Assembly: GCA_947482345.1 (NCBI GenBank)
Contig: CANKJN010000006.1
Coordinates: forward strand, 1-54,945
Length of the DNA stretch: 54,945 bases
Reading direction: 5' to 3'
From: Spartobacteria bacterium
GTDB taxonomy: Bacteria; Verrucomicrobiota; Verrucomicrobiia; Chthoniobacterales; UBA6821
In this document: positions 1-54,945 of the stretch, piece after piece
Numbering within the stretch: position 1 is the stretch's first letter
Layout of the letters: every line of letters begins with the position of its first letter
Translations under genes and position numbers: made by a program
Notes under the pieces: generated by a model
What the model saw: only the letters and a program-made list of their open reading frames with translations
What the model was told of the DNA's origin: nothing
The model's database searches: none

Positions 1-202
1 GGGAAAGGATGTAGCGGCCGGTGTTCATTGCCACAGATCGTCACCAAACGACTCTCCAAGTTCAAATCCCTCACATCCATTTTGGATCGCAACTCACTCA
101 TCTTGAAGAATAAACAAAAACCAATCACCCTCTCAACCGGACACTAGTGCCACCACATCAAAACTCTCAACATCCGTGAAGTCTTCGGAGCGAGGCTTGG
201 CA

Positions 203-604
203 ATGATTTCCAGGAAGTTCTTTGCCCGACATACCACGAGTTCGGGCGGGGTTCGGTTTCTCTCGCATGTAGGGAAGGCCAAAGAGGCAGTGGTGATCCC
301 GCCAGAAGCAGCACGCCTGATCAAGGTCATCCTTGCCGAAATGGAGGAGGGCAGGACGGTATCCGTCAACTCTTCCGCAGAGCGGGAAATCACGACCCAG
401 GAAGCAGCCGGGCTTTTGAACGTCTCGAGACCATTTTTGGTAAAACTACTCGAGACCGGACAGATTCCATTCCGCAAGGTGGGATCACGACGCCGAGTCC
501 TTGCCAAGGATGTGCTTTCCTACAAGAAGTCGACTGATTCGATGAGAGGCCGGGTTCTTGAAAAACTCGCCAAGCAGGCACAGGAACTGAACATGGGCTA
601 CTAG
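203..604 (+). CDS. Excisionase-type HTH protein, probable antitoxin of a PIN toxin pair
   Basis: Small DNA-binding protein of about 133 residues. The C-terminal half contains an excisionase/MerR-like helix-turn-helix: TTQEAAGLLNVSRPFLVKLL followed by IPFRKVGSRRRVLAKDVLSY, the usual layout of this antitoxin family. I prefer the ATG at 203; a GTG nine codons upstream (176) is in frame. It lies 10 bp before a PIN-domain gene fragment, which is the standard antitoxin-toxin order. By family knowledge it would neutralise the PIN ribonuclease and repress the operon. The toxin downstream is damaged, so this antitoxin may now be an orphan. Confidence 0.75.
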   Translation: MISRKFFARHTTSSGGVRFLSHVGKAKEAVVIPPEAARLIKVILAEMEEGRTVSVNSSAEREITTQEAAGLLNVSRPFLVKLLETGQIPFRKVGSRRRVLAKDVLSYKKSTDSMRGRVLEKLAKQAQELNMGY

Positions 605-614
605 TTAACCGACG

Positions 615-905
615 ATGCAAATCGCCCTCCTCGATGCGTGTGTCTTGTACCCTGCACCGCTGAGGGATCTGCTGATGCAGTTGGCGCTTGGTGATCTTTA
701 TCGGGCTAAGTGGACTGAGCGAATCCACAATGAGTGGATGAGAAATGTCATGGCAAATCGCCCAGACCTGAGCAGGCAAAAGATCGAGAGGACGCGCACC
801 CTGATGGATTTGCACACGAGGATGGCCTTCCCACAAAGCTCGTCGCTAAAATCAAGAACACACAAAAGGCAACATTCTGCCACGTTCAACAACGATAACC
901 TCTAA
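615..905 (+). pseudogene. PIN-domain toxin, internally deleted remnant
   Basis: The N-terminal 60 residues match PIN-domain toxins that pair with excisionase-like antitoxins: LLDACVLYPAPLRDLLMQLA, then LYRAKWTERIHNEWMRN and a PDLSRQKIERTRTLMD stretch. After that the sequence stops looking like the family. The middle part, with the expected second acidic cluster (D-x-D-D-x-H-V region), is missing and only a short HSATFNNDNL resembles the late TFN motif. A complete member would be roughly 180-190 residues; this reading frame gives 96. I read it as a toxin inactivated by an internal deletion. Confidence 0.6.
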
Positions 906-949
906 AAATACGCTTGACGTACCTCATCTCTTTATATTTTCGTTGGCAG

Positions 950-1582
950 ATGAGTTTCTTCAAAAAACAACCAATTCTGATCCTAGTTCTTTCAGTCCTG
1001 CTTTCTGCCGCACCTTGCGTTAAGGCAGACCTCTACACCTTTACCTTATCCTACACTCCGTCATGGGGGGGTTCCGGAACAACTACTTGGTCCTTTACGT
1101 CCCAGTCCTTAGCCCTTGGACTGCAACCTGATAGCAATATTTTGAGCAACCCCGTCAATTTACAGTCCGGCGTGTCTCTCCTCTCTACTCCTAATGACTC
1201 CCTTCCAATCGGGTATAGCGCCCATTTCCTATCCCTGTATGATGCCTCCTACGGAACTTCGGGAGGGCTTCCGAATTATGGAGGTAATTCAATGGGAAAT
1301 GGATTGTTCGATGTCTTTGACTTTGGCTGGGGATTCCAAACACTGCATGCAAACTGGACAGGAGCTACTCCGACCATTGATCCAGTGCTTGGAACGGCAA
1401 CTTTCGCTCTAGGAGTTTACACGTTCCAAGGCACGAGCGTGGATGCCAATGGCGGTCCATGGACCTACCCGGACCGCAGCGGAACACTGACCGTGGTTCC
1501 CGAACCGGGATGCTTAGTCTTATCCATCTTGGGAATTGGATTCTTGATTGTGTCGCGTCGCAAACAGTGGCTGAAGGTCTAA
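950..1582 (+). CDS. PEP-CTERM sorting-domain secreted protein
   Basis: Secreted protein of 210 residues with a Sec signal peptide (MSFFKKQP then a long hydrophobic stretch ending near CVKA) and a C-terminal PEP-CTERM tripartite signal: VVPEPG, a hydrophobic helix (CLVLSILGIGFLIVS) and basic RRKQ. The mature part is rich in Ser, Thr, Gly and aromatic residues and resembles no enzyme. By family knowledge it is handed to an exosortase, which is not encoded in this window. The ATG at 950 is preferred over the upstream TTG at 914 because it puts the Lys-Lys n-region at the start. Confidence 0.8.
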   Translation: MSFFKKQPILILVLSVLLSAAPCVKADLYTFTLSYTPSWGGSGTTTWSFTSQSLALGLQPDSNILSNPVNLQSGVSLLSTPNDSLPIGYSAHFLSLYDASYGTSGGLPNYGGNSMGNGLFDVFDFGWGFQTLHANWTGATPTIDPVLGTATFALGVYTFQGTSVDANGGPWTYPDRSGTLTVVPEPGCLVLSILGIGFLIVSRRKQWLKV

Positions 1583-1901
1583 ACCGGGTTTTGCACCTAA
1601 GGGTTGCAAAATCCGCTCCCGCCTCCTTCACCCGCAATCTGTAGAGCGTCGTCGTCGTAGGTGAGACCCGATTCGTTGGGGTGCCCTCCGACCATCCCGC
1701 ATTACACCCTCCCAGAGTAACGTAGCCACCGCTCTAGGGCCTGTTAAATGTTTTTGTAGCCATTATTAGGGGCGTCATCGGGCACTCAGCATTGTTGGAT
1801 CGCTCAGTCAGTTGCACAACTCAAGATAACCGGAGGGATGACAACAACGCCACGCTCCAAAAGAACAGGCCGAAAAGGATGATTCCTATTGTTAGTTGGT
1901 A
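1583..1901. other. Gene-free stretch between the PEP-CTERM gene and the R-M locus
   Basis: No convincing gene. The last part (1831-1873) resembles the 3' half of the 94-bp structured repeat found at 31995 and 48603. Around 1738 a GGCCTGTTAAA string looks like the terminal sequence of some IS5-type elements, but no transposase coding sequence follows, so it is only a possible scar. Confidence 0.5.
1831..1873 (+). repeat. Diverged partial copy of the 94-bp structured repeat
   Basis: Shares ACAACAACGCC and CTCCAAAAGAACAGGCC with the 3' third of the copy at 31995-32088. The 5' part cannot be aligned by eye with confidence. It lies in the gene-free stretch before hsdM. Confidence 0.4.
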
Positions 1902-3515
1902 TTAATCGGAAGATGCCGATGGCAGGAGGGGGAGACCTAGCTCTGCCAAGAATTCGTTGTGCTTCGCCGTTGCCTTATGGATGGCTTCCTCGATTTTTAC
2001 CAACTCGCCGTGCGTTGCCTCTAGGTTGATCTCAGGTTGGGCCTCCGCTGTGCTGATGTAGCGGGAGATGTTGAGGTTGAAGTCATGCTTCTCGATCTCT
2101 GCCATCTCCACCCGACGGGAGTAGCGGGGCTCCTCAGTACGGCTCTGGTAGGTCTCGATAATCTTCGCGATATCCTCGTCACGCAGGCGGTTCTGGCGTT
2201 TGCCTTTCACGAAGTGCTCGGCGGCGTTGATGAAAAGCACGTCGTCGGGCTTCTTGCATTTCTTGAGCACGAGGATGCAGACGGGGATTCCGGTGGAGTA
2301 GAAGAGATTGGCTGGCAGGCCGATGACGGTATCGATGTGGCCGTCCTTGAGCAGTTTGGTGCGGATGCGTTCCTCGGCTCCGCCACGGAAGAGCACGCCG
2401 TGCGGCAGGATGATGGCCATCACGCCTTCGTCTTTGAGGTAGTGGAAGCCGTGCAACAGGAAGGCGAAGTCAGCGGCGGACTTGGGGGCGAGGCCGTGGC
2501 TTTTGAAGCGCACGTCGTCGGCCAGCGCGTCGGTGGGTTCCCAACGAAGGCTGAAGGGAGCATTGGCCACGATGGCGTCGAAACTCGGCTTCTTGGCCGG
2601 GTTCTGCTCCCGCATCATGTCCCATTCGTTGAGAAGGGTGTCGCCGTGGAAGATCTCAAACTCCGAGTCCTTCACCCCGTGCAGCAGCATGTTCATGCGG
2701 GCCAGGTTGTAGGTGGTGATGTTTTTCTCCTGGCCGAAGATCTTGCCGATGGTGCCGCCGGCCTTGTTCATCCTTTTGCGGACATTGAGAATCAGCGAGC
2801 CGGACCCGCAGGCGAAGTCCAGCACACTTTCCAGGCGTTTCTTGAGGCCGGTCTTCGGTTCCTGGCTGTCCAGCGTGACGATGGCGGAGAGGATATCGGA
2901 CATCTGTTGCGGGGTGTAAAACTCGCCAGCCTTCTTGCCGGACCCCGCGGCAAACTGACCGATCAGGTATTCATAGGCATCGCCCAGAGCGTCGATGTCC
3001 GTGGAGAAATCAGCCAATCCCTCGGCGATCTTCTGGATGATGGTGCAGAGCTTGGCATTCCGATCCGCATAGGTCTTGCCTAGCTTGGGGGAACTCAGGT
3101 CGATCTCCGAGAACAGGCCCTGGAAGGTGCTCTCAAAGGATTCTGTCTCGATGTATTTGAAGCCCGCTTGCAGCGTGTTCAGCAGCTCCGCATTCTGGGT
3201 GCGGGCCTGGTTGGCGATGCTGTTCCAGAGGTGTGCGGGCTGGATGACGTAATGCACCTTACGGCGCATCTGCTTTTCGAACTCCGGGATGTCGTCCACG
3301 TTGTTCGCATACCAGAGCGCCAGAGGCACCTTGCGGGTGTCGTCGCCCACTTCGGGGTAATCCCTCCCCAGTTCCTTCTTCGCTGCCGTCTCATAGTTGT
3401 CGGAGAGGTAGCGCAGGAAGAGGAAGGAGAGCATGTAGTCACGGAAGTCATCCGCATCCATCGCCCCGCGTAGTTGGTCGGCGATGCTCCAAAGGGTATT
3501 GCCCAGTTGAGTCAT
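1902..3515 (-). CDS. hsdM: Type I restriction-modification DNA methyltransferase (M subunit)
   Basis: N6-adenine methyltransferase subunit of a type I R-M system, 537 residues, a normal length. The N-terminal HsdM_N helical domain starts MTQLGNTLWSIADQLRGAMD. The GEFYTPQQMSDIL segment (about 197-209) leads into the SAM-binding motif VLDFACGSGSL (about 231-241). The catalytic motif IV reads NAPF (318-321) where most relatives have NPPF or NPPY. It is the last gene of the minus-strand locus that begins with hsdR at 12351, and is separated from hsdS by three other genes. It would act with HsdS to methylate, and with HsdS and HsdR to cleave DNA. The ATG at 3515 fits the family start. Confidence 0.95.
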   Translation of the reverse strand: MTQLGNTLWSIADQLRGAMDADDFRDYMLSFLFLRYLSDNYETAAKKELGRDYPEVGDDTRKVPLALWYANNVDDIPEFEKQMRRKVHYVIQPAHLWNSIANQARTQNAELLNTLQAGFKYIETESFESTFQGLFSEIDLSSPKLGKTYADRNAKLCTIIQKIAEGLADFSTDIDALGDAYEYLIGQFAAGSGKKAGEFYTPQQMSDILSAIVTLDSQEPKTGLKKRLESVLDFACGSGSLILNVRKRMNKAGGTIGKIFGQEKNITTYNLARMNMLLHGVKDSEFEIFHGDTLLNEWDMMREQNPAKKPSFDAIVANAPFSLRWEPTDALADDVRFKSHGLAPKSAADFAFLLHGFHYLKDEGVMAIILPHGVLFRGGAEERIRTKLLKDGHIDTVIGLPANLFYSTGIPVCILVLKKCKKPDDVLFINAAEHFVKGKRQNRLRDEDIAKIIETYQSRTEEPRYSRRVEMAEIEKHDFNLNISRYISTAEAQPEINLEATHGELVKIEEAIHKATAKHNEFLAELGLPLLPSASSD

Positions 3516-3549
3516 AGAATTGAGAAGTGAGAATTTTGAAGTGAGAAAG

Positions 3550-3909
3550 TCATGGAGATTTCAGTTTTTTGACGATGGTTGTGAGGATGGCGACAAGTTG
3601 ATTCGCCTCGTCGAGGAGGGGTGTGAGTTGCCGTTCTGGGAGAATATCCGCAGCGAGGAGGAGGCGCAGCCAATAGTGGGTTTCGCGGGCTTCTTTGAGT
3701 GAAATAGAGACTTTGGAAAGAAAATCGGCGCGGCTTTGTCCACCCTTGGATTCTTCCAGATTGGCACCGACTGAAGTGCCGGAACGCAATAGCTGATTTG
3801 CCAAAGTCCGCGACACTCCCGGTTTCTCGTCCAACACTTGACACAGCTTTATTACCCGCACCGCAAAGGTAAAGGCACGTTCTGCAATTTCCTGTGGCTC
3901 CTCACTCAT
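3550..3909 (-). CDS. Four-helix bundle protein (23S rRNA intervening-sequence type)
   Basis: Small helical protein of 119 residues. The RTLANQLLRSGTSVGANLEE segment and the following KVSISLKEARETHYWLRLL are hallmarks of the four-helix bundle family first seen in 23S rRNA intervening sequences. Function is unknown; members are frequent as accessory genes. It lies 34 bp upstream of hsdM and 26 bp downstream of the RhuM gene on the same strand, so it is probably co-transcribed. Both spacers hold short degenerate repeats of the TCTCACTT type. Confidence 0.85.
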   Translation of the reverse strand: MSEEPQEIAERAFTFAVRVIKLCQVLDEKPGVSRTLANQLLRSGTSVGANLEESKGGQSRADFLSKVSISLKEARETHYWLRLLLAADILPERQLTPLLDEANQLVAILTTIVKKLKSP

Positions 3910-3935
3910 TTTTCTAAATTCTCACTTCTCACCTC

Positions 3936-4937
3936 TCACTTCTTCCGTTTCTTGAGTTTGGTTTCCAGTGCTTTGAGGTCGGCCTCATCCTGTTGATCGG
4001 CTTCGATGGCCTCGCGATTTTTGCGGTCTAGGTCGAACTTGATATAGAGTTTTCCGGTGCGCTCTTCCATCTGCTCATTGCTGATGGAACCCGCGTGCGT
4101 GAGCAGAGGGAAGCCGTTGGAGGAGATGATCTGATCCACATTCTCCCTCCAGAAGGCCATGCGCGTCTCCCGCTTGCTCTTGGCCCTCAGTTCGGCGGTT
4201 TCCAGGAAGATGACCACCAATCGGTTCAGGTTGTCGATCTCGTCCTCCGTCAGGTAGTTCTTGGCCACGAGGATGTCTGCCTTGCGCACCTTGTCACCCT
4301 TCCAGGCGAACAGGCCGAAATGCGGATCGGCAGTATTGGCCCGGGAGGTGATGAGTTCGGCGGCGGTTTTCCGCGTCACGGCAAAAATGAGCAGGTTCTG
4401 CACCGTTGCGAAAAAGACCTGCGTGGTCTTGTCGCTCTTGTCGTAGTCGCTACTCAGGGCAAAGAGGTCACGCACCTTCTGGTAGAAACGCTTCTCCGAG
4501 GCCCGGATGTCCCGGATGCGCTCCAGCATCTCGTCGAAGTAATCCGGGCGGCCATCAGGGTTCTTCAGACGCTCATCATCCATCGCGAAGCCCTTGATCA
4601 GGAATTCCTTCAGGACCGTGGAGGCCCAGCGGCGGAACTGCACGCCACGAGGCGAGCGCACCCGGTAGCCCACGGCCAGAATGGCGTCCAGATTATAAAG
4701 GGTGACGGAACGCTGCACCTCGCGCTCCCCTTCGATTTGAACTACCGAGGAATCCTCGGTAGTTGCCTCCCGGCTCAGTTCCCCATCCTCGAAGATGTTC
4801 TTCAGATGCAGCCCCACATTGTCCGTGCTTACATCAAAGAGCTGGGCCATCTCTCGCCGCGAAAGCCAGACGGTTTGATCCTTGGGCCGCAGCTTGATCT
4901 GGCTGCGCCCGTCTTCGGTGGTGTAGAGAACAATCAT
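3936..4937 (-). CDS. rhuM: RhuM family protein
   Basis: Protein of 333 residues matching the virulence RhuM family: WLSRREMAQLFDVSTDNVGL near the start, then the TLYNLDAILAVGYRVRSPRG core and FRRWASTVLKEFLIKGFAMD. It has a KilA-N/Bro-like predicted DNA-binding character at the N-terminus and a charged C-terminus ending in KKRKK. The molecular function is not established; the name comes from a Salmonella pathogenicity island gene. In other genomes it recurs inside type I R-M operons, as here between the RloC-like gene and hsdM, which suggests a defence-linked role (inference). Confidence 0.85.
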   Translation of the reverse strand: MIVLYTTEDGRSQIKLRPKDQTVWLSRREMAQLFDVSTDNVGLHLKNIFEDGELSREATTEDSSVVQIEGEREVQRSVTLYNLDAILAVGYRVRSPRGVQFRRWASTVLKEFLIKGFAMDDERLKNPDGRPDYFDEMLERIRDIRASEKRFYQKVRDLFALSSDYDKSDKTTQVFFATVQNLLIFAVTRKTAAELITSRANTADPHFGLFAWKGDKVRKADILVAKNYLTEDEIDNLNRLVVIFLETAELRAKSKRETRMAFWRENVDQIISSNGFPLLTHAGSISNEQMEERTGKLYIKFDLDRKNREAIEADQQDEADLKALETKLKKRKK

Positions 4938-5085
4938 TGAAGTGAGAATTCTGAAGTGAGAAGCGAGAAATGACTGAGGTGACTTTTCTACGATCTCACT
5001 TCTCTCTTCCTCGAAAGGTTTTACCCAGTTGTTTTTGGTTGGTGGAGGTCATGCAGATCGGTAGCTGAGCAGGTTAATAAGAAAA

Positions 5086-7311
5086 TTATGGAGCTACGCC
5101 TATCACAGTGCACATGGAGGTGTAGTGAGGGAGGTCTTTCGCCTTTAGGGCTTCAATGACTTTTTTGACGGTGTTCTGCGCATTGGAAATAAAGTTTGGT
5201 TGCTGGAGAGCACGACTCCATCCCTGCAAGTGTGAAGCATCGTTAGAAAACTTCTGGATTTCTGTCTGATCAACATCCGCATCAAATAGAAGGTCGAGTT
5301 TCTTGTACCACTCTGGGACACAGGGCTTTTTGAAACCAAGGTATGCTTCGAGGAACTTACGCAGCAGGTTGGGTGAGGTATAAGCCTCATGAAGCGTTGG
5401 CGCTTGTGATGAGGAGAACTGGTGCAACTGGTCAAACACAAACTGGTATTCAGATTTGTATTTCCGAAGGAGCTTTGGAGTGTCTTCCAGCGTAGAGTGC
5501 CATAGGTGGGTGGGCTCATCTCGGTATCGCCGAGTGTAGTAAGAGCACGCATCGCCGCGATTGGTATAGTTTGGCTTCAAAAACCAATCATCCTTTAACA
5601 GTGTGTAAAGCTCACTGTTGTGCGTGGAGACAAAAATCTGTAAACACGGCTCCAGCTTTTTTGTGATCAACGCATAAATGGCGTAGATGTGGTTCGAATC
5701 GAGACTGGAAATGGGGTCGTCGATGAAGACAATCGTTTGATTTAGTGACGCGCCGTTGTTCTCAAGTGTAGCAAGGAAATAGGCAAAGGTGATGGCGGTC
5801 TTTTCGCCTTCGCTAAGGTTGCTGGCTGGTGCCCCATCGCGCCGAAACTCAAATGAGCCTCCGGGGATTTCAGCAACTGAGATGTTGTTGTCCGGCAGAA
5901 GAAACTGAACCGTCTCGTTGATCTTTTGCGCTGCGATGGATTGCTGCTGAATCTTCGCCTCGATTGCCGCCTTCTTGCCTGCAATCCTATTTAGTGAATC
6001 TTGCGCTGCATTGACCTGATCCATGGCGGCTTCAATTGCCGATTCCCTGCCTAGGACATTGTTGTCCTTGTAAAAGCTCGCAGCATGATGCTTATCGACT
6101 GCCCCTTTAGCAGCTCTTTTCTCAACGTCGATCTGTGTGCGCTTTTGATTGTGGTCTGTGACAAGCGCGTTGATGTCCAACACGAGCTGCTCAATTTCAG
6201 AGGCGCGGCCGGTAGCGACAACGCAAGCGAGCGGAGTTTCCAGGCTTAACTGCTTCAGCTTAGCAAGCTGTGTGAGTTCACCGACCGCCGCCCTTGCCCA
6301 AGTGGCCCATTCTTCGATCCTAGTCTTCAACGCAACAAACTGCGCCCGTAGGTCTGGAACAAAGTCACGTTCATCGGGAAGCTTAATGACCAGCTCTGCT
6401 TCTTCAAGTGTGGCGACTTGAGAAGCCACTTCTGCGGTTAAATCTTCGTAAGCTTCGGAGAAGTGCTTTTGCAGGGCGGTGAGACGCTCCTCAGGAATTT
6501 CTGATCCACAGAATTCGCACTGCGACGAACCCACATGATGCGACAGGCCTGTTCGTATCCATGATTCTAGGTCACGATTTTCTTTCAGTTTGGTTATGGC
6601 CTCGTTCGATGCGGTCTTCTGCATTACCGCTTGCAAGGTTAACCGCAAAGCGTCTGGATTCTCTGCTGGAGCGTTCACAGTATTGATGTTAGCCCATTGT
6701 TCTGTGCTGTGGACTAGCGCCACCTTTGCTTGGAGGTCCTTCTCGGTGAGAATAAAAGCGTCTGGCGTCGCTTTGACTCGATCAATTTCAGCTACGAGTT
6801 TGGTGCGGTTATAGGTTCTGTCTCCTGTTAAGGTGCCAAAAGACCTGGCATGATTTGTCCCTAACGAATCAAGTTCGTTTTGTAGCCGCCGGTGGTTCTC
6901 GGAGAGCCGTTCTTTGATACCTACAATTTTCGTCTCGTGCTCATTCAAACGACCAATTCGATTGCGCAGGTGGATGGTATTGCCGCCGACAATGAATACT
7001 GAAGGGGCTTGATGTTCCTGTAGAAAGTTGCGCTGAATGAAGTCGCGGTTAAAGACCTTTATGCGCGGAGGATTCGCCAGATTGGCGTGCGTCATTGTAG
7101 CTCCGCCTTGAAGCTCAACCTCGAACTGGCTTCCCTGCCACTGTGCGATTTGGTTTGGTTCAGCAAGAATCTGAAACAGCCGAGACAGCGTGGTTTTTCC
7201 CGAGTAATTCCAGCCGTAGATAAGGTTGCGCTTGGCAAAGGGAGTTGTGCCGCCCCATTGAAATTGGCGGTAGTTCCCGAAGTTCGTGAGGCGGTTGATT
7301 CTGCAGATCAT
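5086..7311 (-). CDS. RloC/PrrC-like AAA_13 ATPase, candidate anticodon nuclease
   Basis: ABC/SMC-type ATPase of 741 residues. Seen: Walker A GWNYSGKTT (33-41), a long predicted coiled coil with a central CEFCG (C265, C268) like the zinc hook of Rad50 and RloC, ABC signature NLSEGE (498-503), Walker B TIVFIDDP (526-533), D-loop SSLD (535-538) and STHN (H563). The C-terminal domain has LLRKFLEAY (R651-x3-E655) and SNDASH (H694), matching in order the Arg-Glu-His triad known for the PrrC and RloC tRNA nucleases, though the Glu-His spacing of 39 is wider than I recall for those enzymes. It starts 3 bp after the hsdS stop, the kind of R-M linkage typical of prrC and rloC. The role as a backup tRNA-cleaving suicide nuclease is inferred. 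Confidence 0.7.
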   Translation of the reverse strand: MICRINRLTNFGNYRQFQWGGTTPFAKRNLIYGWNYSGKTTLSRLFQILAEPNQIAQWQGSQFEVELQGGATMTHANLANPPRIKVFNRDFIQRNFLQEHQAPSVFIVGGNTIHLRNRIGRLNEHETKIVGIKERLSENHRRLQNELDSLGTNHARSFGTLTGDRTYNRTKLVAEIDRVKATPDAFILTEKDLQAKVALVHSTEQWANINTVNAPAENPDALRLTLQAVMQKTASNEAITKLKENRDLESWIRTGLSHHVGSSQCEFCGSEIPEERLTALQKHFSEAYEDLTAEVASQVATLEEAELVIKLPDERDFVPDLRAQFVALKTRIEEWATWARAAVGELTQLAKLKQLSLETPLACVVATGRASEIEQLVLDINALVTDHNQKRTQIDVEKRAAKGAVDKHHAASFYKDNNVLGRESAIEAAMDQVNAAQDSLNRIAGKKAAIEAKIQQQSIAAQKINETVQFLLPDNNISVAEIPGGSFEFRRDGAPASNLSEGEKTAITFAYFLATLENNGASLNQTIVFIDDPISSLDSNHIYAIYALITKKLEPCLQIFVSTHNSELYTLLKDDWFLKPNYTNRGDACSYYTRRYRDEPTHLWHSTLEDTPKLLRKYKSEYQFVFDQLHQFSSSQAPTLHEAYTSPNLLRKFLEAYLGFKKPCVPEWYKKLDLLFDADVDQTEIQKFSNDASHLQGWSRALQQPNFISNAQNTVKKVIEALKAKDLPHYTSMCTVIGVAP

Positions 7312-7314
7312 GAT

Positions 7315-8637
7315 TCAATTATCCTCTGGGGATGGGAAAAGCTGCTGCATCAGGCCTTTCTTGTGGGTCTTGAGGGCTTCGTGCTTTTGGGTTTGCGCGG
7401 CGATGAGGTCGTCGAGGCTGGTGAGGCAGTCGGCGATGCGTTGTTGTTCGGCTATTCTGGGACAGTGGATCTCAAACTCCTTTATGCCCTGAGTCGTTAG
7501 GTTCGTGAAAACTCCTCCGTGTGTTGCTCCGCGTTCAAACTGGTTGCGAAGCGTACTCAATGTATGGAATAGAAAATCCTTATCCGCTTGCAACTCGTCT
7601 ATATCCACGAGTGCCAAGAAACCGTCGTGAATACAGGCGTCGACTGCCAGAAACGATACGATTCCAACCACCCCCGAGCAGACGATCGTTAGAGTTCCGG
7701 CTGGGCAAGGTCGGCTCATTGTTGCGCCTTCCTCGGTGAGTGAATCAATGCGAGGCGTAACCCATTTTCCATCTCGTGTGACATCCTGCACCATCAGTCG
7801 AGGAACAGGACCGCCAAAGAAACGAGGATCACCCTGTGGTCGAGGGCTAGAGCCTCTGATAACACGACTGATTTCATCCAATCGCACCCGCACCCACTCC
7901 CCGGCGTTTTGGAATTCGGGGAAGCGGAGGCGGGGTTGGGTTTCGCCTTCGCGGGGGAAAAGCTGCTGCATCAGCCCTTTTTTATGGGTCTTGAGCGCGT
8001 CCACTTTCCGCGCTTGCGCGGCCATCAGCTGGTCCACCGAACTCAGGCACTCGGCGATTTTTTGTTGTTCGGGTTCGTCTGGCCGAGGTGCGGCGGTGAA
8101 GAGGAATTGGGAGATAGAGATATTAAATCGCCCCGCTCTGGCACCTTCGTTTACTAAGCCACGCAGAGCCGCCTCATGGCTTCCAGATTCGAAATACCAT
8201 TCCCAAAAGACCGGGTTCTCGTCCGAGTGGAAGCGGAAGCACTTGTAGATCGGCGAAACGATTCCACCTTCATATTTGGACAGTCGTTTGATGGTGCCAA
8301 AGGTCGAGGCCTTTGTGGTTCTGTCGTTATAGACGAAGTCATTGCGGAGAAGTTTGAGGTATCTTTCCGCACTATCTCCCGCGATCTTTTTGCCGAAATA
8401 GTCGCTTTGAAGGACAAGGCCATGTTCGCCCGAGAGGCTCAATATATTATCTGCATCGCCCGTTACTGCCCTGTCAGATACGGGCCGGGCAATCTTCTGG
8501 AGTTGTGCCACCTTCCATCCTGCCAACTTCCGAAACTCCGGGAACCGCAGCTTCGGCACCAGCGCGGGCGTTGCCTCTTCCTTTTGGGTCTCACACGAAG
8601 ACACGAAGGCACGAAGGTTTTTGGATTTCTTAATCAT
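7315..8637 (-). CDS. hsdS: Type I R-M specificity subunit
   Basis: DNA-recognition subunit of about 440 residues with two target-recognition domains and two conserved repeats. The half-repeats are visible: LRFPEF occurs at the start of each TRD, and ALKTHKKGLMQQLFP occurs after each one. I start at the ATG at 8637 (MIKKSKNLRAFV); the frame is open 23 codons further but those are repeat-derived. The first 15-20 codons are themselves encoded by the CACGAAGG-type repeat, which is unusual for an hsdS and suggests a rearranged 5' end. A near copy of the first PKLRFPEF-coding segment lies just upstream (8689-8775). It pairs with HsdM and HsdR of the same locus. Confidence 0.92.
   Translation of the reverse strand: MIKKSKNLRAFVSSCETQKEEATPALVPKLRFPEFRKLAGWKVAQLQKIARPVSDRAVTGDADNILSLSGEHGLVLQSDYFGKKIAGDSAERYLKLLRNDFVYNDRTTKASTFGTIKRLSKYEGGIVSPIYKCFRFHSDENPVFWEWYFESGSHEAALRGLVNEGARAGRFNISISQFLFTAAPRPDEPEQQKIAECLSSVDQLMAAQARKVDALKTHKKGLMQQLFPREGETQPRLRFPEFQNAGEWVRVRLDEISRVIRGSSPRPQGDPRFFGGPVPRLMVQDVTRDGKWVTPRIDSLTEEGATMSRPCPAGTLTIVCSGVVGIVSFLAVDACIHDGFLALVDIDELQADKDFLFHTLSTLRNQFERGATHGGVFTNLTTQGIKEFEIHCPRIAEQQRIADCLTSLDDLIAAQTQKHEALKTHKKGLMQQLFPSPEDN
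8531..8617 (-). repeat. 87-bp direct duplication, copy 1 (within hsdS 5' coding region)
   Basis: Begins CGAAACTCCGGGAACC on the + strand and ends in CACGAAGG. It matches 8689-8775 with only a few differences. On the coding strand it encodes the CETQKEEATPALVPKLRFPEF region of HsdS plus the repeat-derived residues before it. Confidence 0.9.
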
Positions 8638-8688
8638 GACATTCCCTCTTCTTCTTCGCGGCTTCGTGGCTTCGCGTGCGATTTTCCC

Positions 8689-8775
8689 CGAAACTCGGGA
8701 AACCATAGCTTCGGCACCAGCGCGGGCGTTGCCTCTTCCTTTTGGGTCTCACACGAAGACACGAAGGCACGAAGG
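8689..8775 (-). repeat. 87-bp direct duplication, copy 2 (upstream of hsdS)
   Basis: Second copy of the hsdS 5' segment, starting 158 bp upstream in hsdS orientation. It would encode PKLWFPEFR instead of PKLRFPEFR, so it is a true remnant of an hsdS start and not simple DNA. It fits unequal recombination or replacement of the hsdS front end. Confidence 0.9.
8749..8775 (+). repeat. CACGAAGG-type repeat unit
   Basis: TCACACGAAGACACGAAGG-type unit. Same-orientation copy at 8591-8617; reverse-orientation copies at 8811-8838 and 9251-9278, and a weaker one at 8650-8680. Translated in one frame it gives HEDTKARR. Such units are widespread in environmental Verrucomicrobia and Planctomycetes as intergenic repeats. 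Confidence 0.85.
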
Positions 8776-8791
8776 GGTTTTGTTCTGGAAC

Positions 8792-9283
8792 TCATTGCAA
8801 TCCTCCTTCTTCTTCGTGGCTTCGTGCCTTCGTGTGAGTTTCCTGATTCAGTCTGAGTCGCGAGTTTTCAAATGACTGCGGCCCATTGAGGATGCGTTTG
8901 CAGCCGTCTTTGAAGGTGGATGCCCCGAAATTGATGAGAAGTCCCAACGGGAGACCGAGCAGACGAAGGTAGGTGAGAACTTGTTTGGAATGGACTGGAA
9001 GCAGATTCTCAACCGACTTCAGTTCGATCAAAAGTCGGTCTTCGACGATGATGTCGGCACGAAACCCTTCTTCAAAAGTCATTCCCATGAGCCGAATCGG
9101 CACGGGCACCTGCCGTTTCACAGTCAGACCTTGATCGGCAAGCATCTTTGCCAGAACCACCTCATAAACCGTTTCCAGTAAACCCGGCCCAGCCTCAACA
9201 TGCAGCTTGTAGCCACAGTCCACCACAATAGCGGATAACTCTTCCACATCCCTTCGCGCCTTCGTGTCTTCGTGTGAGTTCAA
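8792..9283 (-). CDS. GxxExxY protein
   Basis: Member of the GxxExxY family, named after the motif seen here as GLLETVY in VEAGPGLLETVYEVVL. Further family features are ADQGLTVKRQVPVPI, DIIVEDRLLIELKSV and LTYLRLLGLPLGLLINFG. The DIIVEDRLLIELKS stretch resembles a PD-(D/E)xK-like core with D, E and K, but nuclease activity is not shown for the family. Of 163 residues, the first nine (MNSHEDTKA) and the last dozen (HTKARSHEEE) are encoded by CACGAAGG repeats, so the gene is bounded by two direct copies of the repeat. It lies between hsdR (stop at 9280, overlapping) and hsdS, and looks like an inserted cassette. Confidence 0.85.
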   Translation of the reverse strand: MNSHEDTKARRDVEELSAIVVDCGYKLHVEAGPGLLETVYEVVLAKMLADQGLTVKRQVPVPIRLMGMTFEEGFRADIIVEDRLLIELKSVENLLPVHSKQVLTYLRLLGLPLGLLINFGASTFKDGCKRILNGPQSFENSRLRLNQETHTKARSHEEEGGLQ

Positions 9284-12200
9284 GATTCGTAAGCGCTGAG
9301 TCCGGAAATGTCGCGGCCACCGGCGCGTTTGGTGAGGAGGGGGTGGAGATCGGCCATGAGGGCGAGTTCGGCCTGGGTGCGGGCTTTCCAGGCGAGGTCG
9401 AGCGGCTCCAAAAGTTGGGTGAGCTGCTCTCCATCAAAGATCATGCGGTCAAGGATGCCCTCCACGAAGGCCTGCAAGGCGGCCGTGCCCAATCCGTGCT
9501 TACTGGCGATGGAGGCGAGTTCCTTAGCGTTCTTCTCTGCCTTGAAACGGGTGTAGCCGTCGCGGATGGCGGTTTCGCTGAGACCTTCGCCCGCCTGGAG
9601 CGTGCCGATGTATTCGGCGATGTCGTCGCGCTCGTTCATGAACTTGGCATCGGCGCTGATGAGGCCGATGAGTTCCTCGCGGGTCATCTTGGACTTGCCG
9701 GGCTTCTGCTCTGAGAAGCGGGCGATGAGGCCCATGATGTAGTCGTAGTCGATGACGGCGGAGGCAAAGAGGACGAACTCGAAGTCGATCTGATCCACGG
9801 GATCCTCTGAGTCTTGTTTCTCTCCAGTTTTACCCTGCTGCTCTTTGAGCTTCTTAGCGGTCTCCAGATACTGACCTTTGAAACCGCGCAGGTTTTCTTC
9901 CGGCAGTACCTGCGCGATGGCGGATTTGTTCTCCTCGGTGAGGTCGGTGTATTGGTCGAGCTGGGTCTTTAGCCGCTGGACTTCCTTGAAGCGCTCGATG
10001 AAGACGACCTTGGCGGCGTCACCCTTCAGGTTGGGAACGGAGGAAGGTGTGCAGTCGAGTCCCTGGGACTTCATGAAGGCGTCGAGCTTCTGCACCGCAG
10101 TCTCCAGCTTCTGGATAACGACGGGGGCCTTCTCCACGAGCCAGATTTCCCGTGCCTGCTCACTGGACTTCTCCCCGCTAAAGAGGGCAATGGCGGCATC
10201 CACGGAATCCTGCTGCTGGCGGAAGTCGAGGATGTTCCCGTAGGGCTTAGTGCCATTGAGCACGCGGTTGGTACGCGAGAACGCCTGAATCAAGCCGTGG
10301 TGCCGCAGGTTCTTGTCCACGTAGAGCGTGTTCAGGAACTTGGAATCAAAGCCGGTGAGCAACATGTCCACGACGATGGTGATGTCGATCTTGTGGGCGT
10401 GCGGGAAATCAGCGTTGGGCCACTGCTGGTCTTTGATGCGCTTCTGCACATCCTGATAGTAGAGGTCGAACTCGCCGATGCGGTGATTGGTGCCGTAGCG
10501 GACGTTGTAATCGGCAAGGATTACCTTGAGCGCGGCTTTCTTCCCCTCGGGGTCCACCTCATTGTCTGCCTGCTCCTGCGGCAGATCTTCCTGAATCTGC
10601 TTCACATCGGGATTCCCCTCGGCGGGCGGGGAGAAGACGCAGGCGATATTCAGCGGCTTGAACCCGGGATCAGCGGCCTGTTGCTCTTGTTCACGTTGGG
10701 CCTGCATGGTCTTGAACAGAGCATGGTATTCGATGGCGTCGTTGATGGATGAGGTGGCGAGGATGGCATTGAAGCGGCGTCCACCGGTGGCGGCGTCGTG
10801 CTTGGAGAGGATCGCCTCGATGACGGCTTTCTTCGCGATGGCCTCGCCGGGCTTGGGCGGGTTTTTTCCCTCGGGCTTGAAGTAATCGATATGGAAGCGC
10901 AGGACGTTTGCGTCTTCGATGGCGTGGGTGATGGTGTAGGCGTGGAGCTGCTTCTGGAAGAGGTCCGCCGTGGTGCGCATGGAGGCCTGCTCGTCCTCGA
11001 TCTTATGAAGGGAGGCATTGGCATCAAAGATGGGTGTGCCGGTGAAGCCGAAGAGCTGAGCCTTAGGGAAGAACTCTTTGATCGCCTTGTGGTTCTCCCC
11101 GAACTGCGAGCGGTGGCACTCATCGAAGATGAAGACGATGCGTTTGTCGCTGAGCGAAGCCAACATCTCCTTGTAGGTGGGCTGGTCGTTCTTCTTCCGC
11201 TGCTGGTTGCGCTTGCTGCTCTCATCCAGCGCGAGGCCGAGCTTCTGGATGGTGGTGACGATGACTTTGTCCGCGTAGTCCTCAGACAGGAGGCGACGGA
11301 CGAGGGCGGCGGTGTTGGTATTCTCCTCGACGCAGCCCTCCTGGAAGCGGTTGAACTCCTCGCGCGTCTGGCGGTCGAGGTCCTTGCGATCCACGACGAA
11401 GACGCATTTGTGGATGTGGTCGTTCTCCTTGAGCAGGGTGGAGGCCTTGAAGGAGGTGAGTGTTTTGCCGCTGCCGGTGGTGTGCCAGATGAAGCCGTTG
11501 CCGTTGTCCTCGTCGATGCACTTCACCAGGTGCTGTACGGCATAGACCTGATAGGGCCGCATGATCATGAGCTTCTGCTCTCCGGCGAGCAGCACCATGT
11601 AGCGGCTGATGGTCCTGCCGAGGTCGCACTTCTTCAGGAAGCACGCCGCGAACTCGTCGAGGTGGGTGATCTTGTGGTTGTCCTCGGCGGCGAACTCGTA
11701 GATGGGCAGGAAGCGCTCGTCGGCATTGAAGGCAAAGTGGCGGGCGTTGTTGTTAGCGAAGTAGTAGGTGCGGTCGCGGTTGCTGACGATGAAGAGCTGC
11801 ATGAAGCAGAGCAGCGTCTTCGCGTAGCCGTTGCCGGGGTCATTCTTGTAGTCGACGATCTGCTCCATGGCCCGGCGGGGATTCACCCCAAGGGTCTTGA
11901 GCTCGATCTGGACACAGGGTACGCCGTTGATGAGTAGGATCACATCATAACGATGGTGGCTGTAGTCGGTATTGATACGGAGCTGGTGGACGACCTCGAA
12001 GTGGTTTTTGCACCAGTCCTTGAGGTTCACCAGGGAGTAGTTCAGCGGCGTGCCATCGTCGCGAGTGAAGCTATTGATACTGCGCAGGGTCTTGGATGCA
12101 GTGAAGACATCCGATGCAACGATCTCATCGAGCAGGCGGGCAAACTCTGCATCGGTGAGAGTGACGCGATTCAGGGCCTCGAACTTCTCGCGGAAGTTAC

Positions 12201-12351
12201 GCTCCAGCGAGGCCCTGTCTTGAATATCGGACCGGTATTCATATTTCAGGCTCCGGAGTTTTTCGATGAAGGAGTCCTCAATATCTCCCTCGCGGACAAC
12301 AGCTCTTTGCGATGGAGCAGAGAGCCCGTCTGGATAGGTGGAGGAAGTCAT
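9280..12351 (-). CDS. hsdR: Type I restriction endonuclease, R subunit
   Basis: Motor and nuclease subunit, 1023 residues, normal length. The N-terminal PD-(D/E)xK nuclease has D136 and E150-L-K152 (VQIELKTLG). The SF2 translocase has Walker A TTGSGKT (about 291-297), DECH (410-413), GFTGTPIF and a later VVDMLLTGFDSKFLNTLYVD with QAFSRTNR helicase motifs. It is the first gene of the minus-strand locus; the next gene overlaps its stop by a few bases. The start codon ATG at 12351 has no obvious Shine-Dalgarno. It would form the R2M2S complex with HsdM and HsdS and cut unmodified DNA after ATP-driven translocation. Confidence 0.97.
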   Translation of the reverse strand: MTSSTYPDGLSAPSQRAVVREGDIEDSFIEKLRSLKYEYRSDIQDRASLERNFREKFEALNRVTLTDAEFARLLDEIVASDVFTASKTLRSINSFTRDDGTPLNYSLVNLKDWCKNHFEVVHQLRINTDYSHHRYDVILLINGVPCVQIELKTLGVNPRRAMEQIVDYKNDPGNGYAKTLLCFMQLFIVSNRDRTYYFANNNARHFAFNADERFLPIYEFAAEDNHKITHLDEFAACFLKKCDLGRTISRYMVLLAGEQKLMIMRPYQVYAVQHLVKCIDEDNGNGFIWHTTGSGKTLTSFKASTLLKENDHIHKCVFVVDRKDLDRQTREEFNRFQEGCVEENTNTAALVRRLLSEDYADKVIVTTIQKLGLALDESSKRNQQRKKNDQPTYKEMLASLSDKRIVFIFDECHRSQFGENHKAIKEFFPKAQLFGFTGTPIFDANASLHKIEDEQASMRTTADLFQKQLHAYTITHAIEDANVLRFHIDYFKPEGKNPPKPGEAIAKKAVIEAILSKHDAATGGRRFNAILATSSINDAIEYHALFKTMQAQREQEQQAADPGFKPLNIACVFSPPAEGNPDVKQIQEDLPQEQADNEVDPEGKKAALKVILADYNVRYGTNHRIGEFDLYYQDVQKRIKDQQWPNADFPHAHKIDITIVVDMLLTGFDSKFLNTLYVDKNLRHHGLIQAFSRTNRVLNGTKPYGNILDFRQQQDSVDAAIALFSGEKSSEQAREIWLVEKAPVVIQKLETAVQKLDAFMKSQGLDCTPSSVPNLKGDAAKVVFIERFKEVQRLKTQLDQYTDLTEENKSAIAQVLPEENLRGFKGQYLETAKKLKEQQGKTGEKQDSEDPVDQIDFEFVLFASAVIDYDYIMGLIARFSEQKPGKSKMTREELIGLISADAKFMNERDDIAEYIGTLQAGEGLSETAIRDGYTRFKAEKNAKELASIASKHGLGTAALQAFVEGILDRMIFDGEQLTQLLEPLDLAWKARTQAELALMADLHPLLTKRAGGRDISGLSAYES

Positions 12352-12631
12352 TGTGATATTGTTATGGGCTTTCCCGGAGGGCTCCCTATGCGAACGAAGA
12401 GCTTCGGAAAGAGATGGGCACCATAAAATATGATCACAGTTATCGTTTAGGAGACGTTTTGACGAGAAGGTTTACCTTGAGACTGATCTTTGAAAAGACG
12501 AATGACCACACCCAGCACGAAGCTCGCCACGTCGGTCGGCCTCTGGAGTTCGGCTTCTGGATTTTCATGATGGATTTTCTTCGGGCTAGCGGTGCAGGGT
12601 AGACATCAGCCATCCCAAGTCCCCTTGATCC

Positions 12632-13057
12632 ATGACAACCCAAGACATCCGCTGGATTCAACGTTTCCAGAATTACCGGAAGGCTCTTGCCCAGTTGAAT
12701 GAGGCGCTTGACCTCTCGAAAAAGAGGGAGCTTTCTCCCTTGGAAACGCAGGGGCTGATTCATTCCTTCGAATACACCCATGAACTGGCCTGGAACACGC
12801 TGAAGGATTTCCTTGAGTCGAAGGGTGTTTCCAATCTCTACGGCTCCCGTGACACGACTCGAGAGGCATTTGCTGCAGGTTTGTTGGCTGAGGGTGATGT
12901 CTGGATGCAAATGATCCAGAGCCGCAATCAGACGACCCACACCTACAACGAGGAAACGATGGAGCAGATCGCCGCCGCCATCACGGGAAATTATGCGAAG
13001 GAGTTTTCAAAGCTACAAGCACGGCTTGGGGAACTGGAGGCTGGGGAAAACCACTGA
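12632..13057 (+). CDS. HepT-like / HI0074-family HEPN protein, putative toxin
   Basis: Helical protein of 141 residues of the nucleotidyltransferase substrate-binding (HI0074) family. The HEPN signature R-x4-H-x-Y is intact: R98-N-Q-T-T-H103-T-Y105. The segment FEYTHELAWNTLKDFLESKG is also typical. In the HepT/MntA systems this motif forms the ribonuclease active site and the tyrosine is AMPylated by the partner. The stop codon overlaps the start of the nucleotidyltransferase gene by one base (TGATG), so the two are translationally coupled. It is divergent from hsdR, with 280 bp between the starts. Confidence 0.85.
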   Translation: MTTQDIRWIQRFQNYRKALAQLNEALDLSKKRELSPLETQGLIHSFEYTHELAWNTLKDFLESKGVSNLYGSRDTTREAFAAGLLAEGDVWMQMIQSRNQTTHTYNEETMEQIAAAITGNYAKEFSKLQARLGELEAGENH

Positions 13058-13371
13058 TGAACTGGGGCCTCACCGATGCGGCCGTTGCGGCGATCCGCTC
13101 TGTCTTGGCCCGGCATCCGGAAGTGGAACGGGCCACCCTCTACGGGTCGCGAGCCAAGGGTACTTTCAAGCCCGGCTCTGACATTGATCTGACGCTCATC
13201 GGCCCAGGGTTGACGATGGAAATCCTTGGCCGGATCCAGGCGGAACTGGAGGAAGGATCGCTCCCCTATCATATAGACCTCTCCATCCTCTCCCAGATCT
13301 CACATGCCGAGCTCTTGGATCACATCAATCGGGTTGGTGTGGTTTTTTTTGATCGGCCCGACAGCACTTGA
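13057..13371 (+). CDS. Minimal nucleotidyltransferase, MntA-like antitoxin
   Basis: Stand-alone polymerase-beta-fold nucleotidyltransferase of 104 residues. The catalytic motif GS-x10-D-x-D is complete: G30-S31, D42 and D44 in GSRAKGTFKPGSDIDL, and a third acidic residue at D74 (YHIDLSIL). By family knowledge MntA proteins transfer AMP to HepT and so block its RNase activity. It overlaps the preceding HEPN gene by one base, as expected for a co-translated toxin-antitoxin pair. Confidence 0.88.
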   Translation: MNWGLTDAAVAAIRSVLARHPEVERATLYGSRAKGTFKPGSDIDLTLIGPGLTMEILGRIQAELEEGSLPYHIDLSILSQISHAELLDHINRVGVVFFDRPDST

Positions 13372-13396
13372 ATCAACACTCCATCCACATTTCTGA

Positions 13397-13867
13397 ATGA
13401 ACATCCCCAACAATGACGTCACCTCGACGATACAGCTGGCACTGGCCCCGGTCTTTCTCCTGATGGCGGTGGTCACGCTCTTCAACGCGATCAGCGGCCG
13501 GTTGGCCCGGGTGATCGATAGGATGCGCTTCCTGCACAGGGAGCTCTTTGAGCAGGGAAGCATTCCCGAGCCCCTGGAGGACCATTACCGGATGGAATAT
13601 CCGCAGACCAAGAGGCGCGGACGACTCTGTGCGATCGCCATCTTCTTCGATGTGCTGAGCGGCCTGCTGATTTCCCTGACGGTTCTGGAACTCTTTCTCT
13701 TCCAGACCGGGGCGCCGCCCCATCTGCAGGGGATCTACGTGGTCTCCACCTTTGTCGGGGGACTGATCTGCTTCGTGATCTCCCTCGTGATCGTGCTTTC
13801 GGAGGTTGTTTACGCCTACCTCTCGGCGGCATGGGATCCCCCGATCCACCCCCGGAAAGATTCCTAA
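13397..13867 (+). CDS. DUF2721 membrane protein
   Basis: Protein of 156 residues with three likely transmembrane segments (about 12-30, 73-95 and 108-135). It carries the DUF2721 pattern: TIQLALAPVFLLMAVVTLFN followed by SGRLARVIDRMR, then RRGRLCAIAIFFDVLSGLL. Function is unknown. It follows the HepT/MntA pair by 25 bp but belongs to a common chromosomal family, so a link with the toxin pair is not implied. Confidence 0.85.
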   Translation: MNIPNNDVTSTIQLALAPVFLLMAVVTLFNAISGRLARVIDRMRFLHRELFEQGSIPEPLEDHYRMEYPQTKRRGRLCAIAIFFDVLSGLLISLTVLELFLFQTGAPPHLQGIYVVSTFVGGLICFVISLVIVLSEVVYAYLSAAWDPPIHPRKDS

Positions 13868-13934
13868 GCAACCCCAACATGCCCTTCGAGGAACTTGCCG
13901 TTAGAGCGTTTTTGATTTGGATGTAGACAAAGGA

Positions 13935-14041
13935 TTTGCGGATGTCATGAGGTGGTGTGCAAGTAGCAAGCGAAGCGGCTGTAGTCTTTGCGCTACAGCC
14001 CAAGCGATGCGACACAGCACAACGCCTCATGCCGCCGCAAA
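13935..14041 (+). repeat. 107-bp palindromic element with nested hairpin
   Basis: The outer arms 13935-13960 and 14017-14041 are imperfect inverted repeats sharing TTTGCGG, CATGAGG and TGTGC blocks in the same order. Inside is a perfect 8-bp hairpin, GGCTGTAG (13977-13984) with CTACAGCC (13993-14000), flanked by CAAGCG on both sides. It sits between the DUF2721 gene and the permease start. It could be a MITE or a structured leader. Confidence 0.7.
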
Positions 14042-14053
14042 GAATGTCTAGAG

Positions 14054-15391
14054 ATGAAGCAAAACCGCTCTAATAGGAACGGCATAGGATTGCCGACCTG
14101 TCTCTCGCTGGTGACGGCGACGATGGTCGGGACGGGTGTCTACACGACATTGGGTTTCCAGCTTCAGGACCTGAGCAGCGGATTCTCAATCCTCTGCCTC
14201 TGGGTTCTGGGCGGTGTGATCTCGCTCTGCGGGGCTTTATCGTATGCGGAACTGGCTGCCAGGATTCCCCGCTCGGGCGGGGAATACACCTACCTTTCCG
14301 AGATCTACCACCCGGCGCTCGGATTCATGGCGGCATTCGTCTCCCTGATCGCCGGGTTTGCTGCACCGATCGCCCTCTCCGCGATGGCCTTCGGAAGCTA
14401 CCTCCATGCGGCGTTCCCCTTCTGCCCGGTTCATCTCTCCTCATGGATCGTGGTGCTGCTCATCTCCCTCTTCCACCTGCGTTCCCTTCAGGTCAGCTCC
14501 CTGGTGCAGGTGGCGGCCACGGCCCTGAAATTCCTTCTGGTGGCTCTCTTCATTGCGGTGGGTTTCTGGAGCCTCTTCCGGAATGCCGGCGCATGGGCCG
14601 TCCTCACCCCGCACGCACGTTCCGCGGAGGAGCTCCTGCGCCCCTCCTCGGGAATCGCCCTCATCTTCGTGCTCTACGCCTACTCGGGATGGAATGCGGT
14701 GACCTATCTGGCCGGGGAAGTCAGGTCGGGAGGGCGGATCGTCGGCCTCTCGCTGGTCCTGGGAACACTCGCCGTGGCTCTCTTCTACGTCATGCTCAAC
14801 GCCATCTTCCTGACCTCCGCACCCCTATCCGAACTGCGCGGGGTTCTCAATGTCGGCAGCGTCGCGGCGCAACACCTGATCGGCCCATCCGGTGGCCGGA
14901 TTATGTCGGGGATCATTTCCTTCGGACTCCTGGCCTCCATCAGCGCGATGGTCTGGGCCGGGCCGCGGGTAATTCAGCGCGTCGGGGAGGATTACCCGAT
15001 CTTTGCGTGGCTTGCCAGGCGCACGGCCACCGGAATCCCGCGCAGGGCGATCCTGCTGCAACTGCTGCTCGTACTCGGGCTGATCACGGGCGCATCCTTC
15101 GAGACAATCCTTCTCTTTGCCCAGATTCCACTGCTGCTCTGCCTGATCCTCGGCGTCTCCGGCTTGCTCGTTCTGAGGAAGAAGGAAGGCGGGTTATCAC
15201 GGACTCTTGGGAGCCGACCGCAGTTCACATGCCCCCTCTATCCCCTGCCACCCGTTCTCTTCATCCTCTGTTCGGGCGCCGGGCTTCTCTACTCGGCGAT
15301 CAGCAAACCGATGATTGCCCTTTCAGGGATGGTCATCATGCTGCTCCCTCTCACACTTTACCGATGGATCTCCAGGCAAAAGAAATCGTGA
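14054..15391 (+). CDS. APC-family amino acid permease
   Basis: Integral membrane transporter of 445 residues with about 12 hydrophobic segments. The opening GLPTCLSLVTATMVGTGVY has the GxG-containing first helix of APC transporters, and GALSYAELAARIPRSGGEYTYL is the family consensus for helices 2-3. It is probably an amino acid/H+ symporter or exchanger; the substrate is not predictable. I chose ATG 14054 because the upstream in-frame codons fall within the palindromic repeat element. The stop overlaps a GTG start of the next gene by four bases (GTGA). Confidence 0.9.
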   Translation: MKQNRSNRNGIGLPTCLSLVTATMVGTGVYTTLGFQLQDLSSGFSILCLWVLGGVISLCGALSYAELAARIPRSGGEYTYLSEIYHPALGFMAAFVSLIAGFAAPIALSAMAFGSYLHAAFPFCPVHLSSWIVVLLISLFHLRSLQVSSLVQVAATALKFLLVALFIAVGFWSLFRNAGAWAVLTPHARSAEELLRPSSGIALIFVLYAYSGWNAVTYLAGEVRSGGRIVGLSLVLGTLAVALFYVMLNAIFLTSAPLSELRGVLNVGSVAAQHLIGPSGGRIMSGIISFGLLASISAMVWAGPRVIQRVGEDYPIFAWLARRTATGIPRRAILLQLLLVLGLITGASFETILLFAQIPLLLCLILGVSGLLVLRKKEGGLSRTLGSRPQFTCPLYPLPPVLFILCSGAGLLYSAISKPMIALSGMVIMLLPLTLYRWISRQKKS

Positions 15392-16851
15392 AACGCTCCT
15401 GCGCGATGGCATGTGTCATCGCCGCCGTCTTCTGCCAAGGAATTCAGGCCGCCGATCCGCGCCCTTCCTCGCTTCAGGAGCAGGCGGAATTCCTGGCAGG
15501 CATCCCGCTAGGGAAGGATAGCATCCTCAGCGCCCTCCAGAAATCCCCGGAGTATCGGCAGCACCAGAAAGAACTGCAGGAGCAGTGGGCATTCTGCCGG
15601 AAGGTTCGCTACGGCACCATGCAGCAATGGGCTAGGGATCACCTGGCAAACATCCCCTCCACGCGCGGAGTGCTCCGGTATCTCTTCGGTGGCCCCGACT
15701 TCCTCAACGCCTATGCCTTTTTCCCTGATGCCCACGTCATGGTGTTGGGCGGCCTGGAGCCGGTGGGTGAAGTTCCTCCGCCCGAGGCGCTCGACCCGGC
15801 CTCTCTCGGCGGTGCGCTGAAGGCGCTCGACGAGGCGCTCCACACCTCCCTCTTCTGCGGCTACTTCATCACCAGCGAGATGAAGCCGCAACTCGTGCAG
15901 GGCTCTTTCCGCGGGGTTCTTCCGGTTCTCTACACGGAACTCGCACTGACCGGAAACGTGATCGATTCGGTCACGATGGTGAGGCCCTTCGGATCACCCG
16001 GTGTGCAGATCGTCTACCACCGTCCGGGAGGCCCTCCCCAGATGCTCTATTATTTCCAGGCCGACCTCTCGAACGGCAGGGAGTGCAGGCGCTTTCTCGA
16101 CTGGCTCGCGGATCTCGGACAAGGGGCTTCCTATCTCAAGGCGGCTTCCTACCTGCTGCCGCTTGATTCCTTCTCGGAAACCCGAAATTTCCTGATGAGA
16201 ACCTCTACCCTGATCCTGCAGGATGACTCAGGCCTTCCCTTCAGGAGCTTCCTTCCCGGGGAATGGAAGATCCAGCTCTTCGGGATCTACACCGAGCCCC
16301 TGGAGATCTTCAAGAGGGGAAAAGAGCCGGCGCTGAAGGAAGCCTATGAATCGCCTCTGCGGGTCGGCCCCCTCCCTTTCGGCGCCGGATACCATGTGAG
16401 CGCCAACGATGCCAATCTCCTGCTCGCCCTGCGCTCGGACTCAGGATCGGGTTCGGGCCAACTCCCTTCCGGAGAAATCATTCCGCCCATTCCGCCTATT
16501 CCCCCGATTCAAGCTCCGGCGGCACTTCCCGCGTTCTCCTCACCAACCCCCAAACCCAAGTCCGTTCCGATCCGCAAAGCCCTCCCGGTTCCCGTGAAGA
16601 AGGCGATTGCGGTCCCGACTCCCAGTCCGCCTCGACCGGAACCCATTTCCTCACCGACTTCTCAAGCAGTACCTCCGCAGGAAAGCGCGCGGACCGAGCA
16701 GATACTCATGCCGCCGCAAGAAACGGCAATGCCGGAACCAAGCACCATCCCGGAAAGGGTTGCACCCGAAAGCGTCATGCCGGAGCCCGCTCTGCCATCC
16801 GAGCCGGAATCAACCGTCCCGCTGACGACAAGCGGCAAACCGATCGATTGA
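15388..16851 (+). CDS. Secreted protein with proline-rich C-terminal tail, unknown function
   Basis: About 487 residues. It starts with a signal peptide (VKRSCAMACVIAAVFCQG, cut after IQA). The GTG at 15388 overlaps the permease stop; an ATG at 15364 is an alternative. The middle 330 residues are a folded-looking, aromatic-rich domain (FGGPDFLNAYAFFPDA, CGYFITSEMKPQLVQGSF) that I do not recognise. The last 120 residues are a Pro/Ser/Glu-rich low-complexity tail with repeated PIPPI and MPEP motifs, likely spanning or attached to the cell wall. The reading frame is open for 945 bp upstream of the real start, inside the permease gene; that part is a shadow. Confidence 0.7.
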   Translation: MKRSCAMACVIAAVFCQGIQAADPRPSSLQEQAEFLAGIPLGKDSILSALQKSPEYRQHQKELQEQWAFCRKVRYGTMQQWARDHLANIPSTRGVLRYLFGGPDFLNAYAFFPDAHVMVLGGLEPVGEVPPPEALDPASLGGALKALDEALHTSLFCGYFITSEMKPQLVQGSFRGVLPVLYTELALTGNVIDSVTMVRPFGSPGVQIVYHRPGGPPQMLYYFQADLSNGRECRRFLDWLADLGQGASYLKAASYLLPLDSFSETRNFLMRTSTLILQDDSGLPFRSFLPGEWKIQLFGIYTEPLEIFKRGKEPALKEAYESPLRVGPLPFGAGYHVSANDANLLLALRSDSGSGSGQLPSGEIIPPIPPIPPIQAPAALPAFSSPTPKPKSVPIRKALPVPVKKAIAVPTPSPPRPEPISSPTSQAVPPQESARTEQILMPPQETAMPEPSTIPERVAPESVMPEPALPSEPESTVPLTTSGKPID

Positions 16852-16852
16852 T

Positions 16853-17695
16853 TCAGCGAAGCAGGCGATCAGCCGCCGTCACCGCGACAAAAATGGCGCC
16901 GATCAGTGCATTGGTCTCGAAGAAAGCCTTGTTGATTAGGGCCAGGTCGAGCGTGCGGGCGATCCGGTGTTCGTAGAGAAGCAGAAAGGGAACGGGCAGG
17001 AGGCCCGCGAAATAGATCTTCCCAAGATGGGCCGAGAGACCGAATGCGATCAGGCCAATCAGCATCAGCAGATGGAGGAGGCCCGCCAGACGCAGCGCTC
17101 CGGGAACGCCGAGCCAGACCACCATCGAGCGGAGGCCTTCGCGCCGGTCGGCCTCCTCATCCTGAGTGGCGTAGATCATGTCGAATCCCGCCACCCAGCA
17201 GAGAACTCCCGCTGCGAGAATGATCGGCGGCCAGGCAAACGAACCGGTGACGGCAAGCCACGCACCCACAGGCGCCGCCGAGAGGGCCAGTCCCAGGAAA
17301 AACTGCGCCGCATGCGTGAAGCGCTTCGTGAGCGAGTAGAAAAAAACGAGCGCCAGTGCGACCGGAGAGAGCAGGAAACAGATCGGGTTGATGAAGGCCG
17401 CCGAGGCGATGAAGAGCAGGGCGCTCACGAGACAGGTGGTGATGGCCACCGCCCTACCGATGAGTTGGTGACGGCCGGCGGTGCGCGGGTTGCGCTTGTC
17501 GATCTCCCAATCGGCGACACGGTTGAAGGTCATTGCCGCCGTCCGGGCAAAGACCATGCAGAGCAGGATCAACCCGAAGATCCGCCACCCGGGAAACCCG
17601 TCCGCCGCAACGACCATCGCCCCGAGCGCAAAGGGGAGGGCAAAGACCGTGTGCGAAAACCGGATGAAGGTTAGGAAACGGGCGAGGGGAATCAA
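16853..17695 (-). CDS. UbiA-family prenyltransferase (menaquinone/ubiquinone type)
   Basis: Membrane aromatic prenyltransferase of 280 residues with eight or nine hydrophobic segments. Both Asp-rich motifs are present: NRVADWEIDKRNPRT (N58, D62, D66) and YATQDEEADRREGLRS. In bacteria without ubiquinone, close relatives serve as MqnP in the futalosine menaquinone route or as MenA, so substrate identity is open. The best start is TTG at 17695; no in-frame ATG with a good ribosome site is seen. The stop lies one base from the stop of the convergent proline-tailed gene. Confidence 0.88.
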   Translation of the reverse strand: MIPLARFLTFIRFSHTVFALPFALGAMVVAADGFPGWRIFGLILLCMVFARTAAMTFNRVADWEIDKRNPRTAGRHQLIGRAVAITTCLVSALLFIASAAFINPICFLLSPVALALVFFYSLTKRFTHAAQFFLGLALSAAPVGAWLAVTGSFAWPPIILAAGVLCWVAGFDMIYATQDEEADRREGLRSMVVWLGVPGALRLAGLLHLLMLIGLIAFGLSAHLGKIYFAGLLPVPFLLLYEHRIARTLDLALINKAFFETNALIGAIFVAVTAADRLLR

Positions 17696-17736
17696 AGGAT
17701 GAGAGCTGAATTATGAAGGATGAAAAAGAGAATGAA

Positions 17737-17776
17737 TCTGAAATTGCTTGTCTGCTATCGCATCAGGAAATCAGGA
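17737..17776 (+). repeat. 40-bp interspersed repeat, copy 1
   Basis: TCTGAAATTGCTTGTCTGCT followed by ATCGCATCAGGAAATCAGGA. It matches 42069-42108 with two mismatches. Both copies are intergenic: this one lies between ubiA and pyrE. Confidence 0.85.
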
Positions 17777-17868
17777 AATGAATGAGTCCATTAATGGATC
17801 AATTGAATCGGTGCGAAGGTCATGAATGCCTGTTCACTTTCACACTTTTCACTTTTTCACCTTTCACT

Positions 17869-17887
17869 CCCTCCGCTTCGCGGAGGG
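17869..17887. other. Hairpin downstream of pyrE
   Basis: CCCTCCGC-TTC-GCGGAGGG: a perfect 8-bp stem with a 3-base loop, abutting the pyrE stop codon. Neither side has a proper T-run, so a canonical intrinsic terminator is doubtful. Confidence 0.5.
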
Positions 17888-18469
17888 TTACTTGCTTCCC
17901 GGTTTCACCGCGGGAATATCGACGAGGTCCTCAGGGAGTGCGTCCGCCGGGAAGGTCTCGGGCGTCATCTGGATGAGGCTGACAAAGGGGCATCCGAAGT
18001 CGGGGAGATTCCCGCCACTGCGGTCGACGATGGATCCTGCGGCGACAACAACGCCGCCGAGGTTTCTGATGATGTCGATGGTCTCCTGGACACGGCCGCC
18101 GCGGGTGACGACATCCTCGGCAACGATGAAGCGCTCGCCGGGAACCACCTCGAAGCGTCGCATGACCAGGCCGCCGCTTCCATCCTTCTCGACAAAGATG
18201 TGACGTGTGCCGAGGTGACGGGCGACTTCCTGTCCTACGATGATCCCGCCGACGGCCGGTGAAACCACCGTCGGCTTCTTGCCGTTAGCCTCTGTGTGGA
18301 ACGGACAGAGCTTCTCCGCCAACTCGCCGCAGACCTGCGCGGCCACGGGAGCGTCCTGCAGCAGGAGCGCGCACTGGAAGAACTCGCGGCTGTGCAGGCC
18401 GGAGCGGAGGATGAAGTGGCCGTGGAGCAGGGCACCGGTCTGTTTGAAGAGAGCGAGGACGTCGGTCAT
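17888..18469 (-). CDS. pyrE: Orotate phosphoribosyltransferase
   Basis: Enzyme of de novo pyrimidine synthesis joining orotate to PRPP to form OMP. The 193-residue length is normal. The PRPP-binding motif is FIVAEDVVTRGGRVQETI, and SPAVGGIIVGQEVARHLG is the upstream loop. It begins HGHFILRSGLHSREFFQ, typical of this subfamily. It lies on the minus strand downstream of parA. An 8-bp hairpin follows the stop at 17869-17887 but lacks a T-tract on this strand. Confidence 0.95.
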   Translation of the reverse strand: MTDVLALFKQTGALLHGHFILRSGLHSREFFQCALLLQDAPVAAQVCGELAEKLCPFHTEANGKKPTVVSPAVGGIIVGQEVARHLGTRHIFVEKDGSGGLVMRRFEVVPGERFIVAEDVVTRGGRVQETIDIIRNLGGVVVAAGSIVDRSGGNLPDFGCPFVSLIQMTPETFPADALPEDLVDIPAVKPGSK

Positions 18470-18594
18470 GGAGAAAGGGGTTTAGGCTGAAGACGGAAGG
18501 TTATCGGGAGCAGAGGGAAAAACCTGGGTGAATTTGAGATTCAGGTTTGTTAGCCCGGCCGTTGCTTCGCAGCCGTTACGGCAGGTCTCAAGTT

Positions 18595-19413
18595 TCATCC
18601 CTCCGGATTCCTCTGTGGCGCGCCGACGAAGGAGATGCCCCTCTTCTGGCGGTCGAGGAATTCCTTGGCAAGGACGCGGTAGGCGGAGGCGCCGGGCCCC
18701 TTCGGGTCGTACTCGAGGATGGTCTTGCCGAAGCTCGGGGCTTCGCTGATGCGGACGGAGCGGGGAATCGCGGCATCGAAGACGACCTCCTCGAAGTGGG
18801 CGCGGACATCGCGCACGACAGCGGCGCTGATGTTGGTGCGGACATCGAGCATGGTCATCAGCAGTCCGCTCATGACAAGGCCCGGATTCGCACCGGATTC
18901 GCGGATCTGCTCCATGACGCCGACCAGTTTGCCGAGACCCTCGAGCGCGTAATACTCGCACTGGATGGGAATGAGGAGTTCGTCCGCGGCGCTGAGGGCG
19001 TTGGTCATGAGGATGCCGAGCGACGGAGGGCAGTCCATGATGACGTACTCGAAGCGGCCCGAAGCGCGCACCGGCTCCAGGACCGTGCGGAGCTGGGTGA
19101 GATGCCCCTCCATGCGGGCAACCTCAATCTCCGCGCCGGCCAGGTCGAGGTCGGCGGGGATGCCGCAGAGATTCGGAATCCGCGTTTCCTGGACGAGGTC
19201 CTGCATCGGGGTCTGCCCGATCATGGCGGCGTAGAGGCTGTTTCCCTCGCCCGTTTCGAGTCCGAGGGCGCTGGAGGCATTCCCCTGTGGGTCAAGGTCG
19301 AGAAGAAGGACGGTGTGACCCGCCTCGGCGATCGCGGCGGCGAGGTTGACCGAGGTGGTGGTCTTACCGACGCCCCCCTTCTGGTTGGCGATGGCGATGA
19401 CTTTGGTCTTCAT
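18595..19413 (-). CDS. parA: ParA/Soj-family chromosome-partitioning ATPase
   Basis: Deviant Walker ATPase of 272 residues. It starts MKTKVIAIANQKGGVGKTTT (Walker A 12-18), followed by LLLDLDPQGNASSALG and VIMDCPPSLGILMTNAL, all diagnostic of ParA/Soj. The ATG at 19413 is correct; the longer open frame upstream has no family match. By family knowledge it works with ParB and parS sites, but neither parB nor an obvious parS (TGTTTCACGTGAAACA-like) is next to it; the following gene is pyrE. The upstream neighbour is a cell-wall amidase on the same strand. Confidence 0.93.
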   Translation of the reverse strand: MKTKVIAIANQKGGVGKTTTSVNLAAAIAEAGHTVLLLDLDPQGNASSALGLETGEGNSLYAAMIGQTPMQDLVQETRIPNLCGIPADLDLAGAEIEVARMEGHLTQLRTVLEPVRASGRFEYVIMDCPPSLGILMTNALSAADELLIPIQCEYYALEGLGKLVGVMEQIRESGANPGLVMSGLLMTMLDVRTNISAAVVRDVRAHFEEVVFDAAIPRSVRISEAPSFGKTILEYDPKGPGASAYRVLAKEFLDRQKRGISFVGAPQRNPEG

Positions 19414-19471
19414 GGGTTGGAAAATCGGATGATGGGAGGGTGGTGGATGCCGTTTCGGGAAAGTCCCATCA

Positions 19472-20698
19472 TCAGCGGCTCCCATAGTAATCGGCAAGCC
19501 CTTGCGCCACGGCATCGGCATATTCCCTGTAAATGCTTGGCAGTTGGGAGCCCCCCACGTTGCGTCGCCCCTGATAATCTCCCATTTGCACGCGGTTGAA
19601 GACCGCCCGGCTGTTCATGACATACGGCTCACAGTAGACGACCGGGCATTCGAACAGGCGGTTTGCCAGCAGGTTGCGGATCCAGAGATAAGGATTCGAG
19701 GAGGCGGGGATTCCCTTGGTGCCATGGTAGACAAAGGGTTCGAGTCCGGTGGCGGAGGCCAGGGAACGGGCGACGGCCTCGGAGGCTCCGAGTTCGGCGG
19801 CATGGGTCCCGCCGAGGAGTTTCACCAGCATGGTGTGGCGCTCATCCTCGTGCAGAAGTTCCTCGCGCGAGATGTTTCCGGAGAGCAGCAGGTGAAGGTG
19901 GTTTTTGTCCGTCAGGGAGGGGCGGGCCGGATCACCCCACTCCTCCGCATTGAAGTGGAGGCACACCACGAGGTCGGGACGGATGTGGCCGTTCACCATC
20001 CGGGCCCGGTTGCGGATCTCGCCGACCCGGTAAAAGAGCCTCTCGGTCTCATCCTGAAGTCGCTTGCCCGACGGAACCACACCCTCCTCCCTGAGCGATC
20101 CCGCCGCGACTTTCCTGAGACTTCCGGGGCGCAGCGGCGTAGTGGGGCCGTTCCTGGTCCTGGTCAGCCAGACCTCCGCACCCATCGACTCCAGTTGCTG
20201 TTTCAGGAGCTTCGCGACCATCAGGGTCATCTCCCCCTCCTGGACGGGGCGACTGTTACCGATCCGGAACCAACGGGCTTCCATCTTCGCATAGCTTCCC
20301 CCGAGGTGGCCCGGATCGATGGCGATGCGGAGACCGGCAAGCGGCCGACCGGGGACGGGGGAGCGCGCCGTGCGGTCCTTCCAGAACCGGGGCGGGGCCT
20401 TTGGAGTCGTGCCCGGAGAGGCGAGGGGGAGGGCGATTGGAGCGGCGCCCGGCCTCGGGGTAATCAGGGCCTCGGTCGGGGAGATGCTGATCCACTCCCT
20501 CCACGATCCGTCGGGCACGTAGACCTGTCTGAGAAGCCTCTCGAAATCGGCGGCCGTGATTGTTCCCACATACTGCCCGATGGTGCTCCAGTCGGGCTGG
20601 GGAGCCAGCGGGCTGAGGAGGGCGGCCGGCGCGGAAACGGACGAAGCCAGCAGGACAAAAGCCGCGACATAGCGAAATGCATAAGGGCGAATCTTCAA
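19472..20698 (-). CDS. N-acetylmuramoyl-L-alanine amidase (Amidase_3)
   Basis: Periplasmic peptidoglycan amidase of 408 residues. It has a signal peptide (VAAFVLLASSVSAPAA) and an N-terminal region of about 100 residues before the catalytic domain. All expected zinc ligands and catalytic residues are visible: DPGH (H131), QEGE (E156), LHFN (H248) and CEPY (E357). The start is TTG at 20698. The last 25 residues (GSQLPSIYREYADAVAQGL) are shared with a degenerate paralogue at 42247. It probably trims peptidoglycan at division, which fits its place just upstream of parA. Confidence 0.9.
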   Translation of the reverse strand: MKIRPYAFRYVAAFVLLASSVSAPAALLSPLAPQPDWSTIGQYVGTITAADFERLLRQVYVPDGSWREWISISPTEALITPRPGAAPIALPLASPGTTPKAPPRFWKDRTARSPVPGRPLAGLRIAIDPGHLGGSYAKMEARWFRIGNSRPVQEGEMTLMVAKLLKQQLESMGAEVWLTRTRNGPTTPLRPGSLRKVAAGSLREEGVVPSGKRLQDETERLFYRVGEIRNRARMVNGHIRPDLVVCLHFNAEEWGDPARPSLTDKNHLHLLLSGNISREELLHEDERHTMLVKLLGGTHAAELGASEAVARSLASATGLEPFVYHGTKGIPASSNPYLWIRNLLANRLFECPVVYCEPYVMNSRAVFNRVQMGDYQGRRNVGGSQLPSIYREYADAVAQGLADYYGSR

Positions 20699-20750
20699 GA
20701 TGTCTCATTTTTACATCGTCCCGGCCGGTGCTTTCGATAAAAACCCACCC

Positions 20751-21542
20751 ATGGTGAAAATCCTTTTTCTGGGCGATGTGGTGGGTGAACCCGGCCGCAT
20801 GGCAGCCTGCCGCACGGCGGAACTCTATCTGGAGCGCGGCGATGCCGATTTCGTGATCGCCAACGGCGAGAATGCCGCCGCCGGCCGAGGCATTACCCCG
20901 AAGCTCGCCATCGACCTGATGCGTAGCGGCATCGCCGTCATCACCTCGGGGGATCATATCTGGGACCAGAAGGAGATCATTGCCTACATCGCCACCGAGC
21001 CGCGGCTGCTCCGCCCGCTCAACTATCCGGCAGGCACCCCGGGTAGCGGCAGCATCATCCTCGACACGGCCCACGGGCCGATCGGCGTCATGAACGTCCA
21101 GTGCCGGACCTTCATGAAGACCCCCCTCGACAACCCCTTCCTGGCGGCCTCCGCCGAGGTGGAAAAACTCAGGCAAGAAACCCCCGTGATCATCGTCGAT
21201 GTCCATGGCGAGACCACCAGCGAGAAGATCGCTATGGGACGCCACCTCGACGGCAAGGTCTCCCTCGTGGTGGGGACCCACACGCATGTGCAGACGGCCG
21301 ACGAGCGGATCTTCCCGAAAGGGACGGCCTTCCTCTGCGATGCGGGGATGTGCGGGCCGGAGGACTCCATCCTCGGCCGCGACTGCGACGCGGTGGTGGG
21401 GCAGTTCGTGAACTCCATGCCGGTCAAGTTTCCCGTGGCACGCGGTCCCGTCATTGCATCCGGCGTGCTCGTCGAGGTGGATCCGGAAACGGGCCGCGCC
21501 AAGTCGGTCAAACGCGTGGCGGAACGCTACGGGGCGCCTTAG
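20751..21542 (+). CDS. YmdB-family metallophosphoesterase (TIGR00282)
   Basis: Protein of 263 residues starting MVKILFLGDVVGEPGR. The metal-binding motifs of the family are present: GDVVG, NGENAAAGRGI, TSGDHIWDQKEI, VDVHGE and VGTHTHVQTADE. Homologues (B. subtilis YmdB) hydrolyse 2',3'-cyclic nucleotides and affect RNA levels. The ATG at 20751 is preferred over the GTG-like start at 20700, which overlaps the divergent amidase promoter region. Confidence 0.93.
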   Translation: MVKILFLGDVVGEPGRMAACRTAELYLERGDADFVIANGENAAAGRGITPKLAIDLMRSGIAVITSGDHIWDQKEIIAYIATEPRLLRPLNYPAGTPGSGSIILDTAHGPIGVMNVQCRTFMKTPLDNPFLAASAEVEKLRQETPVIIVDVHGETTSEKIAMGRHLDGKVSLVVGTHTHVQTADERIFPKGTAFLCDAGMCGPEDSILGRDCDAVVGQFVNSMPVKFPVARGPVIASGVLVEVDPETGRAKSVKRVAERYGAP

Positions 21543-21712
21543 GTTGGGAGTTGGGAGTTGGGAGTTAGGAACTAGGAACTAGGAACTGGAAGCTGGGGTG
21601 GAATGAAAAGTGAAGAATGGGAGTGAAGTGGAGTTGAGGGCCTCGCGCTTCACTGTTCGCCCTTCGGCTGCGGTTCCTTATTTTAGCCTTCAGCATTTAG
21701 CCTTCAGCATTT
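21543..21712. repeat. Heptamer-rich intergenic repeats
   Basis: From 21543: GTTGGGA is repeated three times with little change, then AGGAACT three times; further on TTTAGCCTTCAGCA is repeated twice (about 21682-21711). Similar seven-base-period tracts recur in other spacers (32372, 47455, 54270 for CTTCAGC; 3517, 3915, 4940 for TCTCACTT). They are not coding. Confidence 0.7.
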
Positions 21713-21771
21713 CTTTCACGATTGAACAAATGACTCCATCTTTGCCGGGGAGCGGATTAGCCTGACCGGAG

Positions 21772-24700
21772 ATGGATCCCGCAGGACCAGCACCCGAAGA
21801 CCAATCAGGCCTTGGCCTGGTAAGCCAGGAGTCGCGCCGCAGCGTGCTGGTGATCGACAGCCTCCTGCGCGGCGCCTCGCGTCTCCAGCACTTGGCGGCC
21901 CGAAGGTGGCGACGTCTGCGCCGGAGGCCACAGACGATCGCGGAGAGCGCGAATCTCCTGCCGACCCTGATCCAGGTGCTTGCCGCCTTCACGCGCGTCG
22001 ACGGCGAGATGCTCGAGGAGGAAATCGATTCCAGCCTCGGATTCCTGCGCTACGACTATCCGGAGGCCGTCTATTCCGAGCTGCGGAGGCTCTTCCGGCA
22101 GGCGCTCGAGCAGCAGCAGGATCTGGGAGTCATGGCTTCCAAGCTCGCCCTCGAACTGAGCGACGACCGGAAGATCCTGCTCGGCGTCCAGCTCTTCGAC
22201 TTGATCACCCGCTCCGGGATGAAGCCGGAGCAGGTCGCCGCCTACCATGATTTCATGGGCAAGCTCGGCATGGCCGCCCAGGCGATCGACATCGTCTACC
22301 AGCTCAATGCGAACGAACAGGCCGACCCTGCGTTCTTCCACGACGGCGTCTCCCCGCTGGAGGCCCTTTCCTTCGGCGATCCCGACCGGTGCGATGTGGC
22401 CCTGCGCGAGTTCTCGCCCGACGAGCGGCTGCTCGCCTACCGCCACCACGACCTGATCATCCTGAAGAACCTCTCCTCGAAGAGCCTCATCGTCCAGGGG
22501 CGACTGCTCAAACCGGGCGAATTCTGCCGCATCTATCCCGGCCAGCGGGTGCTCGTCGGCGAACAGGTCATTACCAGCCAGGACCTGCTCTTCTACTTCA
22601 ACGCGAAGCGGAACGTGACGCTCCCCCACATCTTCGTGGCGATCAACAACGAGGAGGTCCGTCTCGAGAAGTCCCGCAGCCGCGACAGCGATCTTGAGAT
22701 CGCCTTCGGGCTCAAGGTGCGCGTCACCGCGCTCCAGGATCTGCGGGCGACCCTGCGGGGCACTCCCCTGCGCAAGGGAACGACCGTGGATGCCCAGCTC
22801 TCCGACAAGATCTTCTTCCGCGACGGAGGGGAGCTCGACCTCGAGGAGCTCAAGCGACGCGTCGGCGCCTTCGGCGGGCGCTTCGAACTCAAGGGATCGA
22901 AGACCGAGTATATCGCCTCCAACAACCCGAGCCGCCTCGACGACGATGACATCCTCATCTCCCCGGGCATCGGCGGCGAGGTGACCCTCCGGATCACCTG
23001 TGACTACCAGCTGAAGAAGGGACGGGTCGAGGTGCTGCAGGCCGACCGGCCGATCGTGGTGAGGGGCCTGCCCGTCCGGGGCGCCATGGAGCTGGAGGAC
23101 GGCGACACGATCCGCATCGATGCGGGCCAGGTGCTGCGCTGCAATTTCACCGAGCGCATCATCGAGGAGGAGCGCAACATCATCCGCAACCTCGATGTGC
23201 GCGATCTCGTCTGCCGCTTCCGGAGCGCCGACACCGCGCTCGACAACCTCAACTTCTCGATCGAGCGGGGCGAGATGGTCTGCGTCATGGGGGCGAGCGG
23301 CTGCGGGAAGAGCACCCTGCTGCGCGCGCTGGCCGGTCAGTTCCAGCCGATAGCGGGAGAGGTGCTGCTCAACCAGCGCTCTCTCTACGGGAATCTCGAC
23401 GCCCTCCTTCAGTACATCACCTACATCCCGCAGTACGACGCCTTCGACGAGCAGCTGACCATCGAGGAGAACCTGAAGTTCGCCGCCGCGATCCGGGCCC
23501 CCCATCTCTCACGCCGCGAGCGGCAGCGCCGGATCGACAGCAAGCTTGCGGAGCTGGGCCTCAACGAGCGCCGCAAGGAGGTCGTCGGGGGATCCCAGAG
23601 GAAGGTGCTCAGCGGGGGCGAGCGCAAGCGTCTCAACATCGGCCTGGACATGGTCAGCACGGCCGACATCTACCTCTTCGACGAGCCGACCAGCGGCCTC
23701 TCTTCCAAGGATTCCGAGCACGTCATCGAGATCATCCGCGGCATGGCCCACAACAAGATCGTCCTCGTGACGATCCACCAGCCCACCTCGAAGATCTTCC
23801 AGATGTTCCAGAAAGCCCTCCTCCTCGACAAGGGAGGGAAGCTGGTCTTCTTCGGAACGCCGACCGAGATGCTGGCCTACTTCGCGGAAGCCGAGCACGA
23901 ACAACTCTTCGGAACCGAACTCGGAGGCTGCCAGGCCTGCGGCACGACGAGGCCGGAGTTCGTCTTCGATGTGCTGGAGACCCCGCTGCGCGACCTGAGC
24001 GGCGACATCATCTACGAAGAGAACAACCGCGGCCAACTCGTCCCAGCGCGGCGCTTCTCCCCGGAATACTGGCGCGACAAGTTCGAGGCCTACCGCCTCA
24101 TGAAGGAGGTGAAGCAGCCGGCCTCCTCCCGTATCCCCGTACCCGCCGGGCCCGAGGCGAAGAGCACCCTCCTGCAGCGCCCCAAGGGGTGGGAGGGTCT
24201 CCGCTGGCGCGACGAACTCGGCCAGTTCCTGGTCCTGCTCCAGCGCTCCTTCATCAGCAAGCTCCGCAACAGGGCCAACCTGCTGACCACGCTGGTCGAG
24301 GCGCCGATGCTCGCCTTCCTGATCGGGGCGGTCCTGCGCTACTCGGAGGGGAAGAGCTACGACTTCGCCTCGGCCTTCCACATCCCGACCTACCTCTTCC
24401 TCTCGCTGGTGGTGGCGATGTTCCTGGGCCTGACCAACAGCGTCGACGACATCATCCGCGACCGTCCGGTGCTTCTGCGCGAGCGCAACCTGAACGTGCG
24501 CCTCGGCTACTACCTGCTGGCCAAGGCGATCACTCTCGGCCTCTTCGCCGTGGCGCAATGCGCCCTCTTCACACTGATCGGCGACTGGATGGTCTCGATC
24601 CGCGGATTCTACTGGGTGGAGTTCACCGCGATGTTCCTCACCGCCTTCAGCGGCATCGCCCTGGGACTCCTCATCTCCTCGCTGGCCCGCGAGGGGAAGA

Positions 24701-25419
24701 CCGCGGTCAATATCATCCCGGTCGTGCTCATCCCCCAGATCATACTCGGGGGCGCCCTCATCAAGTACGAGGAGATGAACCGCAACCTCGACTTCATCCA
24801 TTCGATTCACGAATGGTTCGCGCGGCATCCCGACACCGCGATGGAACCCCGGAGCGACCTGCAGGTGCCGGTGATCTGCGAGTTCATGCCGATGCGCTGG
24901 TCGTACGAGGGGATTGTCTACGCCCAGGCCAAGCTCAATCCCCTCGCCCTTCGGCAGGCCCGGATCCAGCGTCAGATCAACCAGTTGGCGGCGGTCAAGA
25001 AGCCGACCGAGGCCCAGGAGGAACGGCTCGATGACCTCAAGGACCTGCTCGCCATCCTGAGCGGCCTCGAGGCCAAGACCACCAAAGATCTCGACAGGAG
25101 AATGGAGCGGATCGACCGGGTGATCGCGGGCGGCCCCTTCAAGCGTGAGGAACTTCTCGGGCGAGAGGGAGGGGTCACCGCGGAACAGCTCTACACCAAC
25201 CAGAAGGTGCTCGACCTAGTCTCCAAGGCCGAGATGGAGCAGGCCGATTACCGTGAAAGCCGCCATCCCAACGTCTTCTTCGGCCCGGTGAAGCATTATT
25301 TCGGCATGAACATTCCCCTCCTCTGGTTCAATGCCGGGGTGATGATCCTCTCGAGCTGGATGATCTTCGTGATCCTCTACGTGATCCTGAGACGCCAGAT
25401 CCGCCTGACCAGGAACTAG
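21772..25419 (+). CDS. Giant TerB / FHA-like / ABCG-type fusion transporter
   Basis: Single polypeptide of 1215 residues. Order seen: an N-terminal helical domain resembling TerB (about 65-180, TLIQVLAAFTRVDGEMLEEE); a middle region with two FHA-like or ubiquitin-like segments (about 210-460); an ABCG/WHITE-type ATPase with GASGCGKST (507-515), LSGGER (about 613) and LFDEPTSGL; and an ABC2-type permease with at least six membrane segments. Between the fifth and sixth it has an extended soluble insert with a coiled-coil-like KKPTEAQEERLDDLKDLL. The substrate is unknown. The length and domain order are unusual compared with 600-residue ABCG half-transporters; the FHA-like and TerB parts suggest regulation by phosphorylation or metal/acid sensing (inference). 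Confidence 0.85.
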   Translation: MDPAGPAPEDQSGLGLVSQESRRSVLVIDSLLRGASRLQHLAARRWRRLRRRPQTIAESANLLPTLIQVLAAFTRVDGEMLEEEIDSSLGFLRYDYPEAVYSELRRLFRQALEQQQDLGVMASKLALELSDDRKILLGVQLFDLITRSGMKPEQVAAYHDFMGKLGMAAQAIDIVYQLNANEQADPAFFHDGVSPLEALSFGDPDRCDVALREFSPDERLLAYRHHDLIILKNLSSKSLIVQGRLLKPGEFCRIYPGQRVLVGEQVITSQDLLFYFNAKRNVTLPHIFVAINNEEVRLEKSRSRDSDLEIAFGLKVRVTALQDLRATLRGTPLRKGTTVDAQLSDKIFFRDGGELDLEELKRRVGAFGGRFELKGSKTEYIASNNPSRLDDDDILISPGIGGEVTLRITCDYQLKKGRVEVLQADRPIVVRGLPVRGAMELEDGDTIRIDAGQVLRCNFTERIIEEERNIIRNLDVRDLVCRFRSADTALDNLNFSIERGEMVCVMGASGCGKSTLLRALAGQFQPIAGEVLLNQRSLYGNLDALLQYITYIPQYDAFDEQLTIEENLKFAAAIRAPHLSRRERQRRIDSKLAELGLNERRKEVVGGSQRKVLSGGERKRLNIGLDMVSTADIYLFDEPTSGLSSKDSEHVIEIIRGMAHNKIVLVTIHQPTSKIFQMFQKALLLDKGGKLVFFGTPTEMLAYFAEAEHEQLFGTELGGCQACGTTRPEFVFDVLETPLRDLSGDIIYEENNRGQLVPARRFSPEYWRDKFEAYRLMKEVKQPASSRIPVPAGPEAKSTLLQRPKGWEGLRWRDELGQFLVLLQRSFISKLRNRANLLTTLVEAPMLAFLIGAVLRYSEGKSYDFASAFHIPTYLFLSLVVAMFLGLTNSVDDIIRDRPVLLRERNLNVRLGYYLLAKAITLGLFAVAQCALFTLIGDWMVSIRGFYWVEFTAMFLTAFSGIALGLLISSLAREGKTAVNIIPVVLIPQIILGGALIKYEEMNRNLDFIHSIHEWFARHPDTAMEPRSDLQVPVICEFMPMRWSYEGIVYAQAKLNPLALRQARIQRQINQLAAVKKPTEAQEERLDDLKDLLAILSGLEAKTTKDLDRRMERIDRVIAGGPFKREELLGREGGVTAEQLYTNQKVLDLVSKAEMEQADYRESRHPNVFFGPVKHYFGMNIPLLWFNAGVMILSSWMIFVILYVILRRQIRLTRN

Positions 25420-25523
25420 CCCCACCCCAAGTGCCCCTTGTCGGGATCCCGAAAGCAAGGCTTGACCACCGACTGCTTCTGGGGGAACCTCCACACCCCA
25501 CAAAAGAAAGCAGGTGAATTAAC

Positions 25524-25721
25524 ATGCCGGAAGTTATTGTCCGTAAGGGCGAACCCATCGATCGCGCTCTCAAGCGCCTCAAGACGAAACTCGACACCGA
25601 GGGAATCCTCGAGGAGGTGCGTCGTCTTCGTGCCTTCGAGACCCCGACCCAGCGCACCAAGCGCAAGGCCAAGGCCAACGCCAAGCGCGCCAAGGCCAAG
25701 GTTCGTTTCGTCCTCAGCTAA
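25524..25721 (+). CDS. rpsU: 30S ribosomal protein bS21
   Basis: 65 residues starting MPEVIVRKGEPIDRALKRLK with the basic C-terminal tail (TKRKAKANAKRAKAKVRF). An AGGTG ribosome site lies 8 bases upstream of the ATG. bS21 sits near the anti-Shine-Dalgarno of 16S rRNA and helps initiation. The gene stands alone between the ABC fusion gene and the epimerase gene. Confidence 0.97.
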   Translation: MPEVIVRKGEPIDRALKRLKTKLDTEGILEEVRRLRAFETPTQRTKRKAKANAKRAKAKVRFVLS

Positions 25722-25743
25722 CGTCTGCTTTCCACTCCGAGGA

Positions 25744-26613
25744 GTGAATCCGGAAGTTCTCATCATCGGCTGCGGTTTCCTAGGGGAGGCCGCAGCCGAA
25801 CTTTTTTCCGCCCGGGGCAAGCGCGTCCTCGGGCTCGTCCGCGGCGCCGATTCCATGGCGGCACTGGCGGGGCGATCTTTTGAAACCGCCACCTGCGATG
25901 TGACCGATCCCTCATCGGTCGAGGCCCTTTCCCCAAGGCTCCGGAACGTACCCCTCGCCGTCTATGCGGTCAGCTCGGGCAGGGGTGGCGCGGAAACCTA
26001 CGCGGCGGTCTACCGGGAGGGCCTGCGGCGGGTGATCAACGACTGGAATCCGGGCAGGGTGATTTTTGTTGGCAGCACCTCTGTCTACGGACAGACCGAC
26101 GGCTCATGGGTGACCGAAAAATCGCCGACCCTGCCCGACCGCGAGACCGGACGCATTCTACTGGAGGCGGAGCAGATCGCCCTCGACTCAGGGGGAAGCA
26201 TCGCCCGCCTCTCGGGTATCTACGGGCCGGGACGTTCCGTTCTGCTGAAGAAATTCCTCTCCGGCGAGGCGCTCCTCGAAGAGGGAGGCCACCGATGGAT
26301 CAACCAGATCCACCGCGATGACGCGGCTGCGGCGCTCGCGCGGCTTGCCGACCCGGATGTCGCCGCCGGGATTTACAATGTGACCGACGACACACCTGCC
26401 ACCCAGAGGCAGGTCTACGAATGGATGGCCGGCTTTCTTGGAAAACCGCTCCCTCCGGAGGGAAGCGCCGATCTCAACCGCAAGCGGGGATGGACCTCGA
26501 AGCGGATCTCCAATGCCCTGATGCGCACCACGGGCTGGTCCCCCGCCTACACCTCTTACCGGGACGCTTTGCCCCGATTGCTCTCTGCGATTCAACCAGA
26601 TTCTTCAGAGTAA
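25744..26613 (+). CDS. NAD(P)-dependent epimerase/reductase-like protein (SDR, YeeZ-like)
   Basis: About 290 residues with a Rossmann fold: VLIIGCGFLGEAAAELF (GxGxxG) and VGSTSVYGQTDGSWVTE, which matches the S...Y region of extended short-chain dehydrogenases. LSGIYGPGRSVLLKKF and NVTDDTPATQRQVYEWMA are typical of this NAD-epimerase subgroup. The most likely start is GTG at 25744, 22 bp after the rpsU stop; the frame is open upstream through rpsU, which is a shadow. The substrate is unknown. Confidence 0.8.
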   Translation: MNPEVLIIGCGFLGEAAAELFSARGKRVLGLVRGADSMAALAGRSFETATCDVTDPSSVEALSPRLRNVPLAVYAVSSGRGGAETYAAVYREGLRRVINDWNPGRVIFVGSTSVYGQTDGSWVTEKSPTLPDRETGRILLEAEQIALDSGGSIARLSGIYGPGRSVLLKKFLSGEALLEEGGHRWINQIHRDDAAAALARLADPDVAAGIYNVTDDTPATQRQVYEWMAGFLGKPLPPEGSADLNRKRGWTSKRISNALMRTTGWSPAYTSYRDALPRLLSAIQPDSSE

Positions 26614-26635
26614 GCATTGGCATTTTGTGGAATAT

Positions 26636-26652
26636 TGGGTCAACTTGACCCA
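26636..26652. promoter_or_regulatory. Perfect 8-1-8 palindrome, probable operator
   Basis: TGGGTCAACTTGACCCA, ending seven bases before the ATG of the NtrC-class regulator. The position fits an autoregulatory or repressor binding site that would overlap the ribosome-binding region. Confidence 0.6.
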
Positions 26653-26658
26653 TCTCCC

Positions 26659-28008
<1,350 letters not shown>

Positions 28009-28035
28009 CCCTTCCCACTCAACGATCTCCATCCC

Positions 28036-29745
28036 ATGGCTCTGCAGGAAACCGTCCGCGACATCGATTCGGGAACCATCGCCCGAATCCTCAAGATCGG
28101 GATGATTTCCGTCGTCCTGATAGGGCTCTGCATCCTCTATTTTCTGTTCCACTTCAAGGGCCTGGGGACAGAGGCGGCGATGGATCAGGCCCAGATCGCA
28201 CGCTCACTGATCTCGGGGGAGGGATTCAGCACCCGATACATCCGCCCGCTCGCCATCCGACAGCTAAGCGATTCGGGGAAGCCCGTTCCGCCGGGAAATT
28301 TTCCCGATTTCTACAATGCCCCCCTCTTCCCCATGCTTGAGGCGGTAGCCCTTTTGCCGGTGAAGAACCGGATCGAGATGGCACCCACCGACATCCTCTG
28401 CAAGGGAGACCAGGCCCTCGCACTGCTCGGCACCCTCCTGATGTTCGCCGGTGTCCTTGTCTGGTATTTCGCCGGACGACTGCTCTTCGATAAGACCCTG
28501 GCCACCATCGGGGCGGGCCTCCTCCTTGTGTGCGACCTGATGTGGCAGTATTCGCTGGCGGGGCTTCCCCAGCACCTGCTCATCGTTCTCTTCGGAGGCG
28601 TGACGATCTGCTCCCTGAAGGCGCTTCGGTCCGAGGAAAAGGAAGAGTCGATCACGGCACTACTCTGGCTCGCGGCGGCCGCCTTCCTGCTCGGCCTGAT
28701 GTCCCTCACGCACGGTGTGGCGGCGTTTCTACTCCCCGGCTTCATTGTCTTCTGCCTGCTCGGCTTCCATGCCCGCATCCCTTCCCTGATCCTTCCCCTG
28801 CTCGTCTATGTGGCGACAGTTCTGCCCTGGCTGATTCACAATTTCATCACCTGCGGCAACCCGCTCGGGATCTCCATCTACACCGCGCTTGCCGGCGCGG
28901 GGGTGACGGAGAGCGCCGTCATGCGCGGGGTCAACACGGGACTCACGATGGGTGGCGGGATGGCCACGAAACTGAGGACCGGCCTGGTTGATCAGGCATC
29001 CCATCTGTGGGAATACCTCGGCCTCCATATCATGGCGGTTGTTGCGCTCGTCTCGCTGATGCACCCCTTCCGGAAACCCTCGACCGCCCTCTGGCGCTGG
29101 ATTGTTGTTCTGATGTGGGTCGGGGCTGTCATCGGAATGACTCTCTTCGGGGTGAAGGATGCCGTCTCGGGGAACCAGCTCCACATCATCTTCCTGCCCG
29201 CGTTCGTCCTCTACGGCACCGCCTTCATCCTCGTCCTCTGGAACAGGCTCAATATCAGCCACAAGCCGCTCCGCATCGCGTTTCTCACGGCCATCTTCAT
29301 CGTGGCCGCCGGCCCGATGCTCTTGAGGCTCGTTGTGGGATCGCAGGCCCGAATCCAGTGGCCGCCGTATGTTCCGCCCTTCATTTCCGCACTCCACAAC
29401 TGGTACAAGCCCCAGGAAATCCTCTCCTCCGACATGCCTTGGGCGGTTGCCTGGTATGCCAAGCGGAAGTGCCTCCTCCTTCCTGAGACGATCCGTCAGT
29501 TCAACGAGATCTCCGACTTCGGAACCCTCGGATCACCGATCGTCGGCCTCTACCTCACCCCGATTTCCGGAGGGCAGGAATTCCTCTCGCTGATCAAGGG
29601 GCCTTACAAGGAATGGGCCCCCGTGATCATGAGGACGGTGAACCTGAACGACTTCCTGCTCAAGAGCTTCACCCCGCTCCCGATCGACGGCGAATGCATC
29701 CTCTATTCCGACACCGAGCGATGGGCTTCCAAGAACCGCCGCTGA
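28036..29745 (+). CDS. Polytopic membrane protein, GT-C glycosyltransferase-like
   Basis: 569 residues with about ten to twelve predicted membrane helices and a C-terminal soluble part of about 120 residues. The first loop (EAAMDQAQIARSLISGEGFS) has the acidic residue and AR..L pattern of the first periplasmic loop in dolichyl-phosphate-mannose or undecaprenyl-phosphate sugar transferases. I see no further family-specific motif. It is followed 7 bp later by xseB, so it is probably in one transcript with xseB and dxs, which supplies isoprenoid precursor for lipid-linked sugars. Confidence 0.6.
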   Translation: MALQETVRDIDSGTIARILKIGMISVVLIGLCILYFLFHFKGLGTEAAMDQAQIARSLISGEGFSTRYIRPLAIRQLSDSGKPVPPGNFPDFYNAPLFPMLEAVALLPVKNRIEMAPTDILCKGDQALALLGTLLMFAGVLVWYFAGRLLFDKTLATIGAGLLLVCDLMWQYSLAGLPQHLLIVLFGGVTICSLKALRSEEKEESITALLWLAAAAFLLGLMSLTHGVAAFLLPGFIVFCLLGFHARIPSLILPLLVYVATVLPWLIHNFITCGNPLGISIYTALAGAGVTESAVMRGVNTGLTMGGGMATKLRTGLVDQASHLWEYLGLHIMAVVALVSLMHPFRKPSTALWRWIVVLMWVGAVIGMTLFGVKDAVSGNQLHIIFLPAFVLYGTAFILVLWNRLNISHKPLRIAFLTAIFIVAAGPMLLRLVVGSQARIQWPPYVPPFISALHNWYKPQEILSSDMPWAVAWYAKRKCLLLPETIRQFNEISDFGTLGSPIVGLYLTPISGGQEFLSLIKGPYKEWAPVIMRTVNLNDFLLKSFTPLPIDGECILYSDTERWASKNRR

Positions 29746-29752
29746 ACACCTC

Positions 29753-30004
29753 ATGAGCAAGACCTCCGCAAAAGGCCCCGACTCCGAAGGATCCATCGAG
29801 CACGCTCTGGGCCGGCTCGAGTCCATTGTCGAGGAGATCGAGAAAACCCCGCCGCCGCTCGAGACACTCATCGAACGCTATGAAGAGGGAATGAAGCTGC
29901 TGCAGGTCTGCCGCGAGAAGCTCGATGCCGCCGAGAAACGGATCGAGATCATCACCCATTCGGGGCGCGGGGAGCCGGCACTGGAACCCTTCGAGGAATC
30001 GTGA
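29753..30004 (+). CDS. xseB: Exodeoxyribonuclease VII small subunit
   Basis: 83-residue helical protein. IEHALGRLESIVEEIEKTPP followed by LETLIERYEEGMKLLQVCREKLDAAEKRIEII is the XseB pattern. It binds XseA in the exonuclease VII complex; xseA is not in this window. The stop overlaps the GTG start of dxs (GTGA), a common arrangement in which xseB precedes isoprenoid genes. Confidence 0.95.
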   Translation: MSKTSAKGPDSEGSIEHALGRLESIVEEIEKTPPPLETLIERYEEGMKLLQVCREKLDAAEKRIEIITHSGRGEPALEPFEES

Positions 30005-31899
30005 GTTCCCCACGCCTGCTCGACGGGATCGACTCTCCCGCGGATCTTAAGAAACTCCCCGAGAAGGATCTCCCGCTGCTCGCGCAGGAAATCCGCGACG
30101 AGCTGATCGGCACGCTTGCGGAAACCGGCGGCCACCTCGGGCCGAACCTCGGCGTGGTCGAACTGACGATCGCCCTCCACCGCGTCTTCGACACCCCGGC
30201 CGACAAGCTCCTCTTCGATGTCAGCCACCAGGGCTACATCCACAAGATCCTGACCGGACGCCGCAGGCAGCTGGGGACCATGCGCCAGCACGGGGGCCTC
30301 AACGGATTCCTGCTCCGCACCGAAAGCGAGCACGACTGCTACGGCGCGGGACATGCCGGCACGGCCCTCTCGGCGGCTCTCGGGATGGCCGCGGCGCGGG
30401 ACATGAACGGCGGAAGCGAGCACGTCGTCGCCGTTGCGGGCGATGCGGCCTTCACCTGCGGGGTCAGCTACGAGGCGCTCAACAACGTCGCGGAGACCAC
30501 CAGGAAATTCATCGTCGTCCTGAACGACAACGAGTGGTCGATTGCCAGGAACACGGGAGCGATCGCACAGCACCTCAACCGGATCGCCACCAGCCCCGCC
30601 TACGCCCACCTGCACGAGCAGGCCGCGAAGTTCGTCGAGTGGATCGGGGGCAAGTCCGCGCGGCAGCTGGCACACAAGATCGAGGCCGGGGTGAAACAGA
30701 TTCTGCTGCCGGGTGTGATCTTCGAGAATCTCGGCCTCCGTTACTTCGGGCCGATCGACGGCCATGACATCCCTCTGCTGATCCGCACCTTCGAGTTTCT
30801 CAAGGCCCAGAACGAGCCCGTCATCCTCCATATCCTGACCAAGAAGGGGAAGGGTTACGCCCCGGCGCTGGCCCAGCCCGACAAGTTCCACGGGCTTGGA
30901 AAATACCAGCCCGCCACCGGCGAGACCGTCGCCGCCGCGACGCCCACCTATTCCGAAATCTTCGGAAAGACACTGGCCGACTTCGCCGACCACAACCGCA
31001 AGATCGTCGCGATCACCGCAGCGATGCCGAACGGCACAGGCCTCACCCGGTTTGCCGAACGGCACGCCGACCGCTTCTACGATGTCGGGATCGCCGAGGA
31101 GCACGCCGCCCTCTTTGCGGCCGGGATGGCCACCCGTGGCATGAAGCCTTTCCTCACGATCTATTCGACCTTCATGCAGCGGGCCTTCGACATGATCGTC
31201 CATGACATCGCCCTGCAGAACCTCAACGTCGCGCTCTGCATGGATCGCGCCGGACTCTCCGGCGATGACGGACCGACTCACCACGGGCTCTTCGACATCG
31301 CCTACCTTCGGAGCATTCCGGGCGTGATTGCCATGCAGCCCAGGGACGAGGAGGAATTCGCCGACATGCTCTGGACGATGGCCAACCACCATGAGGGACC
31401 GATCGCGATCCGCTATCCCCGTGGCGCGGGAACAGGTGCCGTCCCGAGGACGGCACCACGGCTGCTTGAGATCGGCAAGGCGGAGGTACTGCGGCACGGC
31501 CCCGACGTGGCACTCTTCGGCCTCGGCAATTTCTGCGAGGTGGCCACCGAAACCGCAGAGATCCTTGCTCGGCACGGCATCAATGCCGCCGTGATCAATC
31601 CTCGCTGGATCAAGCCGCTCGACACGGGGACGCTCGAGTTCTTTGCCCGCAGCGTGCAGGTCCTTTGCACCCTGGAGGATCATGCCGTGACGGGCGGTTT
31701 CGGCGCGGCCGTGGCCGAGCACCTTTCGGAAGCAGGCATTACAACGCCGCTGATCCGCGTCGGTTGGCCCGACCAGTTCATCGAGCATGGCTCCGTCGCC
31801 ATCCTTAGGGAGAAATACGGCATGACAGCCAAGGCCGCTGCCGACCGGATCCTGAAAGCCTTCAGGAACTCGGCCACCAAAAAGGGCGCCAGTCTTTAG
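30001..31899 (+). CDS. dxs: 1-deoxy-D-xylulose-5-phosphate synthase
   Basis: First enzyme of the MEP isoprenoid pathway, joining pyruvate and glyceraldehyde-3-phosphate with thiamine diphosphate. 632 residues, normal length. It has FDVSHQGYIHKILTGR, YGAGHAGTALSAALGMA and the cofactor segment GDAAFTCG ... LNDNEWS. Textbook Dxs has GDG at the first position; GDA with FTCG is what I recall for chlamydial and related PVC enzymes. The transketolase middle domain carries VGIAEEHAALFAAGMA. The GTG start at 30001 overlaps xseB by four bases. Confidence 0.95.
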   Translation: MSSPRLLDGIDSPADLKKLPEKDLPLLAQEIRDELIGTLAETGGHLGPNLGVVELTIALHRVFDTPADKLLFDVSHQGYIHKILTGRRRQLGTMRQHGGLNGFLLRTESEHDCYGAGHAGTALSAALGMAAARDMNGGSEHVVAVAGDAAFTCGVSYEALNNVAETTRKFIVVLNDNEWSIARNTGAIAQHLNRIATSPAYAHLHEQAAKFVEWIGGKSARQLAHKIEAGVKQILLPGVIFENLGLRYFGPIDGHDIPLLIRTFEFLKAQNEPVILHILTKKGKGYAPALAQPDKFHGLGKYQPATGETVAAATPTYSEIFGKTLADFADHNRKIVAITAAMPNGTGLTRFAERHADRFYDVGIAEEHAALFAAGMATRGMKPFLTIYSTFMQRAFDMIVHDIALQNLNVALCMDRAGLSGDDGPTHHGLFDIAYLRSIPGVIAMQPRDEEEFADMLWTMANHHEGPIAIRYPRGAGTGAVPRTAPRLLEIGKAEVLRHGPDVALFGLGNFCEVATETAEILARHGINAAVINPRWIKPLDTGTLEFFARSVQVLCTLEDHAVTGGFGAAVAEHLSEAGITTPLIRVGWPDQFIEHGSVAILREKYGMTAKAAADRILKAFRNSATKKGASL

Positions 31900-31994
31900 A
31901 GCAAACTAAACTGATTCATAGCCACAAAAAGCACAGGATGCGCAGAAATGGAGAGTAAAACCATTGACGCGATTAGACTGGCAGAATTGGCGAA

Positions 31995-32088
31995 GGGATT
32001 TTGGATGAGGGGCTAGGCGACCAAGCGCCGCTGTATAAATTATACTGCAAGCGCGGGGCAACAACGCCCCGCGCCAAAAGAACAAGCC
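31995..32088 (+). repeat. 94-bp structured repeat, copy 1
   Basis: Nested inverted repeats: outer TTTTGG/CCAAAA, middle GGGGC/GCCCC, apical GTATAA-A-TTATAC flanked by GC-T and T-GC. It is the same length as, and alignable with, 48603-48696, where the middle and apical stems differ but still pair. The 3' part GCGCGGGGC-AACAAC-GCCCCGCGC alone can form a perfect 9-bp alternative hairpin. Confidence 0.85.
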
Positions 32089-32089
32089 T

Positions 32090-32230
32090 TTATACCTTCT
32101 TTCCGGAGGAGCATCCACAACCCCCTCCACATCCCGGTTTCTTCCTGGCCCTCATCCATCGGGCCACGAAGAATCCACATGCACCGGCCACCAGCGCGAG
32201 AGCGATTCCTGTCTGAAGTTCCTGCGTCAT
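32090..32230 (-). CDS. FeoB-associated Cys-rich membrane protein
   Basis: 46 residues read on the minus strand: MTQELQTGIALALVAGACGF then a transmembrane continuation FFVARWMRARKK and a tail PGCGGGCGCSSGKKV. One N-terminal membrane helix followed by a C-x4-C-x-C cluster is the pattern of the short FeoB-associated proteins found next to feoB in many bacteria. It lies 180 bp after the feoB stop on the same strand, and its stop codon touches the 94-bp repeat. Its role in ferrous iron transport is not established; metal binding by the Cys cluster is an inference. Confidence 0.75.
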   Translation of the reverse strand: MTQELQTGIALALVAGACGFFVARWMRARKKPGCGGGCGCSSGKKV

Positions 32231-32410
32231 GGCTACAGGTTAGCACCTGTAGGGTATGGGCGATAGGGGATAGGTCATGGGAAGAAAACCGATCCAAGCT
32301 ATTACCGATGCTGGCTCCTGACTTTTCCTTTCCTGTTCTCCTGCTTTCCAGATTCATCTGACGCCCCTCCTAATAGTCTTCAGCCTTCAGCCTATATTCC
32401 TGTTTTTTCC

Positions 32411-34876
32411 TCAGTGAAAGCCCAGCAATCTTCCTCCCTGATAGATGATTAGCGCCGCCAGGTAGGCGGTGCCGGTCATGTAGCAGAACTGGAAGAGGGG
32501 CCAGCGGAAGCTGTTGGTTTCTCGGCGGACAACCGCCAGCGTGCTGACGCACTGCATCGAGAGAACGAAAAAGACGAGGATGGAAAGGCAGGTGAGAGGC
32601 GTGAAGACCGGCGATCCGTCCGCGCGTTTCTGGTCGCGGAGCGTCTGAGCGAGGGCTCCATCCGCCTCATCTTCGCCTTCCTCGACATTGTAGACGATCG
32701 ACATCGTGCCGACGAAGACTTCGCGGGCCGCCTGCGCAGCCACAAGACCGATACCGATCTTCCAGTCCATGCCGAGCGGTGCGATGGCCGGCTCCATGAG
32801 GTGGCCGATCCGCCCGGCAAAGCTGTGCTGGAGCTGCTCCGTCTTGGTCGGCTCCGGCGCCCCTTCCTTGGTCTCCATCTTGGGGAAGGTGGCGAGGAAC
32901 CAGAGGATGATCGAGATGCCAAGGATGACCGTCCCGGCGCGTTTCAGGAAGAGCGCGGAACGCTGCCACATCTGCACGGCGATCTGGCGCAGCGAGGGTA
33001 TCCGGTAGGGAGGCAGCTCCATCAGGAAGAGCGGAGTCTCACCCCTGAGGATCGTCTTCTTGAATAGCCATGCGAAGAGGAGCGCCGCCACGGTACCGAG
33101 CAGGTAGAGACCCATCATGATCGCCCCTTTGCTCCAGACCGACTCGGATGGCAGAAGGGCCGCGATCATCAGGGCGTAAACGGGCAACCTCGCCGAGCAG
33201 CTCATCAGCGGGGCCACAAGGATCGTGACGAGTCGGTCCTTGGGGTTCTCGATCGTGCGCGTCGACATGATGCCGGGGATCGCGCACGCATAGGAACTGA
33301 GAAGCGGAATGAAGGACTTGCCGTGGAGACCGACCTTGCTCATCACGCGGTCCATCAGGAAGGCGGCTCGCGCCATGTAGCCGGTATCCTCGAGAAGGCC
33401 GATGAAGAAGAAGAGGATCAGGATCTGCGGGAGGAAAACGACCACGCCACCCACGCCGGCAATGACGCCGTCGGTGAGCAGATCCCGCAGATCCCCGGGG
33501 GGCATGGCTCCCTGCAGGCCCTCCGAAACCATCGAGAAGCCCTTCTCGATCCAGTCCATCGGGTAGGAGGCGATGGTGAAGATGGAGACGAACATCAGGA
33601 TCATCATCCCGAAGAAGACCATCCAGCCGAAGGCCTTGTGGGTGAGGAGATCGTCGAGATGCTGGGTGAACGTGTCCCCGAGCGCGGTCAGACCCCCCTG
33701 CGCCGCATGGCAGAGCCTGCCGATCCGTTCATAGCGGAGGGCCACCACCGTCTCGCGCCATTCAGGAAGTTCCCGATCAAGGAGCGCCCGCTGGGAGAGG
33801 GCGGCGCCGAGCGCGTTCCCCGCCCCCAATTCGGACCCGAGGGCCTCGCTTTCCGGCTCGGAAGCCGCGAGGAGGATCGCCGCTTTCACACGGATCTCCG
33901 GATCGCGCGGGCGGCGTGCATCGTCGGGCGGGTGATCACCGGGCCAGTGCGAGGCGACGTGATCGGCGGCACGCGTCCACGCGGCGGGCGGTTCACTGCT
34001 CCATGTGCTGTGCGGCACCTCGGCACGACTGAGTGCAAGTCGGAGCGGCAGGAGTGTCTCCTTTCGTGTGGCCTGAACCGGAATGACAGGCACCCCGAGT
34101 TCGGCGGAGAGACGTTCGGCATTCACCGGCGTTCCCTGCGCCCTGGCGACGTCGATCATGTTGAGCGCGATGATGGTCGGGAGTCCCAGCTCGAGGACCT
34201 GCGTGACGAAGTAGAGGTTTCGCTCGAGATGCGAGGCGTCGATCACGCAGAGGATGCGCTCGGGACGGGGCGTGTCCTGACGCAGGTCAAGAAGCACGTC
34301 GCGGGTGATCCGCTCGTCGGGTGCATGGGCCCCGATGCTGTAGCTGCCCGGCAGGTCGAGCAGCTCGATTTTCTCGCCATGCTGGCCGATGAACTGGCCC
34401 GACTTCTTTTCCACGGTGACGCCGGGATAGTTGGCAACCTTCTGGCGCAGCCCCGTCAGGACGTTGAAGAGAGTGGTCTTGCCGCTGTTGGGATTGCCGA
34501 CGACCGCATAGGATTTCGCGCGGACTTCGGTAGCGGTCGCGGTATCAGCCTCCGCGGTGCCGTGATGGGAAACGGCGACCGCCGTCTTGGTCACCGCAAC
34601 GACATGGGCGGGCGGAGGGGGTAGCTTGGCCGCACCCTCAGGCGCGTTCTCCGTCACCTCCGCCATCACCTGGGCGGCGTCGGCACGCCGGATGCTCAGC
34701 TCGAATCCCCTCAGGCGGAACTCCATCGGATCACCCAGAGGAGCGCTCCTCAGGAAGGTCACCGTGGTGCCCCGGAGCAGTCCCATCTCGCGAAGGCGCA
34801 TCGCCAGCGCCTCGTTGCCCGGAAGCCGGGAAACGACGGCACTCTGGCCTGCCTTGAGATGGGAGAGCGGAATCAT
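32411..34876 (-). CDS. feoB: FeoA-FeoB fusion, ferrous iron transporter
   Basis: 821 residues. Residues 1-75 form a FeoA SH3-like domain (MIPLSHLKAGQSAVVSRLPG). After a Pro/Ala linker comes the G domain: GNPNSGKT (127-134), NYPGVTVEK, LLDLPGSYS and LNMIDVA. Then follow two membrane Gate repeats, with SYACAIPGIMSTRTIENPKD in the first. FeoB imports Fe2+ across the inner membrane; FeoA is normally a separate small protein. A 19-bp operator-like palindrome lies 15 bp upstream of the start (34891-34909), next to fur. Confidence 0.96.
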   Translation of the reverse strand: MIPLSHLKAGQSAVVSRLPGNEALAMRLREMGLLRGTTVTFLRSAPLGDPMEFRLRGFELSIRRADAAQVMAEVTENAPEGAAKLPPPPAHVVAVTKTAVAVSHHGTAEADTATATEVRAKSYAVVGNPNSGKTTLFNVLTGLRQKVANYPGVTVEKKSGQFIGQHGEKIELLDLPGSYSIGAHAPDERITRDVLLDLRQDTPRPERILCVIDASHLERNLYFVTQVLELGLPTIIALNMIDVARAQGTPVNAERLSAELGVPVIPVQATRKETLLPLRLALSRAEVPHSTWSSEPPAAWTRAADHVASHWPGDHPPDDARRPRDPEIRVKAAILLAASEPESEALGSELGAGNALGAALSQRALLDRELPEWRETVVALRYERIGRLCHAAQGGLTALGDTFTQHLDDLLTHKAFGWMVFFGMMILMFVSIFTIASYPMDWIEKGFSMVSEGLQGAMPPGDLRDLLTDGVIAGVGGVVVFLPQILILFFFIGLLEDTGYMARAAFLMDRVMSKVGLHGKSFIPLLSSYACAIPGIMSTRTIENPKDRLVTILVAPLMSCSARLPVYALMIAALLPSESVWSKGAIMMGLYLLGTVAALLFAWLFKKTILRGETPLFLMELPPYRIPSLRQIAVQMWQRSALFLKRAGTVILGISIILWFLATFPKMETKEGAPEPTKTEQLQHSFAGRIGHLMEPAIAPLGMDWKIGIGLVAAQAAREVFVGTMSIVYNVEEGEDEADGALAQTLRDQKRADGSPVFTPLTCLSILVFFVLSMQCVSTLAVVRRETNSFRWPLFQFCYMTGTAYLAALIIYQGGRLLGFH

Positions 34877-34890
34877 GGGTATTCTGCGAG

Positions 34891-34909
34891 ATTGAGACGC
34901 AATATCAAT
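34891..34909. promoter_or_regulatory. Probable Fur-type operator before feoB
   Basis: ATTGAGAC-GCA-ATATCAAT, an imperfect 8-3-8 palindrome starting 15 bp upstream of the feoB ATG. It shares the ATTGAGAC half with the sites at 38030 and 38062. A fur gene is 60 bp away. Confidence 0.6.
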
Positions 34910-34969
34910 CGATGATCAAGGTCAAGCCGATCCCCTCTGTCTTTCGATCCCAAAAACCGTCCCTCCGTG

Positions 34970-35560
34970 TTACCGGGTTCTCCAGTCGTAGCGCGCAGCC
35001 GAGCGTTCCCGCCCGACGGCCGACGTGGATTTGCCACGTTCCTCCGCCTTGGGCTTGGGGGCCGCTTTCGACAAGCGCCCGCCCTTGCCTCCCTTGAAAT
35101 TCTTACAGGAGCCGAGCAGGCGAAGCCGGTCGCACGATCCCTCGATGCGGAGCGCCTTCTGCGTGGGGGAAAACCCGAGCCGTCGCGTGATGCAGTTCTG
35201 CATGACGTCGATGTTGGGATCCTCAAACTCGATGATCTCCCGGCAGTCGACGCAAATGAGGTGGTTGTGATGGGGACTGCGCAGGAAGTTCGGATCGTAG
35301 AGCCGCTCCCCGCCACCCAGCGAGATCTCGCGGAGCATGCCGCTCTCCACGAGCAGCAGGATCGTGCGGTAGATGGTGGCGCGGGAGACGGGTCCGTCGC
35401 TCTTGCGCAGCTTGGGGATCAGGTCTTCGGGCCGGAAGTGCTCGTGGTTGCGGAAGATAAGGGTGACGAGCGCCTCACGCTGCTTCGTGAAGCGGAGTCC
35501 CTTGGAGGCGAAGAAGGCCTGCGCCTGACCAAGGACGGCTTGGAGCGATTGCTGGTCCAT
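34970..35560 (-). CDS. fur: Fur-family ferric uptake regulator
   Basis: 196 residues. Winged-helix N-terminus: GLRFTKQREALVTLIFRNHEH and SRATIYRTILLLVESGML. The metal site includes HHNHLICVDC (97-106, with Cys103 and Cys106). After about residue 145 the protein has a basic low-complexity extension (KGGKGGRLSKAAPKPKAEERGK) that standard Fur lacks. It stands just upstream of feoB on the same strand and close to the TonB receptor, so it is the likely iron-responsive repressor of this block. Confidence 0.93.
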   Translation of the reverse strand: MDQQSLQAVLGQAQAFFASKGLRFTKQREALVTLIFRNHEHFRPEDLIPKLRKSDGPVSRATIYRTILLLVESGMLREISLGGGERLYDPNFLRSPHHNHLICVDCREIIEFEDPNIDVMQNCITRRLGFSPTQKALRIEGSCDRLRLLGSCKNFKGGKGGRLSKAAPKPKAEERGKSTSAVGRERSAARYDWRTR

Positions 35561-35719
35561 GGGACATCACCTTGCTCCGCTTCGCGGTGATCGGAAAGCC
35601 AGAAGTCAAACAGGGTGGTGGGTTTTCTCTTCAACTGCCCCCGCCGCGGAGCATCACCCCCGGAGTTCACGCTGTGGAACCTCTGATGAAATCCCATAAT
35701 GCGATTTCATCAGCAGGTC

Positions 35720-38008
35720 CTAAAACTGGACCTGGACACCGACATACCAGTTGCGCGGCATGGCAGGGTCGATACCGGTCTGGGTGATGCGGGTCGTGTA
35801 CTTGAGATCGAAGAGGTTGTTGATGCCTCCGATGACGCTGAGCCGGTCCTTCAGGAGATTCACCTCATAGGTGAAGTCCCAGACATTGTAGGCCGCCATG
35901 AGGTACTGCTGGGTGTTGTTGTCATTGGCGTAGGCCGAGGCGCTGAATGTCGTGAGCAGACCCAGCTTCAAACGGTCGCGCCAGTTGTAGAGGGCGCCGA
36001 GGCGCAGGAGGTAATCGGGGGTATACTGCGGGGTCTTCCCCTGATACTGGCCGCTGGTGTAGGTACCCTGCTGGAGGGTGTAACCCATCGTGAAGAGCAC
36101 TGAGCCGAAGGTGTCGACGAGACTGTGGATATTCGCCGTGCCCCCTTGCTTGATGTCACCGGGTCCGGTCTGCTTGAGGGTCGAGCGTGTACCGCGCAGG
36201 TCGTCGGCGAGACCCACCGCATCGAGCTGGAGCATGTTGTCCCATCCGATCGTCGAGGAGTTTCCGATCGTCTGGATGATGGTCGTGCTGGGCGTGGGGT
36301 TCACCGAGCCGATCTGGTTGTAGAAGTTCAGGACGAAGTAGCTGCTCTGCCATGCGAGCCAGGGACGGGGATTGCCCCGGAAGCCTCCCTCATAGTTCCA
36401 AGCGATGCTCGGCTGGAGGTTGTTCGGCACGAAGACGTTGGGTGCGTTGGGGATCGACTGACTGAAGGTGACCGGCTTGTAGGACTGGGAGGCGTTGCCG
36501 TAGGCGGTGATCCAGTCGTTGAACTTGTACTCGGCGCCGAATCCCGGGAGCGGTACGAAGGCGTAGTTGCTCTCGTTGGAGAGCGGTTGGCCGGCCTTGG
36601 TCTTGGAGACGTTCACACTCTCGTTGATCGTCTGCCAGATGTTCTCAAAGCGGACGGCGGGGATGAATTGGAACTTCCCGAAGACGAAGCGGTTCTCCGC
36701 GAAGAAGGAGGTATACCAGTTCTGCCGCCAACTCTGGTTGGAGAGCGTGCCGGTCGAGGCCCACGGTTGGGCGCCCGTCTGCTGTGTGAATGGGGACTGC
36801 GTGTTGTAGAGGATCGCTCCGCCGGTGATCGTGTGGGTGTTGCCGAGCCAGTCGTAGTCGTAGCGCAGCTGGGGAAGCAGGCCGAAGGTGTAGAACTGCT
36901 GGTTCTGGATCTGGTTACTCTGCGATTTGGGCCCCGTCGGGATCGTTCCGAAACCGCCGCCGTTCTGACGCTTGCTCCAGCGCCCGTAGTAGTTCCACCA
37001 TCCGCGGAAGCTGAAGAAGGCGCGGTCGCTCAGGTCGTTCTCGTGGATCAGTGAGGCGGCGTAGCGGGTGATGTTGAGATTGTCGTTGAAGCGGGAGGTG
37101 CCGTTCGGATTGGAGTTCCAGTTGACCGCGTTGGGGCCGGTCGCCTTGGTGAGTCCGCCCGGCTCCTGGTTGTAGTTCTGGTAGGCGTCGACAATCAGGT
37201 AGGTGCGCTTCGTCGTCTGCGCCCCCCAGGCGAGCGTGCCGCTCCAGTTGTTGACCGTCCAGGCGCTGTTGGCCTGGCGGAATCCGTCGGTCTGGCGGTG
37301 GTTGTAGTAGCCGTAGTAGCCGAGTTGGCCGACGGTTCCGCCCAACTCGGTGAAGTTGGCGAAGTAGTTGAAGCTTCCGACCGTATTGAGCGAGCGGAGA
37401 CGGAACGGGGTGTCGAGCGGAGGCTTCTCCATGATGTAGTTCACCGCGCCACCAGGTTGGGGCCCGTAGAGAAGGGCTGCCCCGCCCCTCACGATCTCAA
37501 GACGCTTCACCCCGTCGATCGGCGGCGTGTAGTAGGCTTCCGGGTAGCCGAACATGTCGGCGTGGATCGGGATCCCGTCTTTCATTACCTGCATGAACTT
37601 CATGCGGTCGGGAGGAAGGCCGCGCGTGCCGATGCTCACGAGCGGCGTCGACTCCTCCGAGAGGACGACGCCGGCGGTCGTCTGAAGGGCCTGGCGGTAG
37701 TTGTTGTTGTTGATCTGCGGTAGGAGGTTGGGATCGATGTTGTCGGTCCGCTTTCCGGCGAAAATCTCCGCCCCCTCGACATCGGGGAGAAATGGGCTGT
37801 CCTCGGGGGGCTGGAGTTTGTCGATCACTTGAACAGTCTCCATCCGTCGCACCGTCGCCTCCGATTCGCCCTGATCCACGGAAGCCGCGACCGATGCATT
37901 GGTCGGTTCGGCGGCCGCATGCAGCGGAAGATTGAGGGCGAGGCAAGCTGTCATCACGGTGACGGTGAGGACTGCAAGAGGGCGAGGGAGTGGTCCGGTG
38001 AAATGCAT
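35720..38008 (-). CDS. TonB-dependent siderophore/iron receptor
   Basis: Outer-membrane beta-barrel receptor of about 762 residues. A signal peptide (LAVLTVTVMTACLALNLPLHA) is followed by a likely TonB box near MRRMETVQVID, then the plug: VSIGTRGLPPDRMKFMQVMK, DGIPIHADMFGYPEAYYTPP, RLEIVRGGAALLYGPQPGGA, as in FecA-like receptors. It ends in PRNWYVGVQVQF, a barrel-terminating aromatic. Start: ATG 38008, or ATG 38026 six codons earlier. The longer open frame beyond that is antisense to tonB. The ligand cannot be told, but iron chelate is likely from fur, feoB and the tandem operators. Confidence 0.92.
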   Translation of the reverse strand: MHFTGPLPRPLAVLTVTVMTACLALNLPLHAAAEPTNASVAASVDQGESEATVRRMETVQVIDKLQPPEDSPFLPDVEGAEIFAGKRTDNIDPNLLPQINNNNYRQALQTTAGVVLSEESTPLVSIGTRGLPPDRMKFMQVMKDGIPIHADMFGYPEAYYTPPIDGVKRLEIVRGGAALLYGPQPGGAVNYIMEKPPLDTPFRLRSLNTVGSFNYFANFTELGGTVGQLGYYGYYNHRQTDGFRQANSAWTVNNWSGTLAWGAQTTKRTYLIVDAYQNYNQEPGGLTKATGPNAVNWNSNPNGTSRFNDNLNITRYAASLIHENDLSDRAFFSFRGWWNYYGRWSKRQNGGGFGTIPTGPKSQSNQIQNQQFYTFGLLPQLRYDYDWLGNTHTITGGAILYNTQSPFTQQTGAQPWASTGTLSNQSWRQNWYTSFFAENRFVFGKFQFIPAVRFENIWQTINESVNVSKTKAGQPLSNESNYAFVPLPGFGAEYKFNDWITAYGNASQSYKPVTFSQSIPNAPNVFVPNNLQPSIAWNYEGGFRGNPRPWLAWQSSYFVLNFYNQIGSVNPTPSTTIIQTIGNSSTIGWDNMLQLDAVGLADDLRGTRSTLKQTGPGDIKQGGTANIHSLVDTFGSVLFTMGYTLQQGTYTSGQYQGKTPQYTPDYLLRLGALYNWRDRLKLGLLTTFSASAYANDNNTQQYLMAAYNVWDFTYEVNLLKDRLSVIGGINNLFDLKYTTRITQTGIDPAMPRNWYVGVQVQF

Positions 38009-38029
38009 GGGGCGAGGTGAATACATGAG

Positions 38030-38048
38030 ATTGAGACCCAGTCGCAAT
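38030..38048. promoter_or_regulatory. Probable Fur-type operator, receptor side
   Basis: ATTGAGACCCAGTCGCAAT, an 8-3-8 palindrome with one mismatched pair, in the 102-bp divergent spacer between the receptor and tonB. It lies 21 bp upstream of the 38008 start. Confidence 0.7.
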
Positions 38049-38061
38049 AATATTTCTTGAG

Positions 38062-38080
38062 AATGAGACCCAGTCGCATT
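38062..38080. promoter_or_regulatory. Probable Fur-type operator, tonB side
   Basis: AATGAGACCCAGTCGCATT, an 8-3-8 palindrome with one mismatched pair. Its centre is 32 bp (three helical turns) from the centre of the site at 38030, and it lies 30 bp upstream of tonB. TGAGAATGAG in its left half resembles classical Fur boxes. Confidence 0.7.
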
Positions 38081-38110
38081 ACACAATACTCCTCCGTTCC
38101 AAGGAATCCC

Positions 38111-38749
38111 ATGACAACCACCCTGGCCTGCGAGCTTCTGAGCACCCATTCTGGTCGACGCACATTCGACTGGTTTTGGGGCTTTGTTGCCCTCTCCACG
38201 GCACTCCATCTGGCGGTGGTCCTGCTGGCGGTCAGCTGGCATCCCACCCGTCCGCTTCCGGAGAAACCCGAGGATCCCGGCATCGAGGTCGACTTCGTCA
38301 TCGATGCGGCACCGGCAGCCACCGCACCTGCCAGCGCCGTGATGGCCGATGAAAAGGCCCCGATCACCCCCCTCGCCAAGCCCGAGGAGAAGATCGCGCC
38401 GAAAACCTCCCCCTCGCCGGCAGTCCAACCCTTCAAGGCAAGCCGCAACACAACCGCCGGATCATCGACGGCCCGCGGAGTCGCCGTTCCCGCGCCGCAC
38501 GGAAACCCTCGGCCCGAGTACCCCGAAATGGCCAAGCGGAAGGGATGGCAAGGCGAGTGCCTGCTGCGCGTCGCCGTGTCGCCGGAAGGGAAAGCCTCGG
38601 CAGTTTCGGTTCACCGAAGCTCGGGCTACGCCTCCCTGGATCAGGCAGCGCTTGCGGCGGTGCGGCGGTGGAGATTCCTTCCCCAATCCGCTGGCGGAAC
38701 ATGCGTGGCCTCCACGATCGAAGTGCCGGTCAACTTCAGCCTGCTCTGA
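38111..38749 (+). CDS. tonB: Energy transducer TonB
   Basis: 212 residues. One N-terminal membrane helix (FWGFVALSTALHLAVVLLAVSW), a Pro/Ala/Glu/Lys-rich periplasmic linker, and a C-terminal TonB domain: NPRPEYPEMAKRKGWQGECL, VSVHRSSGYASLDQAALAAV and RRWRFLP. It couples the proton-motive force to the divergent receptor. No exbB or exbD lies nearby. ATG 38111 is preferred over the upstream ATG at 38057, which would overlap the operator. Confidence 0.92.
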   Translation: MTTTLACELLSTHSGRRTFDWFWGFVALSTALHLAVVLLAVSWHPTRPLPEKPEDPGIEVDFVIDAAPAATAPASAVMADEKAPITPLAKPEEKIAPKTSPSPAVQPFKASRNTTAGSSTARGVAVPAPHGNPRPEYPEMAKRKGWQGECLLRVAVSPEGKASAVSVHRSSGYASLDQAALAAVRRWRFLPQSAGGTCVASTIEVPVNFSLL

Positions 38750-38762
38750 TTCGAAACTAGAT

Positions 38763-40391
38763 CTAAGGCGTGTAGCGCTGAGCGAGCGGAAGGCGGCGCC
38801 CCATGCCGAAGGCGCGGCCGGTGACCTTGAGTCCGGGAGCGGCCTGTTCCCGCTTGTATTCGTTACGGTCGATCAGCGCGGTGATGCGCCTCACCAGCGC
38901 CTCGTCATGGCCCCGGGCCACGATAGCACTCACCGGAAGGTTCTCCTCCACATAGAGCGAGAGGATCGCGTCGAGCTCATCGTAGGGGGGCAGGGTGTCC
39001 TGATCCTTCTGATCGGGCCGCAGTTCGGCGCTCGGCGCCTTCTCGATCGTCGAGACGGGGATGATCTCGCGGTCGCGGTTGATCCAACGGGAGAGGGCGT
39101 AGACAAGGGTCTTGGGCAGGTCGGAAATCACGGCCAGACCGCCGCACATGTCGCCGTAAAGCGTGCAATAGCCGACGGCCAACTCGCTCTTGTTGCCCGT
39201 GGTCAGCAGGAGACTTCCGAACTTGTTGGAAAGGGCCATCATCGTGATTCCGCGGAGCCGGGCCTGCAGATTCTCCTCTGTGGCATCTTCGGGGCGCCCC
39301 TCGAAGGCTTTGGAGAGCCCCCTCTTCATCACTTCATAGGATTCTTTGATTGGCAGGTTAAGACACTTGATTCCAAGTGTTTCCGCGAGCAGGAATGCAT
39401 CTTTTACGCTTCCTTCCGAGGAATAGGGGCCGGGCATCGCCGCACCGGTGACATGCTCCCTCCCAAGTGCCTCAACGGCCAGAACGGCCGTGAGGGCTGA
39501 GTCAATCCCTCCGCTCAATCCTAGAACCGCACTCTTGAAGCCGCACTTGCGGAAATAATCCCGAAGGCCAAGGACAAGCGCATGGTAAAGTTCGCGGAGA
39601 TCATCCCGGTGATCGCGAAGCAACGGGGCGCTTGGCTCTTCCATCACGGCCAACTCTTCATTGAAGCCCGCCAACTCATGGCAACGGATGCCATCCCCGG
39701 AGATCGCCACAGAGTGACCGTCAAAGACCAACTGATCGTTCCCTCCGACTGAATTGCAATAGTAGATTGGTATCCCAAGTCTTTTTGCCTGAGCATCTAA
39801 CATCTGCAAGCGTCGGGCAGGTTTGCCGTATTGGAAGGGGGAGGCGCTCAGGTTCAGCAGGATCTCTGCACCGGCTGCAGCCAGCTCGGCGGGAGGATCG
39901 GCGCGGTAGAGGGGGCCAGGGAGATAATCAGGCGTCCAGAGATCCTCGCAGATGGTGATTCCGATCCGGCGTCCTCCGAAATTAATCGGCGTGCTTGAGG
40001 CGCCCGGCTCGAAGTAGCGGGCCTCGTCAAAGACGTCATAGGTGGGGAGCAGCCGCTTGTGGATGATCACGGGCGGCTTCCCTCTCTCAAGGAATGCAGC
40101 GGCGTTGTGAAAAGGCTTCCCGTGGCCGGTGGTGTTCCGGTCGATGAAGCCGACGACCAGCGGCACCTCCCCGACGAATGCATGGACCTCCCCAAGCGTG
40201 GCGAGATTCCGCTCCACGAATTCGCCCGCAAAGATCAGGTCAAGCGGCGGGTAGCCCGGGATCGAGAGCTCGGGCGTGATCACCAACTCCGCTCCCTCGG
40301 CCACCAGGGAATGGTAGGCGGAGAGGATCGCCGCGGAGTTCCCGGGGAAATCACCGACCGTCGTGTTGATCTGGGCAATGCCGATTTTCAT
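38763..40391 (-). CDS. nadE: Glutamine-dependent NAD+ synthetase
   Basis: 542 residues. The N-terminal nitrilase-type glutaminase domain has Glu in ITPELSIPGYPPLD, Lys in IHKRLLPTYDVFDE and Cys in ITICEDLW. The C-terminal synthetase has the P-loop LGLSGGIDSALTAV and SPSAELRPDQKDQDTLPPY-type residues (APSAELRPDQKDQDT here). It converts deamido-NAD to NAD. I start at MKIGIAQINTT (ATG 40391); upstream in-frame codons are not homologous. Confidence 0.96.
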   Translation of the reverse strand: MKIGIAQINTTVGDFPGNSAAILSAYHSLVAEGAELVITPELSIPGYPPLDLIFAGEFVERNLATLGEVHAFVGEVPLVVGFIDRNTTGHGKPFHNAAAFLERGKPPVIIHKRLLPTYDVFDEARYFEPGASSTPINFGGRRIGITICEDLWTPDYLPGPLYRADPPAELAAAGAEILLNLSASPFQYGKPARRLQMLDAQAKRLGIPIYYCNSVGGNDQLVFDGHSVAISGDGIRCHELAGFNEELAVMEEPSAPLLRDHRDDLRELYHALVLGLRDYFRKCGFKSAVLGLSGGIDSALTAVLAVEALGREHVTGAAMPGPYSSEGSVKDAFLLAETLGIKCLNLPIKESYEVMKRGLSKAFEGRPEDATEENLQARLRGITMMALSNKFGSLLLTTGNKSELAVGYCTLYGDMCGGLAVISDLPKTLVYALSRWINRDREIIPVSTIEKAPSAELRPDQKDQDTLPPYDELDAILSLYVEENLPVSAIVARGHDEALVRRITALIDRNEYKREQAAPGLKVTGRAFGMGRRLPLAQRYTP

Positions 40392-40404
40392 GGGCGGTGG
40401 CATC

Positions 40405-41088
40405 CTACCAGAATCCCCACTGGCGCGTCGCACAAATGTAGCAGCCGAGGGCAAGATTTGCTGCGGCATGGGCGACAACGCAGGCCGCGAGACTCCGGGT
40501 GCGTGTCGCCACGATGTTGAAGAGAATGCCGGTCACGAACGCCGCGGGCCAATCCTCCTGTCCGTGCACCATGGTGAAGGCCACCACGACGGCCCAGAAA
40601 CTGAAGCGGTTGCTTGAACCGAAGGGAAGTGCCGTGAAGTCCTCCCTCACCAGATAGCGGAGCAGGAAGCCTCTCCAGAAGATCTCCTCGATAAGAGGGA
40701 CAATGATCACCAGACGCGTGAAGCGTGCAACCAACATCCAGGGAGTCAGGCCCGGCACCACTCCGGGATCGAATCCTTCCGTCCTCGCGGCCCTGTGCAG
40801 CACTTCCTGGGGCGAGACCCAGAGACTGAAGACAATCAGCCCGACCACGACACCGAGCAGCAGCTTTCCCGCTGAGCTTCCGCTGAAATCATAACTGTTC
40901 CGGAACCAGAGAAGCGCCGCGGCACAGACCGCCGTCTGGATCGGATAGACCCAGTACATGGGATCGAGCACCACCCCCGCGAAGGATGTGATGCCCATCG
41001 ACTTCGCGGCGGAAACCGCGACCAGCCCCGCCATGAAGAAGACAAAGGGCAATGTGTAGGCAAGCAGATCGCGACGCGGTGTGGCCAT
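40405..41088 (-). CDS. CPBP-family intramembrane protease, PEP-CTERM-associated type
   Basis: 227 residues and about six membrane segments. The CPBP/Abi motifs are EE-x3-R (E134, E135, R139 in PLIEEIFWRGF), FTMVHGQEDW (H175) and VVAHAAANL (H207). The length and the opening LPFVFFMAG ... YPIQTAVCAAALLWFR resemble the CAAX-protease-related family that co-occurs with exosortase and PEP-CTERM proteins; a PEP-CTERM protein is present at 950. The substrate is unknown. Confidence 0.8.
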   Translation of the reverse strand: MATPRRDLLAYTLPFVFFMAGLVAVSAAKSMGITSFAGVVLDPMYWVYPIQTAVCAAALLWFRNSYDFSGSSAGKLLLGVVVGLIVFSLWVSPQEVLHRAARTEGFDPGVVPGLTPWMLVARFTRLVIIVPLIEEIFWRGFLLRYLVREDFTALPFGSSNRFSFWAVVVAFTMVHGQEDWPAAFVTGILFNIVATRTRSLAACVVAHAAANLALGCYICATRQWGFW

Positions 41089-41170
41089 CCATCTTGGATA
41101 ACCGATGTGATGGAGGGTTGGAAGATAGGAGTTGGAAGACGGGGGGGTGGGCCCGTTAGCATCCAACACG

Positions 41171-42052
41171 ATGCCGTCCAAAAAACCCTCCGATCTGTTT
41201 CCCCTGCTGGGCTCCCATGTGCCGACGGTCGGCGGCGTCTCCGCGGCCATCGACCGCGGTGTCGGGATCGGTTGCACGGCGATGCAGATCTTCGTGAAGA
41301 ACAACATGCAGTGGTTCGCCAAGCCGCTGCCCGAAGCCGAGGCGAAGGGCTTCAGGGAACACCCGCTGCGCGGTAAACTCGGCGCCGTCGTCGCGCATGC
41401 CGGGTACCTGATCAACCTCGGCGTCGAGGGGACCGACAACCACGAGAAATCCCTGCGCTCCCTATCCGACGAGATGCTCCGCTGCGAACAGCTGGGTATC
41501 CGTTCCCTGGTGCTCCACCCGGGGTCGCATCTCGGCGCCGGCATGGAGGCCGGCATCGGCTGCGTCGTGCGGAACCTGGATCGCCTGCATGCCGAGCATC
41601 CGGAGCTGAAGGTGCGCATCACCCTCGAGACCACGGCGGGACAGGGGGCCTGTATCGGGGCACGCTTCGAGGAGATCGCGGAGATCCTCTCCGCGGTGAA
41701 GGATCCGAGGCGTCTCGAAGTCTGCCTCGACACCGCGCACGCCTACGCCGCCGGCTACGACCTCGCGGCGCCCAAGGGCGCCGCCAAAACCTTCGCCGAG
41801 TTCGACAGGATCGTGGGCCTCAAGCGCCTCACTGTCCTGCATATCAATGACTCGAAGTCCGCGCTCGGCTCACGCGTCGACCGCCATGACAATCTCGGCA
41901 AGGGAAAGATCGGCCTCGACGCCTTCCGGTGGATCATGAACGCGCCCGAGTTGGCCGCTATCCCGAAAATCCTGGAAACCCCCAAGGGGAAAGACCTCGC
42001 CGAGGATGTGGAGGCAATGAAGCTGTTGCGCGGCTTTTTGAAGAAAGACTGA
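41171..42052 (+). CDS. nfo: Endonuclease IV (AP endonuclease)
   Basis: DNA-repair endonuclease with a TIM barrel and three zinc ions, 293 residues. GSHVPTVGGVSAAIDRGVGI, MQIFVKNNMQW, VVAHAGYLINL, LVLHPGSHLG, ITLETTAGQG, VCLDTAHAYAAGYD and LHINDSKSALGSRVDRHDNL are the family metal and substrate motifs. It cuts 5' of abasic sites. ATG 41171; upstream in-frame codons lie in the divergent spacer with the protease gene. Confidence 0.96.
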   Translation: MPSKKPSDLFPLLGSHVPTVGGVSAAIDRGVGIGCTAMQIFVKNNMQWFAKPLPEAEAKGFREHPLRGKLGAVVAHAGYLINLGVEGTDNHEKSLRSLSDEMLRCEQLGIRSLVLHPGSHLGAGMEAGIGCVVRNLDRLHAEHPELKVRITLETTAGQGACIGARFEEIAEILSAVKDPRRLEVCLDTAHAYAAGYDLAAPKGAAKTFAEFDRIVGLKRLTVLHINDSKSALGSRVDRHDNLGKGKIGLDAFRWIMNAPELAAIPKILETPKGKDLAEDVEAMKLLRGFLKKD

Positions 42053-42068
42053 AGGCATAAAAATACAA

Positions 42069-42108
42069 TCTGGAATTGCTTGCCTGCTATCGCATCAGGA
42101 AATCAGGA
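42069..42108 (+). repeat. 40-bp interspersed repeat, copy 2
   Basis: Matches 17737-17776 with two differences. It is intergenic, between nfo and the pseudo-amidase. Confidence 0.85.
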
Positions 42109-42144
42109 ATGGCGGAAGAAAGGGCTAACCCGGCAGGGCGATAC

Positions 42145-42191
42145 CCGCAACGGCTTCTAAGGAACCGCTGATTTAATCAGCGCTTCCCTAG
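42145..42191 (+). repeat. MITE-like element end with head-to-head termini
   Basis: CCCGCAACGGCTTCTA matches the interior right end of the element at 46947-47220. It is followed by GGAACCGCTGATT joined to TAATCAGCGCTTCC (42161-42187), which puts both terminal repeats back to back, flanked by CTAA and CTAG. It appears to be an internally collapsed copy. Confidence 0.7.
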
Positions 42192-42246
42192 ATGTTTATT
42201 TAAGCCGCTCTACGTGTTGAGCAACGGGTTCCCCGGGGCCAGATTG

Positions 42247-43539
42247 ATGTTGATGGTTAGGTTCGCATGCTTTCTTTGTGCCGCCCTTTTTGTCGGCATT
42301 CTTTCCACTACCCGTGCCGCGATCCAGCCGGGTGACCTTCTTAAGGATCCCTCAAGCGAAGAATGGGCGGCCCTCTCCAGATTCGACGGACGGATGAGCC
42401 GAGCCCGGTTTGAGGAGGGACTGCAGACCATCTTTGATCCCTTTGGCGGGCTGCGGTCCTTTCTCAAAATCACCGACTCCTCCGTGGAGGTCTTTTCCAC
42501 ACCCGTGCAAGAGACTCGGCTCGCCACGATCGGCTTTGCCACCACACAGCAGCCTCCCCCGGCGCGACCTTCACCGGGAGGCCCTACCTTCCAGTCAGGC
42601 TCATCGAATTCTCTCCAGGGTCTGACGCTGATGATCGACCCCGCCGATATCGGAGGGGCTTGGGGACCGATGGAGAATCGCTCCAGCTACTACAGGGGTT
42701 ATGGCCGCATCCAAGAGGGCGATCTGAATCTGCTGGTCTCCAAGCTGCTCGCCGAACGCTTGCGCCAACTTGGGGCGGCGGTTTACGTCACCCGCGACTC
42801 AAGCGAACCCGTCTGCAAGGCAAGCATTCCCGAGGTCGCCAAGATCGTCCCTTCCATGCTTTCGGAGCGCCCCTACATTCTCGCCGGCACCTTCCGTTCC
42901 AGAACCCGGAATATCCGTAAATCCTCGCCCATCTACGAGCGGATCGTGGCCGAAGTCCTGCTGACCAAGAACCTCGAGGCGCGCGCTCGCGCCGAGATGA
43001 GTGCGGGCACCATCAAGCCGGATCTCACGATCGTTCTTCAATTCGATGCATCCCCGGCCAGCCGTCACCTGAAGCTTGCCAAGATCAACCGGAACATCCT
43101 CTTTGTCGAAGGGGCCTACACCGCCCGCGAACTCACCAAGGATCCCCGTCAACGCTACCGATTGCTGACCAAACTCCTGCAGGACGTGACGCCGACAGAG
43201 ACACTGGCTGCGATTGCCATAGCCAATCGGCTAAGCGAGGCAACCGGATTCCCCCCCGTCGGCTACGGGGACTCGAAGACCACCCGCGCCATCGAGGGGA
43301 GCCCCTACGTCGTCGCCCGCAACCTTCTACTCCCCCGCGAACATGAAGGGCCGGTCGTCGTGACGGAACCCTATTTCATGAATGAGCCCGTCACCCTTCA
43401 GCGCCTACTCGCTGGTGACTTTGAAGGGGTCCGGGAGTTTGGCAGCCAACAGCTCCCCAGTATTTACCGTGAGTATGCCGACGCCGTGGCAAACGGCTTA
43501 CTGGACGCTTTTTCCGCAACGAAACCCGAGGAACACTAA
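42247..43539 (+). CDS. Degenerate Amidase_3 paralogue (pseudo-amidase)
   Basis: 430 residues with a signal peptide (MVRFACFLCAALFVGILSTTRA). It is clearly related to the amidase at 19472: same domain order, IQEGDLNLLVSKLLAERLRQLGA against VQEGEMTLMVAKLL, and an almost identical C-terminal QLPSIYREYADAVA. The active site is lost: DPGH has become DPAD (131-134), QEGE has become QEGD (D159) and LHFN has become LQFD (Q265). Only the late Glu is kept (TEPY, E374). It should be unable to hold catalytic zinc, so it may be a peptidoglycan-binding or regulatory pseudoenzyme. The gene is full length and not frameshifted. It lies between two MITE-like ends, and its TAA stop is part of the right one. Confidence 0.85.
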   Translation: MLMVRFACFLCAALFVGILSTTRAAIQPGDLLKDPSSEEWAALSRFDGRMSRARFEEGLQTIFDPFGGLRSFLKITDSSVEVFSTPVQETRLATIGFATTQQPPPARPSPGGPTFQSGSSNSLQGLTLMIDPADIGGAWGPMENRSSYYRGYGRIQEGDLNLLVSKLLAERLRQLGAAVYVTRDSSEPVCKASIPEVAKIVPSMLSERPYILAGTFRSRTRNIRKSSPIYERIVAEVLLTKNLEARARAEMSAGTIKPDLTIVLQFDASPASRHLKLAKINRNILFVEGAYTARELTKDPRQRYRLLTKLLQDVTPTETLAAIAIANRLSEATGFPPVGYGDSKTTRAIEGSPYVVARNLLLPREHEGPVVVTEPYFMNEPVTLQRLLAGDFEGVREFGSQQLPSIYREYADAVANGLLDAFSATKPEEH

Positions 43540-43553
43540 TCAGCGGTTACCTA
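43537..43553 (+). repeat. MITE-like right-end fragment
   Basis: TAATCAGCGGTTACCTA, close to the right terminus AATCAGCGGTTCC-TTAG of the element at 46947-47220. It overlaps the stop codon of the pseudo-amidase. Confidence 0.6.
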
Positions 43554-43603
43554 ATCTCAACCTTCTGCTTGGAGTCCGACAGCGTTCCGCATAGAACTTA
43601 CCC

Positions 43604-43810
43604 ATGACCAACGGCCAAGGCTCCGCAGGCAATGTCATCGCCTCACTGGCGAGTTTCTTCATCCCCGGACTCGGACAGCTGATCCAGGGAAGACTCCTTG
43701 CGGCGATTCTCTTCTTCGTCTTCACCGGCATCCTCTGGATCTTCCTGCTCGGATGGCTCATCCATCTCTGGGCCTGCCTCGATGCCGCCCTCTGGAAACC
43801 CCGCTCATGA
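43604..43810 (+). CDS. Small TM2-like membrane protein
   Basis: 68 residues with two predicted membrane helices: VIASLASFFIPGLGQLIQG then RLLAAILFFVFTGILWIFLL. The FIPGLGQ...G turn is common to small TM2-domain-type proteins. Its stop overlaps the ATG of the next gene (ATGA), so it opens a tightly packed envelope operon. Function unknown. Confidence 0.8.
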   Translation: MTNGQGSAGNVIASLASFFIPGLGQLIQGRLLAAILFFVFTGILWIFLLGWLIHLWACLDAALWKPRS

Positions 43811-44202
43811 ACCGATATCTCCCACTCCTGGTTACCCTCCTGCTGCTGCCCGCCTGCACCAGCCACCTCCAGCAGAAGGAGAACTACCTTCGCCAGGCGG
43901 GATTCCGCCCGGTCACTCCCACGACCCCGGCCCAGATCGCCAGGGCCAAGGCCATGCCGCAGGGACACATCCAGAAGGTCACCCGCAACGGCAAGACCCT
44001 CTTCGTTCTCTCCGATGCGAAGAAGAATCTCCTTCTCATCGGCGGCAACCCCCAGCTTGAACGCTACCAGCAGATCCTCTACACCAAGCAGGTCGATCCC
44101 GCGATCGAGGATCGGGCCTTCGACAAGGCGCTGGAATACGACGGCTTCGGATGGGGCGGCATGATGGATCCCTTCTTCGGGATGCCGATGATGATGTATT
44201 GA
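43807..44202 (+). CDS. Putative lipoprotein A, twin of the one at 46172
   Basis: 131 residues. Lipoprotein signal MNRYLPLLVTLLLLPAC with the lipid-bearing Cys at about residue 17. The body TPTTPAQIARAKAMPQGHIQ, TRNGKTLFVLSDAKKNLLLI and GGNPQLERYQQILYTKQVDP aligns throughout with the protein at 46172 (TTPEQIAHF, TRNGSTLFML, GGESEFQSYQEILYAREVEP). The C-terminus is Met-rich (GGMMDPFFGMPMMMY). Family and function not recognised. It overlaps the preceding gene by four bases. Confidence 0.8.
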   Translation: MNRYLPLLVTLLLLPACTSHLQQKENYLRQAGFRPVTPTTPAQIARAKAMPQGHIQKVTRNGKTLFVLSDAKKNLLLIGGNPQLERYQQILYTKQVDPAIEDRAFDKALEYDGFGWGGMMDPFFGMPMMMY

Positions 44203-44231
44203 TCGACAACCCGGAACCCCCTTCCCAACCG

Positions 44232-44981
44232 ATGAAAAAAACCCTTCTTCTCACCGTGGCGGCCGCATTGGCAATGGGCTCGCTCGGGGCGGCCACTCCG
44301 TCATCCATCGATCCCAACGCCCTCGCCCTGCTCAAGCGCATGAGCGATTCCCTCAAGGGGACGAAGGGGTTCTCCTACCGCTCCCGTATCGTGATGGAAG
44401 TTCCCTCCGTCACCGGACAGTTCGTCACGCTCGTCCCCGAGGGCAGAGTCGCCATGCGCCGTCCCGACAGACTGCGTGCCACGTATGCCGGGGATGCGCC
44501 GCCGTTGGATCTCTTTTATGACGGCACCTCCGTCTCGGTGTTCGCACCGCATGCCTCGGTCTACTCCACCGTCAAGGCGCCAACCAACCTCGACGAAATG
44601 CTCTCGGGGCTTCGCACGAACACCGGTGTGCGACTCCCCGCCGTGCCGCTCTTGAAGAACGATCCCTACGCCTCCCTCACCCGCGGCCTGCAGAGCGCCG
44701 TCGTCGTGGGAGAAACCCGGGTGGACGGGATTCCCTGCGACCATCTGGCATTCCGCCGTGCCGGCGTGAATTGGGAAATCTGGCTCGAGACCGGATCGCG
44801 CGCCCTGCCCCGTCGTCTGGCCGCGACCTTCACCGACCGCCCCAACTTCCCGCGCACCATCGTCGAGTTTTCCCGGTGGAATCTCCATCCGTGGCTTCCG
44901 GACGGCCTCTTCCGCTTTCACAAACCTCCGAATGCGAAGGAAATTCCCTTTGCGGACGTGATCAAGGACGCACGCCGATGA
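44232..44981 (+). CDS. DUF2092-like periplasmic protein
   Basis: 249 residues with a signal peptide (MKKTLLLTVAAALAMGSLGA). The body (LKRMSDSLKGTKGFSYRSRI, PDRLRATYAGDAPPLDLFYD, DGIPCDHLAFRRAGVNWEIW) matches the DUF2092 / LolA-like type of periplasmic beta-sheet proteins thought to bind lipid or lipoprotein. Its stop overlaps the start of the next gene by four bases, so both are probably produced together. Confidence 0.8.
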   Translation: MKKTLLLTVAAALAMGSLGAATPSSIDPNALALLKRMSDSLKGTKGFSYRSRIVMEVPSVTGQFVTLVPEGRVAMRRPDRLRATYAGDAPPLDLFYDGTSVSVFAPHASVYSTVKAPTNLDEMLSGLRTNTGVRLPAVPLLKNDPYASLTRGLQSAVVVGETRVDGIPCDHLAFRRAGVNWEIWLETGSRALPRRLAATFTDRPNFPRTIVEFSRWNLHPWLPDGLFRFHKPPNAKEIPFADVIKDARR

Positions 44982-45496
44982 AAAAATTCCTCGCCCTCAT
45001 CCTTTGCCTTCCGGCCCTTCTTCTCGAAGGCTGCACGAGCGGCTACTACACCGGCCCGTCCACCTACGTCCCGCCCGCCGTCGTCCCCGGCTACGCATGG
45101 ATCGGCCCCGGCTACTACGGCGGCTACTATTACGGCACCAGCACCGACTACTACGGCAGTACCTACTATCGCGGCGCCACCGGCACCGCCTACCACGGCA
45201 CCTATGTGAACGGCGCGGAGTATCACGGCGCCTACAATAGCGGCGGTTACTACAACACCGCCTCCGGAGGACACGGTTCCTGGTATGACGGCACCGGCAG
45301 CGCCTATGGCTCGCGCGGGGGATCCGCTTCTTGGAGCGATGGATCAGGCAGCGCATCGGGCTATCGTGGCGGCTCGGCTTCATGGAGCGACGGCTCCGGC
45401 AGTGCGACCGGATACCGCGGCGGCACCGCTTCCTGGAGTGACGGATCGGGTTCCTGGCACGGAGCAGGGGGACGCTCCGGCTCTTTCCGCCGATAA
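44978..45496 (+). CDS. Gly/Tyr/Ser-rich repeat lipoprotein
   Basis: 172 residues. Lipobox LLLEGC after a signal peptide (MKKFLALILCLPALLLEGC). The first half is Tyr/Gly-rich (YYGGYYYGTSTDYYGSTYY). The second half has three near-identical units of about 16 residues with core RGGSASWSDGSGSA, encoded by tandem DNA repeats at about 45313-45460. It looks like a flexible surface or envelope coat protein; no known family. It is coupled to the upstream DUF2092-like gene by a four-base overlap. Confidence 0.8.
   Translation: MKKFLALILCLPALLLEGCTSGYYTGPSTYVPPAVVPGYAWIGPGYYGGYYYGTSTDYYGSTYYRGATGTAYHGTYVNGAEYHGAYNSGGYYNTASGGHGSWYDGTGSAYGSRGGSASWSDGSGSASGYRGGSASWSDGSGSATGYRGGTASWSDGSGSWHGAGGRSGSFRR
45313..45460 (+). 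repeat. Tandem coding repeats, about 48 bp, three units
   Basis: Three units coding for RGGSASWSDGSGSA-type peptides in the Gly/Tyr-rich lipoprotein. The units differ mostly at silent positions, so they are not recent copies. Confidence 0.75.
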
Positions 45497-45498
45497 CC

Positions 45499-46080
45499 AT
45501 GAGCAAGCCCCGGATTCTTGCCTTCGGCGGCAGTCTCCGACGTGATTCCTTCAACCGGAAGCTCGCCGCCATTGCCGCCGAGGGGGCACGCGAGGCGGGT
45601 GCCGAGGTGACGCTGATCGAGTTGCGCGATTTCCCCATGCCGCTCTTTGATCAGGATCTCGAGGCGGAGATCGGTAAGCCCGCGGAAGCCAGGCGCCTCA
45701 AGGAACTCTTCCTCTCTCATCAGGGGCTCCTGATCGCCTCGCCGGAATACAACAGCGGTTATTCCGCCGCGCTGAAGAACGCCATCGACTGGGTCTCGCG
45801 CGGCGATAGCCCCGACGAGCCGCCCATCTCAGCCCTTTCGGGGAAGATCGCCGTCATCATGGCGACATCACCCGGTGGGCTCGGCGGACTGCGCGGGCTC
45901 ATTCCCCTGCGGATGCTCCTCGGCAACCTCGGCATCACCGTGCTCCCCGACCAGATCGCGATCCCCTCGGCTTACACTGCCTTCGGCCCTGACGGCCGAC
46001 TCGTCGATCCCAAGCAGGAAGCCAAGGTCAAGACCCTCGGTGCAGCACTCGCAACGCACCTCCGGAAACTAGCCACCTAA
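45499..46080 (+). CDS. NAD(P)H-dependent FMN reductase family protein
   Basis: 193-residue flavodoxin-like protein. The phosphate-binding loop GSLRRDSFNRKL follows the first strand, and SPEYNSGYSAALKNAIDWVS and MATSPGGLGGLRGL are family motifs for FMN and dimer contacts. It probably reduces quinones, azo compounds or chromate. It starts 2 bp after the lipoprotein stop, hence the same transcript, although a soluble enzyme is unexpected among envelope proteins. Confidence 0.92.
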   Translation: MSKPRILAFGGSLRRDSFNRKLAAIAAEGAREAGAEVTLIELRDFPMPLFDQDLEAEIGKPAEARRLKELFLSHQGLLIASPEYNSGYSAALKNAIDWVSRGDSPDEPPISALSGKIAVIMATSPGGLGGLRGLIPLRMLLGNLGITVLPDQIAIPSAYTAFGPDGRLVDPKQEAKVKTLGAALATHLRKLAT

Positions 46081-46171
46081 CCAACTAGGGACGGTTGCCC
46101 CTGCTTGTGCCCGTTTTCCCTCCCCTTACTCATGGACTCATGGGGTCATTTGGATAACCATTCCCACACGC

Positions 46172-46564
46172 ATGAAACGCTTTCTTCCCATAGTTGCCCT
46201 CCTGCTCCTCACGCTGGTTCTTCCGGCCTGTGCCTCCCACCTGGATAAGAAAGAGGGCTACCTCAAGGAAGCCGGCTTCCGCACCGTGAAGCCGACGACG
46301 CCCGAGCAGATCGCCCACTTCCAATCACTCCGCAAGAACCACATCACCCAAGAGACCCGCAACGGCAGCACCCTCTTCATGCTCGCCGACGAGAACAAGA
46401 ATATCCTCCTCGTCGGTGGCGAATCCGAATTTCAGAGCTATCAGGAAATCCTCTATGCCCGCGAAGTGGAACCGGGTAAGAAGAGTGCCAAGTTCACCAA
46501 GGGAATCGAAAACATCTGGGATCAGGGATGGGGGTCGGTGCTGGGTTCGATGATTCCGCAGTAG
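46172..46564 (+). CDS. Putative lipoprotein B, twin of the one at 43807
   Basis: 130 residues. MKRFLPIVALLLLTLVLPAC is a lipoprotein signal with the Cys at position 20. The body is clearly paralogous to 43807-44202 over about 95 residues but ends in KKSAKFTKGIENIWDQGWGS. Function unknown. A perfect 10-bp hairpin follows the stop. Confidence 0.8.
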   Translation: MKRFLPIVALLLLTLVLPACASHLDKKEGYLKEAGFRTVKPTTPEQIAHFQSLRKNHITQETRNGSTLFMLADENKNILLVGGESEFQSYQEILYAREVEPGKKSAKFTKGIENIWDQGWGSVLGSMIPQ

Positions 46565-46565
46565 T

Positions 46566-46590
46566 TGATCCGTCTGCAGAAGACGGATCA
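46566..46590 (+). terminator. Probable transcription terminator of the envelope operon
   Basis: TGATCCGTCT-GCAGA-AGACGGATCA: perfect 10-bp stem with a 5-base loop, 1 bp after the lipoprotein B stop. The following GGGGTTTA is only weakly T-rich. Confidence 0.55.
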
Positions 46591-46703
46591 GGGGTTTAGG
46601 CTCTAGCAATTTAGTCTGTTAGGGCAGTTGTGAAGGGTGCTGTGTTGCGGGGTATCCACTGCTTTGTTGATTTCGCTGACCTCCAGCCGTAGTGATTGCT
46701 TCC

Positions 46704-46946
46704 ATGACGCTTGCCGAGATTCAGAAAGAGTTGCCGAATCTTACCTTCTTGGAACGGCAGGAACTGATGGCGGCTTTGATCCATCTTGATCCGCCCCCCG
46801 TCTCCGAGGATGAGAGGGTCATTCTTGAGGCAAGGCTGAAGTATGCCGAGGAGAATCCGGGGCGCGAGATCCCCTTTGAAGAGCTTGAGGCCAGACTCCT
46901 GGAGCGATATCGCCGGCGATCAGATGCTGACATGGAGCCCCACTAG
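46704..46946 (+). CDS. Addiction-module antitoxin-like protein, toxin missing
   Basis: About 80 residues: MTLAEIQKELPNLTFLERQE, then LDPPPVSEDERVILEARLKY and FEELEARLLERYRRR, resembling the short antitoxin-like family that accompanies ParE/RelE toxins. The frame ends in PHTAG where the TAG lies in the CTAG border of the MITE-like element at 46947, and no toxin gene follows. The insertion probably removed or displaced the toxin and may have altered the end of this protein. Confidence 0.7.
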   Translation: MTLAEIQKELPNLTFLERQELMAALIHLDPPPVSEDERVILEARLKYAEENPGREIPFEELEARLLERYRRRSDADMEPH

Positions 46947-47220
46947 GGAAGCGCTGATTAAATCCCATGAAGGCCGCTGAAGAGCATTTGCTGATTTTTG
47001 AAGGCGCGAGTGCTGGGCGATACCCGCAGCGGTCTCGCCCGAGCGAGCAACGCGGCAAAAATCGACAAATGGCTTCAGCCCTTTGGGTTGCGGGGATAAC
47101 AGGCCGGGGGCTGCGTTGGCTTGGCACTTACAGCCCACTGAGGGGATGCTCGTGCCAAGCCGCCTTGCCCGCGGCCCATTCTTCCCGCAACGGCCTCTAT
47201 GCGATTTAATCAGCGGTTCC
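46947..47220 (+). mobile_element. 274-bp MITE-like element
   Basis: 18-bp terminal inverted repeats GGAAGCGCTGATTAAATC and GATTTAATCAGCGGTTCC match at 17 of 18 positions. They are flanked by CTAG (46943-46946) and TTAG (47221-47224), a near-perfect 4-bp target duplication. There is no transposase; the interior has GGGCGATACCCGCAGCGG and GC-rich palindromic pieces. Related ends occur at 42145-42191 and 43537-43553. Confidence 0.8.
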
Positions 47221-47224
47221 TTAG

Positions 47225-47526
47225 GATTTCAGCGGCGGCATGCGCGGTAAGTTTGCACCTGACTCGGGATTACCAAAACCGCCTGGCTAGCCAAGCGGAT
47301 AAAAGGGATGTTCACCACCGAGCCCTTGTTCCTGAGGACGAGCCGAGACTGAGTTCAGGTTGTCTGCTCCAGAAGGCATGGGCTCTGGGATCATCTCTGC
47401 AAGCTCACTTGCAAGAGTGAGACCTCCACCAACTGCCTTTTCCCCTAACAGTCTAACAGTCTTCAGCCTAAACAACCTTTTCCGGGGCCTAGGACGCTCT
47501 ACGTCCCAGTGGGTGTGTGATGATGG
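47225..47526. other. Gene-free stretch after the MITE-like element
   Basis: No recognisable gene. A 62-codon minus-strand frame at 47287-47475 (…GGGLTLASELAEMIPEPMPS…) has no family match and no context. A CTTCAGCC-type heptamer tract lies near 47455. Confidence 0.5.
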
Positions 47527-47532
47527 GTGCCT

Positions 47533-47829
47533 ATGAAAACGTATCTACTCCTCGGATTCCTCGCGGTTGCCTCGTTGCATGCCGGTGATCGCACCACGGC
47601 GGTTGCCGTCCAGCAGGCGCTGAGCACACCGCGCGACGGGGTCTCCCGTCAGCAGGTGGTCAATAACTTCAACTCCGGCGGCTTCGCCACGGTGAACACC
47701 GACGGCAACGGCAATGCAACCATCTTCACCGCCCGTGAAGTGATCTTTGTTCAGCCCTCGCCGTTTCGCGGAGTGAGCTTCTTCTCCACCGCACCGGATA
47801 GGCCCGCGTGCCCCGTTGAGTGTCCGTGA
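47533..47829 (+). CDS. Small secreted protein, unknown
   Basis: 98 residues with a signal peptide (MKTYLLLGFLAVASLHAG). The mature part (AVAVQQALSTPRDGVSRQQV then VNNFNSGGFATVNTDGNGNA) is Asn/Gly/Thr-rich and ends PACPVECP with two Cys. No family recognised. It stands alone, and the ATG at 47533 is preferred over the GTG two codons earlier. Confidence 0.55.
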   Translation: MKTYLLLGFLAVASLHAGDRTTAVAVQQALSTPRDGVSRQQVVNNFNSGGFATVNTDGNGNATIFTAREVIFVQPSPFRGVSFFSTAPDRPACPVECP

Positions 47830-47981
47830 GGGGCGAAGAAGGTTTTTAGACTGAAGGCTGAACCAAGCTTCTGGGAAGGAGCGCGGTAGATCCCGCGCAT
47901 GCGGGACCCAAAGGGCGACACGGCTTCCCGGGAGGAAAGTGGCGTCAATGCTGTTAGGAACTGCAGGGGACATAATTCACC

Positions 47982-48512
47982 ATGAAGAGCATGAAGTTAA
48001 TGGCGGAGAGATTGGGGAGGCCAGTTGTGTGGGTTGCCGGTGTGCAGAAGCGGTTTGGTCTGCCTGTGCTGGAGAGCTATCCCGAGGGATACGAATCCTT
48101 TTTGCGTAAGATCGTGCATCTTCGCGTGCTTGGCGTGAGTGAGGAGACGCTCCGGGAGTTCTGGGCCATCGAGCGGAAGCTGATCGATGTCCTCCATCTC
48201 GATCCCCAGAGTTCCCCGACCTGGATGGTCGATGCCTGTGCTTTTGAGTCCGATCCGGATCGCCGACTCCTGCTCTCCAACATCGATCTCGGCAGTCCTC
48301 TTCTTGCAACAGATCTCCAGATCGGCTTGAATTTCGCGGCCACCTCCACCGAACTCTTCGCCGTGAAAGAGATGGGCGAAGACGCCCTACGGTTGATCAG
48401 CGACTACCGCACCCGCCTCCCGGCGATCCGTTCATCCGTGGCCTCGGAATCACGCATCCTCCGCGCCGCCCTCAAGTGGGGAAAGGGATTGATCGTTTCT
48501 ACTGGCATGTAG
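47982..48512 (+). CDS. Conserved-looking hypothetical protein, possible MerR-like HTH
   Basis: 176 residues. The N-terminal half (VAGVQKRFGLPVLESYPEGY, FLRKIVHLRVLGVSEETLRE, FWAIERKLIDVLHLD) has the helix pattern of a MerR-type winged helix and a short coiled coil. The rest (MVDACAFESDPDRRLLLSNI and the last RAALKWGKGLIV) matches nothing I know. A GTG or TTG start is not needed; ATG 47982 fits. It is isolated, followed by an 8-bp hairpin at 48551. Confidence 0.55.
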   Translation: MKSMKLMAERLGRPVVWVAGVQKRFGLPVLESYPEGYESFLRKIVHLRVLGVSEETLREFWAIERKLIDVLHLDPQSSPTWMVDACAFESDPDRRLLLSNIDLGSPLLATDLQIGLNFAATSTELFAVKEMGEDALRLISDYRTRLPAIRSSVASESRILRAALKWGKGLIVSTGM

Positions 48513-48704
48513 AAATATTTTTCAACGAGGGAAAATACTTACTGAACAAGTCCACGCCTGATGGCGTGGACATCACCGCATTCAAACTTCCCTAGGGGCT
48601 GAGGGATTTTGGATGGATAGCTAGGCGGACAAGCGCCGCTGTAGGTGACCTACTGCAAGCGCAGGCCAACGACGCTATCCGCCAAAAGCACCAGCCAGCA
48701 CCGC
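48513..48704. other. Intergenic stretch with hairpin and structured repeat
   Basis: Contains a perfect hairpin TCCACGCC-TGAT-GGCGTGGA (48551-48570) and the 94-bp repeat at 48603-48696, then the secA-tail copy. The hairpin has no T-tract on either side. No gene is seen in this part. Confidence 0.6.
48603..48696 (+). repeat. 94-bp structured repeat, copy 2
   Basis: Same length as 31995-32088. Outer stem TTTTGG/CCAAAA is conserved; the middle stem is now GGATAGC/GCTATCC and the apical stem GTAGGT-G-ACCTAC. Both differ from copy 1 in sequence but keep perfect pairing. Confidence 0.85.
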
Positions 48705-48839
48705 TTAAGCGGTGCGGCCGCAGCAGGACTTAAATTTCTTGCCAGAGCCACAGGGGCAGGGGTCGTTGCGGGCGGCGGTTTTCTGAACACGCTGGACAGG
48801 CTTCTGCTGCATCGCCTGTTCAAAGACGGATTGGGGCAC
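48705..48839 (-). pseudogene. Duplicate of the secA 3' end, or a 44-residue SEC-C microprotein
   Basis: Frame on the minus strand ending in the SecA tail: [17 protein letters not shown], then [20 protein letters not shown] and TA-stop. Over 120 bp (48705-48824) it matches the true secA end (49978-50097) with about 15 base differences, and all but one are silent, including TAA against TGA for the stop and a two-base serine codon switch. Beyond FEQ the similarity stops. A GTG at 48839 could start a 44-residue protein ([10 protein letters not shown]); the frame is closed just upstream. Either a tail of another secA allele left by recombination or integration, or a free zinc-binding SEC-C peptide under selection. 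Confidence 0.7.
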
Positions 48840-48907
48840 TATGGGTCGCTCTTATGCGCTCTCTTTTCAGGACTTGAGATCTTTGGGGCCTGCTTTAAGT
48901 TGGGTTC

Positions 48908-49156
48908 ATGAAGCTAGAGCTGGATGTTCCCGAAACGGCCTTTTCCGCCCTACGCCAGGGGCCGGAGGGTGCGGCTTCCTGCCTTCTCGTCATGGCTGCG
49001 GCGAAGCTCTATGAAATCGGGCAGTTGAGTCAGGAGAGGGCTGCCGAATTGGCTGGCCAGTCCCGGCAGGATTTTCTCGTGACCCTTTCCCGTCTCGGTG
49101 TCACCCCATTCCAAGGGATAGAGACTGACCTCGCCGCCGTCGGCCTCGGTGCATGA
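48908..49156 (+). CDS. UPF0175 family antitoxin
   Basis: 82 residues: MKLELDVPETAFSALRQGPE, then MAAAKLYEIGQLSQERAAEL and AGQSRQDFLVTLSRLGVTPF, the UPF0175 pattern with a short helix-turn-helix (AAELAGQSRQDF). It overlaps the following DUF3368 gene by four bases (ATGA). This is a known toxin-antitoxin pairing; it would bind the PIN-like toxin and the promoter. Confidence 0.9.
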   Translation: MKLELDVPETAFSALRQGPEGAASCLLVMAAAKLYEIGQLSQERAAELAGQSRQDFLVTLSRLGVTPFQGIETDLAAVGLGA

Positions 49157-49638
49157 CGCTGGTCTTCAACGCCTCGCCCCTCATTGTTCTGGCGAAGTCC
49201 GGTCTCCTCGACCGGATCCTGCAGCTGGGGGACACTGTTATCATTCCGCGTCCCGTTGCCGATGAGATCGCCTCTGTGAGGGATCCACAAGACCCTGCAG
49301 CTGCATGGCTTCGACAGCCAAGCGCTCAACGGCTGCTCACCGATTCTCAGGAATGCTCGCCTTTCGTTGGTGCATGGGATCTGGGTGCCGGCGAATCTTC
49401 CGTCATCATGCTTGCTCTCGAGGGTGATGGCCGACAGGCTGTCCTTGATGATCTAGCGGCGAGGCGCTGCGCCTCAGCACTCGGGATAAAGGTGATCGGA
49501 ACCATCGGGCTCCTCCTGTTGGCCAAGCAACGAGGTCTCATTCCAGCGATCCGACCGGCTCTCCAATCGGTAGAGGACGCAGGACTTTTCCTTTCCCGTG
49601 CGCAGCGGGAGTTGATCCTCACTCGGGCAGGGGAATAG
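49153..49638 (+). CDS. DUF3368 PIN-like toxin
   Basis: 161 residues. LVFNASPLIVLAKSGLLDRI at the start, VIIPRPVADEI, and GAGESSVIMLALEGDGRQAV then LDDLAARRCASALGIKVIGT are characteristic of DUF3368 proteins, which have the PIN nuclease fold (first acidic position Asn/Asp in NASPL, E of GAGE, DD of LDDLAAR). Likely an RNase toxin controlled by the overlapping UPF0175 gene. It sits between the two secA-tail copies. Confidence 0.9.
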   Translation: MTLVFNASPLIVLAKSGLLDRILQLGDTVIIPRPVADEIASVRDPQDPAAAWLRQPSAQRLLTDSQECSPFVGAWDLGAGESSVIMLALEGDGRQAVLDDLAARRCASALGIKVIGTIGLLLLAKQRGLIPAIRPALQSVEDAGLFLSRAQRELILTRAGE

Positions 49639-49650
49639 CCGGGCCTTCTC

Positions 49651-49851
49651 TCAACCCTCCGCGAGGGCAAACTGCATTTCCCTGGTACGGTCGACGACAT
49701 GGGAGGCGTCGAGAACCTCAAAGCGCACAACGCCACCGTCCTCCGCGAAGTCGGCGATGACTCCAGGGCGGATCTCGTCACTCTCACGGATCTTCGCATC
49801 ACGGAGCGAGATCGTCAGGATGTCAGTCGTCTGGTTGTAAGTGATTTTCAT
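49651..49851 (-). CDS. DUF2283 protein
   Basis: 66 residues: MKITYNQTTDILTISLRDAK, then ESDEIRPGVIADFAEDGGVV and RFEVLDASHVV. It has the DUF2283 pattern (YD..ADILYI.L ... E..GIV.DYD..G.VVGIEIL.AS). Small beta-rich protein of unknown role, often near toxin-antitoxin genes. It is convergent with the DUF3368 gene, 12 bp apart. Confidence 0.88.
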   Translation of the reverse strand: MKITYNQTTDILTISLRDAKIRESDEIRPGVIADFAEDGGVVRFEVLDASHVVDRTREMQFALAEG

Positions 49852-49977
49852 TCTTTTCCTGAGTTGACGGCACTTTGCTCCCGGCGAGCGGTGCCGCCCT
49901 ACGGGTCCCGCATGCGAGGGATCTTACGCGCCGGGTTCCACCAGCTTGTTTCTTAAGTTCCTGATTAATCCTTTGGA

Positions 49978-52971
49978 TCAAGCAGTCCGCCCACAGCAGG
50001 ATTTGAATTTTTTCCCACTACCGCAGGGGCAGGGGTCGTTGCGGCCGGCGGTTTTCTGAACACGCTGGACGGGCTTCTGCTGCATCGCCTGTTCAAATCC
50101 CTGATCCGCCTCCGCAAGTCCTGCGGGAGGGAAGGATGCGGGGCTGGGCCGGCCGCCTTCCTGATTCGGCTCGAGCAGATCCCTCTGCATGAGGTGGCGC
50201 GGCATGGAGGCGAGGAGTTGCTCGAAGGCCTGGAGGTTGGTGGTGGAGCGGAAGAGGTTGTTCAGGACCTCGTTCTTGATGCTCTCCATGAGCTCGACGA
50301 ACATGGCGTAGGCCTCGGTCTTGTACTCGGTAAGCGGATCCTTCTGGCCGTAGGCGCGGAGGTAGACGGCCTCGCGGAGTCCGTCCATGGCGTAGAGGTG
50401 TTCCTGCCAGAGGCGGTCGACGGCGTTCAGGATGACATACTTCTCGAGGCCCGAGCGGGCGGCCTCGTCCTCGATGGCGGCCTTGCGGTCGTAGGCTTCG
50501 ACGAGGGTCTTCGCCAGCCACTCTCCGTTCGCCGCGATCTCGCGGGTCTCGAAGGCGCATTTCTCCCTGGTGAGTCCGACGGGGAAGGTGGAGTTCACCC
50601 ACTGGAGGAGTCCGGCGACGTCGGGCTCGGCTCCGCTCTCCTCGACGGTGAGGAAGGCCTCGACTTTCTTCGGCACGACTTCGTTGATCACCTCGTGGAT
50701 GAGGATGCGGGGGTTGCCGGAATCCATGACCTCGTTGCGGTAGCCATAGATGACTTCGCGCTGTTGGTTCATGACGTCGTCGAACTCGAGGGTCCTGCGG
50801 CGCATGAGGTAGTTCCTCTGCTCGACGCGCTTCTGGGCGGTCTCAACGGAGCGGTTCAACCACGGGTGCTCGAGCTCCTCGCCCTCCTTCATGCCGAAGG
50901 TCTCCATGATCTTGGTCATGCGGTCGGCGGCGCCGAAGTTCCTCATGAGGTCGTCCTCAAAGCTGATGTAGAAGCGGGAGCGGCCGGGGTCTCCCTGACG
51001 GGCGCAGCGACCGCGCAGCTGGCGGTCGATACGGCGCGACTCGTGGCGCTCGGTGCCGAGGACGAAGAGGCCGCCGAGGTCGGAGACGCCCTCGCCGAGT
51101 TTGATGTCGGTGCCGCGGCCGGCCATGTTCGTCGAGATGGTGACGGCTCCCCTCATGCCTGCGCGCGAGATGATCTCGGCCTCCTGCATGTGGAACTTGG
51201 CGTTCAGCACGGTGTGGGGAATGTGTTCCCGCTTGAGCATGCGGCTGAGCACCTCGGAGGCCTCGACGCTGGCGGTGCCGACGAGGATCGGCTGGCCGCG
51301 GCCGTGGGAGGCCTTGATCTCCTCGATGGCGGCGGCCATCTTCTCGCGGCGTGTCTTGTAGATGCGGTCGTTCTCGTCGAGGCGGGCGACGGGGCGGTTC
51401 GTCGGGATGACGGTGACGTCGAGTCCGTAGATGTCGTGGAACTCGTTGGCCTCGGTCTCGGCCGTGCCGGTCATGCCGCCGAGCTTCTCGTAGAGGCGGA
51501 AGTAGTTCTGGATGGTGATGGTGGCCATCGTCTGGGTCTCGCGATCGATCTGGACCCCTTCCTTGGCCTCGACGGCCTGGTGGAGTCCGTCGCTCCAGCG
51601 GCGCCCTGCCATCTTGCGGCCTGTGAAGGTATCGACGATGACGACCTTGTTCTCCTCGACGACATACTCGACGTCCTTCTCGTAGAGGCAGTAGGCCTTG
51701 AGCAGCTGGGCGATGTTGTGCATGCGCTCGGCGGAGTGGTCGCAGTGCTGCTGGCGGGCGGCCTTCTGCGCGGCCTTCTCGGAATCGGAGAGCGCGGCAT
51801 TGGTCTCGATGTCGGCGAACTCGGTGAGGAGGTCGGGGAGGACGAAGGCGTTCGGGTCGTCGGGGTTGAGGAAGCTCCGACCCATCTCGGTGAGGTCGGC
51901 CTCCTGCTGCTTCTCCTCGATGGTGAAGAAGAGCTCCTCCTTGAGGGCGACGAGGGCATCCTTGGAGGTGTCCTGGTAGAAGGAGAGCTCGGCCTTGTCG
52001 GTGAGGCGGCGGAGTTCGGGATCCTCCATGGCGCGGAGCAGTCCCTTGTTGCGGGGCTGGCCGAGCTTCACCTTGAAGAGGGCGAGTCCGGCGGCCTCCT
52101 TCTCCCCCTTGGCGAAGAGGTCGCGGGCGTCGGCGACGAGCTTATTGATGAGCGCGGTCTGCTTGCGGACGAGCTGTTCGACGAGCGGCTTGAAGCGGTC
52201 GTACTGGTGGGTGGAGACGGTGGCGGGGCCGCTGATGATGAGCGGGGTGCGGGCCTCATCGATGAGGATGGAGTCGACCTCGTCGACGATGGCGAAGTAG
52301 TGCCCGCGCTGGACCTGCTGGTCGCGGCTGGTGGCCATGCCGTTGTCGCGGAGGTAGTCGAAGCCAAACTCGCTATTGGTCCCGTAGGCGATGTCGCACT
52401 CGTACTGGGCGCGGCGCGACTCGGGGGACTGGTCATGCTGGATGATGCCGGTGGTCAGGCCGAGGAAGGCGTAGAGCTGTCCCATGCACTCGGCGTCGCG
52501 GCGGGCAAGGTAGTCGTTGACCGTGACGACATGGACGCCGCGTCCGGTGAGGGCGTTGAGATAGACGGGGAGCGTGGCGACGAGGGTCTTGCCCTCGCCG
52601 GTGGCCATCTCGGCGATGCGTCCCTTGTGAAGCACCATGCCGCCGACAAGCTGGACATCGAAGTGGACCATGTTCCAGGTGTACTCGTAGTCGCAGACCA
52701 TGAAGGTCTGGCCGACCATGCGGCGGGCGGCGCTCTTCACCACGGCGAAGGCCTCGGGGAGGATCTCGTTGAGCCTCTTCTGGAGAAGGTCGGGATCCTG
52801 GATCGCGGAGAGCTCGGCCTTCCAGGCGGCGGTCTTTTCCCTGAGGGCCTCGTCGGGGAGCGACTGGAGCGACTGCTCGATCGCGTTGATCTTGGCGACA
52901 AGGGGGAGCATCCGGCGCACCTCGCGCTGGTTCTTCGATCCGATGATTTTCTTGATGATCCAGTTGAACAT
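49978..52971 (-). CDS. secA: Preprotein translocase ATPase SecA
   Basis: 997 residues, slightly long for SecA. Walker A is MATGEGKT (122-129), followed by HVVTVNDYLARRDAE, YGTNSEFGFDYLRDN and VDEVDSILIDEARTPLIISG, and later TNMAGRGTDIKLGEGV and GRCARQGDPG. The tail ends in the zinc-binding SEC-C motif [13 protein letters not shown] (C981, C983, C992, C993). There are insertions in NBD1 and after the preprotein-binding region compared with E. coli. It drives Sec export. ATG 52971 (MFNWIIKKI) is the right start. A copy of its last 40 codons lies 1.2 kb downstream at 48705. Confidence 0.97.
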   Translation of the reverse strand: MFNWIIKKIIGSKNQREVRRMLPLVAKINAIEQSLQSLPDEALREKTAAWKAELSAIQDPDLLQKRLNEILPEAFAVVKSAARRMVGQTFMVCDYEYTWNMVHFDVQLVGGMVLHKGRIAEMATGEGKTLVATLPVYLNALTGRGVHVVTVNDYLARRDAECMGQLYAFLGLTTGIIQHDQSPESRRAQYECDIAYGTNSEFGFDYLRDNGMATSRDQQVQRGHYFAIVDEVDSILIDEARTPLIISGPATVSTHQYDRFKPLVEQLVRKQTALINKLVADARDLFAKGEKEAAGLALFKVKLGQPRNKGLLRAMEDPELRRLTDKAELSFYQDTSKDALVALKEELFFTIEEKQQEADLTEMGRSFLNPDDPNAFVLPDLLTEFADIETNAALSDSEKAAQKAARQQHCDHSAERMHNIAQLLKAYCLYEKDVEYVVEENKVVIVDTFTGRKMAGRRWSDGLHQAVEAKEGVQIDRETQTMATITIQNYFRLYEKLGGMTGTAETEANEFHDIYGLDVTVIPTNRPVARLDENDRIYKTRREKMAAAIEEIKASHGRGQPILVGTASVEASEVLSRMLKREHIPHTVLNAKFHMQEAEIISRAGMRGAVTISTNMAGRGTDIKLGEGVSDLGGLFVLGTERHESRRIDRQLRGRCARQGDPGRSRFYISFEDDLMRNFGAADRMTKIMETFGMKEGEELEHPWLNRSVETAQKRVEQRNYLMRRRTLEFDDVMNQQREVIYGYRNEVMDSGNPRILIHEVINEVVPKKVEAFLTVEESGAEPDVAGLLQWVNSTFPVGLTREKCAFETREIAANGEWLAKTLVEAYDRKAAIEDEAARSGLEKYVILNAVDRLWQEHLYAMDGLREAVYLRAYGQKDPLTEYKTEAYAMFVELMESIKNEVLNNLFRSTTNLQAFEQLLASMPRHLMQRDLLEPNQEGGRPSPASFPPAGLAEADQGFEQAMQQKPVQRVQKTAGRNDPCPCGSGKKFKSCCGRTA

Positions 52972-53270
52972 GAAAAGGGCCGGTTTGCGGCGAATGGTCA
53001 ATCAACGGCGAACCGCGCTAAAAGTAAAGATCAGGCCGTTGATCGGGGGATAGGAAATCGGTGATGGGGCATGGGGTATGAATAAGCCAGGCCCTCCAAG
53101 CAGAGGGAACCAGGAGGAAGATACCTCGCGCTGATCGGAGAGAAAACATCGGAAAAAGCAGGTTTTTAAGAACCCTCTGCATCAAAGGATTTGTAGCCGG
53201 CACCCCCCACTTTTCACCACCTTGGTGAACACGCTTTCTCTGTTTCTTGGATTCTACTGCAAAATCTGGG
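52972..53270. other. Spacer between secA and the lipocalin gene
   Basis: About 300 bp without a recognisable gene. This must contain the secA promoter on the minus strand, but no clear -35/-10 pair stands out. Small inverted pieces near 53160 are not convincing. Confidence 0.5.
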
Positions 53271-53816
53271 CTACAACGATTTCGCGGACTGCGGAACCTT
53301 CACGATGCGTTTGGTATCGTAGCCATGTTTGGCCACGTCGCTGAGGATCTTTTGATAGTCACTTTCGGGCATTGATGGCTTCCGTGCCATGATCCAGATC
53401 AGGTCGCGTGAGGGGTGGCCGATGACGGTGGTACTGTAATCGGGAGCCAGATCGATCACTAGGTAGGGGGCCTGGAAGGGCCAGAGAAACTGGACTCCCC
53501 ATCGTGCATTGGACTGCTTGTCGACCACGGTTCCGACCGCATGCATCTCCTCCCGCTTCGCCGAGAGTTCCTTCTTGTGGAAGACATAGGTGATATCGAT
53601 CTTCCCGTCGGGTCGCATCCTGTAGATGTCCATCGTCCCGACGTTATCGCGTTCCACAAACCACGGAATCGTGCCGATCACATACCACGCCCCCATGAAT
53701 CGTGGCAGGTCGACATGGGCCACGGTTTTCATCGGCGGTTGCTTTGACCCGGTGATGGAGCAACCGGTGAGAAATGCGATTGCCATGAGAATCAAGGAGC
53801 GGGCGAGAATCATCAT
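53271..53816 (-). CDS. Lipocalin family lipoprotein (Blc-like)
   Basis: 181 residues. The lipobox FLTGC follows a signal peptide (MMILARSLILMAIAFLTGC). The lipocalin motif G-x-W is in DLPRFMGAWYVIGTIPWFVE, and GVQFLWPFQAPYLVIDLAPD and HPSRDLIWIMARKPSMPESD are the later barrel strands and motif 3 region. Blc in E. coli binds lysophospholipids at the outer membrane. It stands alone on the minus strand. Confidence 0.92.
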   Translation of the reverse strand: MMILARSLILMAIAFLTGCSITGSKQPPMKTVAHVDLPRFMGAWYVIGTIPWFVERDNVGTMDIYRMRPDGKIDITYVFHKKELSAKREEMHAVGTVVDKQSNARWGVQFLWPFQAPYLVIDLAPDYSTTVIGHPSRDLIWIMARKPSMPESDYQKILSDVAKHGYDTKRIVKVPQSAKSL

Positions 53817-53861
53817 CCCTTGGAAATGAAGGAGTTTGCCTCGTTCGTCAAGGCAGGGCGG

Positions 53862-54080
53862 TCACTCACCGCGCAGGAGCGGATGCTTGGCGGCCCTTGC
53901 TCCGGCGGCGATTTGAACCCGGGAAGATTTTTCACGCGCCTTGATGGCGGTTGACTCATGATGATGCTTGTCAAGTCCGTCGGCCGTCAGGCCTCGCTCC
54001 TTGCGGGAGGTGTGGAGACGGCTTTTCATGGCGGATTCGCTTTTGATCCGGGTGTTGGATTTGTGGGATGTGGTGCTCAT
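53862..54080 (-). CDS. Small basic protein, doubtful
   Basis: 72 residues, rich in Lys, Arg, Ser and His (KSNTRIKSESAMKSRLHTSR, then LDKHHHESTAIKAREKSSRV). No family recognised. The composition resembles small basic cytosolic proteins, and the start ATG at 54080 is plausible, but the case rests only on length and context. Confidence 0.35.
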   Translation of the reverse strand: MSTTSHKSNTRIKSESAMKSRLHTSRKERGLTADGLDKHHHESTAIKAREKSSRVQIAAGARAAKHPLLRGE

Positions 54081-54296
54081 GGGACATCTGTACCATCGGC
54101 CCCTCGGGCCGCCCCTTCAACAAGGGGAAACTAATCAAAGGGCTTATCCCGTGGCGTGAGGATCAACTTCTCTCACTCGCTTGAAGAACATCGAGCGGAG
54201 GGAACCTCGATGAAGCCCGATCGGAGATTGGCCCGAAGGGGGTGCCTGTTTGACCCTCCATTTCCCTAACAGCCTTCAGCCTTCAGCCTAGCTGGA

Positions 54297-54521
54297 TCAT
54301 TCTTCATCCGCATCAATGAAGAGGGCATGTTCCCCTCCCCATTCGGCAATCGTTGCGGACCAGCGGGCCTCGTCGTGATAGTTGCTGAGCAGGAATTCCG
54401 GCTCATGGCGTTCCTCGATCTCTCCGGAAATCGGCCCGGGAGGAGAGGTGATGGCGGTGCTGCATGCGTGGCCGGGTTGGAGTGCGAAGAGCCAATCCCG
54501 TTCGGTTGTCTTGTTGTTCAT
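54297..54521 (-). CDS. Small acidic protein, doubtful
   Basis: 74 residues: MNNKTTERDWLFALQPGHAC, then EPEFLLSNYHDEARWSATIA and a terminal HALFIDADEE. No family recognised. The amino-acid composition looks coding and the end is acidic. It lies about 270 bp from the IS5-type element boundary. Confidence 0.4.
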   Translation of the reverse strand: MNNKTTERDWLFALQPGHACSTAITSPPGPISGEIEERHEPEFLLSNYHDEARWSATIAEWGGEHALFIDADEE

Positions 54522-54793
54522 GGGGGAGGGAAGTTTGTGACTTCATCATGTTGGACTGCGGAACCCTCTCCGGCACTGAATGAAAAAGTCCTCCTCGATG
54601 TTTTGAGTGGGTGGGCATGAGATTTCTCCCGTGGCCGTATAACGCAGGCCGATTGGCCGAGGCAGGGCAAGTAATCGCCGAAACGCAGAGAAAGCAATAG
54701 GCACAGGGATGAAGGGGATTGTAAGTATGGCATGGCAGAAGTAGCTGCTGGGCAGAACTTCGGTGCGTTGCAGAGCCCCTGCCTTCTGGACCA

Positions 54794-54945
54794 GGACCTG
54801 TTAAGATAAAGGAGCGCATCGAAGATGAAGGCGATGTGGATGAAGGCGGTGAACATCACGTCGAGTTTTTCAAAGCGTGAGAAGATGCGGCGGAAGGCCT
54901 TGAGTCGACGGAACAGTCGCTCAACCTCATTACGCTTCTTGTAAA
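54794..54945 (-). mobile_element. IS5-family insertion sequence, end only (runs off the window)
   Basis: On the minus strand the last bases encode YKKRNEVERLFRRLKAFRRI and FSRFEKLDVMFTAFIHIAFI FDALLYLN, the C-terminal end of IS5-family transposases with the N-x-x-E-R-x-F-x-x-L-K motif that carries the catalytic Glu. The element border appears to be GGACCTGTTAAGATAAAGG starting at 54794, which cuts the transposase near its natural end; the frame then reads on into flanking DNA to a stop at 54518. The rest lies beyond 54945. Confidence 0.8.

Follow-up and report, generated by a model that had tools for sequence, protein, structure and literature searches.

An Amidase_3-family homologue of Verrucomicrobiota with both zinc histidines replaced: a candidate secreted pseudo-amidase retained under purifying selection

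The gene at 42247-43539 of the window (the whole 54,945-nucleotide stretch of Spartobacteria bacterium DNA analysed here) encodes a diverged homologue of the Amidase_3 amidases in which both zinc-binding histidines are substituted, and it belongs to a small clade of equally substituted genes that is maintained by selection. We consider it probable, though well short of certain, that the product is a secreted pseudo-amidase, which would bind peptidoglycan or a partner protein and modulate active amidases or wall turnover.

The open reading frame is intact, comprising 430 codons followed by a TAA stop, and its description as full-length in a sequence-only reading made earlier was correct. The encoded protein (P0001) is approximately 34-35% identical along its length to the 408-aa protein encoded at 19472-20698 (P0002), and the C-terminal segment QLPSIYREYADAVA, which that reading had regarded as kept, was common to both in the pairwise alignment. 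The Pfam profile for Amidase_3 (PF01520) matched P0001 with an E-value of 0.00037 and 21 bits, below the gathering cut-off of 27 bits that P0002 passes; this partial match was the only one in the Pfam scan of P0001, and no peptidoglycan-binding domain was found there. The AlphaFold model of P0001 had a mean pLDDT of 63 with low confidence at the active-site loops, where the uncertainty was too large for judging the geometry of the site. Its top fold matches in the PDB were LytH, CwlD, Ami1/Rv3717, CwlV, AmiC2 and AmiA, all of them Amidase_3 amidases, and the list obtained for the P0002 model was likewise headed by Amidase_3 amidases. A phmmer search of the PDB with P0002 gave no match, and a profile search of the PDB reached only LytH. 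Taken together, the profile E-value, the fold search and the identity to P0002 place the window protein in the family by homology, and as judged from sequence and predicted fold it is a diverged Amidase_3 homologue. It is probably secreted: the hydrophobic N-terminus reads, by eye, as a Sec signal peptide (MVRFACFLCAALFVGILSTTRA), and the N-termini of the homologues are, again by eye, hydrophobic and signal-like as well.

In the mycobacterial amidase Rv3717 the zinc ligands are His11, Glu46 and His101, whereas Glu176 interacts through water and Gly10 is structural (PMC3852659). Alignment of the window protein with P0002 showed that the first zinc histidine (His131 of DPGH in P0002) is replaced by Asp134 (DPAD) and the second (His248 of LHFN) by Gln265 (LQFD), as had been recognized in the sequence-only reading, which had missed that the glycine preceding the lost first histidine is changed too, to Ala133. 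Contrarily, its assignment of E156 of P0002 as a replaced zinc ligand has to be corrected: of the two glutamates of QEGE the first is the ligand (E154 in P0002, E157 in P0001), which is retained in the window protein (QEGD), and E156 cannot be a ligand because its column holds D, E or V among active-type sequences. In LytH the ligand glutamate corresponds by alignment to the Glu in LEKD, and in the canonical Amidase_3 protein of the same genome to that in PEKM; its column is invariant in the 52 active-type, 19 type-2 and 9 type-3 rows of the alignment (for the types see below). Glu374 (TEPYFMN), the presumed catalytic position, is also kept in the window protein and invariant across all three types; its catalytic role was assigned from motif resemblance to canonical amidases and not from alignment, the profile alignment to the canonical amidase having stopped short of this segment. 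In local hhalign comparisons with the canonical amidase, both histidines and the ligand glutamate were aligned for type 1, and types 2 and 3 aligned poorly. The window protein thus has D134, E157 and Q265 in place of the canonical His-Glu-His ligand set, and by comparison with Rv3717 the loss of both histidines should abolish the zinc site. Sequencing errors do not account for these changes, since a gene from another genome of the same genus (G206) carries identical substitutions. The earlier view of a zinc site erased without damage to the frame therefore stands as regards the frame and the histidines and overstates the rest, as two of the three ligands are gone and the glutamates remain. With the replacing Asp and Gln invariant and both glutamates kept, the site is, on the evidence of the alignments, substituted and not eroded. 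Coordinates are given in Table 1.

Table 1. Coordinates in the window of the pseudo-amidase gene, its active-site codons, the flanking MITE ends and the active-type paralogue.
Feature	Position	Strand	Basis or remark
Active-type (H-E-H-E) Amidase_3 paralogue	19472..20698	-	Most genomes of the order have one copy
Pair of MITE ends, back to back (GGAACCGCTGATT / AATCAGCGCTTCC), flanks CTAA and CTAG, no interior	42161..42187	.	Repeat search
Type-3 (D-E-Q-E) pseudo-amidase gene	42247..43539	+	Intact ORF and intact homologues
Codons A133-D134 (DPAD), replacing G-H of DPGH	42643..42648	+	A, D in 9/9 type-3 rows; G, H in all 52 active-type and 19 type-2 rows
Codon E157, zinc-ligand Glu, retained as the first E in QEGD	42715..42717	+	Alignments
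Codon Q265, replacing second zinc His (LHFN to LQFD)	43039..43041	+	Q in 9/9 type-3 rows; all type-2 rows Y, all active-type rows H
Codon E374 (TEPYFMN), presumed catalytic Glu	43366..43368	+	Same residue throughout types 1, 2 and 3
Single MITE end (GTAACCGCTGATT on minus strand), then CTAA; overlaps stop codon TAA	43538..43550	-	Repeat search

Homologues were searched in 213 genomes of the order, in samples of the class (384 genomes) and the phylum (388) and in 62 genomes of one further order; some match to the amidase family was present in 190 of the 213. They fall into three types, named by the residues at the four positions described above: type 1 (H-E-H-E, active-type; 52 sequences sampled), type 2 (H-E-Y-E; 18 distinct loci, e.g., L006 and L039-L054, in 19 alignment rows as L006 and L066 are one locus) and type 3 (D-E-Q-E). 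The latter comprises nine loci, namely that of the window (genome G000) and those in G206, G199, G194, G062, G061, G210, G339 and G329, which span two orders and five families of Verrucomicrobiota. Ala, Asp, Glu, Gln and Glu are invariant in all nine sequences, which are 43-76% identical to P0001. Types 2 and 3 share the segments TEPYFMN, VVARN and YG[ND][ST], and type 2, with the second zinc histidine uniformly Tyr, may constitute a second pseudo-amidase group. Where checked, genomes with type 2 were also seen to hold an active-type gene.

In a tree built without the histidine columns, type 3 was monophyletic (SH-aLRT 99), and types 2 and 3 together were split from the 52 type-1 sequences by a branch with SH-aLRT 100. 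Type 2 was weak as a single clade (SH-aLRT 52), and type 3 may have arisen either from within type 2 or beside it. The sequence from G339, which belongs to the other order, clustered with those of G061 and G062 (support 90), which suggests either transfer or deep paralogy combined with loss. The 19472 gene grouped with the active copies from other genomes; a recent duplication of this gene as the origin of the window gene was considered and rejected, since a fully supported branch separates type 3 from the active amidases. Consequently, the proposal that the window gene is a paralogue of the 19472 amidase holds in the sense of homology and fails in the sense of duplicate origin, in view of this branch and of the two orders: by the tree, the gene is not a local duplicate and stems from an ancient line of paralogues within the class. 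The same genome has, on another contig near a hisF-like gene, a third Amidase_3 gene, which is canonical (G000:C121:294-797, L055). All three types occur together in Verrucomicrobia bacterium LW23 (G329, record QAZA01000018), and every type-3 carrier complete enough to judge also has a type-1 gene; the carriers in which none was seen, G206 and G210, are both only 73-76% complete. Within the genus the type-3 gene was present in 4 of 16 genomes, a rare and patchy occurrence which indicates that it is dispensable.

Internal stops were absent from all nine type-3 homologues. Flags of '1 TAG' in G199 and G194 were considered as frame disruption and rejected, because the alignment had run past the normal stop. 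Pairwise dN/dS, calculated according to Nei-Gojobori for unsaturated type-3 pairs, ranged from 0.085 to 0.26, these ratios being rough as dS was high in most pairs (the best pairs were G061/G062 with a dS of 0.45 and G000/G206 with 0.76). In the pair G199/G194 the ratio for type 3 was 0.085 (322 aligned codons) as compared to 0.095 for the active paralogue. Intact frames and dN/dS below 1 in the homologues are the pattern of a pseudoenzyme under selection, and from these ratios the type-3 gene is retained under purifying selection. The sequence-only reading, which had argued for retention from the intact frame alone and had named frame-disrupted or neutrally evolving orthologues as its refutation, is borne out on this point, as the aligned relatives were neither.

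Following this, we propose that P0001 would no longer hold zinc in the canonical H-E-H manner and would not be a working N-acetylmuramoyl-L-alanine amidase. The second zinc histidine was probably lost first, being Tyr in the sister group and Gln here, and the first would then have been changed to Asp, while the domain, both active-site glutamates and the family-specific segments were held by purifying selection. Most likely the protein would bind to stem peptides of peptidoglycan or to a partner in the envelope and would modulate either the active paralogue or the local turnover of the wall. Against this reading it has to be said that a fixed Asp and Gln together with both glutamates are more than a pure scaffold needs, and the site could serve another metal or another reaction. 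In such a re-tooled enzyme, the main rival reading, which we regard as unlikely, Asp134, Glu157, Gln265 and Glu374 would form a new site with another metal (e.g., calcium, magnesium or manganese) or none; that its reaction on peptidoglycan or some other polymer of the envelope would be a different hydrolysis or transfer is, as part of the same reading, equally unlikely. The invariance of the four residues at the identities given above and the uniform Ala before the lost histidine argue for it, as does the H-E-Y sister group, which suggests stepwise remodelling of the site, the D-E-Q-E centre having perhaps been reached via states like the latter. However, to our knowledge no amidase uses a D-E-Q-E-like site, Gln coordinates metals poorly and the modelled active-site loops are too uncertain to lend a geometry to the new centre. 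Moreover, CwlM also keeps its acidic residues, although its essential function was not abolished when they were mutated (PMC4946905). Even less probable appears a weak amidase, in which zinc or another metal would be bound with lower affinity by D134 and E157 and the normal bond would be cut slowly or with an activator only. The two retained glutamates would be in line with this, as would the Amidase_3 proteins solved with partners (LytH-ActH and CwlD-GerS), both among the top fold matches, and an older report that credited CwlM with activity despite its missing ligands; nevertheless, both histidine ligands are gone in every type-3 member, and each carrier complete enough to judge has an active-type paralogue.

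With regard to genomic location, two arrangements occur within the genus: G000 and G206 have the type-3 gene 3' of nfo, and in G194 and G199 it is found upstream of engB-rsgA. A neighbour gene common to all type-3 carriers or a conserved operon partner was not found, so that no partner can be named. In a tree of nfo and engB the type-3 carriers in the genus did not form one group (three changes, weak support), and with carriers scattered on a weakly supported tree gain and loss are indistinguishable; an empty carB-engB site could not be shown in other genomes, since no carB was found there adjacent to engB. Near the pseudo-amidase gene, the window has two small genes that are lipoprotein-like and related to each other (43819-44202 and 46172-46564). 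G206 has both of them near each other, and in G194 a relative follows nfo.

The repeats flanking the gene are ends of a MITE family (GGAASCGCTGATT, CTAR flanks) with approximately 170 ends in the genome: GKAACCGCTGATT, with at most one mismatch, gave 173 matches in the 2.36-Mb genome as compared to 1 in a reversed control. The ends have the form GGAA[GC]CGCTGATTAAATC, and a typical copy measures 274 bp with YTAR flanks, usually CTAR; shorter (approximately 45-54 bp) and longer variants (313 bp and approximately 346-379 bp) exist, and the family was noted in this genome at loci L131-L149 of G000 and, as one complete copy, in the window at 46947-47220. Terminal inverted repeats and a YTAR target duplication, repeated in the same genome, are as expected for ends of IS5-like MITEs; the IS5 label is our assumption from the target preference. 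A palindrome at 42163 was considered as near-unique and rejected, its shorter end sequence being highly repeated. The double end upstream of the gene is the remnant of an internally deleted element, and no complete element surrounding the gene was found. Both outer flanks are CTAA, which is compatible with a 1.39-kb unit, but CTAR being the usual target this match is weak evidence for such a unit. In G206 one end-like motif (GTAACCGGTGATT, L003:4738-4750) was found upstream of the pseudo-amidase gene, near the place equivalent to the MITE end in the window, and none downstream. The simplest reading is that MITEs inserted on both sides of a gene already in place; transposition of the gene by the flanking ends is possible. 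Hence, the mobile-element ends reported earlier on both sides are real without forming an element around the gene, and of the proposed arrival by duplication with movement, duplication of the 19472 gene is rejected by the tree; the ends may have moved the gene, and its location differs within the genus. That the gene is a young pseudogene or functionless passenger of these ends is very improbable, for although the ends with their CTAA flanks, one of them over the stop codon, the patchy distribution and the differing locations in one genus would fit, the gene is intact in nine of nine cases with dN/dS well below 1 and in one genome pair equal to that of the active paralogue, in G206, with a single end-like motif, the gene likewise lies 3' of nfo, and the clade spans two orders.

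The secreted pseudo-amidase favoured here resembles several known systems. Degenerate LytM domains, namely EnvC, NlpD and DipM, regulate amidases and likewise are inactive relatives of wall hydrolases acting as envelope regulators, but they have the LytM (M23) fold and regulate another enzyme family, whereas the window protein and its target would be related to each other. With Rv3717/Ami1, CwlD, LytH and AmiA it shares the predicted fold, the DP..GG motif, the ligand Glu and the presumed catalytic Glu, and differs from canonical Amidase_3 proteins by the replacement of both histidines, by its score (21 bits versus the cut-off of 27) and by long insertions, which its own active paralogues also have. 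The type-2 sister sequences have lost the second histidine too, though to Tyr, and keep the first. The precedent is CwlM (Rv3915) of mycobacteria, an AmiA/LytC (Amidase_3) pseudo-amidase regulating MurA, whose essential role is regulatory and in which the zinc histidines are degenerate and the acidic active-site residues conserved (PMC4946905). Both proteins are Amidase_3 homologues with both zinc histidines degenerate and the acids kept, the role of CwlM being non-enzymatic. However, CwlM is a cytoplasmic protein with peptidoglycan-binding domains and a phosphorylation substrate of PknB, whereas the window protein has a signal-like N-terminus, no binding domain was found in it, and it belongs to a Verrucomicrobiota clade with Asp and Gln for the histidines. 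Pseudo-amidases are little known, with the cytoplasmic CwlM as the main precedent, and the present clade seems to have arisen separately, its products probably being located in the envelope. The site states H-E-H, H-E-Y and D-E-Q form a readable series, and as all of them are present in LW23 the steps from enzyme to presumed non-enzyme can be compared there side by side.
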